DNA of 64,000 nt from a virus. The notes beneath the pieces are model-generated. The model saw only the letters and a program-made list of their open reading frames with translations. It was not told where the DNA came from and made no database searches. Position 1 is the first letter of the stretch. Each line of letters opens with the position of its first letter. A program made the translations under genes and the position numbers. This document shows, piece after piece, positions 1 through 64,000 of this stretch. The stretch lies in IMG/VR virus record IMGVR_UViG_3300010970_000144, positions 1 to 64,000 of that record. One strand, 5' to 3'.

Positions 1-435
1 CTCATATTCTTTTAATGTAATTTCAATCCACCCTACTTCAAAGTCAACCCATCTTTTCTGAACTTCCAGATGCGCGATCTGCTTATCCTCCATCATCAGT
101 GAATCTAAGAAAGCCTTTTGTAAATTATCTATGTCTGGTTTTGACTGATGGAATCTTCCATGATACAATTTCTTTTTCTTCTTGGACCAAGATGGAGGTA
201 CCGGAATCACAAATGTAATTGATGCTCCCACCGGAGGCATGACAAAAGATTTTCTTTTCGCTTCTGCTGAAAGTTCTAGTTTGTAGTTGTTATACCTCTC
301 TAGTCTAAGTAACCTTTTGAGTCCGGCTGGTCTTAACTTATCTCTTGGTATCCTAAAAAATATTGAATCACCTTGAGTTGCCCTGACGTGAGTTTGAGGT
401 GTGATGTTAAGAATTACTTTCCTCAAGTGATACAT
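1..435 (-). CDS. rusA: RusA-family Holliday junction resolvase (3' end cut by window)
   Basis: Endonuclease that would resolve Holliday junctions during phage recombination. It reads leftward from ATG 435-433 and runs off the window edge, so its C-terminus is not seen; 145 codons are visible. The core carries the RusA signature: VPPSWSKKKKKLYHG, then KPDIDNLQKAFLDSL and a D-x-Q-I segment (EDKQI), i.e. the acidic residues that bind metal in this family. An N-terminal extension of about 65 residues (KVILNITPQTHVRATQGDSI) precedes the core and resembles that of other long phage RusA proteins. It overlaps the upstream small gene by 29 nt, so the two are probably co-transcribed. The family call is based on motif recognition only. 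Confidence 0.85.
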   Translation of the reverse strand, partial: MYHLRKVILNITPQTHVRATQGDSIFFRIPRDKLRPAGLKRLLRLERYNNYKLELSAEAKRKSFVMPPVGASITFVIPVPPSWSKKKKKLYHGRFHQSKPDIDNLQKAFLDSLMMEDKQIAHLEVQKRWVDFEVGWIEITLKEYE

Positions 436-562
436 TTTTTACTGCCTTGATCAAAATAGTTTCCATCATCTTTTTTAATGACCACTGCTTTTTGTCTGCT
501 AATACTGTTAGTTTGTCAATGATTTCTTGTTCAAGTTGAACTTCTTTTCTTAGTTTATTCAT
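407..562 (-). CDS. small ribbon-helix-helix-like protein (51 aa)
   Basis: A 51-residue protein starting MNKLRKEVQLEQEIIDKLTV. One beta-strand-like stretch (KEVQLEQE) is followed by two helices (IIDKLTVLADKKQ, SLKKMMETILIKAV), the layout of Arc/MetJ-type DNA-binding proteins. The open frame extends further upstream, but I chose the internal ATG because a complete TTTG-N19-TATCTTTG promoter lies at 580-610, inside the longer frame, and would leave a leader of about a dozen bases. Role as a regulator is inference. Confidence 0.6.
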   Translation of the reverse strand: MNKLRKEVQLEQEIIDKLTVLADKKQWSLKKMMETILIKAVKNVSLEESNS

Positions 563-579
563 CTCCGTATAGTTTACGA

Positions 580-610
580 CAAAGATACGAAACAATGATG
601 TAAGGACAAA
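580..610 (-). promoter_or_regulatory. Bacteroidota-type promoter for the 407-562/RusA unit
   Basis: On the minus strand TTTG (610-607), 19 nt, then TATCTTTG (587-580), an exact match to the TTTG-N19-TAnnTTTG consensus of Bacteroidota sigma-ABfr. It fires toward the 51-aa gene and RusA. Its TTTG box overlaps the T-tract of the preceding terminator. Confidence 0.7.
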
Positions 611-635
611 AAAAACCTCCTTTTTTAAGGGAGGC
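608..635 (-). terminator. intrinsic terminator after 666-887
   Basis: Minus-strand GCCTCC, A/T loop, GGAGG stem followed by eight T. It sits directly downstream of the stop of the 73-aa gene and separates it from the next promoter. Confidence 0.75.
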
Positions 636-665
636 TCAAAGTAATAACAAACCAACTAACCGAGT

Positions 666-887
666 TTAATACTTTGCTTTAGTCATCATTGATAACTTAG
701 ACGATTTCTTTTTTATAGGAACCATAACTTCTTTCCATGATTCTGTCATAGTCTTTCCTATATTATCTTTTAAAGGAGCTTTATTATCGGGACGAGATTT
801 GTATTGCTTTTGCATAGCAGCCTCAAATTTAGCCTTTAAACTAGGCTTACCCATTTCTCCTACTTCTTTCTTTTTTGGATCTTGCAT
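666..887 (-). CDS. hypothetical small basic phage protein
   Basis: 73 residues, lysine-rich (KPSLKAKFEAAMQKQYKSRP), no recognised domain. A second possible start is Met12 (MGKPSL). It follows the 170-aa gene by 11 nt and is ended by an intrinsic terminator. Small basic proteins of this kind recur at 2092-2855 on the other side of the non-coding block. Confidence 0.55.
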   Translation of the reverse strand: MQDPKKKEVGEMGKPSLKAKFEAAMQKQYKSRPDNKAPLKDNIGKTMTESWKEVMVPIKKKSSKLSMMTKAKY

Positions 888-898
888 TGTTATTATTT

Positions 899-1411
899 TT
901 ACATTCTTGCTTTAGCTTCAGCCTTTCTTTTTTCAGCTTCAAGAATAGCCATTCCCTTTGCTTTAAGTCTGGCTTTTTTCTCAGAAGCTAGTCTTTCAAT
1001 TCTATCTTTAAAAGTTTCTTTGAAATTCTCATAACCTGTTCCTTTTGCTAATTCTCCTGCTTCACCAATTCTTTTAACTTGCAACATTTCTGAATTAGGT
1101 ATTCTTTCCACTTCTTCATCACCTTCGGTAGATTTATATTTAGCCTTTACTGAAACATCTCCGGTTTTTGGATCAAGTTCAGTTCTTCTAGTTCCTTTTA
1201 AACCTAAAGATTTATATGCAGAACCAAAGTCTTTTTCACCTTGAGTTAATTCAGCTTGCGCTTCTTTCATGCCTTCAATACTGGCTACTTTAGCCTCTGA
1301 GTCAGCTTTTGATATTGATTTTGGAGCAATTACTGCTTTTTTCTTTTCGTAAGTAGCAACTGTTTCAGCTGGCTTTCTTTTACCACCAAGCTTCTTCATT
1401 GATTTTAACAT
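899..1411 (-). CDS. hypothetical Lys/Ala/Glu-rich protein
   Basis: 170 residues with charged helical segments at both ends (ERLASEKKARLKAKGMAIL near the C-terminus) and a short central region (TELDPKTGDVSVKAKY) that could be a beta hairpin. No known domain is recognised. First gene of the leftward unit; a TATATTTG box lies 18 nt upstream. Met5 is an alternative start. Its composition suggests a nucleic-acid-binding or virion-internal protein, which is only a guess. Confidence 0.55.
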   Translation of the reverse strand: MLKSMKKLGGKRKPAETVATYEKKKAVIAPKSISKADSEAKVASIEGMKEAQAELTQGEKDFGSAYKSLGLKGTRRTELDPKTGDVSVKAKYKSTEGDEEVERIPNSEMLQVKRIGEAGELAKGTGYENFKETFKDRIERLASEKKARLKAKGMAILEAEKRKAEAKARM

Positions 1412-1428
1412 AGCTATGTTTTTATACC

Positions 1429-1436
1429 CAAATATA
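1429..1436 (-). promoter_or_regulatory. -7 box (TATATTTG) of the leftward unit
   Basis: Exact TAnnTTTG match on the minus strand, 18 nt before ATG 1411. No clear TTTG box is found 19 nt further upstream, so the promoter may need an activator or be weak. Confidence 0.5.
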
Positions 1437-1489
1437 CCATATTTTCACCATTTCCATTCCATATTACAAAAAAAAAATTTCAAACCCTC

Positions 1490-1733
1490 TGCATAAACAT
1501 TTGTTTAAGCTACCCCCCCGCTCCAAAAAAGTTTTTATTTTTTCGGGGTTTTGATTTTCTTGCACCCAGTACCTCGCTTTTGCGTTTTCCCTTGCAGTTT
1601 CTTTGCGTGTGGTGTGTGGTGCGGTTTTCGGTGGGTTGTGGGCTTTGGTTTTGGTCTTGCAATTTGTTGCGTTGCTGGTTGTGGTGTGGCGTGTGGTTTG
1701 CTCTTGTTTTATGTAGGGGGGTAGTAGGGGATT
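1490..1733. other. G/T-skewed non-coding block between divergent units
   Basis: No gene is seen between 1412 and 1818. The plus strand from about 1500 to 1733 is dominated by G and T (short words such as GTGTGGTGTG, GGTTGTGG, TTTGCGTG) with few A, in contrast to the A/T-rich surroundings; a run of C (1512-1520) and a run of G (1715-1720) flank it. The complementary strand is A/C-rich and would fold poorly. A divergent position, strand asymmetry and flanking repeats suggest an origin, packaging or long-leader region, but nothing in the sequence proves which. Confidence 0.5.
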
Positions 1734-1734
1734 T

Positions 1735-1809
1735 TGTAGCTACAATTGTGTATAATTAATTTAATTTTTGTAGCTACATTTCATTTTTTGCCTTAATTTT
1801 GTAGCTACA
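1735..1809 (+). promoter_or_regulatory. three TGTAGCTACA operators with a -7 box
   Basis: The perfect 10-bp palindrome TGTAGCTACA occurs at 1735-1744, 1769-1778 and 1800-1809, spaced 34 and 31 bp, about three helical turns, so the sites face the same side. The last one directly abuts and shares bases with a TAATTTTG -7 box at 1794-1801, nine bases before the ATG of the ribbon-helix-helix gene. This is the layout of cooperative autorepression. Confidence 0.7.
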
Positions 1810-1818
1810 ATTTATTTT

Positions 1819-2076
1819 ATGGCAAAAAGCAATCCAATTGGAGTCAGATTTGACTTACAAAAGTTATATATGATTCAAAAAGATCAAAATTTGAAATCTG
1901 CTCAACAGGTATTAAATTATTTGATGGATAATTACGGCAAAAGCGCCCCAAAATCGGAAGATGTACATAAAAACGTACAAATACCAGTACAAGTCAAAGA
2001 AAAGCCAAAATTGGAGCCTCCAAGTCACTTAACTGGTATAGATTTAATTATCTGGAAGGTTGAAAATCAAAAATAA
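1819..2076 (+). CDS. ribbon-helix-helix-type regulator, likely autorepressor
   Basis: 85 residues. The N-terminus MAKSNPIGVRFDLQKLYMIQ reads as a beta-strand (IGVRFD) followed by helix-turn-helix-like helices (LKSAQQVLNYLMDNY), typical of Arc/CopG-like DNA-binding proteins; the second half (KNVQIPVQVKEKPKLEPPSH) looks flexible. The gene lies immediately behind three TGTAGCTACA palindromes that overlap its promoter, which points to autoregulation. It heads a rightward unit of small basic proteins. DNA-binding function is inferred from fold pattern and context. Confidence 0.65.
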   Translation: MAKSNPIGVRFDLQKLYMIQKDQNLKSAQQVLNYLMDNYGKSAPKSEDVHKNVQIPVQVKEKPKLEPPSHLTGIDLIIWKVENQK

Positions 2077-2091
2077 TTCGTAAATTAGCGT

Positions 2092-2247
2092 ATGAAAAGC
2101 AAATTACAAATGATGAAGCGTGCAGATGGATCCTATTCTCCTCGTGGATTATGGGATAATATCCGCGCCAACAAAGGAAGTGGAAAGAAGCCAACTCCGG
2201 AAATGCTAAAGCAAGAGAAAAAGATTAAAGCACAAGAAAAAAAATAG
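2092..2247 (+). CDS. small basic phage protein (51 aa)
   Basis: MKSKLQMMKRADGSYSPRGL followed by WDNIRANKGSGKKP and a lysine-rich tail. I recognise this as a recurrent small-protein type in tailed phages (segment GLWDNIRAxKGSGKKPT) but know of no assigned function. It starts 15 nt after the regulator and ends 2 nt before the next gene, so it is translated within the same operon. Confidence 0.65.
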   Translation: MKSKLQMMKRADGSYSPRGLWDNIRANKGSGKKPTPEMLKQEKKIKAQEKK

Positions 2248-2249
2248 TT

Positions 2250-2564
2250 ATGCAGCCTCCTAAGAAAACATTATTGACTCCTGAAAGAACAATGGAAGTA
2301 GCTGATTCATTAAGCAAAAAAAGTAATGAAAAAAAAGCTTTTTACGGTATTCAAAAAAACATTGCTGAAAGGGCAATGAAAAAAGGTGGTGGTGACACTC
2401 CGATGGGAACTGTATGGAAAGGTGCAGGAGTTGGTACTCCAAAAAAGATACCTAGCGCTAAAGAAAGATTAGGATTGGCCAACGAAGGATTAAAATCTGC
2501 ATCAAAAGATTCAGCAAATGCAGCTAGATATAAAAGTTTAGCATTAAAAGCAATGAAAAAATAA
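2250..2564 (+). CDS. hypothetical basic protein (104 aa)
   Basis: Lysine- and alanine-rich, no recognised domain; a glycine-rich centre (MKKGGGDTPMGTVWKGAGVG) separates two helical parts. It lies 2 nt after the 51-aa gene and 6 nt before the DUF6321-like gene. The long antisense frame across this gene has no start context and is discounted. Confidence 0.55.
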   Translation: MQPPKKTLLTPERTMEVADSLSKKSNEKKAFYGIQKNIAERAMKKGGGDTPMGTVWKGAGVGTPKKIPSAKERLGLANEGLKSASKDSANAARYKSLALKAMKK

Positions 2565-2570
2565 ATAATT

Positions 2571-2855
2571 ATGTCAGGAGCTTGGCAAAGAAAAGAAGGT
2601 AAAAATCCAGAAGGTGGCTTAAATGCTAAAGGTCGCGCATCATACAATGCGCAAACTGGTGGTAATTTAAAAGCTCCAGTAAAATCTGGTGTAAATCCAA
2701 GAAGAGTATCTTTTGCTGCTAGATTTAGTGGCATGTTAGGTGCTATGAAAAAACCGAATGGTGAACCAACTCGCAAAGCGTTGGCATTAAAGGCTTGGGG
2801 ATTTGGTAGTGTAGAAGCTGCTCGTAAATTTGCAAATGCACACAAGAAATCATAA
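2571..2855 (+). CDS. DUF6321-like small phage protein
   Basis: 94 residues opening MSGAWQRKEGKNPEGGLNAK and GRASYNAQTGGNLKAPV, then RRVSFAARFSGMLGAMKKPNGEPTRKAL and a tryptophan-containing C-terminus. This order (SGxWQRKEGKNxxGGLNAxGRAS...) matches a widespread phage family that I associate with DUF6321; the family has no known function. Its stop overlaps the next start (TAATG). Confidence 0.6.
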   Translation: MSGAWQRKEGKNPEGGLNAKGRASYNAQTGGNLKAPVKSGVNPRRVSFAARFSGMLGAMKKPNGEPTRKALALKAWGFGSVEAARKFANAHKKS

Positions 2856-2938
2856 TGGATAAAGACATTTGCGTAACTCATGACATCTTATTAGAAGATG
2901 GTGTATGCGTAAAATGTCTTTCTGAAGATAATAAATAA
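2855..2938 (+). CDS. 27-aa putative zinc-knuckle peptide
   Basis: MDKDICVTHDILLEDGVCVK followed by CLSEDNK. It contains C-x2-H and C-x2-C pairs eight residues apart, enough for one zinc knuckle. Start overlaps the previous stop by one base, giving coupled translation, and the operon terminator follows directly. Because it is so short, coding status rests on position and the metal-binding pattern. Confidence 0.45.
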   Translation: MDKDICVTHDILLEDGVCVKCLSEDNK

Positions 2939-2963
2939 GGCGGTTTTTAGGCCGCCTTTGTTA
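2937..2963. terminator. bidirectional terminator between convergent units
   Basis: AAGGCGG, loop TTTTTAGG, CCGCCTT: a 7-bp stem with T-runs usable from both directions. It separates the rightward small-gene unit from the leftward unit ending at 2965. Confidence 0.75.
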
Positions 2964-2964
2964 T

Positions 2965-3510
2965 TTACTTCCATTCCATCTTATTTATCCTATAATTTTC
3001 TTCGTTCCTGTATGTGATAATTACACTATTGTATTGAAATATCTCTACAGAATAATTAATCCCATCTCTGGTCCATTCTGAAATAAAGTTTGACTTTTCA
3101 TTTCTAACCGCTTCCATTTCATATCCCTTAAAGTCTTTGTCGTATGGTGGTTTAAATGATTCTGAATAAGCATCTGGGTTGCCGTATTTATCTGAAAATA
3201 CTTTTACATACTTTTTATAGTTTCCAAGCAATTCATCCCATGTATTAGCATCTCCAACATAAGCTGTTAACACAACTGGTTTATTTGATTTAATAGTGTT
3301 TACAATATACACTCTAGCAAGCTTGTTATCGTATTCTCCTGATAGCTTTGTGGTTTCACCTGCTGCGTAATCAAAAGTAAATCCTTTTGTTTTTAACTTT
3401 GATAACAATAGGTTTCTGTCCTCTTTCAAGTTAATGCCATCAAATATCTGCGACATAGCAGTATTGACTAAAAAAATAATGATTAGGGTAGTTGTTATTA
3501 GCTTTTTCAT
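2965..3510 (-). CDS. exported protein with Sec signal peptide
   Basis: 181 residues. Signal peptide MKKLITTTLIIIFLVNTAMS with likely cleavage before Gln (AMS-Q), so the product would be periplasmic or released. The mature part mixes beta-strand-like stretches (KLARVYIVNTI, KPVVLTAYVG, YSVEIFQYNSVIITY) and has no recognised domain. Last gene of the leftward recombination unit. An exported phage protein could modify the envelope or exclude other phages; this is inference. Confidence 0.65.
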   Translation of the reverse strand: MKKLITTTLIIIFLVNTAMSQIFDGINLKEDRNLLLSKLKTKGFTFDYAAGETTKLSGEYDNKLARVYIVNTIKSNKPVVLTAYVGDANTWDELLGNYKKYVKVFSDKYGNPDAYSESFKPPYDKDFKGYEMEAVRNEKSNFISEWTRDGINYSVEIFQYNSVIITYRNEENYRINKMEWK

Positions 3511-3520
3511 TTGGTTGGTT

Positions 3521-3799
3521 TTATTGTTGGTTATTTTGTTCTTCTTGCATTTCTAAAATTTGTTTGCCTTTATCTGATAACGGTCTTGCAAATAGTCTTA
3601 GTTTCTTTCCGGTAGTTGGGCATAAAAATGTTATACCAACATCCATGTAAGACTTCAATACAATTTCCATTACTCCATCTGAGTTTTCACTAGCTCCAAT
3701 TACATGTGGTTCATCGTAATCAAATTGCATACAAAAATCACATCCATCTAAAACTTCTGCATTAGTGGGTAAATTTAATTCTTCTTTTTTCTTAGCCAT
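3521..3799 (-). CDS. hypothetical acidic protein (92 aa)
   Basis: 92 residues with an N-terminal KKKEE segment, a central CDFCMQFDYDEPH stretch and an acidic Gln/Asn-rich tail. A CxxC-like pair (Cys20, Cys23) with a later FLCPTTGKKL could bind a metal. No known family. Two bases from its upstream neighbour. Confidence 0.5.
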   Translation of the reverse strand: MAKKKEELNLPTNAEVLDGCDFCMQFDYDEPHVIGASENSDGVMEIVLKSYMDVGITFLCPTTGKKLRLFARPLSDKGKQILEMQEEQNNQQ

Positions 3800-3801
3800 T
3801 T

Positions 3802-4152
3802 TTATTTATTTATTTCGTTAATGTCAACAATTTTTACTTCTTCTCCGTCTATCATAGCATCTAATGTAGATTCTATAATTTCTCTTTGGTTTGGGTTTAA
3901 CAAAGCTATCTTTTCAACAATAGCCGGGACCGCAAAAACATCACTTTGTATTTCGTTTTTAATTCCAATCCTGACTTCAGTTGTAAGAAACGGGTGGGTT
4001 ATAATATCATTAAAAATCCAATCTATCTTTTTACTATAATTTTTAAATATCCTTTCTCCCTGTGAGTGGGGGAACTGCCTGCAAAAATCTTCTAATTGCT
4101 CTTGGGCCATTTTTAGATTTTGGATTGCACTTATGATATTAGCTCCGGTCAT
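3802..4152 (-). CDS. hypothetical protein (116 aa)
   Basis: Mostly helical sequence (ISAIQNLKMAQEQLEDFCRQ) with no domain recognised. Overlaps the exonuclease gene by 4 nt (stop/start overlap), so it is translationally coupled to it and may assist the nuclease; that partnership is inference. Confidence 0.55.
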   Translation of the reverse strand: MTGANIISAIQNLKMAQEQLEDFCRQFPHSQGERIFKNYSKKIDWIFNDIITHPFLTTEVRIGIKNEIQSDVFAVPAIVEKIALLNPNQREIIESTLDAMIDGEEVKIVDINEINK

Positions 4153-4877
4153 TTATTGAAATTTAAATGTTTGTTTTCAAGTTCAAATAAAAATTCTCTT
4201 GCTTTTTCTACTTTATGCTGAATCCTTAAAATATCATCTTCATTCCTTTCCACATTGAATATTAATATTCTTTCTGGAATAGCAATATCATCAAATGTCA
4301 TATTAAACTCCAGCTTCATTGATTCTTTTACATATTCTGGGCTTTCTTCTGAAACAACATTCATCTTATTAAGTAAGTATCTTTTCTCTTGCTCAACAAT
4401 ATTGAATGGTGTATTAACAAGACAGTATGCAATGTGTCCACTAGTAGCATCTGTAAGCCACATGTAAGATTGGAGCTGCCAGTAATATAAGTTATCAAGT
4501 TTATCTGGTATATTCCCTAAGAATGTCCAAAGATCATAGCTTGATTTGATATCAATAACCTTATTTGGGTTAACAGTTATTATATCTGGATGCCCTGATA
4601 TGTAATCATTAGTAAACCTATGTTCATTTTTACCATAATCCACTCCCCAAAAATTATTTAAAAGGTCAATTGAATCATCTTCAACTTCAATACCTTTTTT
4701 CATTTGTTTTGTTTGTATATCTCTCCTTCTGCCATATTTTTCAGCAATATAAACTTCAATTAAATGTTTTTGGGCGGTTTTAGAAAGAACTCCAGCTTCT
4801 TTGTCAGCTTTAGTTACCGGCTCGGTCATTAAATAACCAACAGAACTTGATCTAATAAGTGTTTCATTCCATTTCAT
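4149..4877 (-). CDS. YqaJ/lambda-Exo-type PD-(D/E)XK nuclease
   Basis: 242 residues. The order GIEVEDDSI (conserved Glu), SGHPDIITV (Asp), VIDIKSS (E/D-x-K position, here D-I-K) and YYWQLQSYMWLT (the QLQxYMxL helix) is the signature of YqaJ/lambda exonuclease recombinases, which digest 5' ends of double-stranded DNA before strand annealing. No separate annealing protein is recognised beside it; the 123-aa or 66-aa neighbours are candidates. In the same leftward unit as NinG, fitting a recombination module. Confidence 0.8.
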   Translation of the reverse strand: MKWNETLIRSSSVGYLMTEPVTKADKEAGVLSKTAQKHLIEVYIAEKYGRRRDIQTKQMKKGIEVEDDSIDLLNNFWGVDYGKNEHRFTNDYISGHPDIITVNPNKVIDIKSSYDLWTFLGNIPDKLDNLYYWQLQSYMWLTDATSGHIAYCLVNTPFNIVEQEKRYLLNKMNVVSEESPEYVKESMKLEFNMTFDDIAIPERILIFNVERNEDDILRIQHKVEKAREFLFELENKHLNFNK

Positions 4878-4879
4878 AA

Positions 4880-5251
4880 TTAAAGGTTGTTTAGTTTGTT
4901 ATTATAATATTCCAGCAATTCAGAATTGTTTTTACACATTAGTTCCCAGGCTTTTAACTCCTGTTTTGTTGTGCAAGAATTAATAAACTCTTTTGTTCTT
5001 TCTGTTAGTGTCTTTTTTGATTGTGTTGGGATTACTTTTTCAACAATTGGTTCATCTTGTTCAAAATAAAGGCCAGCTTCTTCAATTTGTTTAACACTTT
5101 TTTTATGGTATTCTTCAACCAGTTGCCTTGCATTATCAAGAGCCTTATCTGCTGATTCACCCGGATTCAAAGCAAATTCAACCCCTATTTTTTCTGATGA
5201 ATAGTTACCTAAATTAAATGTTCTGGTGTAGTTAATGGTTTGTATATGCAT
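4880..5251 (-). CDS. hypothetical protein with two modules (123 aa)
   Basis: N-terminal beta-rich module (INYTRTFNLGNYSSEKIGVE) followed by a helix, then a C-terminal helical module (INSCTTKQELKAWELMCKNN, LLEYYNNKL). The N-terminal module recurs in phages of Bacteroidota in my recollection, always next to nuclease or recombination genes. The C-terminal INSCT..LK..E pattern reappears in the 65-aa protein at 60919-61116. No function is known. Confidence 0.6.
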   Translation of the reverse strand: MHIQTINYTRTFNLGNYSSEKIGVEFALNPGESADKALDNARQLVEEYHKKSVKQIEEAGLYFEQDEPIVEKVIPTQSKKTLTERTKEFINSCTTKQELKAWELMCKNNSELLEYYNNKLNNL

Positions 5252-5256
5252 ATTAC

Positions 5257-5454
5257 TTATTTTACTCTGGTTACATTGGTTTGCTTGTCATCTGCTTTGA
5301 TTTTGAATACTTTTGCTTTATGCTCTTCTTTTCTTTTAAGATTTGAAACCATAACCATTACTGAAGTATATGGGTTTTCTAATAGTAAACTTTCTCCTAC
5401 TTTAAGATCCGATACTTTACTTGATACCGAATCTGGACTAATGTTTCTTGCCAT
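5257..5454 (-). CDS. small basic protein, possible DNA-binding (65 aa)
   Basis: I chose the start at MARNISPDSVSS because the upstream extension of the frame overlaps a TAATTTTG -7 box (5479-5486). The product has strands and a basic patch (VMVSNLKRKEEHKAKVFKIK). First gene of a unit reading through the exonuclease toward 2965. Function unknown. Confidence 0.5.
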   Translation of the reverse strand: MARNISPDSVSSKVSDLKVGESLLLENPYTSVMVMVSNLKRKEEHKAKVFKIKADDKQTNVTRVK

Positions 5455-5478
5455 TTTATGTGTTTTAATGTTTGAGTA

Positions 5479-5509
5479 CAAAATTAATTTAATTAATTTA
5501 ATTAAAAAA
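5479..5509 (-). promoter_or_regulatory. promoter with TTAATTAAATTAAT spacer element
   Basis: Minus strand TTTT, a 19-nt spacer made only of A and T (TTAATTAAATTAATTAAAT), then TAATTTTG. Same architecture as seven other sites in the window. Drives the 5257-5454 gene and the exonuclease unit, and lies between them and the NinG stop. Confidence 0.6.
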
Positions 5510-5515
5510 ATAAAT

Positions 5516-6052
5516 TTAATTAAACTTCTTCTTTACCAAATTTAATTTAGACCTGTATTCAATTATTAAAGCTTTTAATTCATCTTTAGTTGGCTTAGCA
5601 ACCTGCCTTGCTGTTTCTCTCAAGTATTCTACAACACCATTATTCTCTGCGTCTAATTTATATTCAAACTCTTCCAAATTGCCCATCTTAAAGTAATTTT
5701 CTTCCATTGATTGTGGTCTACAATTAGCTTCTAACCATCTAGTTCCAAGATTTGCCCTAGGTATAAAGTGGCCGCATTGTATTTCCTGCCATCTCATCTT
5801 TTTGCCTGATGTGTAACATTCTACCATACCTTGTTTGTCTACATATTTACATCTAATATATTGGCTAAATACATGATCTAAATCTGAAACAAGATTTTGA
5901 AAGCTTTCACCATCATCTTCAAATTCTTCCATTCTTCTTTGAGTAGATTCAATAGTAGCGCATTGCTTACACATCTTTTTAGAAAAATGGTAATCAATGT
6001 TACCGCATCTAACGCACCTTTTTTTCTTTACTATTATCGTTGAGTTTCTCAT
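5516..6052 (-). CDS. ninG: NinG (Rap)-type recombination protein
   Basis: 178 residues. N-terminal zinc site CVRCGNIDYHFSKKMCKQC, then DLDHVFSQYIRCKY and C-Y-T-S-G-K, WQEIQCGHFIPRANLGTRWL and EANCRPQSMEEN, the ordered motifs of phage lambda NinG, a structure-specific endonuclease acting on recombination intermediates. Typical homologues have a QC..CN motif where this one has RPQSMEENYFK, so the second metal site may be altered. Together with RusA and the YqaJ-type exonuclease it completes a recombination set. It overlaps the upstream 56-aa gene by 44 nt. Confidence 0.8.
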   Translation of the reverse strand: MRNSTIIVKKKRCVRCGNIDYHFSKKMCKQCATIESTQRRMEEFEDDGESFQNLVSDLDHVFSQYIRCKYVDKQGMVECYTSGKKMRWQEIQCGHFIPRANLGTRWLEANCRPQSMEENYFKMGNLEEFEYKLDAENNGVVEYLRETARQVAKPTKDELKALIIEYRSKLNLVKKKFN

Positions 6053-6179
6053 CTTCTTTTAATTTATGTAGTTTATTATTTATGAATCTATATTTACCAG
6101 TGTATTTACCATCCTTTGTTACTTCTATTATTAAATCAAGCTTTTTAGCCAATTCATATATTAGTTCCCTATTTTCCAT
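6009..6179 (-). CDS. hypothetical small protein (56 aa)
   Basis: MENRELIYELAKKLDLIIEV then a charged tail. Starts at the leftward side of the divergent promoter region and overlaps ninG by 44 nt. The N-terminal half resembles a short helix-strand DNA-binding or dimer unit, without a recognised family. Coding status supported by position and promoter. Confidence 0.5.
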   Translation of the reverse strand: MENRELIYELAKKLDLIIEVTKDGKYTGKYRFINNKLHKLKEDEKLNDNSKEKKVR

Positions 6180-6182
6180 TTG

Positions 6183-6269
6183 CAAATTTAATTAAATTAA
6201 TTAAAACACAAAATTATTTTTAAAAAAAATTAAAAATATTTGGGAATTTAAAAATTAATACTATTTTTG
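6183..6269. promoter_or_regulatory. divergent promoter region (leftward ninG unit, rightward replication unit)
   Basis: Leftward: TTTT, 19-nt spacer containing TTTTAATTAATTAAAT, TAAATTTG (6190-6183), only three bases before ATG 6179, so that transcript would be near-leaderless; a second TAATTTTG sits at 6216-6209. Rightward: TTTG (6239-6242), exactly 19 nt, TATTTTTG (6262-6269), a full consensus promoter 19 bases before ATG 6289. The two divergent units flank a small helix-turn-helix gene, as in a phage switch. Confidence 0.65.
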
Positions 6270-6288
6270 CTGTTCAACAATAAATTTT

Positions 6289-6486
6289 ATGGAAGAAATC
6301 AAAACAATGAAGCTTCATGAACGAATCAAGGAAGCCATGGATGGTCGTACACAGCGTTGGCTTTCATTAAATGCCAAGATACCAGAATCGGAATTATCAC
6401 GCAAGATGCAGGGTAAGTTGTTATTCACTGATAGTGAAATTACTCGCATAAATGAAGCTTTAAAAACCGATTTAGTAAACGATTAA
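6289..6486 (+). CDS. small helix-turn-helix regulator (Cro-like)
   Basis: 65 residues: MKLHERIKEAMDGRTQRWLS, LNAKIPESELSRKMQGKLLF, then TDSEITRINEAL. The succession of helices with TQRWLSLNAKIPESELSRKM as helix-turn-helix is the pattern of short Cro/CI-type repressors. First gene of the rightward replication unit and directly beside the divergent promoters, so it likely controls both. Met7 (MKLHERI) is an alternative start. Confidence 0.65.
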   Translation: MEEIKTMKLHERIKEAMDGRTQRWLSLNAKIPESELSRKMQGKLLFTDSEITRINEALKTDLVND

Positions 6487-6495
6487 GTAATAAAA

Positions 6496-7224
6496 ATGCC
6501 AAAAGATACATTCTACTTCTCACACGACTATAATGCTCGTAATGATGAGAAGATTAAAAGGCTGATTAGAAAACATGGTATGCAAGGGTATGGTGTTTTT
6601 TGGTCAATAGTTGAGGATTTATACAATAATGCGAACGCATTGCGAATGGATTACGAAGGCATAGCGTATGATTTAAGGTCGGATAGCGACTTAGTAGCGA
6701 GCGTAGTAAATGACTTTGATTTATTCATTTTTAATGGTGATTATTTTGGCAGTAATTCTGTACAAGAAAGACTTGAACAAAGAAATGATAAGAGCGCAAA
6801 AGCAAGAAAATCAGCTAGTTACAGATGGGATAATGCGAACGCAATGCAAACGCAATCCGATAGCAATGCTAAAAAGGAAAGGAAAGGAAAGGAAATAAAA
6901 GGAAAGGAAATAAAAGAAATAAATATATCGTTTGATATTTTTTGGGATTTATATGACAAGAAAGTGGGTGATAAGGATAAGTTGAAAAAGAAGTGGGAGT
7001 CATTGCAAGATTCAGATAGAAAATTAATCATTGACTATTTACCAAAATACAAGACTATCCAACCAGATAAAAAATTCAGGAAGGATCCTCAAACTTTCTT
7101 TAACAATAGTTCATGGAATGATGAATTGGTTGGTTTAGATTTACCAAAGCAGCAGATTTATAAAAATAACGATTTTGAAGCTTACAAGAAAAGACAACAG
7201 GAATTAGGAAAAACTTTAAATTAA
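6496..7224 (+). CDS. DUF4373 (Lin1244/Lin1753-like) replication-type protein
   Basis: 242 residues. The N-terminus TFYFSHDYNARNDEKIKRL, then RKHGMQGYGVFWSIVEDLYN, is the diagnostic DUF4373 winged-helix-like domain found in phage replication initiator or helicase-loader genes. A low-complexity linker (KKERKGKEIKGKEIKEI, encoded by GGAAA-type purine repeats at 6871-6920) joins it to a C-terminal helical domain (FDIFWDLYDKKVGDKDKLKKK, WESLQDSDRKLIIDYLPKY). It directly precedes the primase-helicase, so a role in replication start or helicase loading is likely. Confidence 0.75.
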   Translation: MPKDTFYFSHDYNARNDEKIKRLIRKHGMQGYGVFWSIVEDLYNNANALRMDYEGIAYDLRSDSDLVASVVNDFDLFIFNGDYFGSNSVQERLEQRNDKSAKARKSASYRWDNANAMQTQSDSNAKKERKGKEIKGKEIKEINISFDIFWDLYDKKVGDKDKLKKKWESLQDSDRKLIIDYLPKYKTIQPDKKFRKDPQTFFNNSSWNDELVGLDLPKQQIYKNNDFEAYKKRQQELGKTLN

Positions 7225-7228
7225 TACG

Positions 7229-9094
7229 ATGATAGCTACTATTTTTAAAAACATTTTTAGCAAGGAACCTCACTTTATCACAATTGAAAAAGCTTTAGAA
7301 AGAATTAAATCTGGTTCAAGTAAGGAACTGGTTACTGAAATCAGGAATACTCTTGACAAGGAAAAGTCTAATAAGATTAAGCTAAATTTACCTTCAGTTT
7401 GCTTTAGTGGTAAGTTTGGTAATGACAGGAAAGATGAGCAGCTTATTGAGCATAGTGGTTTCATTGTGCTTGATTTTGATGACATATCTGATTTAAGGGA
7501 TAAGCAGACCGATATAATTTCACATGATTTTGTGTATTCCTGTTGGGTTAGTCCGTCTGGTAATGGATTAAAAGCATTGGTAAAAATAGCTGACGGTTCA
7601 AAGCACAGAGAGCATTTTCAGTCTTTACAGGAAGTATTTCCTGAGATTGACAGGAGTGGAATCAATGTAAGTAGGGTTTGTTACGAAAGCTTTGATCCTG
7701 AAATTTATGTAAACGATAAGGCTTCTGTGTTTGCGAAAGCTAAGAAAATTGAGAAGATAACCGTAACCGAGAATCAGAATGTAGATTACTCCGAAAACTT
7801 TCGTAGAATATTAAAATGGCTTACGAATAAGAACGATGCTTTTGTAACAGGTGAGCGAAATACATATATTTTCAAATTAGCATCCGCATGTTGCCGTTTC
7901 GGTATTGATGAAAACGCTGCATTAGGCCTAATTTCGGCAGAATACACTGTAAGCAATGACTTTACTATGTCGGAGATGAAAAGCGCCGTAAAGAGCGGAT
8001 ATAGGGCAAATAGGAGCAATTTTGGAACGGCTTCCATACAGAAAGAAAAGTTGGTTAGTAAAGAAACTAATTATGAGATTGATGTAAAGCGCGAATTTAC
8101 AGAAGAAAATGGTGAGAATTATAGGATTGAGGATGTGGTTTATGGTATTGATGTTAAGGACAGGGCTTTATCAATAAACGAAAAAGGGTTTGAGAAGATT
8201 ATGGGTGTTGGTGTACCTGAGCTTGATTATTTGTTTAAGCCAAAAAGAGGAGAAATAACATTATTGACCGGCATTGGTAACTACGGAAAGACCGCTTGGC
8301 AGAAATCACAGATTTTAGGAAGAATCATCATGTTTGGGGAGAAGATTGCTACATTTTCACCTGAAGATACACCAGCTGAAGAATATTTTCATGATTATGT
8401 TGAGATGTTATTGGGTTGTGAGTGTACTCCATTTAATCCAAATAGGCCATCAAACGAGGTTTATGAAGCTGCTTATGATTTTATATCTAAACACATTTTT
8501 TACATCAGCGCAGAAATGCTTTCCCCTACTCCCCAGTATATCAAGGAGAAGTTTCTTGAATTGATTGTACAAGAGAAGGTAGATTTTTGTTGTATTGATC
8601 CATTCAATCAGATGACAAATGATTACAAAGGATTCGGTGGGAGAACAGATAAATATCTTGAAACATTATTGGCTGATTTCTCGAGATTTGCAAAGAAAAA
8701 TGATGTATATTTCTGGGTAATTGCGCATCCTAAATTAATGGAAAGAGATAAGACAGGTAACTATAAATGTCCTGATGTTTTTGATGTAGCTGATGGCGCA
8801 ATGTGGAATAATAAAATGGATAATATATTAGTTTATCATAGACCATTTGCACAAACGGATCCTAATAATCCTTTAGCAGAATTTCATTCAAAAAAGATTA
8901 AAAAGAAAAGCGTTGGTAGAAAAGGTTTTATGTTAGTTGAATATGTTTGGGAAAGAAGGAGATTTTTTATTGAAGGAAGGGATTTTATACAAGAGATGTT
9001 AAATAAAAAGAATTATGAATTTTGGAAAAGAAAAGAAGCAAGTCAAGCTTGGCTTCCATACCAAGATGAAAACGGAGAAGAAGTAATATTTTAA
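7229..9094 (+). CDS. fused primase-helicase (BT4734-type N-terminus plus DnaB/RepA-type ATPase)
   Basis: 621 residues. Residues about 1-175 match the BT4734-like/VirE N-terminal domain (GFIVLDFDDI, then YSCWVSPSGNGLKALVKI), a primase-polymerase-type fold. Residues 190-265 form a helical primase C-terminal-like segment (FVTGERNTYIFKLASACCRF). From about 320 comes a RecA-type ATPase: Walker A GIGNYGKT near residue 348 and Walker B CCIDPFN near 453, followed by WVIAHPKL. It would unwind the fork and prime synthesis. No DNA polymerase is seen in the window, so it probably recruits the host enzyme. SSB follows 20 nt later. Confidence 0.8.
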   Translation: MIATIFKNIFSKEPHFITIEKALERIKSGSSKELVTEIRNTLDKEKSNKIKLNLPSVCFSGKFGNDRKDEQLIEHSGFIVLDFDDISDLRDKQTDIISHDFVYSCWVSPSGNGLKALVKIADGSKHREHFQSLQEVFPEIDRSGINVSRVCYESFDPEIYVNDKASVFAKAKKIEKITVTENQNVDYSENFRRILKWLTNKNDAFVTGERNTYIFKLASACCRFGIDENAALGLISAEYTVSNDFTMSEMKSAVKSGYRANRSNFGTASIQKEKLVSKETNYEIDVKREFTEENGENYRIEDVVYGIDVKDRALSINEKGFEKIMGVGVPELDYLFKPKRGEITLLTGIGNYGKTAWQKSQILGRIIMFGEKIATFSPEDTPAEEYFHDYVEMLLGCECTPFNPNRPSNEVYEAAYDFISKHIFYISAEMLSPTPQYIKEKFLELIVQEKVDFCCIDPFNQMTNDYKGFGGRTDKYLETLLADFSRFAKKNDVYFWVIAHPKLMERDKTGNYKCPDVFDVADGAMWNNKMDNILVYHRPFAQTDPNNPLAEFHSKKIKKKSVGRKGFMLVEYVWERRRFFIEGRDFIQEMLNKKNYEFWKRKEASQAWLPYQDENGEEVIF

Positions 9095-9114
9095 TAATTA
9101 TAAAAAACAAAACA

Positions 9115-9453
9115 ATGATTAGAATTTCAGTTATTGGTCGTTTAGGCCAAGATGCAGTAGTTAACAATGTAAATGGTAAGACGGTGATTAATTTCTCAAT
9201 GGCTTACAGTGAAAAGTTTAAGAAGCAAGATGGTCAAGAAGTTGATAAAACAACTTGGATTTCATGTGCATATTGGACCGAAAAAATCAATGTTGCTAGT
9301 TATTTAAAGAAAGGGACTTTGATTTACATGGAAGGTAAACCAGAAGCAAAGAATTATACAAATACTAACACTAATGAAACCGTTGCGCAATTACACGCAA
9401 GGGTAGTTACATTGCAACTGCTTTCTGGTAAACAAGAGGAAGCCCCATTTTAA
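9115..9453 (+). CDS. ssb: single-stranded DNA-binding protein
   Basis: 112 residues with one OB fold: MIRISVIGRLGQDAVVNNVN, GKTVINFSMAYSEKF, TTWISCAYWTEKINVASYLK, KGTLIYMEGKPEA. The tail EEAPF mimics the acidic DDIPF-like tip that binds partner proteins in bacterial SSB. It is shorter than host SSB because the linker is almost absent. Protects single-stranded DNA at the fork and in recombination. Confidence 0.9.
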   Translation: MIRISVIGRLGQDAVVNNVNGKTVINFSMAYSEKFKKQDGQEVDKTTWISCAYWTEKINVASYLKKGTLIYMEGKPEAKNYTNTNTNETVAQLHARVVTLQLLSGKQEEAPF

Positions 9454-9674
9454 TGTATATACATGAATTAAAAAATATTATAGATGTCCATACCCCACTC
9501 GGAAAAGGAAAAGCAATTGCATGGATTGATTACGGAAGTGAAGTCAACACTGTTTGGAAAGTTATATTACACGACAGTGGTATCGTGCGGAATTTTTACG
9601 ACACCGACATTATCGTCTACCCAAATAAGATGGACGGCGGAGGTATTGACTTAGATTATTTTAAAAATAAATAA
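9453..9674 (+). CDS. hypothetical small protein (73 aa)
   Basis: Beta-rich sequence (GKGKAIAWIDYGSEVNTVWK, VILHDSGIVRNFYDTDIIVY). Similar short proteins occur beside SSB in other phages in my recollection, with no function known. Start overlaps the ssb stop (TAATG), so it is coupled to ssb. Confidence 0.6.
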   Translation: MYIHELKNIIDVHTPLGKGKAIAWIDYGSEVNTVWKVILHDSGIVRNFYDTDIIVYPNKMDGGGIDLDYFKNK

Positions 9675-9675
9675 T

Positions 9676-9963
9676 ATGCAACAAGAACTGCAATTTGATG
9701 GTACTGATTATGTAAAAGAAAGGGATTATCAAAGATTGGCAAATAACCATTATAAGCTAAAAGAGTTAATGAAAGACTCTGTTTATAGGACTCTTGGGGA
9801 AATATCTGATTTTACTGGTATTCCGGAAGCTTCAGTATCTGCTGGGTTAAGGGATTTTAGAAAAGAAAAGTTTGGTGGTCATTTTCTGAATAAAAGATAT
9901 GAAAAAAATGGTTTATATTCGTACCAATTAATCCTTAAAAAAGAGCAAAATGGCGAAAATTAA
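9676..9963 (+). CDS. winged-helix-like protein
   Basis: 95 residues. Helices followed by a recognition-helix pattern, YRTLGEISDFTGIPEASVSA, GLRDFRKEKFGGH and a C-terminal wing (GLYSYQLIL). This resembles a common phage winged-helix family in replication operons. Probably binds DNA; target unknown. Confidence 0.6.
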   Translation: MQQELQFDGTDYVKERDYQRLANNHYKLKELMKDSVYRTLGEISDFTGIPEASVSAGLRDFRKEKFGGHFLNKRYEKNGLYSYQLILKKEQNGEN

Positions 9964-10072
9964 ATCAGATCCTAGAAAAATTACATTTGGTAAAAGAAAG
10001 ACAGGAAGTGCAAAAAAAACTTATAACAAACACTCGCCTAAGCCTAAAGAATATAGAGGTCAGGGGAGATAA
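9950..10072 (+). CDS. tiny basic protein (40 aa)
   Basis: MAKIKSDPRKITFGKRKTGS followed by AKKTYNKHSPKPKEYRGQGR. Strongly positive with no hydrophobic core, resembling small phage proteins ending in KPKxYRGQGR. It overlaps the preceding gene by 14 nt and ends 9 nt before the methyltransferase. Likely nucleic-acid-binding by charge (inference). Confidence 0.55.
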   Translation: MAKIKSDPRKITFGKRKTGSAKKTYNKHSPKPKEYRGQGR

Positions 10073-10081
10073 AAATTAATT

Positions 10082-10696
10082 ATGAATGTATTGGAATTAT
10101 TTGCTGGTAGTAAATCTATCGGTAATGTTGCTGAACAATTAGGCATGAATGTTTATTCAAGTGATATTGAACAGTTTGGTGGCATTAACTATGTTGTTGA
10201 TATTTTAGAATTTGATGTAAATAATGTTCCCTTTAAGCCTGATATTATTTGGGCCAGTCCTCCATGCACAGGTTTTAGTGTTGCTGCAATAGGTAGAAAT
10301 TGGACAAAGACAGATGGGGATGCAATACCAAAATCTGACACCGCAAGACTTGGTATAGAACTAGTAAAAAAAACAATAGAAATAATTGATTATTTTAATC
10401 CTAATTATTATTTTATTGAAAATCCAAGAGGTATGCTAAGGAAGTTGCAAATTATGCAACGTTTTAAGCGTCACAGCGTAACATATTGTCAATATGGAGA
10501 TAGCAGAATGAAGCCAACCGATATTTGGACAAATAGCGAAACTTGGATTCCAAGATCTGCTTGTAAAAACGGAGATACTTGTCATGTTAGTGCGCCAAGA
10601 GGTTCAAGAACAGGAACACAAGGACTTGCAAATGCTTTTGAAAGAAGCAAAATACCGAATCAATTATGTGAAGAAATTTTAAAAAGTTGTATATGA
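10082..10696 (+). CDS. C5 cytosine methyltransferase-like protein, compact
   Basis: 204 residues. MNVLELFAGSKSIGNVAEQL is the SAM-binding motif I, WASPPCTGFS carries the catalytic Cys (about residue 62), and FIENPRG corresponds to motif IV (ENP rather than the usual ENV). There is little room for a target-recognition domain, so this is a minimal form of the family, about half the usual size. It would methylate cytosine in phage DNA for protection or signalling; activity without a recognition domain is uncertain. The Cys-rich end (SACKNGDTCHVSAPRGS) is unusual. Confidence 0.75.
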   Translation: MNVLELFAGSKSIGNVAEQLGMNVYSSDIEQFGGINYVVDILEFDVNNVPFKPDIIWASPPCTGFSVAAIGRNWTKTDGDAIPKSDTARLGIELVKKTIEIIDYFNPNYYFIENPRGMLRKLQIMQRFKRHSVTYCQYGDSRMKPTDIWTNSETWIPRSACKNGDTCHVSAPRGSRTGTQGLANAFERSKIPNQLCEEILKSCI

Positions 10697-10836
10697 ATAA
10701 CAAAGCCGCCAAAAAATTAAGAAGATTATCTGTTGCCCTAGCTGCCGGTTCCGGTAAGACTATTGATGATGCAGAAAGAATCTATAAAAATCTAAAAACA
10801 GTATATAAAGAAAATAAAAAAGCCCCTAAAAAATAG
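10693..10836 (+). CDS. small basic protein (47 aa)
   Basis: MNNKAAKKLRRLSVALAAGS, GKTIDDAERIYKNLKTVYKE, then a lysine-rich end. The pattern KAAKKLRRL...YKNLKxxYK recurs in small phage proteins of unknown role. Its ATG overlaps the methyltransferase stop (ATGA) and its stop lies inside the terminator stem. Confidence 0.6.
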   Translation: MNNKAAKKLRRLSVALAAGSGKTIDDAERIYKNLKTVYKENKKAPKK

Positions 10837-10848
10837 GGGCTTAATTTA
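10820..10848. terminator. bidirectional terminator
   Basis: AAGCCCCTA, five A, TAGGGGCTT: a perfect 9-bp stem with A/T tracts on both sides. Ends the rightward replication unit and the leftward unit stopping at 10850. Confidence 0.85.
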
Positions 10849-10849
10849 T

Positions 10850-11113
10850 TTAAGCGTTTGCAGCTGAATTAATTTGTGCTACAGTGGCATTTGTGTAGAA
10901 GTAAACAGGTACTTGATTTAGTCCTGTTGGAGCTACTTCAACAATTGAGTTCATAGTTACTCCGTTTGCTACTGTTCCAGAAGGAGCTGGGTAAGCTACA
11001 AATCCTTCAACTGGGAATCCGTAAGCAATACCAGATGTTGCTGGAGTTCCATTTGGGTTTAATAAAGCATATTGATTTCTTTGATATGCAGTAATTGATA
11101 CTATTTGTGCCAT
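10850..11113 (-). CDS. small beta-rich protein, paralogue of the next gene
   Basis: 87 residues: IVSITAYQRNQYALLNPNGT, PATSGIAYGFPVEGF, VANGVTMNSIVEVAPTGLNQ. It aligns along its length with the neighbour (YRRNQYDLTNANGTPATNGV; VANGVQMNSLILIYPSGLNQ). Compact beta proteins of this kind beside structural genes are often decoration or virion-surface proteins; here that is inference from position next to the head operon. Confidence 0.6.
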   Translation of the reverse strand: MAQIVSITAYQRNQYALLNPNGTPATSGIAYGFPVEGFVAYPAPSGTVANGVTMNSIVEVAPTGLNQVPVYFYTNATVAQINSAANA

Positions 11114-11147
11114 TTTATAATGTTTTTATTTGTTTTTAAATTTTTAA

Positions 11148-11477
11148 TTAAGCTGCTGTTGTTGTAGTGGTTGTAGGAGCCGCTGTAGTGGTCGTAGTAG
11201 TAGTGGTAGTTTGGATTCCACCGCCATTGATAGCTGCAATTAAACCAGCAACAGTTGCGTCACTGTATAATTTTTCAGCAGGTTGATTAAGACCACTAGG
11301 GTAAATGAGAATTAATGAGTTCATTTGAACACCATTCGCCACAACCGTAGAAGGTTGAACCTGTAAGTTGGCTGTTGGTAAAGAAAATAATACACCATTT
11401 GTTGCAGGTGTTCCATTTGCGTTTGTTAAATCGTATTGATTTCTACGATAAACATAAACTGATACATGATTTGCCAT
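11148..11477 (-). CDS. paralogous small beta-rich protein with poly-Thr tail
   Basis: 109 residues from MANHVSVYVYRRNQYDLTNA. The open frame extends 12 codons upstream, but that extension overlaps a TATATTTG box (11511-11518), so the ATG at 11477 is preferred. The C-terminus is a threonine run interrupted by AAP (TTTTAAPTTTT), the same low-complexity module as in the 1304-aa tail protein and in the 126-aa protein at 45268. Threonine runs suggest O-glycosylation or a flexible spacer (inference). Confidence 0.65.
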   Translation of the reverse strand: MANHVSVYVYRRNQYDLTNANGTPATNGVLFSLPTANLQVQPSTVVANGVQMNSLILIYPSGLNQPAEKLYSDATVAGLIAAINGGGIQTTTTTTTTTAAPTTTTTTAA

Positions 11478-11510
11478 TTTTTTTATTTTATTGTTTATAA
11501 ATTGTTTCAA

Positions 11511-11583
11511 CAAATATACTTAAAATTTAGTAATTTTTATTTTAAAAAAAAGTATTAAATTAATTAAATTAGTTCTACATTTG
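11511..11583. promoter_or_regulatory. divergent promoters for the small beta proteins and the head operon
   Basis: Leftward TATATTTG at 11518-11511. Rightward TACATTTG at 11576-11583, preceded by a 19-nt spacer containing AAATTAATTAAATTA. A further TTAAATTAATTAAAT copy lies between the box and ATG 11601. No good TTTG -33 box is seen for either. Confidence 0.6.
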
Positions 11584-11600
11584 TATTAAATTAATTAAAT

Positions 11601-12299
11601 ATGAAATTAATTGCTCCGTCAAATAGAGTTATTATTAAAGTAGATTTAGAAAGTAAAAACAGCCATACTTTTAAAGATGGTACTAAAATCAAGTTGGAAA
11701 GAGTTTATGATAACTTTAATATGCGTTATGTAAAGCCAGTAAATGCAATAGTTGTAGCAGCTAAAGATATTCCAGAAGGCGCAGAGATATTAATACATCA
11801 CAATGCTACACACGATACATACAAGCTTTTTAATTACCTAAGACCAACAGCTGAAGCATCTTCAGATATTCAGTATTTTTCAATACCTATTGAAGAATGT
11901 TTTTTATGGAGAGATGGTCAAAGTAAACCATGGCAGCCATTAAATAATTTTGTTACTGGGTTAAGAATATTCCAGCCGTACAATGGTCCACTAGAAGGTA
12001 TACCTCCTACTTTAATAAAAAATAAGATTTATGTTACAAGTGGTGAGCTTACAGGCAAGGTTGTAACTACTTTAATATCAAGTGACTACGAGATTATTTA
12101 CCAGAATGATGATGGAACAGAGGGTAAAATAATTAGATTTAGATATTATCCAGAGGGTCATGAAAGAAATGAAGTAATTGCTATTGACCATGACTTAACA
12201 ACAAGAGTTATTAATAATGAATTTTTAATTGGGTATGGAGTTTCTGATGCATCAAAATTGGTAACAATATCAACACCAAATGTAGTATGTCTGAATTAG
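11601..12299 (+). CDS. hypothetical protein, first gene of the head operon
   Basis: 232 residues. The first 75 (LIAPSNRVIIKVDLESKNSH, IVVAAKDIPEGAEILIHH) have the alternating strands of a GroES-like beta-barrel, but the mobile-loop signature is missing, so the likeness is weak. The rest is beta-rich with no known domain. Overlaps the next gene by 13 nt. Position ahead of the terminase suggests a DNA-packaging or head role. Confidence 0.5.
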   Translation: MKLIAPSNRVIIKVDLESKNSHTFKDGTKIKLERVYDNFNMRYVKPVNAIVVAAKDIPEGAEILIHHNATHDTYKLFNYLRPTAEASSDIQYFSIPIEECFLWRDGQSKPWQPLNNFVTGLRIFQPYNGPLEGIPPTLIKNKIYVTSGELTGKVVTTLISSDYEIIYQNDDGTEGKIIRFRYYPEGHERNEVIAIDHDLTTRVINNEFLIGYGVSDASKLVTISTPNVVCLN

Positions 12300-12673
12300 A
12301 GCAAAAGGTAAAAGAATTAGAAAAATCAAATGCCTATTTAAGTGGCAAATTGGCTTATTATGAGCAAGATGGGGCAATTAAGCTTTATTATAGCTTGCAA
12401 AGAAAGGCTAATGAGATGGCAGAATTGCTTAATAGGATTAATTTGCTAGATATTGAATTGATTGATCCAAAAGATAAGTCATTTGAAAGATTGCAGAAGC
12501 TTTGGTCCGAAGCTGGCACAATTACTGAGTCTATTAGGGCATTAGAAATATCCGCTGGTATTAATCAAGAAGGAAAAGAAAGCAAAAAAGAGGCAGTTGT
12601 AATAAATAAAAGACCATTTTCACCAGAAAGTGTTGCTGATGAGATTGGTGAATTAGCAGGCAAACGCTCATAG
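12287..12673 (+). CDS. putative terminase small subunit (coiled-coil protein)
   Basis: 128 residues with an N-terminal coiled coil (SELEQKVKELEKSNAYLSGK) followed by helices (LQRKANEMAELLNRINLLDI) and a flexible C-terminus. It stands directly before the large terminase (2-nt gap), where small terminases lie in most tailed phages. No helix-turn-helix is evident, so the call rests on gene order. Confidence 0.45.
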   Translation: MSELEQKVKELEKSNAYLSGKLAYYEQDGAIKLYYSLQRKANEMAELLNRINLLDIELIDPKDKSFERLQKLWSEAGTITESIRALEISAGINQEGKESKKEAVVINKRPFSPESVADEIGELAGKRS

Positions 12674-12674
12674 T

Positions 12675-14723
12675 ATGTACGAAAAAATTGAAAAAGGTTC
12701 CACGATTCACATTCAGGGATTAGATTGTAATCTTCCTCCAGAAGGTTATGTGTTTAATATATTGACCAAACAGGTTGAGCATAGGGGTATTTATCAAAGG
12801 TCGGATATTCAGTCTGAGCAATATTGGAAAAGAATACCATTGCCAAGCTGGTACGCTGATACTATGAAGGAATGGGATGAGTACGATAAGAAGAAAAAAG
12901 ATGATGCCCCAGAATTTTATGATGAAAAATTAGAAGATTTTAAAAAGCAGGAGTGGGATAGAAGATTGAATGGCTTTTGGTACATGAATAATGGTAAGCC
13001 TACCTTTTTAACAGGTATGCATTACTTGTATTTGCAATGGTGGAGTATAGATATTGGTTATCCTAAATTCAGGATTCCGGATTTAGAGAAGTTTTATTTT
13101 ATGGACTATTGCATACAGGATCCATTATGTATGGGAATGTTGGAGGTTACAAAAAGACGTTTTGGTAAGTCATTTGTGGCTGGTTTGTTTGTTACAGAAT
13201 ATACTACCAGAACCAAAATGACAAATGGAGGTATTCAGTCTAAAACAGGATCTGATGCCAAGAAATTCTTTGCAAAGACGGTTGTAAATCCATTCAGAAG
13301 GCTTCCTAAATTCTTTAGACCTGAGTACGATATGTCTTTGGGTGTTAATCCAAAGTCAGAAATGCGTTTCCAAAAGACAAACGTAAGAGGTAAGAAGGCA
13401 GAGGATAATGTAGATAAAGATGAACTTGGTTCAGTTATTGACCACCAGTCTGCCGATACGGTAGCTTATGATGGACAGAAGTTGCATAGGTATGTTGCGG
13501 ATGAGTGCGGTAAAACAACAGAAGTAAACGTTTATGACAGACATGAGGTTGTTCGTTATTGTTTACTGGATGATGAAGGTAAGGTTATTGGTAAGGCTTT
13601 ATATACAACTACCGTAGAGAAGCTTACGTCTGAAAAAGATGGTGTTCAAGAGGCATTTAAGCTACTTTGGGAAGAAAGTAATCAGGAGAAAAGACAAGAC
13701 AATGGTACTACATCTAGTGGGTTGTATAGATTTTTCATGTCTGCAAAAAGAACAAGAAACTTTGATGATTTTGGTTTTCCAGATGAAGAAAAGACTTTTT
13801 TGCAAATTGAAGCAGATAGGGAAACGGTTAAAAACAACCCAAGAGCATTATCGGCTCGTATTAGAAAAGAGCCATTAACGATTGATGAGGCATTTAGTAC
13901 AGATGCCGATGGATGCATATTTAATGTAATGAATATAGCAGCAAGAGAGTCGTATTTAAAAGAAAATCCGGTATTAAAAAGGCATGTTATATTTTATAGA
14001 GATATTGACCAAACGGTAAAATGGAGAAACATAAACGATAAAGAGGAAGATTTTCATTGGGTTATCACTCAATTTCCACCTGTTGGAAAAGAGAACAGTC
14101 ATGTGTTTGATATTAGAACAAAAAAACCCGGTAGAACAGATGATGGCGCTATTGCAATTGATGGATACAGTAATAGTCAGGGCGGTAAATTTGGTTCAAA
14201 AGCATCGGCTTGGATTGGTAGAAGATATAACTTATTAGATCCTTCAAATACCGGTAAGGCAATAGGTCATCTATATGGGAGGCCCCATATTAAAGAAACG
14301 CTACACGAACAGGTGCTTTTAGCAGCAGAATATTACGGTTATCAAGCTTGGTATGAACATAATAGTGATGATTATCTTTCATATTTTAGGGAAAGGGGTA
14401 GAGTTGGTTATTTAGGTTCTTATCCAATTTCTACAATTGATCCTGCAAAAAGAGAAACAGCTGAGAGGTATAAGGGTTTTCCTACTACCCCATTTAGCCT
14501 TACAAAACAAGCTGATGTAGGAATTATGTATTTTGAATCACATATTGATTCTATAGATTTTGAGAATTTATTAGAGGATGCCAAAAAATTTGATCCAAAT
14601 AACAGAACAGACTATGATATTACCGTTTCTTTTTTGATGCTTATAGTTTGTTTAATGGAACCTGTTATTAAGCCTCCTAAAAGAGAACCTTTGGTAAAAA
14701 GCTATGTTCCTTCTTTTAATTAA
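12675..14723 (+). CDS. terL: terminase large subunit
   Basis: 682 residues, the packaging motor. Walker A is EVTKRRFGKSF near residue 160; Walker B with the catalytic acid is LHRYVADECGKT near 270. The C-terminal nuclease half starts around IAIDGYSNSQG (about residue 493), with further conserved acids at NNRTDYDITVSFLML. An N-terminal extension of about 130 residues (FWYMNNGKPTFLTGMHYLYL) precedes the ATPase, as in several large Bacteroidota phage terminases. Cuts concatemeric DNA and drives it into the prohead through the portal. Confidence 0.85.
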   Translation: MYEKIEKGSTIHIQGLDCNLPPEGYVFNILTKQVEHRGIYQRSDIQSEQYWKRIPLPSWYADTMKEWDEYDKKKKDDAPEFYDEKLEDFKKQEWDRRLNGFWYMNNGKPTFLTGMHYLYLQWWSIDIGYPKFRIPDLEKFYFMDYCIQDPLCMGMLEVTKRRFGKSFVAGLFVTEYTTRTKMTNGGIQSKTGSDAKKFFAKTVVNPFRRLPKFFRPEYDMSLGVNPKSEMRFQKTNVRGKKAEDNVDKDELGSVIDHQSADTVAYDGQKLHRYVADECGKTTEVNVYDRHEVVRYCLLDDEGKVIGKALYTTTVEKLTSEKDGVQEAFKLLWEESNQEKRQDNGTTSSGLYRFFMSAKRTRNFDDFGFPDEEKTFLQIEADRETVKNNPRALSARIRKEPLTIDEAFSTDADGCIFNVMNIAARESYLKENPVLKRHVIFYRDIDQTVKWRNINDKEEDFHWVITQFPPVGKENSHVFDIRTKKPGRTDDGAIAIDGYSNSQGGKFGSKASAWIGRRYNLLDPSNTGKAIGHLYGRPHIKETLHEQVLLAAEYYGYQAWYEHNSDDYLSYFRERGRVGYLGSYPISTIDPAKRETAERYKGFPTTPFSLTKQADVGIMYFESHIDSIDFENLLEDAKKFDPNNRTDYDITVSFLMLIVCLMEPVIKPPKREPLVKSYVPSFN

Positions 14724-14754
14724 TTAAAATTTTTATTAAATTCTGGAGATTTAG

Positions 14755-14762
14755 TATATTTG
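14755..14762 (+). promoter_or_regulatory. -7 box (TATATTTG) ahead of the portal gene
   Basis: Exact TAnnTTTG, with TTTA at the -33 position 19 nt upstream and TTAATTAATTAAAA at 14717-14730. It overlaps the most upstream TTG start of the portal frame, so it also bears on start choice. Confidence 0.5.
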
Positions 14763-17177
14763 ACACAAAATATATTCAAATTGGCAGAGAGTCCTTTATA
14801 CATATCCTCGGCAAATAGTAGTGGACAGTCGCTTAAAGACTTCCAAATTACTACTGATGTAGCGTCTAAAAAAGATTATTTATACGGTAAAAACGTTGCC
14901 CAAAATATCTATTCTACAATTTATGGTAACCAAACTTATTTTTGGTTAAGAAACAATAGATTTAGAAAAAACAGACAAATTGCTAACGGTAAAGTAGACA
15001 TGAGTGTGTTTATGGACCGATTGGAAATGAATGGCAAAGCCAATTTTGTAAATATAAACTGGAAATCAATTATTATTGGTAATACTATTGTTGCTAGATT
15101 GGTTGGTTCTTGGATGAGTCGTAGAGAAAAAATTACAGTTAATGCTAATGACACCGCATCTGCAATGTTAAAACAAAGACAAGCAGATGAGGCAGAATTT
15201 TTATACAGAAATAAAGAAACTCTTGCTCAATTACAGCAAGAATCTGGTGTTGAAATTATTCCTAAAGATACATTTGTTGCAGAAGATAAAGATGAATTAG
15301 ATCAATGGATAATGGAGTTCAATCATTTGCCAGAAGAAATATTATACAGCATTGGTTGTAATAATGTTTTTGAAGCCAATGGCTGGAACGATGTTTTGAA
15401 ACAAAGATTATTGCATGATTCAGCTGAGGTTGGATTAGTTTGTACATATACTTGGATGGATGAAGAAGGTGAAGTTCATGTTCAATGGATTAGACCTGAA
15501 AATGCTATTTATTCATATTCTGATTTCCCTGATTTTAGAGATACGACTTATAGAGGTCACATTCTTTCAATGAAGATTAGTGAAGTAAGAGCAAGATATA
15601 GTAAAGCAGCAGGAGGTACACTTTCTGAAGAAGATATATTTCAATTAGCTCAATCATCAAAAGAGTATCAACTTACTGATAAGATTAAGTGGATGCAAGA
15701 TTGGAATGTCGCTTGGCTAAGACCTTATGATGAGTGGAATATTGATTTAGTGAATTTTGAAATTCGCACATTAGATTCTGATGGTTATACTGTTACTAAA
15801 ACTAAAAAGAATGGTAGCACTATTATCAAAAAAGGTAAGCCAGAAAAATTAGATGAAAATCAAGAATATTTAGAAGAGAAAAAGTGGAATATTTATCATG
15901 GTGTTTATTGCCCAGTTACTCAAACAATGATTCATTGGGGAATTAAGAAAAACATGATTCGTCCACAAGATCCAAAAGAAATAGGCAACGCAGAATTTTC
16001 TTATAGCTTTTATATGTATGATCCTTATGACATGCGTAACGTAGCTGTACCAGAAAAAATTGAAGAGCCTATTGAACAAATGATTTTAGCTAGATTAAAG
16101 ATACAACAACTTGTAGCTAAAATGGTACCGGCAGGTGCGGCAATTGATGTTGACGCATTACAGGAGCTTGACTTAGGTTTAGGTGATTCTGTAAAGCCTA
16201 TTGATGTTCAAAAGATATGGGAACAAACAGGTAAGCTTTATTATCGCGGTAGAGATGCTGAAGGTAATCGTATTCCTGTTCCAATTACAGAATTAGCTAA
16301 TACAGGTTTTTCGCCTCAATTACAAGCTTTAATTCAGTTATATCAATTCCATTATCAAGTATTAAAAGATGAATTAGGTGAAGATCCTAATTTAATGAAC
16401 CAAGCTGCACAACCAAGAGTGGCTGCTTCTAATATTGAGGCTTCAAGAGTTTTAGCAAATAACGCTACTGAATATATGTATGATGCATATATCTATGTAA
16501 TGGAAGAAACTGCTAAAAAGGTGGCTTGTTTAATAAATAAAAGTGTTACACATGGTGCTAAAAAATATAGCGATTTATTAAAGGAAGAGCAGGTAAAGGA
16601 CAGAAATTTTGTTGCTTCTATAAAAATGATGCCTGATGACGTTCAACTTGCTACATTGCAAGCAATGATGAACAATGCTATTGCGTCAAATCCTCAATTA
16701 GTTATTTACTTAGATCCATTTAAAGCAATGAGAATGGCTAAAGAAAATGTAGAACTCGGGGAATTGTATTTTAGACAAGCTCAAAAAAGATTTATAAAAA
16801 CCGAGCAAGAAAAAGCTATGGTTAATTCTCAGCAAAATGCAGAAGCTCAACAAGCGAGTATTCAATCTAAGATGCAGGCAGATAGCTCTCTTGAACAGCA
16901 AAAGTCTTTAACAAAGGAAAAGGAAATAATTTTACAAGGTGTTTTTGATCTTGCAAAAGCAAATATTCCTGTACCAGCAGAACTTCAGACATTAGTTGCA
17001 AATATGTTACAGAACGTCACCGTCCCAATTGCTGTTCAAAATCAACAACAACAACAAGCATTAGCTCAACAACAGCAAGCTCAAATGGAGCAAATGCAAC
17101 AGCAAGAAATGGAACAAGGTTCTGAAGAACAACAAATGGAACCTGAATTACAAGAACAAATGGAAACACAACAATAA
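14760..17177 (+). CDS. portal protein
   Basis: 805 residues following the terminase, size and position of a portal (head-tail connector). There is no ATG near the beginning; TTG at 14760 lies inside a TATATTTG box, so TTG at 14781 (LAESPLYISS) is an equally good or better start. Mixed alpha/beta N-terminal half (QTYFWLRNNRFRKNRQIANG, VEIIPKDTF), wing-like helical region (AAIDVDALQELDLGLGDSVK), and a Gln-rich C-terminus (QQQQQALAQQQQAQMEQMQQ) that may be disordered inside the head. No portal motif is short enough to confirm by eye, so the identity rests on size, position and neighbours. Confidence 0.75.
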   Translation: MTQNIFKLAESPLYISSANSSGQSLKDFQITTDVASKKDYLYGKNVAQNIYSTIYGNQTYFWLRNNRFRKNRQIANGKVDMSVFMDRLEMNGKANFVNINWKSIIIGNTIVARLVGSWMSRREKITVNANDTASAMLKQRQADEAEFLYRNKETLAQLQQESGVEIIPKDTFVAEDKDELDQWIMEFNHLPEEILYSIGCNNVFEANGWNDVLKQRLLHDSAEVGLVCTYTWMDEEGEVHVQWIRPENAIYSYSDFPDFRDTTYRGHILSMKISEVRARYSKAAGGTLSEEDIFQLAQSSKEYQLTDKIKWMQDWNVAWLRPYDEWNIDLVNFEIRTLDSDGYTVTKTKKNGSTIIKKGKPEKLDENQEYLEEKKWNIYHGVYCPVTQTMIHWGIKKNMIRPQDPKEIGNAEFSYSFYMYDPYDMRNVAVPEKIEEPIEQMILARLKIQQLVAKMVPAGAAIDVDALQELDLGLGDSVKPIDVQKIWEQTGKLYYRGRDAEGNRIPVPITELANTGFSPQLQALIQLYQFHYQVLKDELGEDPNLMNQAAQPRVAASNIEASRVLANNATEYMYDAYIYVMEETAKKVACLINKSVTHGAKKYSDLLKEEQVKDRNFVASIKMMPDDVQLATLQAMMNNAIASNPQLVIYLDPFKAMRMAKENVELGELYFRQAQKRFIKTEQEKAMVNSQQNAEAQQASIQSKMQADSSLEQQKSLTKEKEIILQGVFDLAKANIPVPAELQTLVANMLQNVTVPIAVQNQQQQQALAQQQQAQMEQMQQQEMEQGSEEQQMEPELQEQMETQQ

Positions 17178-17196
17178 AACTATAAAATAAAATAAA

Positions 17197-17544
17197 ATGG
17201 CAACGGTAAGCAAGCTCTTAATAAGACTTCAAAAATTTAGTTCTAAAATTAGTACAGTTGTAGATGCAACTGATTCTTTTAATGCTAATGGTAGTTTTTA
17301 CCAAGATTTATCTGGCTGGGACTCAGCTGTAGTTCAAGTAGTAACTCCTTCTGCGGCAGTTAATTTCACCACAACGAATGATGATGGTTCAATTGAAGGT
17401 CAGTTATTGCCAGCTCCAGAAGTTCCAATTAACTGGGTTACTGTTTTAGGTGTTAATTTAACTACTAAAGCAGACGTTTCATCAATTAATGCAAGTGGCA
17501 TTGTGGCATTTGGCATTATTGGTAAATATTTAAAAATAGCTTAA
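17197..17544 (+). CDS. hypothetical virion protein (115 aa)
   Basis: Beta-rich, Ser/Thr/Asn-rich (VVDATDSFNANGSFYQDLSG, WDSAVVQVVTPSAAVNFTTT). No domain recognised. Sits between portal and scaffold with 19-nt and 11-nt gaps, suggesting a head decoration protein. Confidence 0.55.
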   Translation: MATVSKLLIRLQKFSSKISTVVDATDSFNANGSFYQDLSGWDSAVVQVVTPSAAVNFTTTNDDGSIEGQLLPAPEVPINWVTVLGVNLTTKADVSSINASGIVAFGIIGKYLKIA

Positions 17545-17555
17545 AATAAATTAAA

Positions 17556-17819
17556 ATGGCAAGTTACGCATACGTTTTATCTAAAAATACATATCCAACA
17601 GCTCAAGAAGCTTATAATGTTGGAGTTTTACAAGGAACCAGAATAGTTTATGCAACCACAGCAACTTTGACTAGTTCTAATATTCTATATGCTGAAAGTG
17701 ATTTAATCCAACCAATTTACGGAAACGGTTCTGATTGGTATGGAGTTCAATTACTTACAAATACTGGTGTCAAGTATGCCATTACAATTGATGTAGATGG
17801 CTCTATAGTTATAGATTAA
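17556..17819 (+). CDS. hypothetical virion protein (87 aa)
   Basis: Beta-rich: MASYAYVLSKNTYPTAQEAY, VGVLQGTRIVYATTATLTSS. Its size and style resemble the paired proteins at 10850-11477 but the sequences do not align clearly. Likely a head-surface or decoration protein by position. Confidence 0.5.
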   Translation: MASYAYVLSKNTYPTAQEAYNVGVLQGTRIVYATTATLTSSNILYAESDLIQPIYGNGSDWYGVQLLTNTGVKYAITIDVDGSIVID

Positions 17820-17842
17820 TAACGAAAAACAAATAAGCATTT

Positions 17843-19033
17843 ATGCTAGAAAATCAAGACATGTCAGCTCCAATAAAGCTGGCAGAAGGTTACAATCCGT
17901 TTTCGGATGAAGATGTTGTACCACAAGTGCAACCGCAAGTAGAAGTAGCCCCTACTGCAAATGAAGAACAAAATGTTGACAATACAGCTAATTCATCTCC
18001 GGATGCGATAGTTAGTGAGAATCAACAACAACAAACAGATTATTCTACTTTTAACCCAGATTCTTTTATTAAAGAAAGATTTGGTTTTGATACAGTAGAT
18101 GAAGCTGAAACAGAATTTTTGAGATTAATTGAAGAAAGGGAGCAAACTCCACAATTTGATTTTTCTGATGATGTAAGTAGAACTCTTTTTGATGCAATTA
18201 AAGAAGGTAAGACTGATGATGTTTATCAAATTTTAAATGAACAAAAAAAACTTGATAAATTAACTAATTCGGAATTAACAACTGAAATTGCAGCTGAAAT
18301 TGTAAAAACAAACATTCAAAACAAGTTTAAGGATTTAAGTGCGGATGAAGTTGATCTTTTATTTTATGATCAATTTTTCGTACCTTTGAAACCTGAACAA
18401 GGTTATGATGAAACTGATGAGGATTATGCTGATAAGTTAAAGACTTGGCAAGCACAAGCTGATTACACAGAGAAACGTCTGATGATTGAAGCTAAAGTGC
18501 TTAGACCAGAAATAGCAAAGTTAAAAAGTGAAATAAAACTACCAGATATTTATAATGAGGCCGGAAGGGAGGCGCAATATCAAGAGGAATTTGAATATTT
18601 GCAACAAGCTAGGTCAATTTATGAAAAAACGCTTGATTCTGAATTTCAATCTTTTAATGGATTTAATGTTTCGGTAAAAGACGATGATGTTGAAATACCG
18701 ATTTCATTTAATGTAGCAGAGGATGAGAGATTAGCATTAAAGCAAGAACTATCAGATTTTGATGGCGAAGCTTATTTAGAAAACAGATGGTTTAACGAGG
18801 AAGGAAAACCAAACGTAAGACAAATAATGGCCGACAAGTATGTTCTTGAAAATTTGCCTAGAATTTTGCAAAAGGTGGCTAATGAAGCAGCATCTCAAAG
18901 ATTGCTTGCTCATTTAAAGAAGAGTGGTAACGTAAGCATTAACCAAACCCCCACTCCGCAAGGAACGGCTCCAAGTCTAAATCCAAATGCTGCTATACAG
19001 GAGCAATTGGCTAATTGGGCTTTTAGTTCGTAA
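17843..19033 (+). CDS. putative head scaffolding protein
   Basis: 396 residues, strongly acidic, rich in Glu, Asp and Gln, with a disordered N-terminus (VPQVQPQVEVAPTANEEQNV) and a long helical middle (EKRLMIEAKVLRPEIAKLKS). Lies immediately before the major capsid gene, the usual place of scaffolds. It has no protease motif that I can see. Would guide prohead assembly and be expelled or cleaved. Confidence 0.65.
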   Translation: MLENQDMSAPIKLAEGYNPFSDEDVVPQVQPQVEVAPTANEEQNVDNTANSSPDAIVSENQQQQTDYSTFNPDSFIKERFGFDTVDEAETEFLRLIEEREQTPQFDFSDDVSRTLFDAIKEGKTDDVYQILNEQKKLDKLTNSELTTEIAAEIVKTNIQNKFKDLSADEVDLLFYDQFFVPLKPEQGYDETDEDYADKLKTWQAQADYTEKRLMIEAKVLRPEIAKLKSEIKLPDIYNEAGREAQYQEEFEYLQQARSIYEKTLDSEFQSFNGFNVSVKDDDVEIPISFNVAEDERLALKQELSDFDGEAYLENRWFNEEGKPNVRQIMADKYVLENLPRILQKVANEAASQRLLAHLKKSGNVSINQTPTPQGTAPSLNPNAAIQEQLANWAFSS

Positions 19034-19081
19034 CTTAAATATTACCCTTGGAGAAGGTGTTAAAATAAAAAATTAAATATT

Positions 19082-20494
19082 ATGGCAGGGATACCTACCT
19101 CTAATATTCTGCAACCGGGTGCAATATCACTCCAGTCCCAGAATCGTCAACTGATGGTTGACTTACAATTATTAACCCCACAGTACTACAAGCAGTACAC
19201 TCAAAAGTACGGTAACGAAGATTTTACTTGGTGGTTAGCAGCTCATAGTGGCATGGAAGAAGTTAAAAACTTAAACTACTTCTGGTTTGAAAACCGCGGT
19301 AAATTAATGCCGGGTGTTACAAACGAATCTACTGTAGCAGCAGGTGTTGGTGCAACTTTAACTTTAACTCTTGGTCAAGAAGCGTATTACAACAGTGGTA
19401 CTCAATCTCCATTAAGATTAAAAGAAACTTTGCGTGTTGCTTCTTCTAACGTAGAGGGTGTTATCGTTTCAATTGATGATACAACTCCTTACGCTTTCAC
19501 ATTTGAAGTTGCTCCTAAGCAAACTAGTCAGCGTTTTGCTTCAGCTGGTGTAAACTCATTACTTGCTGGTGAGGTTTTATTATTTGGCGGTGACGCTGAT
19601 GCTGGTGAAGCTTCAACTCAAATCAATCCTTTAATCCAATTGGATCAAAGATATGATAACTATGTAACAGAAATTCGTGATGGTTGGAGCAATACCGACT
19701 TAGCACAAATGGCTGAAACATATTATGAGTTCCCTGTATCTCCTGATATGGCTGCAAATGGTGCAACTGCATTTACATACAAAGGTATGTACAAAACACT
19801 TGTACGTTTCAAAAACAACGTAGAAGCTAAATTAATGCGTGGTAACTTACAAAACAATAGCGCTATTGATTCTAATTCTCAAGGTTCTGTAGGTATCATC
19901 CCTAAAGTTGTTGCTGACGGTGAAACTGTTGGTTACACTCCGGGTACACTTGATATCGCTAAACTTCATGAGATTACTCGTATCATGGACGTTAATGGTT
20001 GTGCTAAGCAATCTGCATGGTTAGCTGATATTTTCCAAAGACAAGACTTCAGTGATGGTATCTTCTCTGCATACCCTGCTGGTGCTTTCGTTTATGGTCA
20101 AGGCGAAAAGTCAAAAGAGGCTTCTGTTGCTTATGGCTTCCAAGAAATCTTCATTGACGGTTACTTATTATCTGTTAAGAAGTACTCTCAATTCAACACT
20201 GAGGTTACAACTGGTTTAACTCCTAACGTAGATTACTTCCGTAATTTCGGTTTAATCTATCCAATGGGTGAAACTAAGGATGCAAAAACTGCTCAAGTTT
20301 ACAAGAATATTACTATCATGTATCAGCAACCTCCGGTAGGTGGTACTGTTGGTAACGGTATTCGCGTATGGCAATATGGTGGTGGATCTCCTAATCCAAC
20401 AGATGGTACAATGACTAATCAAATCGCAATGATCACTTATCGTGGTACTCGCGTTTGTGCAGCAAATCAGTTTATCATCCTTCAAGGTAACTAA
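19082..20494 (+). CDS. major capsid protein
   Basis: 470 residues, right after the scaffold. Opens MAGIPTSNILQPGAISLQSQ, with LQLLTPQYYKQYTQKYGNED. Many glycine-rich loops and aromatic strands fit an HK97-type fold, though no motif proves it. Codon use differs from all neighbours: Arg is mostly CGT/CGC rather than AGA, and Asn and Phe often end in C, as expected for the most abundantly translated gene. A strong hairpin follows the stop. Confidence 0.8.
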   Translation: MAGIPTSNILQPGAISLQSQNRQLMVDLQLLTPQYYKQYTQKYGNEDFTWWLAAHSGMEEVKNLNYFWFENRGKLMPGVTNESTVAAGVGATLTLTLGQEAYYNSGTQSPLRLKETLRVASSNVEGVIVSIDDTTPYAFTFEVAPKQTSQRFASAGVNSLLAGEVLLFGGDADAGEASTQINPLIQLDQRYDNYVTEIRDGWSNTDLAQMAETYYEFPVSPDMAANGATAFTYKGMYKTLVRFKNNVEAKLMRGNLQNNSAIDSNSQGSVGIIPKVVADGETVGYTPGTLDIAKLHEITRIMDVNGCAKQSAWLADIFQRQDFSDGIFSAYPAGAFVYGQGEKSKEASVAYGFQEIFIDGYLLSVKKYSQFNTEVTTGLTPNVDYFRNFGLIYPMGETKDAKTAQVYKNITIMYQQPPVGGTVGNGIRVWQYGGGSPNPTDGTMTNQIAMITYRGTRVCAANQFIILQGN

Positions 20495-20517
20495 TTTTAA
20501 TTACCTTTAATTAATCG

Positions 20518-20548
20518 GGTAGCGGCAACTTTATTGATTGTCGCTACC
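20518..20548 (+). terminator. hairpin after the capsid gene
   Basis: GGTAGCGGCAA, nine-base loop, TTGTCGCTACC: an 11-bp stem including one G-T pair, 24 nt after the capsid stop. The following T-tract is weak (TATTTTAAA), so partial termination or protection of the capsid transcript end is more likely than full termination. Confidence 0.6.
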
Positions 20549-20574
20549 TATTTTAAACATATAAAAACCATTTT

Positions 20575-21465
20575 ATGGCTCGTTTAAAGGCAGTAGGCAT
20601 ACAAGATGCCAATTTTTCACAACAAGGTGAACAAGTACAATCAAGACAATACGAAGAATCTACAGCAGCGCTTAATGAAGCGCCCGTAGCTACCGGTAAT
20701 ACTTTTAAAATTTTCAAATTATCAGACACCAAAAAAAATGGTAAATACCACATGGAAGGTATTGATGATGTTTGGAATCCTGATAAAAAAAGAATGGAGA
20801 GAATTAGACTTTTGAGAGGCTATCCAAGCATTTGGGTTGAGGATCAAAAAGGTCTAGAAAAATCATTCGTAGAGCAAAATAGAAGAAGTCTAATCTTTGA
20901 TAGAAGGGTTTTAAGGGTTGCAGAATATGATGTAGAAGCTCTTGAGTTTTTAAATCTTTGTAATGCTAACCTAGATAATCCAAATAGAAAAGGAACTAGA
21001 AAAGTAACATTTTTCCAATGGAATCCTCAGAGAACAGCAGAGCTTGAACGCGCTAAGAGAGTTGCTAAAGTTGAAGCTATTAAGTATGCTTCCCTAGCTT
21101 CTGACGAGGAAATGCGTAAGCACTGTAATTATCTTGGAATTTCATTTGTAGATGAATTAGGTATGCCTAAATCATTGGAAGCATTAAGAAACGACTATGA
21201 GCTTTACGCTGAGGCACAACCTAATAAGTTTATGCAAAGCGCTGGCTCTAAAGAAGTTGAAATAGCTTACATTGTTAAAAAGGCATTAATTGACAATAAA
21301 ATAGATACTACTACTAAGAAAGGATCTGCTTATTGGTCAGGTGATGGTGGTTTTATTTGCAAGATACCTTCAGATAAAAAGCCACAAAATTACTTGGTTG
21401 AATTTGCAATGTTCCCTCAAGATGAAAGTAGGGCATTTTTAGAGCAATTAAAGAAGCTAGTTTAA
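20575..21465 (+). CDS. hypothetical head-associated protein (296 aa)
   Basis: Contains GNTFKIFKLSDTKKNGKYHM, IDDVWNPDKKRMERIRLLRG and a helical RTAELERAKRVAKVEAIKYA segment. No known domain. Last gene of the head block: a terminator and a new promoter follow. Similar proteins follow the capsid gene in some Bacteroidota phages in my recollection; role unknown. Confidence 0.6.
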   Translation: MARLKAVGIQDANFSQQGEQVQSRQYEESTAALNEAPVATGNTFKIFKLSDTKKNGKYHMEGIDDVWNPDKKRMERIRLLRGYPSIWVEDQKGLEKSFVEQNRRSLIFDRRVLRVAEYDVEALEFLNLCNANLDNPNRKGTRKVTFFQWNPQRTAELERAKRVAKVEAIKYASLASDEEMRKHCNYLGISFVDELGMPKSLEALRNDYELYAEAQPNKFMQSAGSKEVEIAYIVKKALIDNKIDTTTKKGSAYWSGDGGFICKIPSDKKPQNYLVEFAMFPQDESRAFLEQLKKLV

Positions 21466-21486
21466 TACTTTCCCCCCAAATATAAG

Positions 21487-21521
21487 AAGCCCTCGTAACC
21501 TAAAAATTACGGGGCTTTTTT
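21487..21521 (+). terminator. intrinsic terminator ending the head block
   Basis: AAGCCC-TCGTAA, A-rich loop, TTACG-GGGCTT followed by TTTTTT. The stem has a one-base bulge. Strong T-tract on the plus strand. Confidence 0.75.
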
Positions 21522-21533
21522 ATTACTTTTTCG

Positions 21534-21541
21534 TATATTTG
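21534..21541 (+). promoter_or_regulatory. -7 box (TATATTTG) of the tail block
   Basis: Exact TAnnTTTG match 17 bases before ATG 21559 and just behind the terminator, so tail genes start from their own promoter. No TTTG box 19 nt upstream. Confidence 0.5.
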
Positions 21542-21558
21542 TTGTATAACTTATTTCA

Positions 21559-22227
21559 ATGAATGTTAATGATGTATATCGTATCTGCCAGTATGCAGTT
21601 AATAAAGCGCAGAATGGCTATTTAACTCCAGCAGAGTTTAATCTGACTATAAATCAAGCGCAGATTTCATATCAAGACTATTTATTAGGTGAATTTCAAC
21701 AATATCAATACGGAAGGCCTCAAGCTAGAATTAATTATAGTCAAAATGAAAACACTAGACAAAGGTTAACCCCTTTGATTGCAGAATCTAATTTAACTAT
21801 AAATAGCGGAACTGGAGTTGCTCCGGCACCAGCTGATTTTTTGCAAGTTGATGCTATGTGGAAGTCTGATGGTTTGCATAGAATAAGATTTGTTTCTCAA
21901 GATAAATTGTATTCTTATTACAATAGCCAAATTGATCCAATTGCGGACAACCCGATATACTTGCTAGAAGATAATCAATTTCAGTTTTATCCTAAAACAT
22001 TAGGTACCGCAGTTTTGTCTTATGTAAAATCTGCTCCAGATATTGTTTGGGGTTATACTACGGTTAGTGGTAGACCAGTTTACAATGCCGGAACAAGTGT
22101 TCAACCCGTTTGGGCTGAAATAGATATTCTTGAGATTATTACTCGTGCATTAAAGTTAATTGGATTAAATTTACAAGACGGAGCGGTTATGCAATATGCT
22201 AATCAAATAAACCAAACTGGACAATAA
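21559..22227 (+). CDS. putative head-tail connector/tail protein (222 aa)
   Basis: Helical N-terminus (NDVYRICQYAVNKAQNGYLT, PAEFNLTINQAQISYQDYLL) then beta-rich part (QFQFYPKTLGTAVLSYVKSA). This layout, followed by two proteins of similar shape, fits the ring or stabilisation proteins of short-tailed phages. Overlaps the next gene by one base. Confidence 0.55.
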   Translation: MNVNDVYRICQYAVNKAQNGYLTPAEFNLTINQAQISYQDYLLGEFQQYQYGRPQARINYSQNENTRQRLTPLIAESNLTINSGTGVAPAPADFLQVDAMWKSDGLHRIRFVSQDKLYSYYNSQIDPIADNPIYLLEDNQFQFYPKTLGTAVLSYVKSAPDIVWGYTTVSGRPVYNAGTSVQPVWAEIDILEIITRALKLIGLNLQDGAVMQYANQINQTGQ

Positions 22228-22859
22228 TGACTAGGTATCAATTAATAGAAAGAATATTAAGGCAAATATACAACGGTCAGCCTTCTGATGATTCTAATAT
22301 CACATACGGATTAGTTAATCAGTGGCTAAATGATGCTATTGGGGCAGCAGCTAAAAAGAATTATACAGACAACATTCAACTAGATGGAGTGTCTTACATA
22401 AATAATTCATTTTATACTACTTTTAAGAATTTAGATATATATGCTGAAACGGTAGACAATGTTACTTATAGGGTTGATTTACCATCTATACCTGTTGCAC
22501 TAGGAAGAAATGAAGGAGTTGCTACATTACAGTTTGTTGGAGATAAAAAAACTTCACAAACAGCAATTCCATTAAGCATGAATCAGATTGCTTATCAAGA
22601 GCAGTTAAGGCCTATTCAGAATAAAATAGCATATTGGGTTGAAGGTCAAAACATTTATGTAAAAAGCTCAATACCTTTGACATCGTACAAGGCAACAATT
22701 AGAATGGTTAGTGGCGGTGATTCAACAGATTTGGATTCAACATTAATTATTCCTGATGATTATATGCCAGTAGTAGTAGAATATATTAAAGGTCAATTAG
22801 TTTTTGAAAAGTCAAGGCCTATAGACCAAAGTAATGATGGAGTAGATAATAATAACTAA
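22227..22859 (+). CDS. putative connector/tail protein (210 aa)
   Basis: Starts MTRYQLIERILRQIYNGQPS with a helical head, then beta-strands and IIPDDYMPVVVEYIKGQLVF near the end, a helix seen in phage adaptor proteins. Related in layout, not clearly in sequence, to the genes before and after (222 and 256 aa). Part of the head-to-tail joint by position. Confidence 0.55.
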   Translation: MTRYQLIERILRQIYNGQPSDDSNITYGLVNQWLNDAIGAAAKKNYTDNIQLDGVSYINNSFYTTFKNLDIYAETVDNVTYRVDLPSIPVALGRNEGVATLQFVGDKKTSQTAIPLSMNQIAYQEQLRPIQNKIAYWVEGQNIYVKSSIPLTSYKATIRMVSGGDSTDLDSTLIIPDDYMPVVVEYIKGQLVFEKSRPIDQSNDGVDNNN

Positions 22860-22871
22860 AAATAACAACCA

Positions 22872-23144
22872 ATGAAACCAATTAGAGATTTTGTTTTAGT
22901 GAAACCATTTATGGCTGATGAAATTACAGAAGGCGGATTATTTATCCCTGAAGGATTTAGGGAAAGAAGTAGTAAAGCAAAAGTAATTTCTGTTGGTCGC
23001 GGAACTGCTAAAGTAAAAATGGAAGCCAAAAAAGATGATTGCATTTTCCATATTAAGGGAGCAGGGGAGCCTGTTGTTGTAAATAATGAATTGCATTTTT
23101 TGATTCGTCATAACGATATATTAGCTTATTTTTCAAATAATTAA
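22872..23144 (+). CDS. GroES-like co-chaperonin
   Basis: 90 residues: MKPIRDFVLVKPFMADEITE, GGLFIPEGFRERSSKAKVIS, VGRGTAKVKM, and an ending HNDILAYF. The order (P-x-x-D-x-V-L-V-K-P, mobile-loop region ending GGLFIP, V-I-S-V-G-x-G) is that of the co-chaperonin family. It would cap host GroEL so that capsid or tail proteins fold, as T4 gp31 and related phage co-chaperonins do. Its location among tail genes is unusual; no GroEL is seen. Confidence 0.8.
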   Translation: MKPIRDFVLVKPFMADEITEGGLFIPEGFRERSSKAKVISVGRGTAKVKMEAKKDDCIFHIKGAGEPVVVNNELHFLIRHNDILAYFSNN

Positions 23145-23146
23145 AA

Positions 23147-23917
23147 ATGTCCCAAGTAAGAAATTACATAACATTAGATTCAGTTATCAATGATTACATT
23201 GATGAAAGTGAACAGTCAGTACACAAATACGCTAAGTTATATAATATTGCTGTGCGTGGTATGGAGAAACTTGGTCTTGACTTTTTCTATAAAATAAGAA
23301 CAGTTAAGGTTCCTGTGGACACTACTAATTATACTGCACAGTTACCTAATGATTATATAAGCTATACTAAAATAGGTGTATTAAATTCAGTTGGGGAAAT
23401 TATCCCTCTAAAGTTTAATAGTAAAATGACATTTTACGGAGATCAACAACCAAATAGATTGGCTTTGACTCAAGATGATACTTTGGCAACATGGTATCAA
23501 ACAGACCTACCATTGTGGTTTAATTACTGGGACGGATATGGTTTCCAGAATATTTATGGATTACCAAGTGGCTCTCCATTTGTAGGTCAATTTAATATTG
23601 ATGATTCAAATGGTGTTGTTCTTTTAAATCAGTATTTTTATTATTCTTATTTAATGATAGAATATCTATCTAGTGGTAACCCAGAAGAAACATTTTCTAT
23701 ACCTATTCAATTTAGAGAAGCATTGCTTGCATGGATTTCTTGGAGAGATATTGCTTCTATGCCATCTACAAGAAGAGGTAATTTAGGTGATAAGAGGGAT
23801 AGAAAGCAGGAATTTTATAATCAAAGAAGAATAGCTAACGCTCAATTTAAGCCTTTATACTTAATGCAAGGATATGAATTGAATTTAGATACACAAAGAA
23901 TGACTGTTAAGGCATAA
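23147..23917 (+). CDS. putative tail stabilisation/connector protein (256 aa)
   Basis: Helical start (SVHKYAKLYNIAVRGMEKLG), beta-strand middle (YTAQLPNDYISYTKIGVLNS) and a C-terminal helix with LLAWISWRDIASMPSTRRGN. Similar in layout to the two genes before GroES. By position and size it resembles the ring/stabilisation proteins of short-tailed Bacteroidota phages. Confidence 0.55.
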   Translation: MSQVRNYITLDSVINDYIDESEQSVHKYAKLYNIAVRGMEKLGLDFFYKIRTVKVPVDTTNYTAQLPNDYISYTKIGVLNSVGEIIPLKFNSKMTFYGDQQPNRLALTQDDTLATWYQTDLPLWFNYWDGYGFQNIYGLPSGSPFVGQFNIDDSNGVVLLNQYFYYSYLMIEYLSSGNPEETFSIPIQFREALLAWISWRDIASMPSTRRGNLGDKRDRKQEFYNQRRIANAQFKPLYLMQGYELNLDTQRMTVKA

Positions 23918-23920
23918 GAT

Positions 23921-26900
23921 ATGATAATAAATACTCCTTTTAGTGGAAAATTAAATCTAGATGATGCAGAATACAGAGTCAGTAATAATGATTATGTAGA
24001 CGCATTAAACGTCACAAAAGACGCACAAGGTCGTGGGCAAGATAAAGTAGTTTCTAATATTTTAGGAAACACTTTGATAAGCTATAGTTTGCCTAGTGGG
24101 GTAAGTAAGGTTATTGGATTTTATGGAGATAAGGTAAGGAATAGGGCTTATTATTTTATCTGGAATAGTGATGGTTTTCATACCATCGCTTATTATGACT
24201 TAAATACACAGACTATTACAACCGTTCTTCAAAGTAAGACAAATAGTAATGGTGTTGACATTTTAAATTTCAACCCTTCTTACAAGGTATTATCAGTTAA
24301 TATATTTTACAGAGATTTAGAAGGTGACTTATTATTCTTTAATGATGGATATAACCCTCCTAGGGTATTGAATGTAAATAATTTGTATGGGACTGATTGG
24401 GTAGCTGATTATTTGCTAGTTGCAAAAGCGCCCCCAGTTATGCCTCCTCAAGTTACTTATGAGAATGATACTACTATTACTATTAATAATTTAAGAAACA
24501 AATTATTTCAGTTTTGTTACAGATACGTTTACGATAATAACGAAAAGTCTGTATGGAGTTCAAAAAGCATAGTTCCTTTACCTCAACAGCCATCATTAAC
24601 GCTGACAAATGACATAAGTGATACTTATAATTCAAGAATTGCTGTTAACTTTTCAACTGGAGGTCCTGATGTAAAAGCTATTGAGATTGCTTTTAGGGAA
24701 ACTTTAAATAGCGGTACAAGTGACTGGTATTTAATAAAGTCGTTTGATAAGTCTACGCTTTCAATTAATGATAACGATATTCATTATTTTAGATTTTATA
24801 ATGATTCTATATATAATCAAATTGATGTAATAGAAGCAGATCAATTACAGGACTGGGTTCCACAAAGAGCCAATGCAGCTGAGCTTGCTAATGGTAATGT
24901 TTTATTATATGCTGGTATTTTGGAAGGGTATGATAAAACAGATGTTGAATTAGAGGCTACTACATATTCAACTGCATCAAGCTATTATTATGACCAATGT
25001 GGTTTGTCTTTCTTTGCTTCTGTAAATGGTAATGATAGTGGATTTGGTACCACAATGGATATTTACCTTTATGGTACAGGAACAAATGGAATTGATGGTA
25101 ATGTTACTGAATTGAATAATGCAGCAGGTACTTATTATATTAATTCGTTTAGTGCAAGCGGAACTGATTTGAGTACATCTTATGCAACTACAGGTCTTAC
25201 TACTAATTATTTAGTAAGCGATATATTAGCTGGCATATCTGCTGCTATGGTTTTAGAAGGATATACTCAAGTTTCATTAGTTGGAAATAAGTTAACTATG
25301 AGCTATGCAGGTGGCTTTGTATTAACATCAACAGCTTTTGCTACTATTCCTGCATTGGATAATGATAATACAAGATTTGCAAATGTTTGGAATGGTGGTT
25401 ATCAGTATGGTATTCAATATTTTGATGCGCAGGGTAGAACAATTGGTACACAGACATCACCAAGTGCCGTAATTAATACTCCATCAAGAGTTCTTACGGA
25501 TGATTTTCCATTAGTAAATTTATCTATTTTAAATAGACCTCCATTATACGCTTCTTATTATCAAATAGTTAGGTCAAACAATACAACTTATAATAAGCGT
25601 CTTTGCTGGGTAAGTGAATCAGCTTACACTTCATTACCTGATGGTGTAGATAACACCAAATTCTTATATATTGGAATTGGTAACATTCAGGAATATAATG
25701 ACCAAATTAGTTCTACTCAAAATGTTGTTTCTTATAATTACACAGAAGGTGATAGGATTAAGTTTATTAGAAGATATGATGTTGCTGGGACAGCTCAAAA
25801 TATTACCAGCCAATTTGATTATGAAATAGTTGGTACTCTTTCTACTATTGAATATACTACAACAGCTAACAATAATACTAATACAGCAGTTGGGAATTTT
25901 CTAAAATTAAGATATCCAACTAGTGATATTGATGCTACATTCCAGTTCCCCGGAACAGAAGATTGGCAGCATTATGAAATATTGTTGTATAATTACACAA
26001 ATAACGCTTCTTCAACACAAAGATTTTTCTATGAGTTTGGTAAGCAATACGGTATTGGAGATGCAGGGCTACCGACAAGGTATCACTATGGTTTGACAAA
26101 ACTCCCTAATGGAGGAGCAACTCTTGCTATTAATAACGGAGATTTGTTTTACAGACTTAGAAAAGTTCCTTACAGCAATAAATATGAATACACGTCTGGG
26201 GTATTTAGTATTGGGGTTAGTGGTGCTTTTACATCAAGAAGCGTATCATTCCCAATAACAGTTTCTCCAACTATTGATAATTCATTATATAGAATACAAA
26301 CTGAGGCAAATGTTGATGTTGATTTAAGTGGTGGCGGTTATCCAGTTTGGTCTGATACAGGTTATTTTTTCTATAATAAGTCTACAACTTTACAGCAACC
26401 TGTTTCTATAAAGGGAACATTTAATATGGCATCAGATGGAACATCTCAGTTTTCTGTTTATGCTCTGATTTGTACTAATTTAGTTCCATTATCTCCTAAA
26501 ATAACTATTTCATTGCTTCCAATTGAAGTTAATGATATAAAACAAAACGTAGATACTACATTTACTATTGATAAGCAAATCACTGTTCCTCAAACAGGTA
26601 AAGTTTATATTGTAGCTAAATCTACAAATGATGCAGTTGGTTCTAATAACGTAATTGTTCAACCAATGACATTTGAGTTTCAGGTTTTAAAAGGATCTGA
26701 AATTGAAATTATTGAAAGTAGTTTTAATGATACATACAATTTAATTACAAATAGTAACGGAAGGCCTTCTGTAATAGATGAAAATGCTGCAAAAACATAC
26801 TTCCCTACATTGATTAGATTTGGTCAAGCATATCAATCAAATACAAATCTTAATGCTACAAATAGATTTATTTACGAAGATTTTGATGAGTATGACAGGT

Positions 26901-27835
26901 CGTTTGGTGATGTATTGAGATTGCATGTTAGAGATAGATACTTAAAGGTTTACCAGAATTTTAAAGTAGGTAATGTTCCTATTTTGACTCAGATTGTAAA
27001 AGACGTAACTGGAAACCCATTACAAGCTAATAGCAATCAATTAATTAATAAGATTCAGTATTATGCTGGTGATTATGGGATTGGAGATGCTGCTACAAGC
27101 CTTGCTTGGAACAACTATGCAGATTACTTCGTAGATAATTTTAGAGGGGTAGTTTGTAGATTGGCTCAAGATGGAATTACTCCAATTAGTATTACCAATA
27201 ATACAAATGCTTTCTTTGTAGCCACATTGGCTGCATATAGACAAGATTTGAATAATGGTGTACCTGCAACAGGTGTGGTGTATTCTGGAAATCCTTGTAT
27301 ATATGGTGTATTTGATGCTAATACCAACAAATACATTATTGCAATGGAGGAAATTAATAGGTATTTACCTCCTTCTACAACTACTACAACGTCTGGTCCT
27401 ACAACAACAACAACGACTAGTACTACTACAACAACAACGGCTGCTCCTACGACTACAACTACTTCAACAACAAGTACGACTACTACGACTACAACTACGG
27501 CGGCACCTACGACAACAACTACTAGTACAACAACTTCAACTACCAGTACCACTACTACGACTACGGCAGCTAGTACAAACTTTATTATAAGTGCTGGGTA
27601 TTCGGCTCCAAACGAATGTTCTGGTCAAGGTGGTCCGTACCCTAATTCAGTTTATGGGAATAGTTCAGTTTGGTATGATCCGGGAGGACCGTATGTGACT
27701 AGATTCTTTACTGATAGTGGTATGACAATACCATTTGATGGTGTTAATTTATATTATAGTGACCAAGATTCAACATTTGGAACTACATTACAAATAGATA
27801 CTGATGGATATGTAATTGGATATTTTTCATGTTAA
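23921..27835 (+). CDS. large tail hub/stabilisation protein with poly-Thr linker
   Basis: 1304 residues. The N-terminal region (NTPFSGKLNLDDAEYRVSNN, then DVLNVTK-like and GDLLFFNDGYNPPRVLNVNN) has repeated beta-strand blades like the P22 gp10-type tail hub/needle-base proteins of short-tailed phages. A Thr-rich linker occupies about residues 1151-1218 (blocks such as TTTTTTAAPTTTTTS, encoded by ACN repeats at 27375-27573). A compact C-terminal domain follows (ISAGYSAPNECSGQGGPYPN ... SDQDSTFGTTLQIDTDGYVI). The C-terminal domain hung on a flexible linker could bind a receptor; this is inference. Confidence 0.65.
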   Translation: MIINTPFSGKLNLDDAEYRVSNNDYVDALNVTKDAQGRGQDKVVSNILGNTLISYSLPSGVSKVIGFYGDKVRNRAYYFIWNSDGFHTIAYYDLNTQTITTVLQSKTNSNGVDILNFNPSYKVLSVNIFYRDLEGDLLFFNDGYNPPRVLNVNNLYGTDWVADYLLVAKAPPVMPPQVTYENDTTITINNLRNKLFQFCYRYVYDNNEKSVWSSKSIVPLPQQPSLTLTNDISDTYNSRIAVNFSTGGPDVKAIEIAFRETLNSGTSDWYLIKSFDKSTLSINDNDIHYFRFYNDSIYNQIDVIEADQLQDWVPQRANAAELANGNVLLYAGILEGYDKTDVELEATTYSTASSYYYDQCGLSFFASVNGNDSGFGTTMDIYLYGTGTNGIDGNVTELNNAAGTYYINSFSASGTDLSTSYATTGLTTNYLVSDILAGISAAMVLEGYTQVSLVGNKLTMSYAGGFVLTSTAFATIPALDNDNTRFANVWNGGYQYGIQYFDAQGRTIGTQTSPSAVINTPSRVLTDDFPLVNLSILNRPPLYASYYQIVRSNNTTYNKRLCWVSESAYTSLPDGVDNTKFLYIGIGNIQEYNDQISSTQNVVSYNYTEGDRIKFIRRYDVAGTAQNITSQFDYEIVGTLSTIEYTTTANNNTNTAVGNFLKLRYPTSDIDATFQFPGTEDWQHYEILLYNYTNNASSTQRFFYEFGKQYGIGDAGLPTRYHYGLTKLPNGGATLAINNGDLFYRLRKVPYSNKYEYTSGVFSIGVSGAFTSRSVSFPITVSPTIDNSLYRIQTEANVDVDLSGGGYPVWSDTGYFFYNKSTTLQQPVSIKGTFNMASDGTSQFSVYALICTNLVPLSPKITISLLPIEVNDIKQNVDTTFTIDKQITVPQTGKVYIVAKSTNDAVGSNNVIVQPMTFEFQVLKGSEIEIIESSFNDTYNLITNSNGRPSVIDENAAKTYFPTLIRFGQAYQSNTNLNATNRFIYEDFDEYDRSFGDVLRLHVRDRYLKVYQNFKVGNVPILTQIVKDVTGNPLQANSNQLINKIQYYAGDYGIGDAATSLAWNNYADYFVDNFRGVVCRLAQDGITPISITNNTNAFFVATLAAYRQDLNNGVPATGVVYSGNPCIYGVFDANTNKYIIAMEEINRYLPPSTTTTTSGPTTTTTTSTTTTTTAAPTTTTTSTTSTTTTTTTTAAPTTTTTSTTTSTTSTTTTTTAASTNFIISAGYSAPNECSGQGGPYPNSVYGNSSVWYDPGGPYVTRFFTDSGMTIPFDGVNLYYSDQDSTFGTTLQIDTDGYVIGYFSC
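27375..27573 (+). repeat. ACN codon repeat encoding a poly-Thr linker
   Basis: About 200 bp of near-continuous ACA/ACT/ACG/ACC codons, with three interruptions for Ala-Ala-Pro or Ala-Ala-Ser. The same (Thr)n-AAP-(Thr)n coding block ends the genes at 11148-11477 (opposite strand) and 45268-45648. Confidence 0.85.
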
Positions 27836-27859
27836 AAATAAAAAAAGAAATTAAATTAA

Positions 27860-28405
27860 ATGGCAAATACATTATATTTTCATCAAGATCCATTTACTAT
27901 ATGTTTTTCAGAGCCTGACAATGCTTTTGAATCATTTTATTCGTATCATCCTGAGTTTATGGGAGAGGTAAATACTACCTTATTTACGTTTAAAAATGGC
28001 GGAATCTGGAAGCATGGAACGAGTCCTTATTGTAATTTCTATGGTACTCAGTATAATGCATCCATTACCCCGGTATTTAATTCAAATTCATTAGATAAAA
28101 AGACTTGGGTTTCAGTGATGGAAACAGGTAGCGAAGTATGGGCTTGCCCTGTAATATATACTCAAATGGAGAGTGCTGGCACAAGACAGGATAGTGAGCT
28201 TTTAGCAACAGACTTCCAAGACCTAGAATCCGAGTATCATGCTTCATTTTTAAGGGACGCAAATAGTCCGGGTGGCCTGATTGAAGGGGATAGCCTGAAG
28301 GGCAATTATATGGTTATAAAATTTGAGAAAGCAAGTGCAAATTCTTTCGTATATTTGAACAGCGCAACGACTAAATATATTAATTCGCCATTAAATAATA
28401 GGTAA
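27860..28405 (+). CDS. tail-associated protein (181 aa)
   Basis: MANTLYFHQDPFTICFSEPD, FYSYHPEFMGEVNTTLFTFK, NGGIWKHGTSPYCNFYGTQY. This FYSYxPE...TFxNGxxWxH...NFYG pattern is one I associate with virion proteins of crAss-like and related phages, where it forms part of a larger tail-hub protein; here it is a separate gene. Function beyond virion part is unknown. Confidence 0.6.
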   Translation: MANTLYFHQDPFTICFSEPDNAFESFYSYHPEFMGEVNTTLFTFKNGGIWKHGTSPYCNFYGTQYNASITPVFNSNSLDKKTWVSVMETGSEVWACPVIYTQMESAGTRQDSELLATDFQDLESEYHASFLRDANSPGGLIEGDSLKGNYMVIKFEKASANSFVYLNSATTKYINSPLNNR

Positions 28406-28902
28406 TGATTATTAGGGAAAATGACAATATAGTTGATAATTTAGAAGCAGCTATAATGGAATGTCCTAATGAATTAATAGACGCGCCGCTAGTTCATAAA
28501 TTTACGGATGGTATGTATATTAGAGAAATATTTATGCCAGCCGGATCGTTATGGACAAGTAAAATACATAAAACGGAGCATCCGTATGTTGTATCTTATG
28601 GTAAAGCGGCTGTTTCAATAGATGCGCAAGAATGGTATGAAATAACGGCTCCTTATACTGGGATTACAAAGCCCGGGACAAGGAGAATTTTATTCATAAT
28701 TGAAGATTGTATTTGGACTACATTTCACAGAATAGATGGAATGAAATCTGATTACAATGATTTGAGTGAAGAAGAAAAGGTGAAGATAGTAGAAAAAATA
28801 GAAGATAAAATATTAGAGCCGCATATAAATCTTATAACAGGTACTGATATTGGAAAAGAATATAGAAAAATATTGAGTAATACTAAAAATTTAGAATTAT
28901 GA
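28405..28902 (+). CDS. cupin-like protein
   Basis: 165 residues. GMYIREIFMPAGSLWTSKIH, KTEHPYVVSYGKAAVSID, YTGITKPGTRRILFIIEDCI show the strand order and the H-x-H-type region (KIHKTEH) of a small cupin barrel. Such proteins occur among phage tail and injection genes. Metal binding by the two His is possible. Start overlaps the previous stop, and its end overlaps the next gene by 4 nt. Confidence 0.55.
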   Translation: MIIRENDNIVDNLEAAIMECPNELIDAPLVHKFTDGMYIREIFMPAGSLWTSKIHKTEHPYVVSYGKAAVSIDAQEWYEITAPYTGITKPGTRRILFIIEDCIWTTFHRIDGMKSDYNDLSEEEKVKIVEKIEDKILEPHINLITGTDIGKEYRKILSNTKNLEL

Positions 28903-29654
28903 GTTTTGCAGCATTAGGAGTTGCTGGTACAATTGCAGCCGTAGGTACAGCTGGATCACTTGCTATGGGCGGTGTTCAAATGGCAAATGCAAACAAGCAA
29001 CAAAAAAGAGCGCAAGCTGAACTTGAAAGACAAGCAGCAAATAATCCTTTAAAAAAAGAAAGTAAAGCTCTTAATGATTATTATCAAGAGGCTTTAAATA
29101 GATATAAGGAAAATCCTTATCAATCAGCAGCTTATCAGCAATCAATGCAAAATGCTAGAAGAACAACAGCTTCTGGTTTAAGCGCATTACAAGATAGAAG
29201 GTCTGCCATTGGTGGAATATCTAGGCTTGGTGGATTAGAAAGAGGTGGTTCTCAAGGTGCAGTTGCTCAAGGAGAGCAAATGAAGGCTCAAAGATTTTCT
29301 GAATTAGGTAGAGCTACTCAAATGAAAAAAGGAGCTGAAGATGAATTATTTGATACTAATGTAATGACTCCTTATCAACGTAGATTACAATTAGAACAAA
29401 TGAAAGGAGCTGCTGCTGGTGAAAGATATAATGCTGGTATGCAAATGGTAGGACAAGGTTTAAGCAATGCTCTTTCTTATGCTACATATATGGATAACCC
29501 AGTAAAGCCACAAAGCAATAATCAACAAAGAGATTTAAGCCAAGTTATGGCAGATGCTCAAACAGCGAAGATAGATCAAACTCTTAGCCCGTTTTATAGC
29601 AGAAGAAGAAATACCGGACGTAACGTACCTCTTGTAAACGCAAACATAAAATAG
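28899..29654 (+). CDS. putative internal virion/ejection protein (251 aa)
   Basis: Opens with a glycine/alanine-rich hydrophobic segment (LGVAGTIAAVGTAGSLAMGG), followed by long Ala/Gln/Lys helices. This layout matches the small ejection proteins of short-tailed phages (T7 gp14-like), which enter the host membrane ahead of DNA. First of four consecutive genes that look like ejection proteins. Confidence 0.55.
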   Translation: MSFAALGVAGTIAAVGTAGSLAMGGVQMANANKQQKRAQAELERQAANNPLKKESKALNDYYQEALNRYKENPYQSAAYQQSMQNARRTTASGLSALQDRRSAIGGISRLGGLERGGSQGAVAQGEQMKAQRFSELGRATQMKKGAEDELFDTNVMTPYQRRLQLEQMKGAAAGERYNAGMQMVGQGLSNALSYATYMDNPVKPQSNNQQRDLSQVMADAQTAKIDQTLSPFYSRRRNTGRNVPLVNANIK

Positions 29655-29658
29655 TAAA

Positions 29659-30996
29659 ATGGCAAGTACAGGATTATTGGGTGTGAACCCGTATAGAGGA
29701 GGAAATGTAGCAATAGATTTTACATCTAAGCCACTTCAATTAGCTATTAACTTAAAGCAAAAGGAACAGGCTAAAGCTGAAGCCGTAGACAAGTACTTTA
29801 AGGATTGGGAGAAAAGTATAAATCCTGCTGGCTTATCTAAAGCCGAAGTTGATATTTTTGCTAAGAAATTGAAAGAAGTTCAAGAATTTGGTATTAAAAA
29901 TAAACAAGCAATCAATAATCCTTCAAAATATGGATATGACGCTCAGTCAACATTAATGGCTGGCTTTAAAGATTTGCAGGGGTATATTGAGCAAGGTAAA
30001 CAAGCTACCGCTGAAAGAAAAGCATTTAAGGATTATATCAATCAGGCTATTAAGTCTGGCAAACGCGTTTCTGATAATTACTTAGATGTAATGAATAACG
30101 CAATGTTGCCTGTAGGGGCTGGTTATACACCTCCAGATATGATGCAGGTAGATATATATGATCCACATGATGAAAAGAAATTTACTACTAATGTATGGGG
30201 TGGAATAAAATTGCCTACAAAAGAAGTTTTTGAAAAAGAAATTATAAATAATAAGCCAACAGGAAAGGTTATTAAAAAAACTTATGAAACTTTAGATGAT
30301 AATACAGTAAAAAATGCGATGCTAGGTGCTATTAACGAATATAAGAGCAATAAAGGAACAAAAGAGCATTTTGATGAATTATTTAAAGATAAAGATTTTA
30401 CTTCTCAAATAAATGAAAATTTTAGGAAAAAGTTTAATAAAGACATATCAAGTGGTTCTGATTTAGCTGTTGGTTATGCATTAACTCAAAAGCCGGGTGG
30501 ATTAATTAAAACAGAAGCTGCGGAATATGATTGGGAAACTAAATTCAATAAAACACAGGCTGCTATAGATGCAAGAGCAAAAGATGATGAGGGGTATATT
30601 GATCCGGTTGATACATACCTTTCTCAAGCAAGGTCAGGTAAAACCTTTGCTGGGGCAGAAGGGGAGAATATTGAGGTTATGAATTTACCTGAAACTATAT
30701 TAAAAGATTTAGGTAAGAATAAAAGGTTGGCAGTGGTAGGAAGAGGTCTTGGGGATGGAGAATATTATAATATTGTTTTCCAAAAAGAAATAGATAAAAA
30801 AACAGGGAAAGCAACAGGGATTAACACAGATAGAATTGATTGGACAAAAACTGAAAAAATACCAGAATCTCAAATAAGAGCATCAACAGTATCTCGCGCA
30901 TTACCAAGTAATGCTAAGGTTGCATTGATACGCGGTAGAGGTAAACCTAAATCTAATCCTAAAGGTAGTTCGGGAATAAATTGGAATAAAAAATAA
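29659..30996 (+). CDS. putative internal virion protein (445 aa)
   Basis: Helical, lysine-rich (QLAINLKQKEQAKAEAVDKY) with a middle segment (VDIYDPHDEKKFTTNVWGGI) and a basic C-terminus (RGRGKPKSNPKGSSGINWNK). No known domain. Between two likely ejection proteins with gaps of 4 and 12 nt. Confidence 0.5.
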   Translation: MASTGLLGVNPYRGGNVAIDFTSKPLQLAINLKQKEQAKAEAVDKYFKDWEKSINPAGLSKAEVDIFAKKLKEVQEFGIKNKQAINNPSKYGYDAQSTLMAGFKDLQGYIEQGKQATAERKAFKDYINQAIKSGKRVSDNYLDVMNNAMLPVGAGYTPPDMMQVDIYDPHDEKKFTTNVWGGIKLPTKEVFEKEIINNKPTGKVIKKTYETLDDNTVKNAMLGAINEYKSNKGTKEHFDELFKDKDFTSQINENFRKKFNKDISSGSDLAVGYALTQKPGGLIKTEAAEYDWETKFNKTQAAIDARAKDDEGYIDPVDTYLSQARSGKTFAGAEGENIEVMNLPETILKDLGKNKRLAVVGRGLGDGEYYNIVFQKEIDKKTGKATGINTDRIDWTKTEKIPESQIRASTVSRALPSNAKVALIRGRGKPKSNPKGSSGINWNKK

Positions 30997-31008
30997 AAAT
31001 AATAATAA

Positions 31009-34000
31009 ATGCCAGACCAGTTTGAACAATATTATAAGTATTTGAAAGCAAATGGAGCTGATGTGGCTCCTGATTTTAATTCATTTAAAAATACTTTATC
31101 TGATTATAGTAATGCTTCTAAATATTATTCATATTTAAAAGAAAATCAGTTTGATGTGCCTGCGAATTATGAATCGTTTGCAGACACGTTTGGTTTAAAA
31201 AAAAAAGATGGTGGCATCGTATCTTCCCCTACAGAATTACCATTACAAGGATTTAATCAGAAGCAAATTGATTTGCTTAAAAAGGGGGTTGAAAAACCTA
31301 TTCAATCGCTTTCTCAAAAGAAAAGTAGCGGATTAGTAGTACCTACTAATTTACCAAAGCAGGAAGCTCTTGCTTATGAAAATGAGTTGAAGCTAAATGA
31401 TGTAGCGGTAAATACATTAACTGATATATATAAAAAGAAAGGACTAAAATTTGATCCTTCAAGACCTGCTGCTAAAAAGCAAATACAAGAATACGTTGAT
31501 AAATCTATCAATGGAGATTTAACCAAAGTAGCAGGCAAAGACGGTAAAGAATATTTAGTTAGAAGTCAAGGATTTTTAGAATCTGCTGGTGATTCATTTG
31601 TTAGAAGCTTAAAAGATCCTATAGAATCTACTGAAATTAATTTTACAGATAGTCCAGAAGAACTTGCTAATTTATTAGATGAAAAAATAAGAAGAGAACC
31701 AAATGTTCCAGAAGAAGCTCCTTCTGCTGTTTCCGGTTATTTAGGCGGATTAGCAGGCGGATTACCTAAACTGGCAGCTATTGCAGCTATACCTTATGTA
31801 GGTCAAACCGCAATGGTTGGTGAAATGTATTACAATGCCTTGGCTAATCAAAGAAGAGAATTATATCAAAGAGGATTGGAAGAGGGTATGGACCGCGTTT
31901 CAGCCGCAAAAAAAGCTATGGAAATAGCTCCCGTTTCTGCAATACCAGACGCATTAGTAGCGGCTGTTATGGCTAAAGGGGTTGGCGGTAAATCTGCTGG
32001 TGGTATAATACCAAATGCAGCTAAAGAGTCTTTCATAAAAGCCGCTGGCAACGCACTGAAAAGTGTTGGGCTGGTTTCTGCAACTGGTGGTTTTGCTGGG
32101 TATGAAAGGTCAAAAATACAGCAACGTGCAGGGTATAAGGTAACAGATGCGGAAGCAATTGAAAATGGATTTAGAGAAGCTGGTGACTATGCCATTATGG
32201 ATGCTGCTTTTAAGGTGGCTCACATAGGGCCAAAGTATTTATCTTCAGCAGCTAAAAATGTATTATCAACTGTTCCTAAAGAGGTTTTAAATGTTGTAGC
32301 AGAAAAATATCCAGATGGCCAGAGAACATTAGATGAGATTCCAAAATTTGTTGAAACTAAAGCAAAGGTTCAGGATTTTGTTCCTGAAGAAAAATTAGCT
32401 TCGGTTACTGGTTTAACAGAAAAGACAGATAACATAAAATCTGAAATTAAAGATTTAGAGGAGAAGAAAAAGGCGGTTACTCCTGCAATAGAAAAAGAAA
32501 TAGATTTAGAAATAGCTGAAAAAAATAAAGAAGTTGATTTCTACGACAATCAAATTAAGAAAGTAATAAAATCAAAAGACCAAACAGGTATTTCAGAAGA
32601 AGTAGATGATGCTACTGGATTAAAAGCAGGAGAGCAGATTGTACCTAAAGAATTTAAGATAACAGAAGAAGTTGCTCCTACAGAAGAAGAAATATCAGTG
32701 TATCATGGTGGTGGTATAAAAGATTTATCTAGCGCAGAAGGTGGATTATTTGTATCGGCAGACAAAGGGCAAGCAGAAGCTTATGCGAAAGGTAATCAAG
32801 GTCAGGTTCAAGAATTTAAGTTAAATAAAAATGATATATCTAATGAAAATAATGTTAGAGAAATCATAAACGAATTAGGTTTAAAATCTAAAGAAGAAGG
32901 TTGGGATTTAAATGACTTAATGCTTCATGAGATAATAGATCCTAGATTTGAAACGTCTTTGAGCGAAAGTGATTTAAATAAATTGTTTAAAGAATTAGAA
33001 AAAAGAGGATATAAGGCCATTGAAATGATGGCAACAGACGTTTCTGGCAATCAAAGAAATGTAAATGATATACTTGTTTTAAATCCAAAAGAAACATTAA
33101 AAGGAGTTAAGCCTGCTGAAATTAAGCAACCAGCTAAAGAATTAGCGGAAGGTGAAGGTGTTACATTTAAGACACCTGAAGGAAGTAAGATTACTGGTGA
33201 AAAAGTAGAAATACCGGGATATGAGGATATGGATTTAGTTTTGGTAAGGGACGGTTTTGAAAATAAAATATATGAGTTATCATCTGGATTAGAAATGGGT
33301 GGTACTCAAGAGGCTTTCAGTAAAGAAGATGCTATAAATTCTTTAAGAAAACAATTGCAAGAAAGAAATATAACTTCTGGTAAAGTACATAATGTAATAT
33401 TTAAAGGAGAAAAAGTAAAGCAGATTAACCCAAGCAAAAAGTTTGAAACTTATGCTGAAGAGAGAAAATCAAGGGAAGCCGCAGATTACGAAAAAATGCC
33501 TTTAAAATATTCTCCAGAGGAAATTAAAAAATTAGAAGAATTAAAGAAAAAATCTATTGAATTTGGTATTGATAAGAAAACTAAGGAAATAGAAGATGCT
33601 ATTGCATCAAGATCAAGGGAGGGTAAATTTAAGGCTCCTGTAACATATTTTGAATCATTATTAGATAAAGAAATAGAAAGGAAGATAAAAAAAGAATATG
33701 AAGTTAGGAAGGAGCCATACCCAAAAGAATTTATAAAAGAAATACCGACACCTACTCTTGAAACTATTAAGAAAACTGTTAATCAAACTTCTAAAAGGGA
33801 TAAGTATGAAAAGATACCTGATGATATTAAAAAAATAATGCTTGAGGGGTATCAGAAAAATGTTGATATTTTAAATAAATACGGGTATTATCCTTACGAA
33901 CAAAGTAATGTTTTTTTTGATAATCTTTTACGTTTTATGGGTAATCTAGGCGCTAGAGAAAATAGAGAGGCAAGATTAATTGAGGCAAGAAAAAAACTTA

Positions 34001-35259
34001 TATCATCATTAGAAGATGTTAGAAAAGTACACGAAAAAGAGTTCGGTAAAGCAAAAGAAGAGGTAAAGAAAAAAGAAAAAGTTAAATTAACTGAAAGAGA
34101 GATAGATAAAATAGAAAAAGAAGCAAATAAAACAGAAAAAGATATTTCTAAAGATTACTATAAATCTTTTTCAATTGGGGAAAATGGTAAAATAAAAGAT
34201 GGTAGTATTCTTGTAAATACAGATATAAAAAATGGCAACTCTGTTTTTAGAATTGAATTTAAAAGACAAGGTAAAGAAACCGCAAGTCCCCAAACGGTTA
34301 ATGAAATAAAAAAATGGGCTGAATCAAAAGGACTTGAATTTACCGGAACAACAAAAGAAGAATTGCGCGAAACAATTGACTTTAAGTTGCCTTTTGGTAA
34401 AAAAGAAGCAGCTTCTGTAAAAGAAAAAGTTACAATCGCTGAAAAGCCAAAAGAAGAAAAAACATTTGCTCAAAAAGACCTAGACAGAGCTGAAGCTAAA
34501 AGAATACATGGTAAAGTTGCTGAAATGGATCCTCCTAGTGATGCCGAGCAAGTTGCATTAAGGTATTTAGCTGAGGGTGGAAAGGTTAGTCAAGATGCTA
34601 TTAATGAGGTTTCTGGCACTACAAAGAGAGCTTCTTTGAATACTGGACGCAGAGAGCTTAAAACAGGAGAAGCGAAAGCTAGAGATTATGCAGGCGGTAC
34701 AGAATCATTGGATGATTTAGCTCATAGATTATGGGAAGCTAGTGGTCAGGAAATATCAGAAATAGATATTAAAGATGCTCTAATGTCTGAAATTGGTAAT
34801 AATAACACCAGATTAGAGGCAAGTAAAGCTTATTTAGAGAGGTATAATATAGAATATCAGGAAGAGCAGTATTACGAAAGGTTTATTGAAGAAGATAAAG
34901 AGCAGCACGCAAAAATTCAAGAAGAGCTTGAGAGGGATTTAAGAAAACCATTAGAAGAGGAAATTGAAGGGATGTCATCAGAAGAGCATATAAACAATTT
35001 AATCAAACAATATGAAGCAGAAACTAAAAGAGAAAATAAACAACTTGGACCCGAAGGTGAGGGAGAAGCTGCTGAGGAGATTAGCAGCAGAGATACTAGA
35101 AAGAAGGCTCCAGAAGAAGCAGAGTTAGCAAAAGAGTACAAAGAAGCTGTAAATAAGGCTAGCAAAAAAGCTAAAGAAAATGCTAAAAAAGACTTTGTAG
35201 ATCGTAACTTTGAGAACTTAGTAGAAAAATTAAAAATCCAAATAAAATGCCCAACGTAA
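31009..35259 (+). CDS. giant polyvalent-type internal protein with ART-like domain
   Basis: 1416 residues. Starts with two similar short repeats (QYYKYLKANGADVAPDFNSF; KYYSYLKENQFDVPANYESF). Around residues 235-375 there are Gly/Ala-rich hydrophobic helices (YLGGLAGGLPKLAAIAAIPY). Near 564-620, ISVYHGGGIKDLSSAEGGLF and VSADKGQAEAYAKG match the start and middle of phage ADP-ribosyltransferase-like domains (vYHG...G.F.s.d...A..Y). The rest is charged coiled coil. Such large multi-domain 'polyvalent' proteins are thought to be injected with phage DNA and act on host targets. The ART call is by motif only; the catalytic Glu is not identified with certainty. Confidence 0.6.
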   Translation: MPDQFEQYYKYLKANGADVAPDFNSFKNTLSDYSNASKYYSYLKENQFDVPANYESFADTFGLKKKDGGIVSSPTELPLQGFNQKQIDLLKKGVEKPIQSLSQKKSSGLVVPTNLPKQEALAYENELKLNDVAVNTLTDIYKKKGLKFDPSRPAAKKQIQEYVDKSINGDLTKVAGKDGKEYLVRSQGFLESAGDSFVRSLKDPIESTEINFTDSPEELANLLDEKIRREPNVPEEAPSAVSGYLGGLAGGLPKLAAIAAIPYVGQTAMVGEMYYNALANQRRELYQRGLEEGMDRVSAAKKAMEIAPVSAIPDALVAAVMAKGVGGKSAGGIIPNAAKESFIKAAGNALKSVGLVSATGGFAGYERSKIQQRAGYKVTDAEAIENGFREAGDYAIMDAAFKVAHIGPKYLSSAAKNVLSTVPKEVLNVVAEKYPDGQRTLDEIPKFVETKAKVQDFVPEEKLASVTGLTEKTDNIKSEIKDLEEKKKAVTPAIEKEIDLEIAEKNKEVDFYDNQIKKVIKSKDQTGISEEVDDATGLKAGEQIVPKEFKITEEVAPTEEEISVYHGGGIKDLSSAEGGLFVSADKGQAEAYAKGNQGQVQEFKLNKNDISNENNVREIINELGLKSKEEGWDLNDLMLHEIIDPRFETSLSESDLNKLFKELEKRGYKAIEMMATDVSGNQRNVNDILVLNPKETLKGVKPAEIKQPAKELAEGEGVTFKTPEGSKITGEKVEIPGYEDMDLVLVRDGFENKIYELSSGLEMGGTQEAFSKEDAINSLRKQLQERNITSGKVHNVIFKGEKVKQINPSKKFETYAEERKSREAADYEKMPLKYSPEEIKKLEELKKKSIEFGIDKKTKEIEDAIASRSREGKFKAPVTYFESLLDKEIERKIKKEYEVRKEPYPKEFIKEIPTPTLETIKKTVNQTSKRDKYEKIPDDIKKIMLEGYQKNVDILNKYGYYPYEQSNVFFDNLLRFMGNLGARENREARLIEARKKLISSLEDVRKVHEKEFGKAKEEVKKKEKVKLTEREIDKIEKEANKTEKDISKDYYKSFSIGENGKIKDGSILVNTDIKNGNSVFRIEFKRQGKETASPQTVNEIKKWAESKGLEFTGTTKEELRETIDFKLPFGKKEAASVKEKVTIAEKPKEEKTFAQKDLDRAEAKRIHGKVAEMDPPSDAEQVALRYLAEGGKVSQDAINEVSGTTKRASLNTGRRELKTGEAKARDYAGGTESLDDLAHRLWEASGQEISEIDIKDALMSEIGNNNTRLEASKAYLERYNIEYQEEQYYERFIEEDKEQHAKIQEELERDLRKPLEEEIEGMSSEEHINNLIKQYEAETKRENKQLGPEGEGEAAEEISSRDTRKKAPEEAELAKEYKEAVNKASKKAKENAKKDFVDRNFENLVEKLKIQIKCPT

Positions 35260-35747
35260 AAAATTTATTAAGCCCAAGCATGAAGAAGGGCTTGCAGAAA
35301 GCAATATATGCAGAACTTTACCAATCTAATCTTTGGAAGCATATAGCAAACAATTTACAAAGATTAGGTTACTTCGGTGGTCAAAAGTATTTCTTAGCAG
35401 AAAGCGCTGAGGAGCTTACTCATTATCAAATATTTGTTGATTTTATCAACGATATGGGTGATGTAGCAGACGTTCCAAAAATAGACGCTATTGAAGATGA
35501 AATTGATTCAATTGCAACAGCTTTACAAATAGCTTACGACATGGAGTTAGATGTGTATAACCAATACAAAAAATTCTACAAAGAAGCTGAAGAAGAAGAT
35601 TGTGCAGTAGGTATCTTCATGCAGCAGTTTGTTACCATTCAATTAAAAGCAGTTGGTGCTTATGGTGATTTAATTAGTCGTTATAACAGATGTGGCACAA
35701 ACGAAGCCGCTATTTTAGAATTTGATAGATATTTATCAAAACAATAA
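35247..35747 (+). CDS. ferritin-like protein (FtnA type)
   Basis: 166 residues aligning along its length with bacterial FtnA: Glu23 (YAELYQSNLW), the E-x-x-H motif Glu56-His59 (AEELTHYQIFVDFINDMG), Glu100 (AYDMELDVYNQY) and Gln126 (FMQQFVTIQ), so the two-iron ferroxidase ligands are present. FtnA's third-site Glu after this Gln is Ile131 here. It overlaps the giant 1416-aa gene by 13 nt and precedes another giant gene by 12 nt, so it is made with the ejection-type proteins. It could store or oxidise iron, protect DNA from peroxide, or ride in the virion; which is unknown. Confidence 0.85.
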   Translation: MPNVKNLLSPSMKKGLQKAIYAELYQSNLWKHIANNLQRLGYFGGQKYFLAESAEELTHYQIFVDFINDMGDVADVPKIDAIEDEIDSIATALQIAYDMELDVYNQYKKFYKEAEEEDCAVGIFMQQFVTIQLKAVGAYGDLISRYNRCGTNEAAILEFDRYLSKQ

Positions 35748-35759
35748 TACTTATAAATA

Positions 35760-38700
35760 ATGGGTTGCATTTACATTATAGACGGAATTGAATACAACGA
35801 GGCGCAGCTTAAAGAATACTTAGCTAAAAATTTAGAGTCTTTTTCTAAAGAGTTAGCTGGAGAGGATTCTGAATTTAGGGGCATCAATAAAGCGGCTAAT
35901 CAGATAAGGAGAGAGATGCTGGGAATGGAGAGTTATGATCCAGATGTGGTTACTAATATTGAGGCGAATAAAAAAGCTGAAGAATGGTTAAAGGCCGGAG
36001 GTGATGTAAATAAGCTACTAAGTGATATAGAATCTAAAAAACCTGTTACCTCTTTTGATCAAGAAGTTGTAAAGATTTTGAATATTGAATTAGATGCTAA
36101 GATAGCAGAAAACCCAACTGATGAATTAATTGCTAAGCAGAGAAGATTAGTTCAAATTAATGACTTAATTGCTACTGATGCGGCTAGGTTATTACAGGCT
36201 AGAAAAGGTATGCCTCCTCCAATGTCAACTATTTCTGATTATTACATTGATAAAATGAATAAAAATGGAGTAGATGTATTGACCGAAAAACAAAAAGCAG
36301 AAGCAAAAGCTGATTTTGAAAAAATACAAAAAACTGAAAAGGAAGTAGAGGATTTAAGAGCAAAGGTAGATGAAGTTGCTGCTAAAGAATTAACTCAAAG
36401 GGAAGTAAACGAAACAAAAAAAACAGTTAGATTAGGAGAAGCTCCTAAAAAGAAGGTAGACTATGCTGCTGAAAGAAGTAAGGTAATTAATGATATTAGA
36501 AAGAAATTAAGATCAAATAAATTAACAGCAGTCCCTATACCGTTTATTGATAAGTATATTGAAATAGCTCCGGATGTTGCAAAGTTAGCAAGGTTGTATG
36601 TTGAAGAAGGTGTTGAAAAGCTTGATGATTTAGTTGCAAAAGTATATGATGTATTAAGCTCTGAAATAGCCGGACTTAATAAGAAAGATGTTCAGGATAT
36701 GATTGCTGGCAAATATAGTAAGCCTAGAGAAACAAAATCAGAAGTACAAAGAAAGCTAGAAGATTTAAAGAAAGAAGCTAAATTACTTAATGAGATTGAA
36801 GATGTAAAAGCAGGTAAGCCAAAAACAGAGAGAGAGGAGATTAAGAAAAATCAAAGAATAGCTGACTTAAACAGACAATTAGTTAAGGTCAGGGAAGAGG
36901 CTGGTTATTATAATGAAGGAAGCAAAAAGCTGGAAGGTTCTATTAAAAATGTTGAATCACAAATAGCTGAATTTGAAAGAAGAATTAAAGAAGGAGATTA
37001 TTCTGAAAAGCCGAAGCGTTTAAATATATTAGATGATTTTGAGTTAAGAAAGAAAAACCCTGAATTATTTAATAAGCTATTGGATGCTAGAGATAGGCTG
37101 GATAATTTAAAATTTGAGTATGCTCAAAAAATGGCTAAAGAGGAGATAGAATCTAAAAAAGGTTTTGTAAAAGCAATTGCTAAAACTGGAAAAATTGCTA
37201 AAGAAGGATTTAATACTGTAAAAGCCTTAAAAGCAGGTGTAGATAACTCTGTTATATTTATTCAAAATGGACTTGCTGTTTTAAATCCATTGAATATAAA
37301 AGCTACTAAAAAGGGACTAGAGGCACAGTTAGATGTCGCTTTTAGTGAGTTAAATTTTAGAAGAAGATTAGTTGCTATTCATGAGAATAAGCCTTTAATG
37401 GATATGGTTAAAAGGTCTGGCTTGGATATTATTGATCCAAAAGGATTTAGAGAATCAATTACAAATGAGCAATTTGGTGGACAAAACTGGTTAGATAAAA
37501 TAAAGTTTAAGGTAAAGGGTAAAGAATATAAGGCATCAGGATTAACATCTCCGTTTGAAAGAATTTTTGCTGCATTTAGTAATGAATTTAGATTGCAAAT
37601 ATTTTTAAGAGGAGCAGAAAGATTGATAGAAAAAGGTAAAACATTAGATAATAATATTGAAGATTTTAAGAGCTTAGCTAGTTACGCAAATAATATTACT
37701 GGTAGAGGCAAAATTCATAATAGAATAAAAAAGGCAGAACCTATTATATCTTCATTAATATGGGCGCCCGGCCTTATGTCATCTTCAATGAATATCATGG
37801 GGCTTGGGGATATAGTTAGTTTTGCTGATTCAAAATCTTATGGTGCTAAGGGGGTAGGTAAAGGTTATTACAGAGCAATGACTCCTGAAGTTGCAAAGTA
37901 TGCCGCAAAAGAAACAGCTGCCGGTATAGCTATGGGTGTATTAATTATGGGTGCAATGGCGATGGATGAAGATAAAGAGGTGGATTACAATCCAGAAAGT
38001 GTTACATTCGGTCAAGTAAGAGATACTAAAAACGGTTGGTCTTACAATGTATTTGGTAGATTTACTCCTTATATAAGATACTTGGCAATGATGACAATGA
38101 GAGGGAAGGTAATTGACGGTAAGCCTGTTAAGTTTGATGCTAAAGCAGAAACATATAAATTCTTTAGAGGTAAAGCAGCTCCGTTTGCTGGGGTGGCAAC
38201 CGATTTAGCGTTTTCAGAGAATTTTCAAGGTAAAAAATACACTTTAGATAATAAAGGACAGATTGCTAGTGATTTATTTGAGCCATTATTTGTAAAGGAG
38301 GTGAGAGAGCAAATGAAGATAGATGGCACAGATGCAATTTTGACCAGAGCCATTCCTTCTTTTGTAGGTATCAAGGTGGTAAATGAAAAGATGTACGATA
38401 AGAGAGATTTGGAATCTTTATTAGAAGATACTCAAGTTTCTAGCACAATGGATAAAAATCTTATGGTTAACTATAATGAAGATCCAGCTGGCAAACCCAT
38501 AACAAGTAAAGAGTTTGATGAATTTGCAAAACAGAGAGATGAGTTAGTTGGCAAATATGTTACCGATATATATGAAAAAGGGGTTCCTGTTTTAGTAGAT
38601 GGTGTTACAATAATCAAGCCAATCTCAGAAGTTCCAAAAGAGGACCTAATAAAAGCCATGGATAAAATAAAGACGCTTGCAACAAAGAAAGTGAAAAAGA

Positions 38701-38813
38701 GTTTATTTGGCGAAAAACCAGAACTAGAAGAGTATGCGCAAGAAGATTTAAGACTAACTTGGAAAGATGTATTAGAGCTAGAAGAGGAAGAGGATCAACA
38801 AGAAGAACAATAA
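35760..38813 (+). CDS. giant internal protein (polyvalent/ejection type)
   Basis: 1017 residues. Charged coiled-coil N-terminal half (KADFEKIQKTEKEVEDLRAK), then a C-terminal half with IIDPKGFRESITNEQFGGQN, TSPFERIFAAFSNEFRLQIF and a hydrophobic helix AKETAAGIAMGVLIMGAMAM, ending in an acidic tail. The C-terminal pattern resembles large polyvalent-protein domains of phages, thought to be carried in the head and ejected. It may form part of a trans-envelope DNA channel. No enzymatic motif seen. Confidence 0.55.
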   Translation: MGCIYIIDGIEYNEAQLKEYLAKNLESFSKELAGEDSEFRGINKAANQIRREMLGMESYDPDVVTNIEANKKAEEWLKAGGDVNKLLSDIESKKPVTSFDQEVVKILNIELDAKIAENPTDELIAKQRRLVQINDLIATDAARLLQARKGMPPPMSTISDYYIDKMNKNGVDVLTEKQKAEAKADFEKIQKTEKEVEDLRAKVDEVAAKELTQREVNETKKTVRLGEAPKKKVDYAAERSKVINDIRKKLRSNKLTAVPIPFIDKYIEIAPDVAKLARLYVEEGVEKLDDLVAKVYDVLSSEIAGLNKKDVQDMIAGKYSKPRETKSEVQRKLEDLKKEAKLLNEIEDVKAGKPKTEREEIKKNQRIADLNRQLVKVREEAGYYNEGSKKLEGSIKNVESQIAEFERRIKEGDYSEKPKRLNILDDFELRKKNPELFNKLLDARDRLDNLKFEYAQKMAKEEIESKKGFVKAIAKTGKIAKEGFNTVKALKAGVDNSVIFIQNGLAVLNPLNIKATKKGLEAQLDVAFSELNFRRRLVAIHENKPLMDMVKRSGLDIIDPKGFRESITNEQFGGQNWLDKIKFKVKGKEYKASGLTSPFERIFAAFSNEFRLQIFLRGAERLIEKGKTLDNNIEDFKSLASYANNITGRGKIHNRIKKAEPIISSLIWAPGLMSSSMNIMGLGDIVSFADSKSYGAKGVGKGYYRAMTPEVAKYAAKETAAGIAMGVLIMGAMAMDEDKEVDYNPESVTFGQVRDTKNGWSYNVFGRFTPYIRYLAMMTMRGKVIDGKPVKFDAKAETYKFFRGKAAPFAGVATDLAFSENFQGKKYTLDNKGQIASDLFEPLFVKEVREQMKIDGTDAILTRAIPSFVGIKVVNEKMYDKRDLESLLEDTQVSSTMDKNLMVNYNEDPAGKPITSKEFDEFAKQRDELVGKYVTDIYEKGVPVLVDGVTIIKPISEVPKEDLIKAMDKIKTLATKKVKKSLFGEKPELEEYAQEDLRLTWKDVLELEEEEDQQEEQ

Positions 38814-38823
38814 AATATTAAGT

Positions 38824-38988
38824 ATGCCATACAAATCTAAGGCCCAAGCCGCCTACTTTAATATACATAAAAAAGAGCTTGAAAAAGAAGGAGTTGACGT
38901 AGCAGAATGGAACAGAGAGAGCAGGGGGATGAAGCTACCCAAAAAAGCTAGTAAATTAGCAGCCATGAAGAAAAGAAAAAAGGGCTAA
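38824..38988 (+). CDS. small basic phage protein (54 aa)
   Basis: MPYKSKAQAAYFNIHKKELE, KEGVDVAEWNRESRGMKLPK and a lysine-rich end. The KSKAQAAYF start is a common mark of small phage proteins near structural genes; function unknown. Ten bases after the 1017-aa gene and last of this transcription block. Confidence 0.6.
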   Translation: MPYKSKAQAAYFNIHKKELEKEGVDVAEWNRESRGMKLPKKASKLAAMKKRKKG

Positions 38989-39005
38989 TATAGCTATATT
39001 TTTCT

Positions 39006-39013
39006 TATATTTG
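39006..39013 (+). promoter_or_regulatory. -7 box (TATATTTG) of the fibre block
   Basis: Exact TAnnTTTG match 18 bases before ATG 39032. No matching TTTG box 19 nt upstream. It would let the fibre genes be expressed separately from the ejection proteins. Confidence 0.5.
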
Positions 39014-39031
39014 GTGTAAAATTTAAAGCAA

Positions 39032-39550
39032 ATGCCTCTTGTACCTAATTTTACGGCCAGTCAATTTAGTGGCACTCCGTCAGTTATTACATTAACCGAT
39101 ACAAGTACGGGAAGTGATGGTTCTATTACTTCTCGCAGAGTATATTTATTACAAGCTAATGGTACGTTTCTAGTACCGGCTGGAACAACTACAGATTATG
39201 TGGTTTGGGATTTAGTTGATACAAGCATTGATTTAGATGTGTTATCTCAAGATTCTGCATTAAGTATTACTGTACAATGGATGAGCAGTACAAATACTGT
39301 AGTCACTTCAAAGACTATATCATTCGCATTTACAGCATATAATGAAACTTTTTATTACGGCTTAACTGAAAGTCAAGTTGCAAATTCTAATTTGTCTGCA
39401 AGCACCAACTGGTACCAAACGAAACTAGTATTACGAGTTGAAATTGATAGTGCGGATCAGGCAATTACATTTGCTTCTGATATTTATTCAGCACAAGCTG
39501 CATTAAACAGAGCAACATACATATCTACTAACCAAGCTTTATTCTTCTAA
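39032..39550 (+). CDS. tail/fibre-associated protein (172 aa)
   Basis: Beta-rich with Thr/Ser loops (GTPSVITLTDTSTGSDGSIT, SITVQWMSSTNTVVTSKTIS). An immunoglobulin-like fold is plausible. No known family name. Heads the fibre block. Confidence 0.55.
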   Translation: MPLVPNFTASQFSGTPSVITLTDTSTGSDGSITSRRVYLLQANGTFLVPAGTTTDYVVWDLVDTSIDLDVLSQDSALSITVQWMSSTNTVVTSKTISFAFTAYNETFYYGLTESQVANSNLSASTNWYQTKLVLRVEIDSADQAITFASDIYSAQAALNRATYISTNQALFF

Positions 39551-39552
39551 AC

Positions 39553-40083
39553 ATGACACCACAAGAAGTAGTATCTATAGCAGAAATTTCACAATACCTT
39601 TGGAATGATTCTATTCCTAAGCAAAATGCTTTCTTCAATGGAAGTATTGATCCGCGTAAGGCTCAACAACTTTACCTAGAAAGAAAAGCTTTGCAATATG
39701 GTATTGACCAATCATTATCAGGAATCCCCGGAACTTCTAATTATGTTTATGCACTATGTGGTTCTAAATTGCAAGTGGCAATAGAAATATTAGGAACTGG
39801 AACTGGTGGTGGCGGTGTAATTCCCGGCGGCGGTGGTAACTTTAGTGTATTTGAATACTCAGACAATGCGGTCTTAGGTTCATTTACAATATACTTCCCA
39901 CAAGCAGTTGGTAAGAGATGTGTTAACGCATTTAGACAAGGTAACAATATAGGAACCATATTAACTTCAGGTACTCCAACAGGAAACCAAGTTGTGTGGG
40001 ATAAAACTACGGGAGCGTTGACTGTAGCAGCTGGTGTTGCTTTTTATAGTAATGAATTTGTTCGTGTGATAGTTCAACAATAA
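39553..40083 (+). CDS. tail/fibre-associated protein (176 aa)
   Basis: Helical N-terminal half (EVVSIAEISQYLWNDSIPKQ), a glycine hinge (GTGTGGGGVIPGGGGN) and a C-terminal beta-domain (VLGSFTIYFPQAVGKRCVNA, VVWDKTTGALTVAAGVAFYS). The hinge suggests a base-attachment domain joined to an exposed domain. Two bases after the preceding gene. Confidence 0.55.
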   Translation: MTPQEVVSIAEISQYLWNDSIPKQNAFFNGSIDPRKAQQLYLERKALQYGIDQSLSGIPGTSNYVYALCGSKLQVAIEILGTGTGGGGVIPGGGGNFSVFEYSDNAVLGSFTIYFPQAVGKRCVNAFRQGNNIGTILTSGTPTGNQVVWDKTTGALTVAAGVAFYSNEFVRVIVQQ

Positions 40084-40094
40084 AAATAATATAC

Positions 40095-40607
40095 ATGAAA
40101 TTAATTAAAGGAATGACTGACTATTTAATCACATTGGATGGCAGAGTATTTTCTTTGAAAACAATGAGATTTTTGAAAAATTTTGTTAAAAATGATTATG
40201 TATATGTTAAAATAGGGAGTAAATCGTATTTGGCTCACAGGTTAGTAGCTCAAACATATATTGAAAACCCTGAAAATAAAGCAACTGTAAATCACATTGA
40301 TGGTGTCAAAACAAACAATTTATTGTTTAATTTGGAATGGGCTACCCCCTCAGAAAACATGAAACATGCTTGTGATACAGGTTTAAGAAAAATATCAGAA
40401 GCTTTAAGAGAAAGCGGCAGGATAGCTGCTGAAAGATTTGGGGCAAAAAATGGATATGTATTTAAGAAAATTGTATTAGATACTGAAACAGGTGTCTTTT
40501 ATGAAGGTGCTAAAGAAGCTGCTGATACTATTAATGTAAATGCAAAATATTTGTGGAGAAGATTGAATGGCGAGTTAAAAAATACAACAAAATTTAAATA
40601 CGTTTAA
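40095..40607 (+). CDS. HNH homing endonuclease (with NUMOD-type domains)
   Basis: 170 residues. An N-terminal segment (DYLITLDGRVFSLKTMRFLK) like NUMOD4, then HRLVAQTYIENPENKATVNH, IDGVKTNNLLFNLEWATPSE (H..N-H-I-D...N..NLEW), the HNH nuclease core, and a C-terminal NUMOD1-like helix (GAKEAADTINVNAKYLWRRL). A free-standing selfish gene that cuts intron-less or element-less alleles. It sits exactly between the 176-aa gene and the big fibre gene, whose start lies one base after its stop. Confidence 0.85.
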   Translation: MKLIKGMTDYLITLDGRVFSLKTMRFLKNFVKNDYVYVKIGSKSYLAHRLVAQTYIENPENKATVNHIDGVKTNNLLFNLEWATPSENMKHACDTGLRKISEALRESGRIAAERFGAKNGYVFKKIVLDTETGVFYEGAKEAADTINVNAKYLWRRLNGELKNTTKFKYV

Positions 40608-40608
40608 G

Positions 40609-43600
40609 GTGGCTGTACAAAATTTAATAACGGGAGAGTTCCAAATTCGTCAAGAAAATGGAGTTTTGGTAGCTGTGAACGGATTGGTTTCCGCAGATAC
40701 TTCTGGTACTATTGGTACTTCGGGATCTAGCGGTTCATCTGGAACATCAGGATCTAGTGGTTCATCTGGTATTTCTGGTTCTTCGGGTAGCACCGGTACA
40801 AGCGGATCTTCAGGTAGTTCTGGGACTTCGGGATTAAATGGCTCTTCAGGCACAAGTGGTAGTTCAGCGACTAGTGGCAGCTCAGGCACATCTGGTACCA
40901 CAGGTAGCAATGGGACATCGGGTACGTCTGGTACTACGGGGACCTCTGGTAGTTCAGGTACATCGGGTAGTTCTGGTACGTCAGGCACCACTGGTACGTC
41001 AGGTACGTCAGCCACAAGTGGTACTTCAGGTACTTCGGGCAGCTCAGGTATAGATGGCACATCGGGTACTTCAGGAAGCTCAGCAACTTCTGGTTCTTCT
41101 GGGACTTCTGGTTCATCGGGAAGTTCAGGTAGTTCTGGGGCGAATGGTAGTAATGGCACTTCGGGTACTTCAGGAATTGATGGTACTTCTGGAAGCTCAG
41201 GCAGCTCTGGATTAGATGGAAGCAACGGCACTTCAGGTACATCGGGAATAAATGGCACATCGGGGATAGACGGCACTTCAGGTTCATCAGGTTCTTCGGG
41301 AAGCTCTGGTTCTTCAGGTACGTCTGCTATAGATGGTACGTCTGGTTCTTCGGGTACATCTGGAACTTCAGCAACAAGCGGCACTTCAGGTACTTCTGCG
41401 ACAAGCGGCACTTCTGGTACGTCAGCTACATCAGGTACTTCTGGAACTTCAGGATATTCTGGAGATAAATATTACACAACGTCAACATCAACCTTTACTC
41501 TTGGTAATGCAGGAACTATAACAGTTGGTACAGGGTTAGCCTATTCGGTAGCTCAATCAATTATTGTGGTTTATGATGCAAACAACTTCCAAGAGTGTGA
41601 GGTTATTTCATATAACTCAGGAACCGGAGCATTGCAGTTTGCTGCTCCAGTAAGAACAGTTGGTTCCGGAACATATTCATCATGGACAATAAACTTAGAT
41701 GGTGCTAGTGGAGGCGATGGATCAAGCGGTACGTCAGGAACTTCAGGTGTTAGCGGTACGTCAGGAACTACAGGCACATCAGGTTCCTCAGGTACAACTG
41801 GAACATCGGGCAGTTCAGGTTCTTCGGGTTCAAGTGGGACTTCGGGAACGTCAGGACGTAATGGTATAGATGGTTCTTCAGGAGCTTCTATTGCCAACTG
41901 GTATGGTTCTTTTTCTAGTTCTTTAACACAAACTGTTACAGCTGCTAATACCCCTACTGTAATTACTTATAATACAGTAGAGATTTCAAATGGTACAACT
42001 ATCAGTGGTTCGCAAATTGGTTATCAGCATGCTGGTATCTATGAAATTGGTTATTCTTTACAAGTAGAGAAAACTCAAGGTGGTGGTGCTGCTGACGTTG
42101 AAATTTGGTTAAAGAAAAATGGTTCTGATATTTTAAGAACAGATTCAATTTTAGGTTTATCTTCTAATAGTATAAAGCAGCTTCCATTCGTTTCAATAAT
42201 GTTGGAACTTGCTGCTAATGATTATTTAGAAATATATTTTGCATCTGACAGTGACCATGTTCAAGTAACAGCGGTTCCGGCTCAGACATCTCCTTATGTG
42301 GTTCCAGCAGCTCCATCTGTTATTGTAGTTACAAAGCAAGTTGGTATAGCTGTAGGTACAACATCTGGAACAAGCGGAAGCTCAGGAAGTTCAGGCACGT
42401 CTGGGACTGCGGGTACCTCTGGAAGTAGTGGTGTAAACGGCACATCTGGTACCTCTGGTAGTTCAGGAGTGAGCGGTTCATCTGGTTCTTCTGGAAGTTC
42501 GGGTACGACTGGTACATCAGGTACGACTGGTACGTCCGGCACATCAGGATTTAACGGAACATCTGGTTCATCTGGTACTACTGGAACTTCAGGTTCATCG
42601 GGTACAAATGGAACGGGGGGTACGTCAGGAACTAGTGGTAGTACGGGTACGTCTGGCACATCTGGTACTACGGGTACGTCAGGTTCAAGCGGTACGAGTG
42701 GCAGTTCGGGTACGTCTGGTACGACAGGTACGAGTGGGACATCTGCTGTAAATGGTACTTCAGGATCATCAGGCACGTCTGGGACATCTGCTACTTCTGG
42801 TACAAGTGGATTTACCCCTACCAACCAAGTAACCGGTACAGGTACTACTAACTACCTACCTAAGTTTACAGGTACAAGTACAATAGGTAATAGTATTATT
42901 CAAGACGCTTCTACTTATATTGATGTAGCAGGTTATGCCTTTTTAAGAAGAGGTGGAAAATATTTATTATTAAATCCTAATTATGCTGGAACAACTGTTT
43001 ATGCAGATATTTCTGCCGAAGCAGGAATGGGTTTATCGTTATCAGCTAATGGGGTAACTAAACAATTATATATTGACACTTCAGGCAATTTAGGTTTAGG
43101 AGTAACACCAAGTGCGTGGGGTTCAACAGTTAGAGTATTACAATTTGAGAATGGCGGAAGCATAGCATCAAACCAATCTACGCAAGTATCGTTTAACAAT
43201 AACGTTTATTCTGTTCCGGGTACAAATGACTACTATATTTCAAGTGCATTTGCAAGTAGATATATTCAATTTCAAGGTCAACATATTTGGTCAACCGCTC
43301 CTTCAGGAACGGCAGGTAACGCTATCAGCTTTACACAAGCTATGACGTTAAACGCTTCAGGTAACTTATCCATTGGTAATACTAATGATACTTATAAACT
43401 TGATGTGAGTGGAACGGGTATATTTAGAGGAGCATTAACTATAAGTGGACCTTCTCCTTTAAAATTCAAATATTCAGATAACTATGACTATTATGGAATA
43501 GGATATATTTCAGGTGCTGATTATGGTTTTTATAACTATAACTATGGCAGAACAGATTTATTATTTACGCAATCAACAGGTGCAGCTACATTTAGTTCAT

Positions 43601-45255
43601 CGGTTACGGCAGGGGGTAAAATATTTACTTCTGCAAGTGTAAATGATAATATTATTGAAGTAATTAATAGCGATACTACAAACGGATATGGTCTTTATGT
43701 AAGGGGTGGCGGTACTGCTTCAAATAGATATGTAGCAAGATTTAAGAACGGTGCTGACTCTGATGTAATGTGGGTTGGAACTTCTAACGTAGGTATAGGA
43801 ACTACAAGTCCGGGCGGTAAATTACATATTGCAGGAGATGGAGATGCCTCTAACTTAATAAGGCTACAACATACAGGAACAGGCGGTAATGGTTATTTTG
43901 ATATTAACGTTAATAGTACGGCAGCAAGTTTAGTAGCTAATTATAGTTCAACTGCAATACCAATGTTATTTTTAACAGGCGCTACCGAACGTATGAGAAT
44001 AACAAGCTCAGGAAACGTAGGTATAGGAACTACAAGTCCTTTCAATAAATTAACTGTTGCAAGTGTCCCTGATAGTGGATATGGTCTTATAACTATTGCA
44101 ACAAATTGGGGCAGTAATATTAGTACAGGAATAAAAATAGGTGCAGCAGGAGATAATGGGAGTTCTGGTGTTGATATAAGAGCGCATACAAATTATTCTG
44201 CAACAGGAGATACGCAAATGTCTTTTTGGACTAATGGGGCATCTTTAGCCGAACGTATGAGAATAACAAGCGGTGGTAGAGTTGGTATAGGAGTAACTGC
44301 ACCATTGTCACAATTACAAACATCAGGAGATATAGAAGTAGGATATGTAAACTCTCTTAATAATGCAATGGTATTCAATTGGGGTGGTGCTTCTGCTCAC
44401 GGTTCAATACAAACTTATTCATCAAGTAATTTAGCATTACAGCCTTACGGTAATAAAGTAGGTATAGGTACTTTAACTCCTACAAGCCTTCTTGATGTTC
44501 AAGGTCCGAGTGGTAGTAATGGTTCTGTCTTATTGACCTTACAAAAAGCTGGTGGATTTGGAGGAACACAATTTTACCAATACTACAGTTCTTCAAGTGA
44601 TTATGGAATAAACTTTGGTTTAAATGTATCAAATGCTACTGATGGGAGAGCAGGTATTATTATACGTTCAGATACTGGCGGTAATGGTACTCTTGTATTT
44701 AATACTTCTTCTGCGGAACGTATGAGAATAACAAGCGGTGGGAATGTGGGTATAGGAACTACAGGAGCATCAAATGTTCGTTTATATGTATTAGGTAGCG
44801 ATACAACAAGTTCAAATTGGAGTTTATATTCTACTGACACAAATGGAAATATTCTTCTTGCTTCAAGAAATGACGGACTGATAGCAACAGGTACAAGAAC
44901 ATTATCTCCTTATAATTTAACAACAGGAACTGCTGCTAATTTAGTTGTAGATAATTTTGGATATTTATATCGTTCTACATCTTCATTAAAATACAAGACC
45001 AATGTTCGTGATTATGATAAAGGATTAGATATTATCAATCAAATGCGACCTGTATATTACAATGGTAAAAATGATGGTAACACGCAATTTGCAGGCTTAA
45101 TAGCGGAAGAAGTACACGATTTAGGTTTAACTGAATTTGTACAATATGCAAACGATGGGACCCCTGATGCATTATCTTATCCCAATATGGTTGCTTTATT
45201 AGTCAAAGGGATAAAGGAACTTAAAGCAGAATTAGACACATTAAAAAACAAATAA
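40609..45255 (+). CDS. collagen-like tail fibre with self-processing Peptidase S74 end
   Basis: 1548 residues from a GTG start (MAVQNLITGEFQIRQENGVL) one base after the HNH stop. Three blocks of Gly-X-Y triplets made of Gly, Ser, Thr (e.g. GTSGSSGTSG), about residues 32-286, 365-427 and 584-735, should trimerise as a collagen-like helix. Between them are globular beta-domains. Residues about 1000-1420 carry repeats of ERMRIT-S-GNVGIGTTSP, frequent in phage fibres. The last ~90 residues (SSLKYKTNVRDYDKGLDIIN, FAGLIAEEVHDLGL) are an intramolecular chaperone of the endosialidase (S74) family, which folds the trimer and cuts itself off at the conserved Ser. Host recognition is the likely role. 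Confidence 0.9.
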   Translation: MAVQNLITGEFQIRQENGVLVAVNGLVSADTSGTIGTSGSSGSSGTSGSSGSSGISGSSGSTGTSGSSGSSGTSGLNGSSGTSGSSATSGSSGTSGTTGSNGTSGTSGTTGTSGSSGTSGSSGTSGTTGTSGTSATSGTSGTSGSSGIDGTSGTSGSSATSGSSGTSGSSGSSGSSGANGSNGTSGTSGIDGTSGSSGSSGLDGSNGTSGTSGINGTSGIDGTSGSSGSSGSSGSSGTSAIDGTSGSSGTSGTSATSGTSGTSATSGTSGTSATSGTSGTSGYSGDKYYTTSTSTFTLGNAGTITVGTGLAYSVAQSIIVVYDANNFQECEVISYNSGTGALQFAAPVRTVGSGTYSSWTINLDGASGGDGSSGTSGTSGVSGTSGTTGTSGSSGTTGTSGSSGSSGSSGTSGTSGRNGIDGSSGASIANWYGSFSSSLTQTVTAANTPTVITYNTVEISNGTTISGSQIGYQHAGIYEIGYSLQVEKTQGGGAADVEIWLKKNGSDILRTDSILGLSSNSIKQLPFVSIMLELAANDYLEIYFASDSDHVQVTAVPAQTSPYVVPAAPSVIVVTKQVGIAVGTTSGTSGSSGSSGTSGTAGTSGSSGVNGTSGTSGSSGVSGSSGSSGSSGTTGTSGTTGTSGTSGFNGTSGSSGTTGTSGSSGTNGTGGTSGTSGSTGTSGTSGTTGTSGSSGTSGSSGTSGTTGTSGTSAVNGTSGSSGTSGTSATSGTSGFTPTNQVTGTGTTNYLPKFTGTSTIGNSIIQDASTYIDVAGYAFLRRGGKYLLLNPNYAGTTVYADISAEAGMGLSLSANGVTKQLYIDTSGNLGLGVTPSAWGSTVRVLQFENGGSIASNQSTQVSFNNNVYSVPGTNDYYISSAFASRYIQFQGQHIWSTAPSGTAGNAISFTQAMTLNASGNLSIGNTNDTYKLDVSGTGIFRGALTISGPSPLKFKYSDNYDYYGIGYISGADYGFYNYNYGRTDLLFTQSTGAATFSSSVTAGGKIFTSASVNDNIIEVINSDTTNGYGLYVRGGGTASNRYVARFKNGADSDVMWVGTSNVGIGTTSPGGKLHIAGDGDASNLIRLQHTGTGGNGYFDINVNSTAASLVANYSSTAIPMLFLTGATERMRITSSGNVGIGTTSPFNKLTVASVPDSGYGLITIATNWGSNISTGIKIGAAGDNGSSGVDIRAHTNYSATGDTQMSFWTNGASLAERMRITSGGRVGIGVTAPLSQLQTSGDIEVGYVNSLNNAMVFNWGGASAHGSIQTYSSSNLALQPYGNKVGIGTLTPTSLLDVQGPSGSNGSVLLTLQKAGGFGGTQFYQYYSSSSDYGINFGLNVSNATDGRAGIIIRSDTGGNGTLVFNTSSAERMRITSGGNVGIGTTGASNVRLYVLGSDTTSSNWSLYSTDTNGNILLASRNDGLIATGTRTLSPYNLTTGTAANLVVDNFGYLYRSTSSLKYKTNVRDYDKGLDIINQMRPVYYNGKNDGNTQFAGLIAEEVHDLGLTEFVQYANDGTPDALSYPNMVALLVKGIKELKAELDTLKNK
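40702..42815 (+). repeat. Gly-Ser/Thr-Ser/Thr triplet coding repeats (three blocks)
   Basis: Nine-base-periodic runs of GGN-(TCN/AGY/ACN)-(TCN/AGY) at about 40702-41465, 41700-41890 and 42358-42815. Synonymous codons vary freely while Gly stays every third residue, so the repeat is held by protein selection. Long antisense frames rich in Pro-Glu-Val are shadows of it. Confidence 0.9.
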
Positions 45256-45267
45256 AATAAAACAAAA

Positions 45268-45648
45268 ATGGCAACAACAGTATTTGAATGGGTAATTTCG
45301 CAGCTTAATTGTGCAGTTGAATCAGAAGGTCTACCTGACGTTATCAATGTAATACATTGGAGATATAACGCAACCCAAGAGCATGATGGTAAAATTTATT
45401 TTGCAGACACTTATGGTTCATCAAGTGTAGCTCAACCGAATCCACAAAACTTTATTCCTTACGCAGATGTAACAGAAGCTGAAGTTATTGGCTGGTTGGA
45501 AGAAATATTGCCTGTAGAAGCTATGCAATTAGCTCTAGAGAACAATATCGCTCTTCAAATCAATCCGGTTGAGGTTACACTTCCATTACCATGGATTTCA
45601 ACTACAACTACCACAACTACGGCAGCTCCTACAACAACTGCTCCATAA
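45268..45648 (+). CDS. fibre-adjacent phage protein with poly-Thr tail (126 aa)
   Basis: ATTVFEWVISQLNCAVESEG, INVIHWRYNATQEHDGKIYF, DVTEAEVIGWLEEILPVEAM. I know this family from many tailed phages, including cyanophages, next to tail fibres; its function is not known to me. The C-terminus adds the local (Thr)n-AAP-(Thr)n module, absent from the family elsewhere as far as I recall. Confidence 0.65.
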   Translation: MATTVFEWVISQLNCAVESEGLPDVINVIHWRYNATQEHDGKIYFADTYGSSSVAQPNPQNFIPYADVTEAEVIGWLEEILPVEAMQLALENNIALQINPVEVTLPLPWISTTTTTTTAAPTTTAP

Positions 45649-45652
45649 ATAT

Positions 45653-45683
45653 TTTGTTTAATTAAATTAATTTATTAGTTTTG
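45653..45683 (+). promoter_or_regulatory. full promoter with the TTTAATTAAATTAATT spacer
   Basis: TTTG (45653-45656), a 19-nt spacer TTTAATTAAATTAATTTAT, TAGTTTTG (45676-45683). It matches consensus at both boxes and carries the recurring element. Drives the 113-aa gene. Confidence 0.75.
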
Positions 45684-45699
45684 TTAAAAATATATATTT

Positions 45700-46041
45700 A
45701 TGAAATCAATTGAACTAGTAGTAGCTAAAGAAAACATTGGTGGTAGAGATACCTTTTTAACCACTTATGATTTATTAAAATCAGCAATCAATAATCCAAC
45801 TCAAGGCGGATTTAATGTTGATGAAATGATCAAAAGACTCCGTATATTAGGAGAAGTTGAAAAGTACAAAGAGCTTTTTGAAATCAACCCAGAAGATTTT
45901 AAAGATGATTTTCTTGATAGAAAAGCCACTTTAGAATTAGAAGATGCTGATTTTACCAAGTTAAAAGAACTATTTAAAGAAATGAAATGGGGAGTGGTAT
46001 CATCAACAATTGTAGAATTAAGCAAGCAATTGGATAAATAA
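45700..46041 (+). CDS. hypothetical protein (113 aa), own promoter and terminator
   Basis: Helical, acidic protein (MKSIELVVAKENIGGRDTFL; NVDEMIKRLRILGEVEKYKE; ELEDADFTKLKELFKEMKWG). Forms a single-gene unit between a full-consensus promoter and a strong terminator. Similar helical proteins with the segment ..VDEM.KR.R... occur in phages near the lysis or fibre genes in my recollection. No function known. Confidence 0.6.
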   Translation: MKSIELVVAKENIGGRDTFLTTYDLLKSAINNPTQGGFNVDEMIKRLRILGEVEKYKELFEINPEDFKDDFLDRKATLELEDADFTKLKELFKEMKWGVVSSTIVELSKQLDK

Positions 46042-46073
46042 GTTTCTGGTTTAGTGGTTTATAATAATAAATT

Positions 46074-46099
46074 AAGCAGGCTGCGAACCTGCTTTTTTA
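46074..46099. terminator. bidirectional terminator
   Basis: AAGCAGG, loop CTGCGAA, CCTGCTT followed by TTTTTT. Lies between the rightward 113-aa gene and the leftward glycosylation island, and can serve both. Confidence 0.8.
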
Positions 46100-46774
46100 T
46101 TTAATATTATCAGCTATTTGTTTAAAATAATCAGGCAATTTATCGTAAGTGTATAAGTAACTATAATTATGTGGCCTTTTTTTTATGTTTCTTCTACATA
46201 TTTTTAATTTTTTAGCCGCTTGCCTAAATGAATCATATTTAATTAGTTCATTTTCAGATATTTGGTAAATTTCTTTTCTTTTAGGAGAGCTTTTTATTAA
46301 TTTTATTTTTACATTTTCTGGAGTAATAGCACCCTTCCTTTTATCAGATATTTTTTTTCTAACTTCCGGATTCTTCATTTTTTCGGTTATTATTTTAACC
46401 ATTTTTTCTCTTACTTCTTTTGAGTGTGTTTTACCAAACATGTAATTTTTCTCTCCTTTATGTTTGTTTCTTGTTTCTTCCGTAACTAATACACCTAATG
46501 CACCCTCTCCGCCATCAGTAAGATTGCATAATGGCCCTTCGTTTTTATTTGATCTTCCATAAAATGAAATTAAATATTTTTCAATGGATAGCGCTTCTTC
46601 GTAACATATATCTTTGTGCGTTATTTCTACCCTATACTCTGTATTTTTTACGATATTTCTCCAATATGAGTTTCTTCGTAGGTTGACCTCGTATGCCCTT
46701 TTTTCATTTCTGCCAACTCCTATGTAGAAAACATCATTAGTATCTAGTCTTATGTGTCTATAAACTATTGCCAT
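46097..46774 (-). CDS. GIY-YIG homing endonuclease with NUMOD3 repeats
   Basis: 225 residues. MAIVYRHIRLDTNDVFYIGV with IGVGRNEKRAYEVNLR is a GIY-YIG core (here V-Y-R and Y-I-G), with the Arg and the Glu (EALSIEKYLISFYG) of the active site. NUMOD3-type DNA-binding repeats follow (NYMFGKTHSKEVREKMVKII) and a basic end. It is the last gene of the glycosylation island, with its ATG sharing the TAA/ATG junction with the 679-aa gene. A selfish element rather than part of the pathway. Confidence 0.8.
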   Translation of the reverse strand: MAIVYRHIRLDTNDVFYIGVGRNEKRAYEVNLRRNSYWRNIVKNTEYRVEITHKDICYEEALSIEKYLISFYGRSNKNEGPLCNLTDGGEGALGVLVTEETRNKHKGEKNYMFGKTHSKEVREKMVKIITEKMKNPEVRKKISDKRKGAITPENVKIKLIKSSPKRKEIYQISENELIKYDSFRQAAKKLKICRRNIKKRPHNYSYLYTYDKLPDYFKQIADNIK

Positions 46775-48813
46775 TACAATAATTTTTGTATTTCTTTAAT
46801 AACCATTTCAGCATTTATTGATGTGTGACATTCAAAGTTTTTAGATCTGGGACACCAATCCCAATTTCCAGCATCTAGCCTATATTCTGACCAACAATCA
46901 TGGCATACTGATTTATTGACTATTCTGCTGCATTTTTGAGTAAATTCGTAATGCTCATTAGTAAAGTTGCTAATCATAACTACATGGGTTCCTAATCCAA
47001 AAGCCAACCAGCTTAGCCCTGAGCTTAAAGATACTTGAAATTTAGCATTTGCAATTATATTCATTGTATTTTCAATAGACGTATCTTCCAGTGGCTCGCA
47101 GTTGTCAAATGGGTTTTTCTCTTTTGAAACATTTATTACCTTGTACCCGTTTTCCGTAAGCCAATTTATAAGGATTTGCCAGTCGTGTCTTTGCCAGAAC
47201 TTGCATTGAGCTGTGGAATTGGTCGCTATTGTCACATAGCTGCCCAAATTTGAGCTTTTTTTGTCGTACTTGAGTCTTGGTGCCACTTCTGTAAATTCAA
47301 GCCCCAAAATGTTGGTTGCTGCCTTTTGTAGTGGTATGGTATTCGGCTCTACTGGCTCTCTGTTTGAATCATAAAAATAACCAATCTTGTACATAGCGTA
47401 ACAGCTAACAGAAGTCCCCGGCTCCACTAATTCCAATTCCGGATAGTCCAGTATCTTATTCCAAAAAGTGGACACTATAACCTTACATTGATGCTTTTTT
47501 CTAAATTCCTCACAATAACCAATCCAAGCCATTGTGTCCCCTAAACTTTTGCTTTCAAAGGCTATAAACACGCTTTTGCCATGCAGGTCTAATATGTTCT
47601 CGTATATTAGCTGCCCGTCTTGATATATGTACGTTTTCCATTTGGTATAGTATTGTCTATTAAGCCTTACCCAGCTATTGCTCTTGATTGTGTTTTGGTA
47701 ATGGCACACATCATTTTCATCATAGAATCTAACATCAAAGTCGCTATCGCTTTCTCCTTTGATTTCAAGGAAAGGGTGGTTAATGAAGTTTTGTGTAATG
47801 CGGACATTCTGTACTTGTGCAGGGAGTTCTAGTATCTTTTCGTAGGCCTCCTGATGCTTCATTGCAAAGTGAATAGATTTGTTGTCCTTTGGTATTTTAT
47901 ACCAGCACATTAGCGTATGCAAATTTGTGTGTTCTATAGGTTCAATATAATCATCATACATTCCGGCATACTGCGGAAGATTCCGCGCAACAATGGGCAG
48001 TCCATGTCCGATTGCCTCACGAAGCACTAATGGATTACATTCCCATGTAGAATTAAACATGAATATATCTGATGCTGTCATGAAGTTGTGAATATCAGTT
48101 CTTTCGCCCCATACCTTTACATTTGATGGTAGGTCCTGCATCAATGGTTCCCAATAGCTTTTGAAATTTCCGGCTTGATTGCCAACGAAGTGAAACATCA
48201 TGTCAGGGTACTTACGGGCTATTTCAAGTCCTTCCCTTTGATTCTTGCCCGGAGTCCATAAGCCTACATTCAGTACATGCTTTTTGTTTCTATCAAATTT
48301 AAGTTCATCTTGACATATCGTTTGGAACTTTTTAAGGTTCTGTTCTTCTATTGGATAAAGTATTGTAACATACTTTGATTCCAAGTCTGCAAATGTTTCT
48401 TCATGGTATGGAGTACAAAAAGAAAATAAGTCTGGGTGAAATACTTTGCTATTCGGATCAAACGAGATGTCATGACATGTTTCTACTATTCTGTACTTTC
48501 TATCTGGGTTGTAAAGCTTCTTTATCATCTCCCTATCCAATCTTTCAGACATTTCATCTATATGGATTATATCGGGCTGGAAGTATTCTATCACATCAAA
48601 TAGCTCCATCTTATTCTCATAAAGGGTAGTAAAATTACTACCAATTAGTACCCTTATAGTGTTCCTTTGGACCACATAATCTAATCCATGGCACTGATAC
48701 TCTACTACATAATATTGATTATCAGTGTGGTTTCTCATGCTCTCTAATCTCTTTAATACGAATTGAGGGCAGCCACCTGTACTAAGATGCGGAGTTAAAA
48801 ATAATATTCTCAT
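46774..48813 (-). CDS. GT4 plus TibC/BAHT-type heptosyltransferase fusion
   Basis: 679 residues. Residues 1-340 form a GT4-type glycosyltransferase (MRILFLTPHLSTGGCPQFVL, KHVLNVGLWTPGKNQREGLE, and the E-x7-E region WECNPLVLREAIGHGLPIV). Residues about 345-410 are a beta-domain (FDVRFYDENDVCHYQNTIKS). Residues 411-679 match autotransporter strand-loop-strand O-heptosyltransferases such as TibC: VFIAFESKSLGDTMAWIGYC, CKVIVSTFWN, SSGLSWLAFGLGTHVVMISN, and the four metal-binding cysteines Cys637, Cys640, Cys654, Cys662 (C-x2-C-x13-C-x7-C). TibC adds heptose to Ser/Thr of beta-repeat proteins. A phage copy fused to GT4 would transfer and extend sugars, on phage fibre or host surface. Confidence 0.85.
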   Translation of the reverse strand: MRILFLTPHLSTGGCPQFVLKRLESMRNHTDNQYYVVEYQCHGLDYVVQRNTIRVLIGSNFTTLYENKMELFDVIEYFQPDIIHIDEMSERLDREMIKKLYNPDRKYRIVETCHDISFDPNSKVFHPDLFSFCTPYHEETFADLESKYVTILYPIEEQNLKKFQTICQDELKFDRNKKHVLNVGLWTPGKNQREGLEIARKYPDMMFHFVGNQAGNFKSYWEPLMQDLPSNVKVWGERTDIHNFMTASDIFMFNSTWECNPLVLREAIGHGLPIVARNLPQYAGMYDDYIEPIEHTNLHTLMCWYKIPKDNKSIHFAMKHQEAYEKILELPAQVQNVRITQNFINHPFLEIKGESDSDFDVRFYDENDVCHYQNTIKSNSWVRLNRQYYTKWKTYIYQDGQLIYENILDLHGKSVFIAFESKSLGDTMAWIGYCEEFRKKHQCKVIVSTFWNKILDYPELELVEPGTSVSCYAMYKIGYFYDSNREPVEPNTIPLQKAATNILGLEFTEVAPRLKYDKKSSNLGSYVTIATNSTAQCKFWQRHDWQILINWLTENGYKVINVSKEKNPFDNCEPLEDTSIENTMNIIANAKFQVSLSSGLSWLAFGLGTHVVMISNFTNEHYEFTQKCSRIVNKSVCHDCWSEYRLDAGNWDWCPRSKNFECHTSINAEMVIKEIQKLL

Positions 48814-48825
48814 AGGTTAATTGAT

Positions 48826-49128
48826 TTAATATCTTTCAAAAAGGAATCTACCAACAAATGGGTGGATTTTAACCATTCCATATTTTTCTATAATTTTTAC
48901 AACATCATCAGATCGTAATGATTGATGTAAATTTTTGACTATCTCTCTGAATGATTCTAAATCATTATCTTTTTTTAAATTTTGACAATCTTCGCAAATA
49001 GGCATCAGGTTTTCAAATTCCATTGATTCAGGTTGCATTTGGTCAACTTTAACTTCTTCTATGGTAATTCTTTGGCCACAATAAGCACAAAGACCATCAT
49101 ATTTTTCGTATATTTTTTCTATGTTCAT
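48826..49128 (-). CDS. HNH-like protein with altered active site
   Basis: 100 residues. YDGLCAYCGQRITIEEVKVD, then ENLMPICEDCQNLKKDNDLE: two CxxC zinc pairs and the N...L..C..CN-like arrangement of small HNH nucleases. The catalytic position normally reads D-H; here it is VDQMQP, so the His is Gln. It lies between two glycosyltransferase genes with gaps of 12 and 3 nt. It could be a decayed homing nuclease or a repurposed DNA-binding protein. Confidence 0.65.
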   Translation of the reverse strand: MNIEKIYEKYDGLCAYCGQRITIEEVKVDQMQPESMEFENLMPICEDCQNLKKDNDLESFREIVKNLHQSLRSDDVVKIIEKYGMVKIHPFVGRFLFERY

Positions 49129-49131
49129 AGG

Positions 49132-50478
49132 TTATTGGTTTATAAATTCTTTAATCTTTTCAATGTTCTTTTCTCCATGATAAAATAGCAAATGCTCTTT
49201 ATGTGAAGGTACTTTAATCCATGGCCCTATTAGATTATCGTGACCAGTAAATTCAAGTTCTTTATGTAACCCATTGATGTAGCAGTATGGCAAGCCTCCA
49301 AAAGCCATTCGCTTATATAGTAACGCTTGTAATACGGTTTCTTCGTGGAAGGGTGCATAGTGGTTATGGTTCTTTAAGATTTTAGGGTGGTTGCACATCC
49401 AGTGCCATTCCTCTAAGAAATCAATAGTATTTTGCCCTGCTACATAATATCCTGTTTGCCTGTACCTGTTGCGTACATACTGGTTAATGTTGAATAGTTC
49501 ACAAGCCGGAGCTTCCAATGTAGTGCTTAAATCCGTCCTACTTTCAGCGCCACCTCTACCATTAACCATAAGGTATTCATATATACCCTCTGTAAAAAAT
49601 GGGTAGCTTGATTCATCATTATAGAAAGTAAAGATATTGTCAACGTATGGACTAGCCACAGAATCAGAGTCAACGTAAGCAATCGTTTCTGCATAGTTTT
49701 CAAGTGCGTGTTTGGTTATTAAAGGTCTTTGTATAAGTAATTTGTAAATGCTTTTATTGGATCTATCAATGTATTCGGACCTTTGTTTCAGGTGCTTCAC
49801 ATCACAATCCCATCTAATTGTTTTGGTATTTTCTATGTCGGTAATCTTCTTATCAGAGTTTAGCATGTAAACTAATATTGGTACTTCACTGAACTTACGG
49901 ATAGATTCAGCGCATACTTGGACCAAATCAAAATAAGATTCATCAGCGTACAATAGGTAGGCTTTCTCATGCTTCTGGGTTCTGTTTACATAGTAGCCAT
50001 AATACTGGTTAGCGTAAAGTAATTGTAGTTCTGGGTATCTAGTTTCCATCACTGCCGGAGTCAAGTCAGGCTGCAAATGTGCTTCATGGACGTTACCTTC
50101 ATGCTCTCCCTGTTCCATAAGGTATGGTACTGCCACTAGACATTGCTTACCGCTATTGACTATCTTTTTGATGATACTTTGTGCATCTTCCACAGACAAA
50201 TGTTCAAGCACATCACCCATGATAATAAACTCGTAATAGTCAAAATGGAAACCAACTACGCTCTGTATGAATACGTTGTTGTACTTCTTATCTAATTGAT
50301 AGTTAACTACATAAGGTTCGTATATCTCTACGCAATCCATGTAGTAGCCATAGTTTTTTAGCATATCAGCATAGGTGCCAATACCAGCCCCCACATCTAA
50401 TATCTTTTTGTTTATGTCTACATTGTCTACTATGTAATCTCTTACCTCTTGTTTGAAAAATTGAAAGCTGGTTGGCAT
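49132..50478 (-). CDS. methyltransferase plus glycosyltransferase fusion
   Basis: 448 residues. The first 150 are a SAM-dependent methyltransferase (NKKILDVGAGIGTYADMLKN; FIIMGDVLEHLSVEDAQSII). From about 160, a GT-A-type glycosyltransferase (AYLLYADESYFDLVQVCAES; AYVDSDSVASPYVDNIFTFY with the D-x-D metal motif; later HHEE-like CNHPKILKNHNHYAPFHEET). One polypeptide could thus add and methylate a sugar, capping a glycan. First gene of the leftward island; the promoter is the shared element at 50479-50533. Target and sugar unknown. Confidence 0.75.
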   Translation of the reverse strand: MPTSFQFFKQEVRDYIVDNVDINKKILDVGAGIGTYADMLKNYGYYMDCVEIYEPYVVNYQLDKKYNNVFIQSVVGFHFDYYEFIIMGDVLEHLSVEDAQSIIKKIVNSGKQCLVAVPYLMEQGEHEGNVHEAHLQPDLTPAVMETRYPELQLLYANQYYGYYVNRTQKHEKAYLLYADESYFDLVQVCAESIRKFSEVPILVYMLNSDKKITDIENTKTIRWDCDVKHLKQRSEYIDRSNKSIYKLLIQRPLITKHALENYAETIAYVDSDSVASPYVDNIFTFYNDESSYPFFTEGIYEYLMVNGRGGAESRTDLSTTLEAPACELFNINQYVRNRYRQTGYYVAGQNTIDFLEEWHWMCNHPKILKNHNHYAPFHEETVLQALLYKRMAFGGLPYCYINGLHKELEFTGHDNLIGPWIKVPSHKEHLLFYHGEKNIEKIKEFINQ

Positions 50479-50533
50479 AAAATTAATTTAATTAAGCAAA
50501 AGTAATTAATTTAATTAAATAAATATATCTTTG
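50479..50533. promoter_or_regulatory. divergent promoters sharing a TTAATTTAATTAAAT core
   Basis: Leftward TACTTTTG (50504-50497), rightward TATCTTTG (50526-50533). The 19-nt spacers of both promoters overlap in one A/T-rich element (50505-50525), and a second copy of the element lies at 50480-50494 in the leftward leader. One regulator bound there would control both the glycosylation island and the DUF6165-lysis side. Confidence 0.65.
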
Positions 50534-50548
50534 CCTAAAATAATTATT

Positions 50549-50926
50549 ATGAAAATAGAAGTAAGCATTGGCGAGATAGCCGATAAGTACACCATCTTAA
50601 CCATCAAATCATTTGAAATTTTAGACGAGGAAAAGCAAGCCAACATTAAAAAGGAATGGAAGTACATTAACCAAGTAATCAAAGAGAACTTTAAGGAGTT
50701 GGCATCAGACAAGCTAACGCATAGGCTTCTGGATATAAACAGGCAGCTATGGGTGGTAGAAGATTCGCTACGAGATTGCGAAAATGACAGGGATTTTGAT
50801 AAGCTATTTGTCTTTTTGGCAAGACAGGTTTATAGACTAAATGACCAGAGAGCAGCCATCAAGAAAGAAATTAACATTAAGTACAAGTCCGACATCATAG
50901 AGGAGAAGTCATATAACGCATATTAA
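50549..50926 (+). CDS. DUF6165-family protein
   Basis: 125 residues: MKIEVSIGEIADKYTILTIK, NINRQLWVVED-like LLDINRQLWVVEDSLRDCEN, FVFLARQVYRLNDQRAAIKK, EEKSYNAY. The order VSxGEIADKxTIL...LW..ED..R..E...F..LAR.VY..ND.RA.IK matches DUF6165, which in bacteria lies in polysaccharide and glycosyltransferase clusters. It would belong functionally to the neighbouring island. The upstream frame extension overlaps the -7 box, so ATG 50549 is chosen. Confidence 0.75.
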   Translation: MKIEVSIGEIADKYTILTIKSFEILDEEKQANIKKEWKYINQVIKENFKELASDKLTHRLLDINRQLWVVEDSLRDCENDRDFDKLFVFLARQVYRLNDQRAAIKKEINIKYKSDIIEEKSYNAY

Positions 50927-50961
50927 TTTATAAAATACGGCAGAATTTGGCAGAAAAAAGT

Positions 50962-50969
50962 TATTTTTG
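50962..50969 (+). promoter_or_regulatory. -7 box (TATTTTTG) of the lysis cassette
   Basis: Exact TAnnTTTG ending four bases before ATG 50974. Transcripts from here would be leaderless or nearly so. No convincing -33 box. Confidence 0.45.
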
Positions 50970-50973
50970 ATAG

Positions 50974-51411
50974 ATGAATAGACTCGCTATCATAATGATT
51001 TTTTTCTGTAGCTGCGCTTCGGTTAAGAAAACCGAGAGGAGAATGGACAGCACAGTAACCAGATCCATTGATAGCGTGAGAGTTACGTTCTATGACAGCG
51101 TTACAAAGGTAATAGAAAAAGAACAATACTTTACTAAAACAATAACATACTACGATACCCTATGGGTAACCAAAGATAGTATGATAACCATTCCAAAGTA
51201 TACAGAAACTTGGACTTCTGGCAGCCGCGAGAAGCAATCTGAATCCAAGTTAACCAAAAAAGATTCTGCCAATATTTCAAAGGCGGAAGAAATCACAAAA
51301 ACCATAGTTGAAAAAGATAAGAAGAAAATGGCCAATAACTTTTATAAGTTCTTGTTCTTTATTCTTATTGCCCTATTTGTTATTTACATTTATACCAAAG
51401 TAAAAAAATGA
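50974..51411 (+). CDS. putative unimolecular spanin
   Basis: 145 residues. N-terminus MNRLAIIMIFFCSCASVKKT looks like a short lipoprotein signal with Cys14 after Ser as the lipidated residue. A long polar, Ser/Thr/Lys-rich periplasmic span follows, and the C-terminus has one transmembrane helix (FYKFLFFILIALFVIYIYTK, about residues 122-141). Outer-membrane lipid anchor plus inner-membrane C-terminal helix is the topology of u-spanins such as T1 gp11, which join the two membranes in lysis. First gene of the lysis cassette. Confidence 0.6.
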   Translation: MNRLAIIMIFFCSCASVKKTERRMDSTVTRSIDSVRVTFYDSVTKVIEKEQYFTKTITYYDTLWVTKDSMITIPKYTETWTSGSREKQSESKLTKKDSANISKAEEITKTIVEKDKKKMANNFYKFLFFILIALFVIYIYTKVKK

Positions 51412-51494
51412 AACGTATAAATCATAATATCAAGGGGTATGTATTAGCTATTGTTTACGTTATTATTGTACTCTTAATATCATTATTTATATGA
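51408..51494 (+). CDS. 28-aa single-pass membrane peptide
   Basis: MKRINHNIKGYVLAIVYVII followed by VLLISLFI: a positive N-terminus and one hydrophobic helix. Both ends overlap neighbours by 4 nt (ATGA at each junction), so it is embedded in coupled translation. Possible holin accessory or antiholin; inference from place. Confidence 0.45.
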   Translation: MKRINHNIKGYVLAIVYVIIVLLISLFI

Positions 51495-51751
51495 AAAAAT
51501 TATTCAATTGGGTAGCAGGATTCTTTTCGGCAGATAGCCCAAATTCAAGCAAAAGATTAGTAGGTATTGTTGGTGCCGGTTTCTTATACTGGACACTTTA
51601 TTCAAATTCACATAGCGAAAGTCATGTAGTTCCAGCCGAATCATTAGTATGGGGTACTGTAACTTTAGTATGTACTTCTTTAGGATTAGCTTCTGTAAAG
51701 GAGATAGGAGATTTAATTGGAAACTTTAAAGGCAACAAAACATCTGAATAA
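51491..51751 (+). CDS. putative holin (86 aa)
   Basis: Amphipathic N-terminus (KKLFNWVAGFFSADSPNSSK), two hydrophobic segments (LVGIVGAGFLYWTLYSNS; ESLVWGTVTLVCTSLGLASV) and a charged tail (GDLIGNFKGNKTSE). Size, topology and position before the endolysin fit a class II holin. Confidence 0.55.
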   Translation: MKKLFNWVAGFFSADSPNSSKRLVGIVGAGFLYWTLYSNSHSESHVVPAESLVWGTVTLVCTSLGLASVKEIGDLIGNFKGNKTSE

Positions 51752-51754
51752 AAA

Positions 51755-52015
51755 ATGGAAGCAACTATTGAAAAGCAAGTTGAACAAACGTGGCACTCAA
51801 AAGCTTCGTTAGTTATTTTACTTCTAACAATTTTAGGAGGCTACTATGGTCTTACCGGAAAGTTTGAAGATGATGGTAAAAAGTATGAAAACCATGAAGT
51901 CCGTATCGGTCAGTTAGAAGCTGATAAGAAAGAGATGAGAGATGACATCAAAGACATCAAGAAAACCAATGAGCAGATTCTAATATTATTACAAAATAAA
52001 GCAGATCGTAAATAA
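51755..52015 (+). CDS. small membrane protein with coiled coil (86 aa)
   Basis: One N-terminal membrane segment (SLVILLLTILGGYYGLTGKF) and a C-terminal coiled coil (VRIGQLEADKKEMRDDIKDI). Resembles hemolysin-XhlA-like or i-spanin-like lysis accessory proteins. Its stop shares a base with the next start. Confidence 0.5.
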   Translation: MEATIEKQVEQTWHSKASLVILLLTILGGYYGLTGKFEDDGKKYENHEVRIGQLEADKKEMRDDIKDIKKTNEQILILLQNKADRK

Positions 52016-52308
52016 TGGCAAAGGCAGTAAGAAAAAAAGCGGAAGAGTCGGAAGGCTTAAAGATAGGTGCTAATCCTTTACCTATTTCATTTAAAGAGTT
52101 TAGCAAGAATCCAGTTGTTGGCATGTTATTTTTATGCATCTGCGGTATCAGTTACTTGTATATGGACAACGCAAAGCGTAACGAAAAGCAAGACGAAAAG
52201 ATAGGCGCTTTGTACGAAATGGTGCGCAAAAGCGATAGCAGTAATGCAGCAAGCACGGCTCGTTTAGAAATGGCAGTAGACCTAAAAGCTCTTAAAAAAT
52301 TCAAGTAA
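52015..52308 (+). CDS. small membrane protein of the lysis cassette (97 aa)
   Basis: Basic N-terminus, one central hydrophobic helix (NPVVGMLFLCICGISYLYMD) and a helical C-terminal part (QDEKIGALYEMVRKSDSSNA). Overlaps both neighbours by one base. Second possible i-spanin or holin partner. Confidence 0.5.
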   Translation: MAKAVRKKAEESEGLKIGANPLPISFKEFSKNPVVGMLFLCICGISYLYMDNAKRNEKQDEKIGALYEMVRKSDSSNAASTARLEMAVDLKALKKFK

Positions 52309-52598
52309 TGCGTTATTTGATATTCATAGCTTTGTTAGGTTGTGGCACCAAAGCAGATAACCAAATCAAAGAGTTGCAAGACAAAGTAGAACAAAGCCAA
52401 GTGCAGAGTGTAGCGGTGCAAGGCGTGGCTTCTGAAGATAATAAAAAGGTAATAACTAAAACAGTGAAAACGATAGTTACCTTAAAAGAAGAAGTTAAAG
52501 AATTAAAAACAGAACTAAATGAAGTTAAAGCTAAATTGGATTCTGCTAATTCTGTTGATACTAATAGCACCAAGTTTCAGCTCCGCCCAATACGTTAA
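52308..52598 (+). CDS. small lipoprotein, possible outer-membrane spanin
   Basis: MRYLIFIALLGCGTKADNQI has a textbook lipobox (LLG-C12). The mature part is a coiled coil (TIVTLKEEVKELKTELNEVK). Overlaps the next gene by 80 nt in another frame, as o-spanin and i-spanin genes often do. Confidence 0.6.
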   Translation: MRYLIFIALLGCGTKADNQIKELQDKVEQSQVQSVAVQGVASEDNKKVITKTVKTIVTLKEEVKELKTELNEVKAKLDSANSVDTNSTKFQLRPIR

Positions 52599-52959
52599 GA
52601 AGATAGGTGGCGAAGATAAGATTGTTATTAGCCGAACAGAAGGCGAGAAGATTAACAACTCTTTTGATAGCCTGACTAATTTAGTGGGTTACCAAAACTC
52701 ACGCATTGATAGTTTAATCAAAGCTAACATCAAGACAAGAGATAGCCTTCGCATTGATTTATTTGTGGTAAGAGATAGTTTAAGCACACGCAATAAAATA
52801 GCAAACGATACGTTAAACGACTATCGCAATAGATACTATAAAAATATAGCCATTTACGAGAAGTACGAAAAGGCAGTAGATTTTGAAATAAAACTACATA
52901 GGCTTAATTCTGTTTTGTTTGCTATGCTAACTTTATTTCTATACTCTCAAATAAATTAA
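52519..52959 (+). CDS. possible inner-membrane spanin partner (146 aa)
   Basis: N-terminal hydrophobic signal or anchor (MKLKLNWILLILLILIAPSF), periplasmic coiled coil (VGYQNSRIDSLIKANIKTRD) and a C-terminal hydrophobic helix (LNSVLFAMLTLFLYS). Overlaps the lipoprotein gene extensively. Directly before the endolysin. A second spanin-like system beside the u-spanin-like gene. Confidence 0.5.
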   Translation: MKLKLNWILLILLILIAPSFSSAQYVKKIGGEDKIVISRTEGEKINNSFDSLTNLVGYQNSRIDSLIKANIKTRDSLRIDLFVVRDSLSTRNKIANDTLNDYRNRYYKNIAIYEKYEKAVDFEIKLHRLNSVLFAMLTLFLYSQIN

Positions 52960-52960
52960 A

Positions 52961-53560
52961 ATGAAATTAGACGCGTTATCTAAAAAAATACCAGCAAACG
53001 TAATGGAGGAAATACCTCTGATAATGGAGAAATTTGGAATAGATGGCCCATTAAGATTATCTCATTTCCTTTCTCAATGCGCTCATGAAAGCGGTAACTT
53101 TAAGTTTGTAAAAGAAAACTTGAACTACTCTGCTGATGGGCTTCGTAAGATTTTCCCTAAATATTTCCCAACTTTAGAAGCAGCAGAAAAATATGCAAGA
53201 CAACCTGAAAAAATTGCCAACAAAGTTTATGGTAACCGCATGGGTAATGGTGATGAAGCTAGTGGAGATGGTTTTAAATTCAGAGGTCGTGGTTATATCC
53301 AGCTTACTGGTAAGGATAATTACGCAGCGTTTGATAAATTCGTAGATGATGATATTATGGCTAATCCTGATTTAGTGGCTACCAAATATCCACTTACTTC
53401 AGCAGCCTTCTTCTTCCATAAGAATAATCTATGGGACGTGTGCGATAAAGGACATAGCCATGATGTAGTAGTGGCAGTAACAAAGCGTGTGAACGGAGGG
53501 ACTCATGGTCTTGATGATAGAAAGGATAAATTTAATGTATTTCATAGTACACTAGCATAA
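52961..53560 (+). CDS. endolysin, GH19 (chitinase-like) muramidase
   Basis: 199 residues. SHFLSQCAHESGNFKFVKEN contains the catalytic Glu43, followed by LNYSADGLRKIFPKYF, and GDGFKFRGRGYIQLTGKDNY, the two hallmark segments of phage GH19 endolysins. TNRVNGG-like end VTKRVNGGTHGLDDR. Cleaves peptidoglycan glycan strands at lysis. No signal peptide, so it depends on the holin. Confidence 0.9.
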   Translation: MKLDALSKKIPANVMEEIPLIMEKFGIDGPLRLSHFLSQCAHESGNFKFVKENLNYSADGLRKIFPKYFPTLEAAEKYARQPEKIANKVYGNRMGNGDEASGDGFKFRGRGYIQLTGKDNYAAFDKFVDDDIMANPDLVATKYPLTSAAFFFHKNNLWDVCDKGHSHDVVVAVTKRVNGGTHGLDDRKDKFNVFHSTLA

Positions 53561-54558
53561 TGCCAAATCAACACACAGGTCCAACAGTAAAGAATAAAGC
53601 AATTAGAGAGCTTTTATTAGAGTTCCCTAATAGTTCTAAATCTAATTTAGGGAAGATAGCTTTTGAAAGGCATCCTCATTTGTTTGATAATCCAGAATCT
53701 GCTAGAATGATGATTAGGCAGATAACTGGAGCTGCTGGGATAAGAAATAAAAAAATAACAAGAAACATAATGGAACACAATCCGCAGCTACCTCCTTCAA
53801 ATTGTAAGGAAAGAGAGTTTCAGGTTTTGCCCAAAGAGTGTAATAACATTCTTTGGCTTTCTGATGTTCACATACCTAACCAAGACAATGAAGCTATTGA
53901 ATTAGCCGTTGAGTATGGTAAGAAGAATGATGTCAATTGCATTGTTCTGGGAGGTGATATATTGGATAACACTCCATTTACAAGCCATGATGCGCCACCG
54001 CCGGGCCTAGATGATGTTAGAACGTGGTTCCAGTATGCAAAACAATTTATAGAATATCTAAAATATCAATTCCCAAAAGCTAAATTCTATTGGATTGAGG
54101 GTAATCATGATGCGTGGATTAAGCGATACTTAATAAAAAAAGCTCCAATCTTATTTAGTGATGAGTATTACCACCTGCCACAAAGAATGAAGCTTGATGA
54201 GTTAGGTGTAAAGTTCTTTGCGGAGCATGTAGTTTTAATGGCCGGCAAGTTACAGATGCATCATGGACATACAATGATTCGTGGGGTATTTGCCCCAGTA
54301 AACGCAGCAAGAGGATTGTTCTTACGCGTTAAATCAAATGCAATCATAGGTCATGTCCATACCACCAGCCATCACGTTGAAAAGACATTGAAGGGAGAAA
54401 CAATTGGCACATGGTCGGTAGGTTGTCTTTGTACACTGGCTCCTGATTATGATCCACATGGCACAAAGCACAATTTAGGCTTTGCCCATATTTTAGTAGA
54501 AAAGAATGGTAACTTTAAAGTTAACAATATAGCTATTCATGAAGGAAGAATCATCTAA
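53560..54558 (+). CDS. calcineurin-like metallophosphoesterase
   Basis: 332 residues. N-terminal 90 residues are basic and helix-turn-helix-like (LLLEFPNSSKSNLGKIAFER). The catalytic domain shows LSDVHIP (D-x-H), LGGDILD (GDxxD), IEGNHDAW (GNHD), MHHGH and IGHVH, i.e. all metal ligands of the family. Phage members act on phosphoesters in nucleic acids or nucleotides; substrate unknown. Starts on the last base of the endolysin stop and overlaps the DUF3310 gene by 20 nt. Confidence 0.85.
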   Translation: MPNQHTGPTVKNKAIRELLLEFPNSSKSNLGKIAFERHPHLFDNPESARMMIRQITGAAGIRNKKITRNIMEHNPQLPPSNCKEREFQVLPKECNNILWLSDVHIPNQDNEAIELAVEYGKKNDVNCIVLGGDILDNTPFTSHDAPPPGLDDVRTWFQYAKQFIEYLKYQFPKAKFYWIEGNHDAWIKRYLIKKAPILFSDEYYHLPQRMKLDELGVKFFAEHVVLMAGKLQMHHGHTMIRGVFAPVNAARGLFLRVKSNAIIGHVHTTSHHVEKTLKGETIGTWSVGCLCTLAPDYDPHGTKHNLGFAHILVEKNGNFKVNNIAIHEGRII

Positions 54559-54760
54559 GGTAAACCACCCAGCACATTATAACGTAGGAAAAATTGAGTG
54601 TATAGACGCAATTGACGAAGCAGTAAAAGGATTAGATGGTAAAGAAGCATTTGCTACTGGCAATGCCATAAAGTATTTGTGGAGGTGGAAACGTAAAGGA
54701 GGGAAGGAAGATTTAAAAAAGGCAGTTTGGTATATTAACAGACTAATAAATGAGGACTAA
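54539..54760 (+). CDS. DUF3310 protein
   Basis: 73 residues: VNHPAHYNVGKIECIDAIDE, then GNAIKYLWRWKRKGGKEDLK and KAVWYINRLI, the whole DUF3310 signature. Common in phage genomes; role unresolved, sometimes labelled nucleotide kinase without proof. Here coupled to the phosphoesterase. Confidence 0.85.
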   Translation: MKEESSKVNHPAHYNVGKIECIDAIDEAVKGLDGKEAFATGNAIKYLWRWKRKGGKEDLKKAVWYINRLINED

Positions 54761-55116
54761 TGAAACTAACATCTACACTGAAAATATCTACCTATGGTTG
54801 CAAGGTGGTACTTATTATTACAGATTCATTAATCAATGAAGCTAATAAAGTATACAAAAAGCATAAAATGGAACAGATGTTTGAAGGAGATGCAGAAGGT
54901 ACAGTTATAACCCCAGACATAGATGTCTATTACATGATTATAGAGCAAAAGTATTTAAGCCACAATACCCTATCACATGAAAATTATCACATAGTAAATG
55001 TAATAAAAAGTGACAGAGGTATTGTAGATGATGAAGCTGGAGCATGGCTGTCAGGTCACATAGCTGAGTTTATCTACAAATTCATAGACAAGAAGCAGCT
55101 AATAGTTAAGCACTAA
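54760..55116 (+). CDS. minimal zincin-like protein (HExxH)
   Basis: 118 residues. LSHENYHIVN gives HExxH (His73-Glu74-...-His77), followed 14 residues later by Glu92 in GIVDDEAGAWLSG, a possible third zinc ligand as in mini-gluzincins. Similar short proteins with HE..H...DEA.A.L.G occur in phages. Peptidase activity is not proven; the zinc-site arrangement is what is seen. Starts on the DUF3310 stop. Confidence 0.6.
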   Translation: MKLTSTLKISTYGCKVVLIITDSLINEANKVYKKHKMEQMFEGDAEGTVITPDIDVYYMIIEQKYLSHNTLSHENYHIVNVIKSDRGIVDDEAGAWLSGHIAEFIYKFIDKKQLIVKH

Positions 55117-55142
55117 TACATAGCCAATATTCCAAAAAATAA

Positions 55143-55173
55143 TTTTTTAATTTAATTAACTCGGTTAACTTTG
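55143..55173 (+). promoter_or_regulatory. promoter with TTAATTTAATTAA spacer element
   Basis: TTTT, 19-nt spacer TTAATTTAATTAACTCGGT, TAACTTTG. Thirteen bases later comes ATG 55186 of the first glycosyltransferase. Confidence 0.65.
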
Positions 55174-55185
55174 GAAAAAAAATAC

Positions 55186-56109
55186 ATGAAATTAAGGTTC
55201 ATTTGCGCTCAACCAACCTCACTTTATTATGCATGGCAAGTAGAAGTTATGATTAATAACTTTATTGAAATGGGTATCAACCCCAACATGATTGATATTG
55301 TTTGCTGGAAGATTAACAATGTGATACCTGAAGAATGGGCCAAGCTCGCGGCTAATTATCCAGCTCGTTTCTTTTTTTATGATGATACCAGACAAAGCAG
55401 ACACTACATATCCTCAATACGTCCAAACATATTAAAGCAGCATTTTGAAGCAAATGATTTGAATGGTGAAGCTATTCTTTATCACGATTGCGACATTGCG
55501 TTTACAAAGAAAATAGATTGGGAGCAGTTCTTACAAGATGATAAGTGGTACGGATCTGATTGCCGTTGGTACATAGCACATAGCTACATATTAGGCAAAG
55601 GCCAAGACGTAATAGATAAGATGTGTGAGATAGTTGATATACCAGAATCACTGGTGAAAGACAATGAACTAAACTCAATCGGCGCGCAGTACCTGATGAA
55701 AGGTATTGATGCACAGTTTTGGGCGGACGTTGAAAGAGATTGCGAAAGACTATTCCATGAAGTAACTCAACTTAATAACGAAAAGAAACAAGCAGATGCA
55801 ACTCATCATGAATTACAGATATGGTGCGACATGTGGGCGGTGCTATGGAATGGCTGGAAACGTGGAGCAGAAACCATTTGTCACCCAGAACTAGAATTTT
55901 CATGGGGGACAAGTACCGAAGCGGATTGGGATAGATTAAGTATCTTCCACAATGCTGGTGTAACTACCTCAACTGGTGGCTTATTCTACAAAGCAGAATA
56001 CATGAACCAGTTGCCCTATAGTGCAACATTAAATATAAATGAAGGTACGGCCAGTAAAAAATATTGGGATATTATACAAGAAACAGCAAAAAAATCAGTT
56101 CTATTATGA
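55186..56109 (+). CDS. putative GT-A glycosyltransferase (307 aa)
   Basis: Starts MKLRFICAQPTSLYYAWQVE; the in-frame TTG 15 bases earlier lies inside the -7 box and is rejected. AILYHDCDIAFTKKIDWEQF carries a D-x-D-type motif, within the Rossmann-like N-terminal half (MIDIVCWKINNVIPEEW). The rest includes WCDMWAVLWNGWKRGAETIC. Sequence layout fits GT-A enzymes that use metal-bound sugar nucleotides. Together with the next gene it forms a second glycosylation cassette. Confidence 0.6.
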   Translation: MKLRFICAQPTSLYYAWQVEVMINNFIEMGINPNMIDIVCWKINNVIPEEWAKLAANYPARFFFYDDTRQSRHYISSIRPNILKQHFEANDLNGEAILYHDCDIAFTKKIDWEQFLQDDKWYGSDCRWYIAHSYILGKGQDVIDKMCEIVDIPESLVKDNELNSIGAQYLMKGIDAQFWADVERDCERLFHEVTQLNNEKKQADATHHELQIWCDMWAVLWNGWKRGAETICHPELEFSWGTSTEADWDRLSIFHNAGVTTSTGGLFYKAEYMNQLPYSATLNINEGTASKKYWDIIQETAKKSVLL

Positions 56110-56978
56110 AAGTAATTAAGGCCACATACGGAGGAGTAGATTGTACAGATGTGATAAGTAAAAAGGTGGTAGGCAACCAGCTTATAGTTAGATCTAATAA
56201 TGATATAATCGGAGATACTGCCGTTGGTCAGGTGAAATTTTTAGAAGTAGAGCTATTAACTGATAAGGGGACTTTATTAAAGAGTATTGCAGAAGGTGGT
56301 ATATTAGTGTTCCCTGAATCTAAAGTAAAGAAATTGGGCATATTCTATTCCAACAACAATAACAAAAAGATATGGCCTTCAATCTACCGATCGTTAAATA
56401 CTATTAAGCAAGCAAGCGAGGGGGTAGCAGACATTGTAACTTGTATGTGGGAGCCTATGCCGGAAAACCCATTCTATCAAGTTAGAAGCTGGTATCAGTC
56501 GCAGTCGCACCTCAATCAGTTGCTCCAAATTATGCAGTGTCTTTATGCAGCCAAAGAAACCGGCGAATATGATTACGTTTCCTTTTTAGAACATGATGTA
56601 ATGTACCCAAAGGGTTACTTTGACTTTCCTGAATTTGCAAGAGGTAACGTGCTTACCAATATGAATTATGGGGGTGTTTGCATTAATGGGTGGCAAGAGA
56701 GAGGTCAAGATGATGAGCCGTTCCACCAAATGACCATGAGATTTGAAGATGCCATTAGCCACTGCTTAGCCATTTTACCTAATGCTTTGCGTACAAATAG
56801 CGGAATGATTGAAACTCAAACAATGAAACGGATCCAATGGAATAGCGAAAATCAGGCTATCCATATCAACCATGGAATACATTTTACCAGCCATAATTCA
56901 ATATATCGCAAAGATAATTTATCTTTAACTCATAATTACTGGGGCAACCATTCCGATTATACCAATTTATTCGTATGA
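56106..56978 (+). CDS. putative glycosyltransferase with N-terminal beta-domain (290 aa)
   Basis: Start MKVIKATYGGVDCTDVISKK chosen for the ATGA overlap with the previous stop. The first 65 residues form a small beta-domain (YGGVDCTD...GDTAVGQVKFLEVEL). The catalytic part has YVSFLEHDVMYPKGYFDFPE, a typical E-H-D-V-x-Y-P motif of phage glycosyltransferases, and NYGGVCINGWQERGQDDEPF. Sugar and acceptor unknown. Confidence 0.6.
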   Translation: MKVIKATYGGVDCTDVISKKVVGNQLIVRSNNDIIGDTAVGQVKFLEVELLTDKGTLLKSIAEGGILVFPESKVKKLGIFYSNNNNKKIWPSIYRSLNTIKQASEGVADIVTCMWEPMPENPFYQVRSWYQSQSHLNQLLQIMQCLYAAKETGEYDYVSFLEHDVMYPKGYFDFPEFARGNVLTNMNYGGVCINGWQERGQDDEPFHQMTMRFEDAISHCLAILPNALRTNSGMIETQTMKRIQWNSENQAIHINHGIHFTSHNSIYRKDNLSLTHNYWGNHSDYTNLFV

Positions 56979-57199
56979 ACAAGTTAAAAGAAATATTCCT
57001 TTCGTATGCTGCGTCCTTCAATCCAACAGAAGAACAAAGCGCACTTGCGCAAGAAAGACTCTTAACTTGTATTGATTGCGAAAACTGGGTTCAGGGGCCA
57101 TTACGGGATTATTGTGAGGTATGCGGCTGCACTACGAAAGCAAAAGTTTTTTCACCAAAAGGGGCAGAAGCCTGTCCAAAAGGCAAATGGCAAAACTGA
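56975..57199 (+). CDS. zinc-ribbon protein (74 aa)
   Basis: Helical start, then TCIDCENWVQ, YCEVCGCTTKAKVFSPKGAE and ACPKGKW: two Cys pairs of a zinc ribbon. Phage proteins with C..C...C..CGC...K......CP..KW are common, role unknown. Overlaps the glycosyltransferase by 4 nt. Confidence 0.65.
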   Translation: MNKLKEIFLSYAASFNPTEEQSALAQERLLTCIDCENWVQGPLRDYCEVCGCTTKAKVFSPKGAEACPKGKWQN

Positions 57200-57357
57200 T
57201 GAAAACGTATCGCATCTTCTTTGATAAGGACGGAACCAAAATGACCAAGCTGGTATACGCCGTTTCAATGTCTGATGTGCTGCAAAAATATAAGGACCTG
57301 AAAATACTATCTGTTGTTCAGATTGACCTCGCGCCTCCCGAAGATGAAGATGAATAA
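57199..57357 (+). CDS. hypothetical small protein (52 aa)
   Basis: MKTYRIFFDKDGTKMTKLVY, AVSMSDVLQKYKDLKILSVV, acidic end. Beta-alpha-beta layout with no family known. ATG overlaps the previous TGA; last rightward gene before the leftward early cluster, whose end overlaps it antisense by 51 nt. Confidence 0.55.
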   Translation: MKTYRIFFDKDGTKMTKLVYAVSMSDVLQKYKDLKILSVVQIDLAPPEDEDE

Positions 57358-57465
57358 TTCCTTTATTGCAAAGGTTACTACAATTGTCCCGTAAAGCAAG
57401 ATAAAGGCTGGTATGCCAACCAAAAAGAAAAAGACTACTTGAAAGATCCCAATTAATTTTTTCAT
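57307..57465 (-). CDS. small membrane protein (52 aa)
   Basis: MKKLIGIFQVVFFFLVGIPA then FILLYGTIVVTFAIKELFIF: one or two membrane helices. Its 3' end overlaps the converging 52-aa gene by 51 nt. Last gene of the leftward cluster. Supported by hydrophobic pattern and cluster direction. Confidence 0.5.
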   Translation of the reverse strand: MKKLIGIFQVVFFFLVGIPAFILLYGTIVVTFAIKELFIFIFGRREVNLNNR

Positions 57466-57475
57466 GTTTTATTGT

Positions 57476-57715
57476 TTATTCGGTTTCGTTAAATGCTTTT
57501 TGTACTTCTGGATTTGTGCTTAATTGATCATAAATAAACTCATACCGCTGGTTTTGAAATTTCAATGGTACAATTTCATCATACAGACTATCTGATTTTG
57601 ACTGCATTTCAGCCATTTTTATTTGCATGTTGTTCTTCTGCTCTATCATGGCAGCTATAACCACAATTAATGCACCTATAACCCATAATAAAGCAATGAT
57701 AATTAATGTTCGCAT
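57476..57715 (-). CDS. membrane-anchored coiled-coil protein (79 aa)
   Basis: N-terminal membrane helix (MRTLIIIALLWVIGALIVVI) and a cytoplasmic or periplasmic coiled coil (NMQIKMAEMQSKSDSLYDEI). No family. Three further tiny membrane proteins lie next to it, suggesting early envelope-directed functions. Confidence 0.55.
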   Translation of the reverse strand: MRTLIIIALLWVIGALIVVIAAMIEQKNNMQIKMAEMQSKSDSLYDEIVPLKFQNQRYEFIYDQLSTNPEVQKAFNETE

Positions 57716-57777
57716 GTTATAAAGTTAAGGTTTTGCTTTAGTTAAATTGACATAAAGTAAGGGTATTGCTTTACAAA

Positions 57778-57906
57778 TTAATAGAATTTACTTTTTTCAT
57801 CTTCCTCCAATATTTTTTTGCTTTTATCTATAAAGTATACCCATAATATAGAAATAGGTATGGCTACAATAAAAGATATTAGGAAGGCTATTAAATATGA
57901 TTTCAT
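57778..57906 (-). CDS. 42-aa single-pass membrane protein
   Basis: MKSYLIAFLISFIVAIPISI, LWVYFIDKSKKILEED: one membrane helix and a charged tail. One base separates it from the next gene. Short, so moderate support. Confidence 0.45.
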   Translation of the reverse strand: MKSYLIAFLISFIVAIPISILWVYFIDKSKKILEEDEKSKFY

Positions 57907-57907
57907 A

Positions 57908-57991
57908 TTAATCTTTTGTTTGTTTATAAACTTCAATTATTTCTATAATAGCAACTAAAACTATTGCTATTCCGATAAGTAATAGAATCAT
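57908..57991 (-). CDS. 27-aa membrane peptide
   Basis: MILLLIGIAIVLVAIIEIIE followed by VYKQTKD. Entirely one membrane helix. Support comes from tight packing with its neighbours and from hydrophobicity. Confidence 0.35.
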   Translation of the reverse strand: MILLLIGIAIVLVAIIEIIEVYKQTKD

Positions 57992-58017
57992 GGCTTATAT
58001 TGTTTCTGGTTTATAGG

Positions 58018-58329
58018 TTATTTGTTTTTTGGATATTGTGTATAAAATTTTCCCATCCATCTTTCTGATTCAGCTTTGTATTTCTGTTTAGCTTTGAGCA
58101 ATTGCTCTATGGTGCCCTTTAAATTTTTAACATATTCATCTTGCCTATTGCGTTCACCATTTTTGCGCAACCTTTTATTCTCATCTTCTAGTTCAGCTAT
58201 TTGACTTTCTAGAATCCCTACCTTAACTCCATACTCTTTTAGTTGTCTATGTAGGTCCGCAATAATTTCATCATTATTATATATCCTTTTTACTTGTAAC
58301 AAAACCTCTCTATCTACAAATGTTTTCAT
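58018..58329 (-). CDS. coiled-coil early protein (103 aa)
   Basis: MKTFVDREVLLQVKRIYNND, then ILESQIAELEDENKRLRKNG: strong coiled coil with a basic end. Shares the MKT start and the AACC-type leader of the nearby small genes. No function known. Confidence 0.55.
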   Translation of the reverse strand: MKTFVDREVLLQVKRIYNNDEIIADLHRQLKEYGVKVGILESQIAELEDENKRLRKNGERNRQDEYVKNLKGTIEQLLKAKQKYKAESERWMGKFYTQYPKNK

Positions 58330-58332
58330 AGG

Positions 58333-58584
58333 TCATATTGTTTCTGGTTTATAGGTTTGGTTGTAATATTCTGTTGCACCTCTTGGAGTAACTAATTTAG
58401 TCAATCCTTTTTGATACTTATAACAATCATTGTATCCTGTTGTATGTGCAAGTTCTATTTGTAGATTTTCTTTTTCAAATGCTTCTTTAAATAATTTATC
58501 CATTAATTCATAATCAGCATTCATAACAATCCATTTTAAATTATCTTTCAACTTATCTTCTAATTCTTGCATTGCTGTTTTCAT
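58333..58584 (-). CDS. MKTAMQ-family early protein (83 aa)
   Basis: MKTAMQELEDKLKDNLKWIV, centre helical, ending YYNQTYKPETI. Member of a local family with 58760-58978, 59188-59439 and 59580-59804: same MKTAMQ start, helical middle and Y-Y-N-Q-T end. Its C-terminus diverges most. Function unknown. Confidence 0.6.
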   Translation of the reverse strand: MKTAMQELEDKLKDNLKWIVMNADYELMDKLFKEAFEKENLQIELAHTTGYNDCYKYQKGLTKLVTPRGATEYYNQTYKPETI

Positions 58585-58600
58585 AGGTTATTTGTTTTGG

Positions 58601-58756
58601 TTAAATGTTTCGTAAATTATAGTCTGAAATATCTTTTATGTTAGTAATACTTTCACCATTGTATCTTTTGTGAAATACTCTCCTTGCTTCACCTTCACTT
58701 GAGGCAAACACAATAGAGCCATTAAATGTTCCTGTTACTGCGTAAACTTTTTTCAT
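58601..58756 (-). CDS. hypothetical small protein (51 aa)
   Basis: MKKVYAVTGTFNGSIVFASS, EGEARRVFHKRYNGESITNI. Two strands and a helix, as in small phage early proteins. Sits between two MKTAMQ-family members and uses the same leader repeat (AACCAAAACAAATAACC) for the next gene. Confidence 0.5.
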   Translation of the reverse strand: MKKVYAVTGTFNGSIVFASSEGEARRVFHKRYNGESITNIKDISDYNLRNI

Positions 58757-58759
58757 AGG

Positions 58760-58978
58760 TTATTTGTTTTGGTTATAGTTATCATTAAAATATTCCTCAT
58801 TGCTATAATGTGGTAGAGTTGGGTGGTTTATTGGTGTTTCTTGACCATCTGAAAATGCTTTTTGTATCTGCTCTTTTTCTTTTTCAAGACATTCATGTAC
58901 TTTATCAATAAATCCTTTATTAACCATAAATTCTGTTTCTTCCATCCATTGCATTAATTCCTGCATTGCTGTTTTCAT
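58760..58978 (-). CDS. MKTAMQ-family early protein (72 aa)
   Basis: MKTAMQELMQWMEETEFMVN, CLEKEKEQIQKAFSDGQETP, ending YFNDNYNQNK. Contains the family core E-K-E-K-E-Q-I-x-x-A-F-x-x-G. The codons for NQNK-stop form most of the leader of the following gene. Confidence 0.6.
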   Translation of the reverse strand: MKTAMQELMQWMEETEFMVNKGFIDKVHECLEKEKEQIQKAFSDGQETPINHPTLPHYSNEEYFNDNYNQNK

Positions 58979-58980
58979 AG

Positions 58981-59184
58981 TTATTTGTTTTTAGGTTGTT
59001 TGTTTTGTATACACCACATTGCAAAAGTGTGTAATGAATCTGAATTATGGTATTCTTGATACCATTTTTCAATTAATTCGTATGCTATATTTGGGGTAGA
59101 CATTTTAGATTCAGGGTTTTGTAATTTATATAACATATCAGCTACATTAAATACCTCTTGTCTTGAAAGATGTTCTTTATCCAT
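58981..59184 (-). CDS. hypothetical early protein (67 aa)
   Basis: MDKEHLSRQEVFNVADMLYK, LIEKWYQEYHNSDSLHTFAM. Helical, not a clear MKTAMQ member, though it ends in PKNK and sits in the same array. Unknown role. Confidence 0.5.
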   Translation of the reverse strand: MDKEHLSRQEVFNVADMLYKLQNPESKMSTPNIAYELIEKWYQEYHNSDSLHTFAMWCIQNKQPKNK

Positions 59185-59187
59185 AGG

Positions 59188-59439
59188 TTATTTGTTTTGG
59201 TTAAAGGTTTGGTTGTAGTAATAAGAGCCATTTGTAGGAAAGGCAAATTCAATACCTTGTTCAAAAGCATTTACTATCTGCTCTTTTTCTTTTTCAAGTA
59301 AGTATTCAATAATAGTTAATACAGTTCCATAAGCTACATTATGGCTATATTGATATTCGCTTAATTCTCCGTTTTCTTTACTTGATGGGATTATTTTATT
59401 TTTAATTTCTTCCTTTAAAAATTGCATTGCTGTTTTCAT
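59188..59439 (-). CDS. MKTAMQ-family early protein (83 aa)
   Basis: MKTAMQFLKEEIKNKIIPSS, YLLEKEKEQIVNAFEQGIEF, ending YYYNQTFNQNK. Best match to the family consensus. A tRNA-like element lies between its start and the next family member. Confidence 0.6.
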   Translation of the reverse strand: MKTAMQFLKEEIKNKIIPSSKENGELSEYQYSHNVAYGTVLTIIEYLLEKEKEQIVNAFEQGIEFAFPTNGSYYYNQTFNQNK

Positions 59440-59460
59440 AGATTTATTTGTTTTGGTTTG

Positions 59461-59555
59461 TAATAGCGATGGGAATTGAACCCTATGACTTTTCTTATAA
59501 CCACTATAAAGATGTCATACTGTTGACGGCAGGTGTAACCATACACTTCGCTATT
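59461..59555 (-). tRNA. tRNA-like element, anticodon unclear
   Basis: Minus strand: 7-bp acceptor stem AATAGCG/CGCTATT (9 bp if extended), D-arm GTGT-ATGGTT-ACAC, a long variable arm (TCTTTATA/TATAAGA) as in type II tRNAs, and T-loop GGGTTCAATTCCC. Weak points: the T-stem pairs at only three of five positions, the anticodon arm is irregular (best stem GTCA/TGAC around ACAGTA, no U at position 33), and no CCA is encoded. It may be a decayed or atypical tRNA. Confidence 0.5.
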
Positions 59556-59558
59556 AGG

Positions 59559-59580
59559 AGAGCTCAACTTTGAGCGCTCT
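59559..59580 (-). other. hairpin just upstream of the tRNA-like element
   Basis: AGAG-CTCAA, two-base loop, TTGAG-CG-CTCT: a nine-pair stem with a two-base bulge, between the stop of the 74-aa gene and the 5' end of the tRNA-like element. Lacking a T-tract, it looks more like a processing or stability signal than a terminator. Confidence 0.45.
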
Positions 59581-59804
59581 TATTTGTTTTTGTTAAATGT
59601 TTGGTTGTAGTATTCTTCCGAATCTTTATATTTATATGCATCTCCAAAATATGCATCATTATAAGCATCTATTATCTGCTCTTTTTCCATTTCTTTGGCT
59701 TGTTGCCATATACTTGACTCTTTATTAATTCTTTCTATTACTGAATCTGTTGATGTATTATTTTTTGATAATTCATTATACAACCATTCTATTGTCGTTT
59801 TCAT
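59580..59804 (-). CDS. MKTAMQ-family early protein (74 aa)
   Basis: MKTTIEWLYNELSKNNTSTD, KEMEKEQIIDAYNDAYFGDA, ending YYNQTFNKNK. Same family core (EKEQI-x-x-A) and end as its relatives downstream. Overlaps the upstream gene by 4 nt. Confidence 0.6.
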   Translation of the reverse strand: MKTTIEWLYNELSKNNTSTDSVIERINKESSIWQQAKEMEKEQIIDAYNDAYFGDAYKYKDSEEYYNQTFNKNK

Positions 59805-59986
59805 ATTTTATTTGCTTTAGTTAACCATTCATTAAATCTTTCATATACATTGTGTATGTCATCTATTTCTTCATCTTTCCAATAAAATTTGCCATTGCTT
59901 ATTTTCATAACTGGTGTAACTTCATCCTTTAAAGTAAAATAGATACTATTTTCAGGAACTAAATTTATTTTTTCTTCTTCTTTCAT
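59801..59986 (-). CDS. hypothetical early protein (61 aa)
   Basis: MKEEEKINLVPENSIYFTLK, KISNGKFYWKDEEIDDIHNV. Beta-hairpin-like centre and a helical end. Preceded by a 130-bp non-coding stretch with a TTTAATTAAATTAAT copy, so it probably starts a transcription unit. Confidence 0.55.
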   Translation of the reverse strand: MKEEEKINLVPENSIYFTLKDEVTPVMKISNGKFYWKDEEIDDIHNVYERFNEWLTKANKI

Positions 59987-60119
59987 AGGTTATTAATTTA
60001 ATTAAATAATATACAATATACCATATCCAACATACTATATACTATAAATAAAGAACAGGTATAAGTAGATAGTAGTATGATATATTGAAATAAAGAATAG
60101 GTGTACTTAAGTGCAACTT
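59987..60119 (-). promoter_or_regulatory. intergenic region with direct repeats
   Basis: Holds a 15-nt direct repeat, AAATAAAGAACAGGT (60046-60060) and AAATAAAGAATAGGT (60088-60102), 42 bp apart (four helical turns), a near-palindrome around GTACTTAAGTGC (60104-60116) and a TTAATTTAATTAAAT element (59993-60008). No clear TAnnTTTG box faces the 61-aa gene, so activation by a bound protein is likely. Confidence 0.45.
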
Positions 60120-60332
60120 TCATATTGTAGATGGGTTATAGGTATCTACATCAAAGCAATTGGCTGGGGTTCTATGTTCATGCCTTCTACCTCTTTTCTT
60201 TAATGGCTCATATCCCATAGATTTATAGTAGGTCAATATCTGCAAATAGGTCATGTTGATATTGGGTATCATCATGGATATTGGCTCATACTTGTAGCGT
60301 TGGTCTATGTATTGCTTTTGTAGGTCGGTCAT
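60120..60332 (-). CDS. hypothetical early protein (70 aa)
   Basis: MTDLQKQYIDQRYKYEPISM, YLQILTYYKSMGYEPLKKRG, RRHEHRTPANCFDVD. A helix-turn-helix-like middle and a basic RRHEHR patch suggest nucleic-acid binding (inference). Confidence 0.5.
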   Translation of the reverse strand: MTDLQKQYIDQRYKYEPISMMIPNINMTYLQILTYYKSMGYEPLKKRGRRHEHRTPANCFDVDTYNPSTI

Positions 60333-60349
60333 TTACTTTTTTTTAATAG

Positions 60350-60583
60350 TTACTGGGTTGGTTTTTGGATATACTTTTCAAGGTAATATTTTTCAGTGAC
60401 TGCTTTCCGCCATGTCTTGCTATGCCCGTCCTCATCAAAAGCATATTCCATGGCCTCGGCTATCATAGATTTCTCCTCATTATATAGCCTATCAAAGTTA
60501 TCCAAAAGCCATGAGTCAAAATCATTTTGGTTACGAAAACTACGAGCTTCCATTACTTGTCTAATTGGTGTCATGTTTGTCAT
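60350..60583 (-). CDS. hypothetical early protein (77 aa)
   Basis: MTNMTPIRQVMEARSFRNQN, LLDNFDRLYNEEKSMIAEAM, EYAFDEDGHSKTWRKAVTEK. Helical with alternating charge. Overlaps the upstream gene by 4 nt. The YYLEKYI end resembles other early proteins in style only. Confidence 0.5.
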   Translation of the reverse strand: MTNMTPIRQVMEARSFRNQNDFDSWLLDNFDRLYNEEKSMIAEAMEYAFDEDGHSKTWRKAVTEKYYLEKYIQKPTQ

Positions 60584-60798
60584 AGGTGCATTGGTTTTAC
60601 TACTAAATAAATTTTTCTTGGTTCATAGGGTTTGCCCAACCTTTGCAGCCATTCCTGAATGATTTTACTGCGGTGGCCTCTCCCTTTAAATTGTTTCGTT
60701 GCATACAAGCTATCATTTACCCATACTTCAATTATCCCTGAAGATTTGAGTTCCTGACGTTTGCTCTCCATTATATCCTTCTCTACTGACTTCCTCAT
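60580..60798 (-). CDS. hypothetical early protein (72 aa)
   Basis: MRKSVEKDIMESKRQELKSS, then IIEVWVNDSLYATKQFKGRG: helix plus beta-strands with a basic FKGRGHRSK turn. Its start lies inside the upstream gene (71-nt overlap); Met10 (MESKRQ) would reduce this overlap to 44 nt. Confidence 0.45.
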   Translation of the reverse strand: MRKSVEKDIMESKRQELKSSGIIEVWVNDSLYATKQFKGRGHRSKIIQEWLQRLGKPYEPRKIYLVVKPMHL

Positions 60799-60919
60799 AC
60801 GATAATAACTTTTCCTTTAAATACTTTACTTCATTTTTTAATAATTCTATCCTCTCCTTTAGGTAGTCATTTTCCATTTGGATCATGGCAGATTCGGATA
60901 TTTGATACTTGTTCTTCAT
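60728..60919 (-). CDS. coiled-coil early protein (63 aa)
   Basis: MKNKYQISESAMIQMENDYL, KERIELLKNEVKYLKEKLLS: a leucine-rich coiled coil, likely dimeric. Shares one base with the upstream gene's stop. Confidence 0.5.
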   Translation of the reverse strand: MKNKYQISESAMIQMENDYLKERIELLKNEVKYLKEKLLSYEEVSREGYNGEQTSGTQIFRDN

Positions 60920-61116
60920 TAGATTAGAAGCATGGCCTCCTTATCCAAATAAGCAGCTAATAACTGGCTTTCTTCCCCATATATGTCTGCCTCAGCCATG
61001 CCGTCTTTGGCTAACCTGAATTTGTAAAGTCCAATAATGACTTCGCAAGTTTTTAATTGTTCTAAATTGGTGCATGAATTAATGCAGTTGATTACCCATT
61101 CTAAATTTGTTTTCAT
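60919..61116 (-). CDS. hypothetical early protein (65 aa)
   Basis: MKTNLEWVINCINSCTNLEQ, LKTCEVIIGLYKFRLAKDGM. The INSCT..xxLK..E segment matches the C-terminal module of the 123-aa protein at 4880-5251, so the two may share a small helical domain. Also has the MKT start of the local family. Confidence 0.55.
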   Translation of the reverse strand: MKTNLEWVINCINSCTNLEQLKTCEVIIGLYKFRLAKDGMAEADIYGEESQLLAAYLDKEAMLLI

Positions 61117-61134
61117 TTTTGTTGGTTTTTGTTA

Positions 61135-61338
61135 TTAAAAATTTGAATCTACGGTCAAAACGTGTACTTTCCCTACCCTATTGTACTTTAATACTTCGGG
61201 TAGGGGCATATTGTTCTTAATGCGGTACATAATTGCGTGCCTTGTTATTGGTGTGTCAGGATATTTCCTATTCTTCCTGAAAAATTCAGGGTTAATTTTA
61301 TTGGCATACTCCAATACGCTAATTTGTTTAGTTTTCAT
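61135..61338 (-). CDS. putative DNA-binding protein (67 aa)
   Basis: MKTKQISVLEYANKINPEFF, DTPITRHAIMYRIKNNMPLP, EVLKYNRVGKVHVLTVD. The middle resembles a helix-turn-helix of the excisionase/MerR-like kind with a following strand (VGKVHVLTV). Inference from pattern. Confidence 0.5.
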   Translation of the reverse strand: MKTKQISVLEYANKINPEFFRKNRKYPDTPITRHAIMYRIKNNMPLPEVLKYNRVGKVHVLTVDSNF

Positions 61339-61480
61339 CTTTTAATCTATTATATTCATTTACTAATCTAACTAATTCATTATAGTCATTGGCTTCTGCA
61401 ATTCGGATTCCCAGTTGGTTCAGTTTTTTTCTTTTTTCTTTCTGCTCTTTTGAGAAATATTTAATTAGCATTTGAATCAT
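61328..61480 (-). CDS. small charged helical protein (50 aa)
   Basis: MIQMLIKYFSKEQKEKRKKL then IRIAEANDYNELVRLVNEYN. Overlaps both neighbours (20 and 11 nt), typical of this packed cluster. No family. Confidence 0.4.
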   Translation of the reverse strand: MIQMLIKYFSKEQKEKRKKLNQLGIRIAEANDYNELVRLVNEYNRLKDEN

Positions 61481-61673
61481 TTACTTCAAAGGTTTTAAGG
61501 GTTTCATAAATAGGCTCTAATTTTTTGCTATTTTCAAGTTCTTGGAACATTTGTTCTGCTTTTTCTTGGCTCATAGTCCAGCTATTTTCTACTGAATAGC
61601 CATCATCTTTGCGAATAAAATACCATACTTCGCCATTAATTTCTGTCTTTTTTACTAATTCGTACTTTTTCAT
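61461..61673 (-). CDS. hypothetical early protein (70 aa)
   Basis: MKKYELVKKTEINGEVWYFI, RKDDGYSVENSWTMSQEKAE, then a helical end. Beta-hairpin plus helix; resembles small phage early proteins with ..GxVWYxIxxDG.. but no function known. Confidence 0.55.
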   Translation of the reverse strand: MKKYELVKKTEINGEVWYFIRKDDGYSVENSWTMSQEKAEQMFQELENSKKLEPIYETLKTFEVNDSNAN

Positions 61674-61693
61674 TTTTTTGTTTTTATTGGTTG

Positions 61694-62107
61694 TTAATAT
61701 AATTCTTCTTCTTCTTCTTCTTCTTCTTCGGCATAAAAGAAACCTTGATCATCACAAGTTTCGGGACCAAGTTCATTGTAAACCCACCCATTAGCTTCTT
61801 CTACTAAATTAGGGTATTTAACCCCTTTAGTATGTTCTCCACTTCCATTGTTTTTGAAAGCAATACTAATACCTTTAATCCTCATATCTTCGGTATAATC
61901 TCCTTCATTACTGGGTGCTGCTCCATTCATCTCGGCAAGTAATTCATAATAATCCTTGCCCCCAAATGTGCCATAACCTTCGTAATTGTTTTCAGTCCAT
62001 ACATTACCTTTATCATCAATCATATCAACTTTAAAGGTATTTCTAATTGAATAGCTATTTGCTATACTCTTGTCAGTATCTTGTGTTTTCCAGCTAAAAA
62101 ATCCCAT
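61694..62107 (-). CDS. phage early protein with poly-Glu tail (137 aa)
   Basis: MGFFSWKTQDTDKSIANSYS, VDMIDDKGNVWTENNYEGYG, FGGKDYYELLAEMNG. This FSWxTQDTxKSIAN...GYGxFGGKDxYxLLAxMN pattern is a family I know from Bacteroidota phages; function unknown. The C-terminus is nine Glu encoded by (GAA)9, seen as TTC x9 at 61703-61729, a slippage-prone tract. Confidence 0.65.
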   Translation of the reverse strand: MGFFSWKTQDTDKSIANSYSIRNTFKVDMIDDKGNVWTENNYEGYGTFGGKDYYELLAEMNGAAPSNEGDYTEDMRIKGISIAFKNNGSGEHTKGVKYPNLVEEANGWVYNELGPETCDDQGFFYAEEEEEEEEELY

Positions 62108-62119
62108 AATTTTTAAGTT

Positions 62120-62281
62120 TTATTGTTTATTAATTTGTTCTTCTTCAATTTGATTTTCAGTTTCGTTTCTTAATTCCCATTCTTCATCATCAATAACTTC
62201 CCAATCGCAATGTTCTTTACAATCAGGGCATAATTCATACCAAATTTGACTTTCGTAATTGCAACAAGTGTTTATTAACAT
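62120..62281 (-). CDS. small Cys-rich acidic protein (53 aa)
   Basis: MLINTCCNYESQIWYELCPD, CKEHCDWEVIDDEEWELRNE. Cys pairs (Cys6-Cys7, Cys18-Cys21, Cys25 and His24) could bind zinc. Acidic C-terminus. Lies 12 nt upstream of the poly-Glu protein gene in the same direction. Confidence 0.5.
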   Translation of the reverse strand: MLINTCCNYESQIWYELCPDCKEHCDWEVIDDEEWELRNETENQIEEEQINKQ

Positions 62282-62294
62282 AATTGATTTTTTT

Positions 62295-62954
62295 TTAAAA
62301 TTTGTATACTTTAGTTTCCTTTCTACATTTTACTTGCCAGTCATGATTATTTAATTCCTGAAAGCCAAAAGTCAATTTGCTATCAATCTTTTTAATAACC
62401 AATCCTTCATACATATCGGTCTTAACTATGTCTTTATACAATTCAGCAAAGCCAGTCATATATGTAGGTGCTTTGTATATGTTGTTTAGTTTAGTCAGGC
62501 ATAAATGTTCGTATATTTCTAACCCATTTTCGGTTATTCTACCTCTATCACAAGGGTATGTTTCTTCAAGTAGCTTTACTCTTGCCAAAAGATCATCACC
62601 TACTAAATACTGGTCTGCCCAAACTAAAACATCCCATATAACAAATTTGTCTTTTTCCTTAATACCATTTTCCCCTAATTTACCCTTGTTAAGATATTCC
62701 CCAGTATATACATACCATTGCTCGGATTGTGCTAATCCTTTGAAGTCTATGTCTTTACTATAATAAGATATAGGTTCTTTATGTCGGTTATATACATAAA
62801 CATTAGTTCCATTTGTAAAAACGATACAGCAAGTGCCATTGTACTTTGGTTGCACCACATATTCTCCATTATCAAAAATATGCAAGTCTTTGGGTGGTAT
62901 CTTATATTCAGGTCGGGGTGGGTATATGTAATTGAAGTTTAAATAAGGTATCAT
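62295..62954 (-). CDS. minimal ATP-dependent DNA/RNA ligase
   Basis: 219 residues, adenylation domain. Motif I VVQPKYNGTCCIV with the nucleophile Lys37 (K-x-N-G), motif III YVYTGEYLNKGKL, motif IV YEGLVIKKIDS, motif V WQVKCRK. It would seal nicks after AMP transfer to Lys37. It is much shorter than T4 DNA ligase, with no room for a separate OB domain, and so may need a partner or act on RNA. Overlaps the upstream gene by 4 nt. Confidence 0.8.
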   Translation of the reverse strand: MIPYLNFNYIYPPRPEYKIPPKDLHIFDNGEYVVQPKYNGTCCIVFTNGTNVYVYNRHKEPISYYSKDIDFKGLAQSEQWYVYTGEYLNKGKLGENGIKEKDKFVIWDVLVWADQYLVGDDLLARVKLLEETYPCDRGRITENGLEIYEHLCLTKLNNIYKAPTYMTGFAELYKDIVKTDMYEGLVIKKIDSKLTFGFQELNNHDWQVKCRKETKVYKF

Positions 62955-63205
62955 AAAAAATATTTATCAAATATTGAATTGAATACATTTTGCCTATTGG
63001 ATGCCTCACTATTGACTTCTTCGGCAAATTCTTCCCATTGTTCATCATCTATTCGGATATTCCACTGGTCTGCTAATGATTGCCACATCACTAAAAAATC
63101 ATCCATATCTAAATAGGGCAAATGATTGTCTTTAAACATCACATACATAGTTTCCTTAAACATTTCGTGTTTGCTTATTTTGTTATCCATTTTTTTAATA
63201 TCCAT
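62951..63205 (-). CDS. hypothetical early protein (84 aa)
   Basis: MDIKKMDNKISKHEMFKETM, YLDMDDFLVMWQSLADQWNI, EEFAEEVNSEASNRQNVFNS. Helical and acidic. Met6 is an alternative start. Coupled with the ligase by a 4-nt overlap, so it may be a ligase partner (inference). Confidence 0.5.
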   Translation of the reverse strand: MDIKKMDNKISKHEMFKETMYVMFKDNHLPYLDMDDFLVMWQSLADQWNIRIDDEQWEEFAEEVNSEASNRQNVFNSIFDKYFL

Positions 63206-63209
63206 CTTA

Positions 63210-63794
63210 TTATTTTTTAAGTGCTACAATTGGGTTAATTAGTTCAAATATTGCCTCTGGAGTATCATATTGCATAAGCCTATCAATGCTGCCTTTTGCT
63301 ACTGAAAAGGTCTTTTCTCCACTAATCAAGTTACCTTTGTCTAAATCATCTATATCGGGGCAATTAAGAATAAGTTCACTTAATACTGCCCCATATTTTT
63401 CTACGAGATCCGCATTAAACTTATAAACTACATTTTCATTCAATAAGCCATTATACTGGGATAAGATATTTGCCTTGTTTTCATCAACAAGGGTGTATTT
63501 GTCCATACATATAAACATACAAGAATTGCCCGTATCATCTTGAATCTTGAAATTATCGGGTGTACTTCGTTGGGAACGATATTCCTTCATAAATAGGTCT
63601 TTGCCTACTGCTTTAATATCTCCTTCAATCATTTTAAGTTCTCCAGTAGCACTATCAATTGTTTCCTTGAGTTCTGCATACCTTTGTATTTTACTGCCTA
63701 ATGATGGGGCAGAAATGACCTTTTTATCGGTCTTTTTTGTTGTTTCTTTTACTTTGGTTGCGGTTGTAAATAGGTTTGTGGTTGTGGTTTTCAT
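63210..63794 (-). CDS. hypothetical early protein (194 aa)
   Basis: MKTTTTNLFTTATKVKETTK, then a helical segment (IQRYAELKETIDSATGELKM), KDLFMKEYRSQRSTPDNFKI, a beta-part (SCMFICMDKYTLVDENKANI) and a helical end. I recall this type (PDNFxI..D..G....FI.MDKY) from Bacteroidota phages and plasmids without an assigned function. First gene after a promoter with the recurring spacer element. Confidence 0.55.
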   Translation of the reverse strand: MKTTTTNLFTTATKVKETTKKTDKKVISAPSLGSKIQRYAELKETIDSATGELKMIEGDIKAVGKDLFMKEYRSQRSTPDNFKIQDDTGNSCMFICMDKYTLVDENKANILSQYNGLLNENVVYKFNADLVEKYGAVLSELILNCPDIDDLDKGNLISGEKTFSVAKGSIDRLMQYDTPEAIFELINPIVALKK

Positions 63795-63816
63795 TTTCTT
63801 TTGTTTTTTTGAAAAT

Positions 63817-63847
63817 TAAAATTAGAATAATTAATTTAATTAAAAAA
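63817..63847 (-). promoter_or_regulatory. promoter with TTAATTAAATTAATT spacer element
   Basis: Minus strand TTTT, 19-nt spacer TTAATTAAATTAATTATTC, TAATTTTA (one mismatch to TAnnTTTG), 22 bases before ATG 63794. Confidence 0.5.
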
Positions 63848-63854
63848 ATATTTT

Positions 63855-64000
63855 TTATGCAAATGGGTTTACATCAATGGGGTAGAAATCTTCATCTTCA
63901 ATCAAAACTCCAGTATCTTCGTATTTCCATAAATGTTTTTCGCTATCATAAATAACCTTATTATCTTCTTCATCAGTAAAATAAGGCTCACCTACTTCCA
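63855..64000 (-). CDS. hypothetical acidic protein (5' end cut by window)
   Basis: The frame ends EVGEPYFTDEEDNKVIYDSE, KHLWKYEDTGVLIEDEDFYP, IDVNPFA-stop; the start lies beyond the window. Acidic, beta-rich. Same direction as RusA at the other edge, which suits a circular map. Confidence 0.55.
   Translation of the reverse strand, partial: EVGEPYFTDEEDNKVIYDSEKHLWKYEDTGVLIEDEDFYPIDVNPFA

Follow-up and report, generated by a model that had tools for sequence, protein, structure and literature searches.

A TibC-like glycosyltransferase fused to GT4 in a freshwater phage and its pairing with Gly-Thr/Ser-Ser repeat proteins

The enzyme discussed here is best understood by comparison with TibC. 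Roles have been assigned in TibC to the catalytic base D110, to T226, K230 and W305, and to the iron-binding cysteines Cys339/342/358/370 (PMC4358343). A hydrophobic thumb (Phe265-Val266) builds its active dodecamer and is needed for activity, and the enzyme glycosylates Ser of a repetitive protein (PMC4358343), so a repeat substrate would be natural for a TibC-like family. Two bodies of work on phages also bear on the question. Mycobacteriophage virions are reported to have their own capsid and tail proteins glycosylated (Freeman 2023, as cited in PMC12619734). The glycosyltransferases of pelagimyophage host-recognition clusters, mostly GT8, are read as modifiers of the LPS O-chain in PMC7029224.

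This work will focus on a window of 64,000 bases, the whole stretch of DNA that we analysed, taken from the 69,590-base virus contig of a freshwater phage found in a metagenome. It encodes a glycosyltransferase whose gene lies near a tail fibre rich in Gly-Thr/Ser-Ser (GSS) repeats. We consider it likely, from comparison of sequences and models, that the phage glycosylates the repeats of its own fibre and that GT4, GT-A and methyltransferase modules then extend or cap the sugar. The features are collected in Table 1.

Table 1. Features of the window that bear on the proposed glycosylation of the tail fibre
Feature	Position	Strand	Basis
GT4 + TibC-like (BAHT) fusion glycosyltransferase, 679 aa	46774..48813	-	Pfam, NCBIfam, model
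GT4 (GT-B) domain, residues 1-330, E258-x7-E266	47824..48813	-	PF00534 1.8e-10, conservation
TibC-like domain, residues 338-679, beta-barrel and catalytic GT-B domain	46774..47802	-	TIGR04414, Foldseek
D426, equivalent to TibC catalytic base D110	47536..47538	-	alignment with TibC; PMC4358343
T534 and K538, equivalent to TibC T226 and K230 (beta-phosphate contacts)	47200..47214	-	alignment with TibC
W602, equivalent to TibC W305 (heptose O4 contact)	47008..47010	-	alignment with TibC
Putative four-cysteine 'iron finger', C637, C640, C654, C662	46828..46905	-	equivalent to TibC C339/342/358/370
SAM methyltransferase (~residues 1-160) + GT-A-type glycosyltransferase (~170-448), 448 aa	49132..50478	-	Pfam, model
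HNH endonuclease ORF, free-standing, exactly in the linker between both enzyme genes	48826..49128	-	phrog_2118 1.5e-15
DUF6165 protein	50531..50926	+	PF19662 1.2e-9, synteny
Tail fibre, 1548 aa, 503 Ser+Thr	40609..45255	+	phrog_5073 tail fiber 2.6e-47, composition
(Gly-Thr/Ser-Ser)n block 1, fibre residues 33-239	40705..41325	+	composition
(Gly-Thr/Ser-Ser)n block 2, fibre residues 365-427	41701..41889	+	composition
(Gly-Thr/Ser-Ser)n block 3, fibre residues 585-712	42361..42744	+	composition

The fusion enzyme compared with TibC

The enzyme is encoded by a single open frame that starts at ATG. The gene is phage-borne, since the record is a virus contig and homologues of the enzyme are found on 43 viral contigs. 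Its GT4 half matches the Pfam family over residues 170-284 (41.1 bits against a gathering score of 26.4), and the E-x7-E pair is intact, each glutamate being invariant or at least 90% conserved in the alignment of viral homologues. The TibC-like half matches TIGR04414 over residues 357-678 (E 8e-63; 212.6 bits, above the curated cut-off of 200), and its closest solved relative is TibC (4rap, E 3.5e-37). When an AlphaFold2 model built with 24 viral homologues (pLDDT 85) was compared with known structures using Foldseek, the 21 top PDB matches were all TibC chains (4rap/4rb4; E 9e-24, TM-score about 0.75 by target length). Most of these alignments span about 375-385 columns, which shows that the model contains the beta-barrel as well as the GT-B core. 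The resemblance of the 679-aa protein to GT4 and to TibC is far beyond chance.

The window enzyme retains the catalytic base. Of the four residues at the sugar site it keeps three, and its metal cysteines are all in place. D426, T534, K538, W602 and Cys637/640/654/662 are each invariant among 25 viral homologues. The sequence-only reading of this frame had called a GT4 domain joined to a TibC-like domain and a four-cysteine site at these positions, and both calls stand.

The same reading went further and named the enzyme a TibC-type autotransporter heptosyltransferase. The fold, the catalytic residues and the metal site agree with that name; Arg286, the thumb and the autotransporter partner do not. 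In TibC, Arg286 contacts the adenine of ADP-heptose. It is replaced by Thr583 in the window enzyme and by Thr, Val or Lys in the remaining 18 viral rows of our first set. Outside the TibC clade it is lacking from the majority of phage-type sequences and from several bacterial ones. Some sequences there keep it, including some phages selected by their GSS repeats, so the shortening of the thumb is the cleaner marker. The interval corresponding to TibC 252-290 is 10 residues shorter and has no F-V tip. The beta-hairpin thumb is therefore gone, and the enzyme should assemble in some way other than the dodecamer ring of TibC. Pro300, a stereoselectivity residue of TibC, is Ser597 here, the same as in AAH. 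A maximum-likelihood tree places the window enzyme within an all-phage group (SH-aLRT 99) that lies outside the TibC clade (SH-aLRT 100), where all 25 rows have the long thumb.

An enzyme of the true TibC type, with the ADP-heptose chemistry and the dodecamer unchanged, would explain why TIGR04414 scores above its cut-off and why the catalytic base and the cysteine finger are present. We think it quite unlikely given what happened to Arg286 across the first set of viral homologues, together with the loss of the thumb. There is also no autotransporter partner beside the gene, whose neighbours are the GSS fibre and other phage genes, and no gene for RfaE domain II was found in the window's record. 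Just 3 of the 39 records searched carry one, so we reject the idea that the phage makes ADP-heptose itself. ADP-heptose is a possible donor but it would have to be supplied by the host. With Arg286 and the thumb missing, neither 'heptose' nor 'autotransporter enzyme' is an established label. Glycosylation of DNA was considered too and rejected, because both the fold and the metal finger belong to a family of protein O-glycosyltransferases, and because the gene sits among fibre genes.

Neighbouring genes, modular fusions and the fibre repeats

The enzyme gene occupies a minus-strand island between the tail fibre and later genes. Upstream of it on the same strand come the HNH ORF and then the methyltransferase/GT-A gene, and in most relatives the DUF6165 gene flanks the far side of the latter. 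The methyltransferase match to PF13489 (2.9e-5) falls below its cut-off; the model of the 448-aa protein (pLDDT 88) matches methyltransferase, GT6 and glycogenin structures. In ten relatives (L012-L018, L021-L023) the methyltransferase, GT-A, GT4 and TibC-like domains are fused in frame as one protein, 1128-1179 aa long where complete. The HNH gene is missing from the linker position in L012 and in L007-L009, and in the latter three the methyltransferase/GT-A and GT4-TibC genes directly adjoin. Given these fused and abutting relatives, the window looks like the same assembly line split in two, with an HNH gene inserted in the linker. We rejected a homing intron dividing the enzyme genes, since the HNH stands alone as an ORF and neither gene has lost its start, its stop or any coding sequence. 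A GIY-YIG/NUMOD gene at 46097-46774 (minus strand) and the HNH gene flank the glycosyltransferase on both sides, and in L011 the HNH lies upstream of the methyltransferase. Because endonuclease positions differ among relatives, both look like mobile homing genes.

Other relatives add other modules. L034 and L035 carry an extra domain of about 260 aa. In the T4-like contigs L040-L044, which may belong to the pelagimyophage group, GT4, TibC-like, GT-A and PIG-L deacetylase domains are found in one protein of 1241 aa. Phages unrelated to the window have FkbM methyltransferase, GT25 or GT32 modules fused to the enzyme. That methyltransferase, GT-A, GT25/GT32 and PIG-L modules are fused to the enzyme again and again fits the stepwise building of a glycan. 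By eye, the 1241-aa gene of L040-L044 lies among neck- and tail-sheath-like genes, and these contigs also carry epimerase-, reductase- and C-methyltransferase-like sugar genes. The two catalytic halves do not share one history of similarity to the window: L002 is 93% similar in GT4 and 63% in the TibC-like half, and L036 is 52% and 65%. This suggests recombination at the domain boundary.

A few other observations from the window should be recorded. Two conserved proteins of about 300 aa (55171-56109 and 56064-56978, both plus strand) match nothing in Pfam, and no other family or PDB profile. A DCD motif in the first makes it glycosyltransferase-like by eye, and we took it to resemble plant hydroxyproline or serine glycosyltransferases. 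As a second peptidyl glycosyltransferase it found no support from Pfam, NCBIfam or PDB profiles, and we dropped the idea. Mucin-like poly-Thr tracts (TTTTTTAAPTTTTT) occur in three phage proteins, at 11148-11513 (minus), 27368-27577 (plus) and 45598-45645 (plus), and would be further candidate sites of O-glycosylation. Such tracts also lie less than 1.5 kb from homologues of 55171-56109 in seven relatives (L012, L013, L015, L018, L029, L037, L207). Judged by eye, the ORF at 10082-10696 (plus) starts (MNVLELFAGSKSIGNVAEQLG) like a DNA cytosine methyltransferase. The portal and terminase show distant similarity to their counterparts in Flavobacterium and Cellulophaga phages, which suggests a Bacteroidota host.

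A BLAST search of the fibre repeats against named phages gave no match, probably due to the low-complexity filter. DNA patterns were therefore used to search for GSS repeats.

Pairing of the enzyme with GSS-repeat proteins

We looked at the pairing of enzyme and repeats in three ways. Within the window's own family, a small structural protein unrelated to the enzyme (39032-39550) served as the anchor for gathering relatives, whose whole records were then searched for the enzyme. A GSS fibre is present in 26 of 26 anchor relatives with a strong enzyme match, and a fibre without GSS repeats in 15 of 15 lacking one (restricted to records in which the fibre region is well covered), but the anchor-gene tree reduces this to about two independent origins, so the counts are suggestive and not independent evidence. 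A lineage-corrected test in this family has 1-2 independent pairs, too few to decide. With so few origins, the weight of the argument falls on the other two tests.

The second test ran in the reverse direction. Viral contigs of at least 40 kb were picked by GSS-coding DNA alone, and the enzyme was found on 18 of 37. A different collagen-like DNA pattern was used to choose 37 controls, each of at least 31 kb, and the enzyme was found on none of these (Fisher p 5e-7), a comparison limited by the different base composition and somewhat shorter length of the controls. The 18 positive contigs range from 50 to 299 kb and have many architectures. The distance from the enzyme gene to a GSS ORF is at most 5 kb in most of them, at most 2 kb in several and sometimes no more than 20 bases, and in one case the two overlap. 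About half of the GSS-selected contigs have no enzyme, partly because they are incomplete pieces or do not encode real fibres. G075, G082, G085, G089, G106 and others are large and have GSS-rich ORFs but no TibC-like match, and GT4 genes above the cut-off occur in 2 of 11 such contigs checked. Other enzymes may do the same job there, or the contigs may be incomplete.

The third test used bacterial genomes and metagenome-assembled genomes (MAGs), with loci fetched by the enzyme alone and divided only by the thumb motif (EDFTG-like) into 24 canonical and 17 non-canonical, short-thumb loci. A GSS-repeat protein lies within 2 kb in 13 of the 17 non-canonical loci and in 0 of the 24 canonical TibC-type loci (p 1e-7), a count made after some of the pairs had already been noticed; two more of the 17 have one within 6 kb. 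The paired loci include Methylobacter, Methylomicrobium, a Methylococcaceae MAG, Polaromonas, Burkholderiales, Acidiferrobacterales and Arenicellales, and two loci (L047, L055) may be phage contigs inside MAGs. Several of the partners begin with N termini like those of signal peptides or lipoproteins. In Microcystis phage Mel-JY01, which is T4-like and unrelated to the window's phage, a GT4-methyltransferase-TibC fusion is encoded about 1.7 kb from a GSS-repeat ORF. No GSS fibre was found in the stretches of L040-L044 that the contigs cover.

These tests bear directly on the other explanations. Fibre regions recombine often. The enzyme and the fibre could simply travel together as a recombining host-range block while the acceptor lies elsewhere, and both the adjoining genes and the small number of origins in the window's family would be expected. 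It is important to realize that hitch-hiking accounts for the pairing in the anchor family but not for that in the bacterial and MAG loci. The recurrence of the pairing there, and in phages of 50-299 kb with differing architectures, makes this explanation very unlikely. We also looked for co-evolution of enzyme and fibre sequences, which lent no support: enzyme similarity does not correlate with how alike the fibres are outside their repeats (rho -0.16).

A different objection is that the enzymes remodel the host surface, the LPS O-chain or the capsule, for instance to exclude other phages. LPS synthesis often involves enzymes of the GT4 and GT9-like families, and the sugar genes seen by eye in L040-L044 could make a modified sugar for this purpose. 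PMC7029224 gives this reading to pelagimyophage glycosyltransferases that adjoin tail fibres. However, it leaves the GSS pairing in phages and bacteria unexplained, and those TibC-like enzymes that have been tested, with their cysteine finger and beta-barrel, have proved to be protein O-glycosyltransferases (PMC4358343). We regard it as unlikely. The enzyme might instead act in trans on repeat or surface proteins encoded by the host, since some bacteria do encode GSS-repeat proteins. We give this very little credence: the phage has a far larger GSS target of its own, usually a few kb away, and the enzyme gene is placed among virion genes.

Modification of the phage's own repetitive Ser/Thr fibre, which the sequence-only reading had raised, is thus the explanation we prefer, and as far as gene content can tell it is well supported by the pairing in phages and bacteria. 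Pairing across such unrelated genomes suggests that a system which coats repeat proteins with sugar is widespread and has so far gone undescribed.

The proposed mechanism and the known systems

We propose that the 679-aa protein would be a cytoplasmic protein O-glycosyltransferase, made by the phage to decorate its own fibre. Its TibC-like half would prime the (Gly-Thr/Ser-Ser)n blocks of the tail fibre encoded nearby at many of their serines and perhaps threonines, with transfer of the first sugar taking place in the cytoplasm before the fibre is assembled. The GT4 half, for which a role in extending the sugar is plausible, and the methyltransferase/GT-A protein would then extend, methylate or cap the glycan. 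Candidate benefits are receptor binding, shielding from proteases or host traps, and stiffening of the fibre. We lean, with less confidence, towards a broader proposal: that short-thumb TibC-like enzymes make up a large branch, as yet undescribed, which is devoted to (Gly-Ser/Thr-Ser)n repeat proteins in both phages and bacteria. The phage members, as parts of modular multi-enzyme proteins (GT4, GT-A, methyltransferase, PIG-L), would build a modified oligosaccharide many times along collagen-like fibres to give a sugar-coated virion fibre.

If this is true, many aquatic phages carry heavily glycosylated fibres, and our view of their host recognition, stability and escape will have to change. 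It would give a function to the common and unexplained Gly-Thr/Ser-Ser repeats of fibres, and the autotransporter heptosyltransferases, a narrow enzyme family of pathogens, would become part of a broad class that acts on a second type of substrate as well. The pairs of enzyme and repeat are directly testable, including those in cultured Methylobacter strains and in Microcystis phage Mel-JY01.

How much of this is already known? The window enzyme is like TibC and AAH (BAHT, TIGR04414) in its whole fold with the beta-barrel, in its equivalents of D110, T226, K230 and W305, in the four-cysteine metal finger, and in having a Ser-rich repetitive target for a neighbour. Unlike them, it has neither R286 nor the F265/V266 thumb, it is fused to GT4, it belongs to a separate clade, and its partner is a GSS-repeat fibre and not an autotransporter. 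The GT4 half shares the GT-B fold, the E-x7-E pair and PF00534 with WaaG, BshA and PglA, but here it is only half of a fused enzyme. As in the pelagimyophages, glycosyltransferases are embedded among the tail-fibre genes of aquatic phages, though no TibC-like enzyme is named in the passages of PMC7029224 consulted. The mycobacteriophage system modifies the C-termini of capsid and tail-tube subunits (cited in PMC12619734), unlike the fibre repeats proposed here. Our search of the open-access literature turned up nothing on TibC-like enzymes in phages, nor on such enzymes being paired with GSS-repeat proteins. The sequence-only reading had known of no phage self-glycosylation of this build. Phage self-glycosylation in a general sense has already been described, in mycobacteriophages; the TibC-like enzyme type and the GSS substrate appear to be new.
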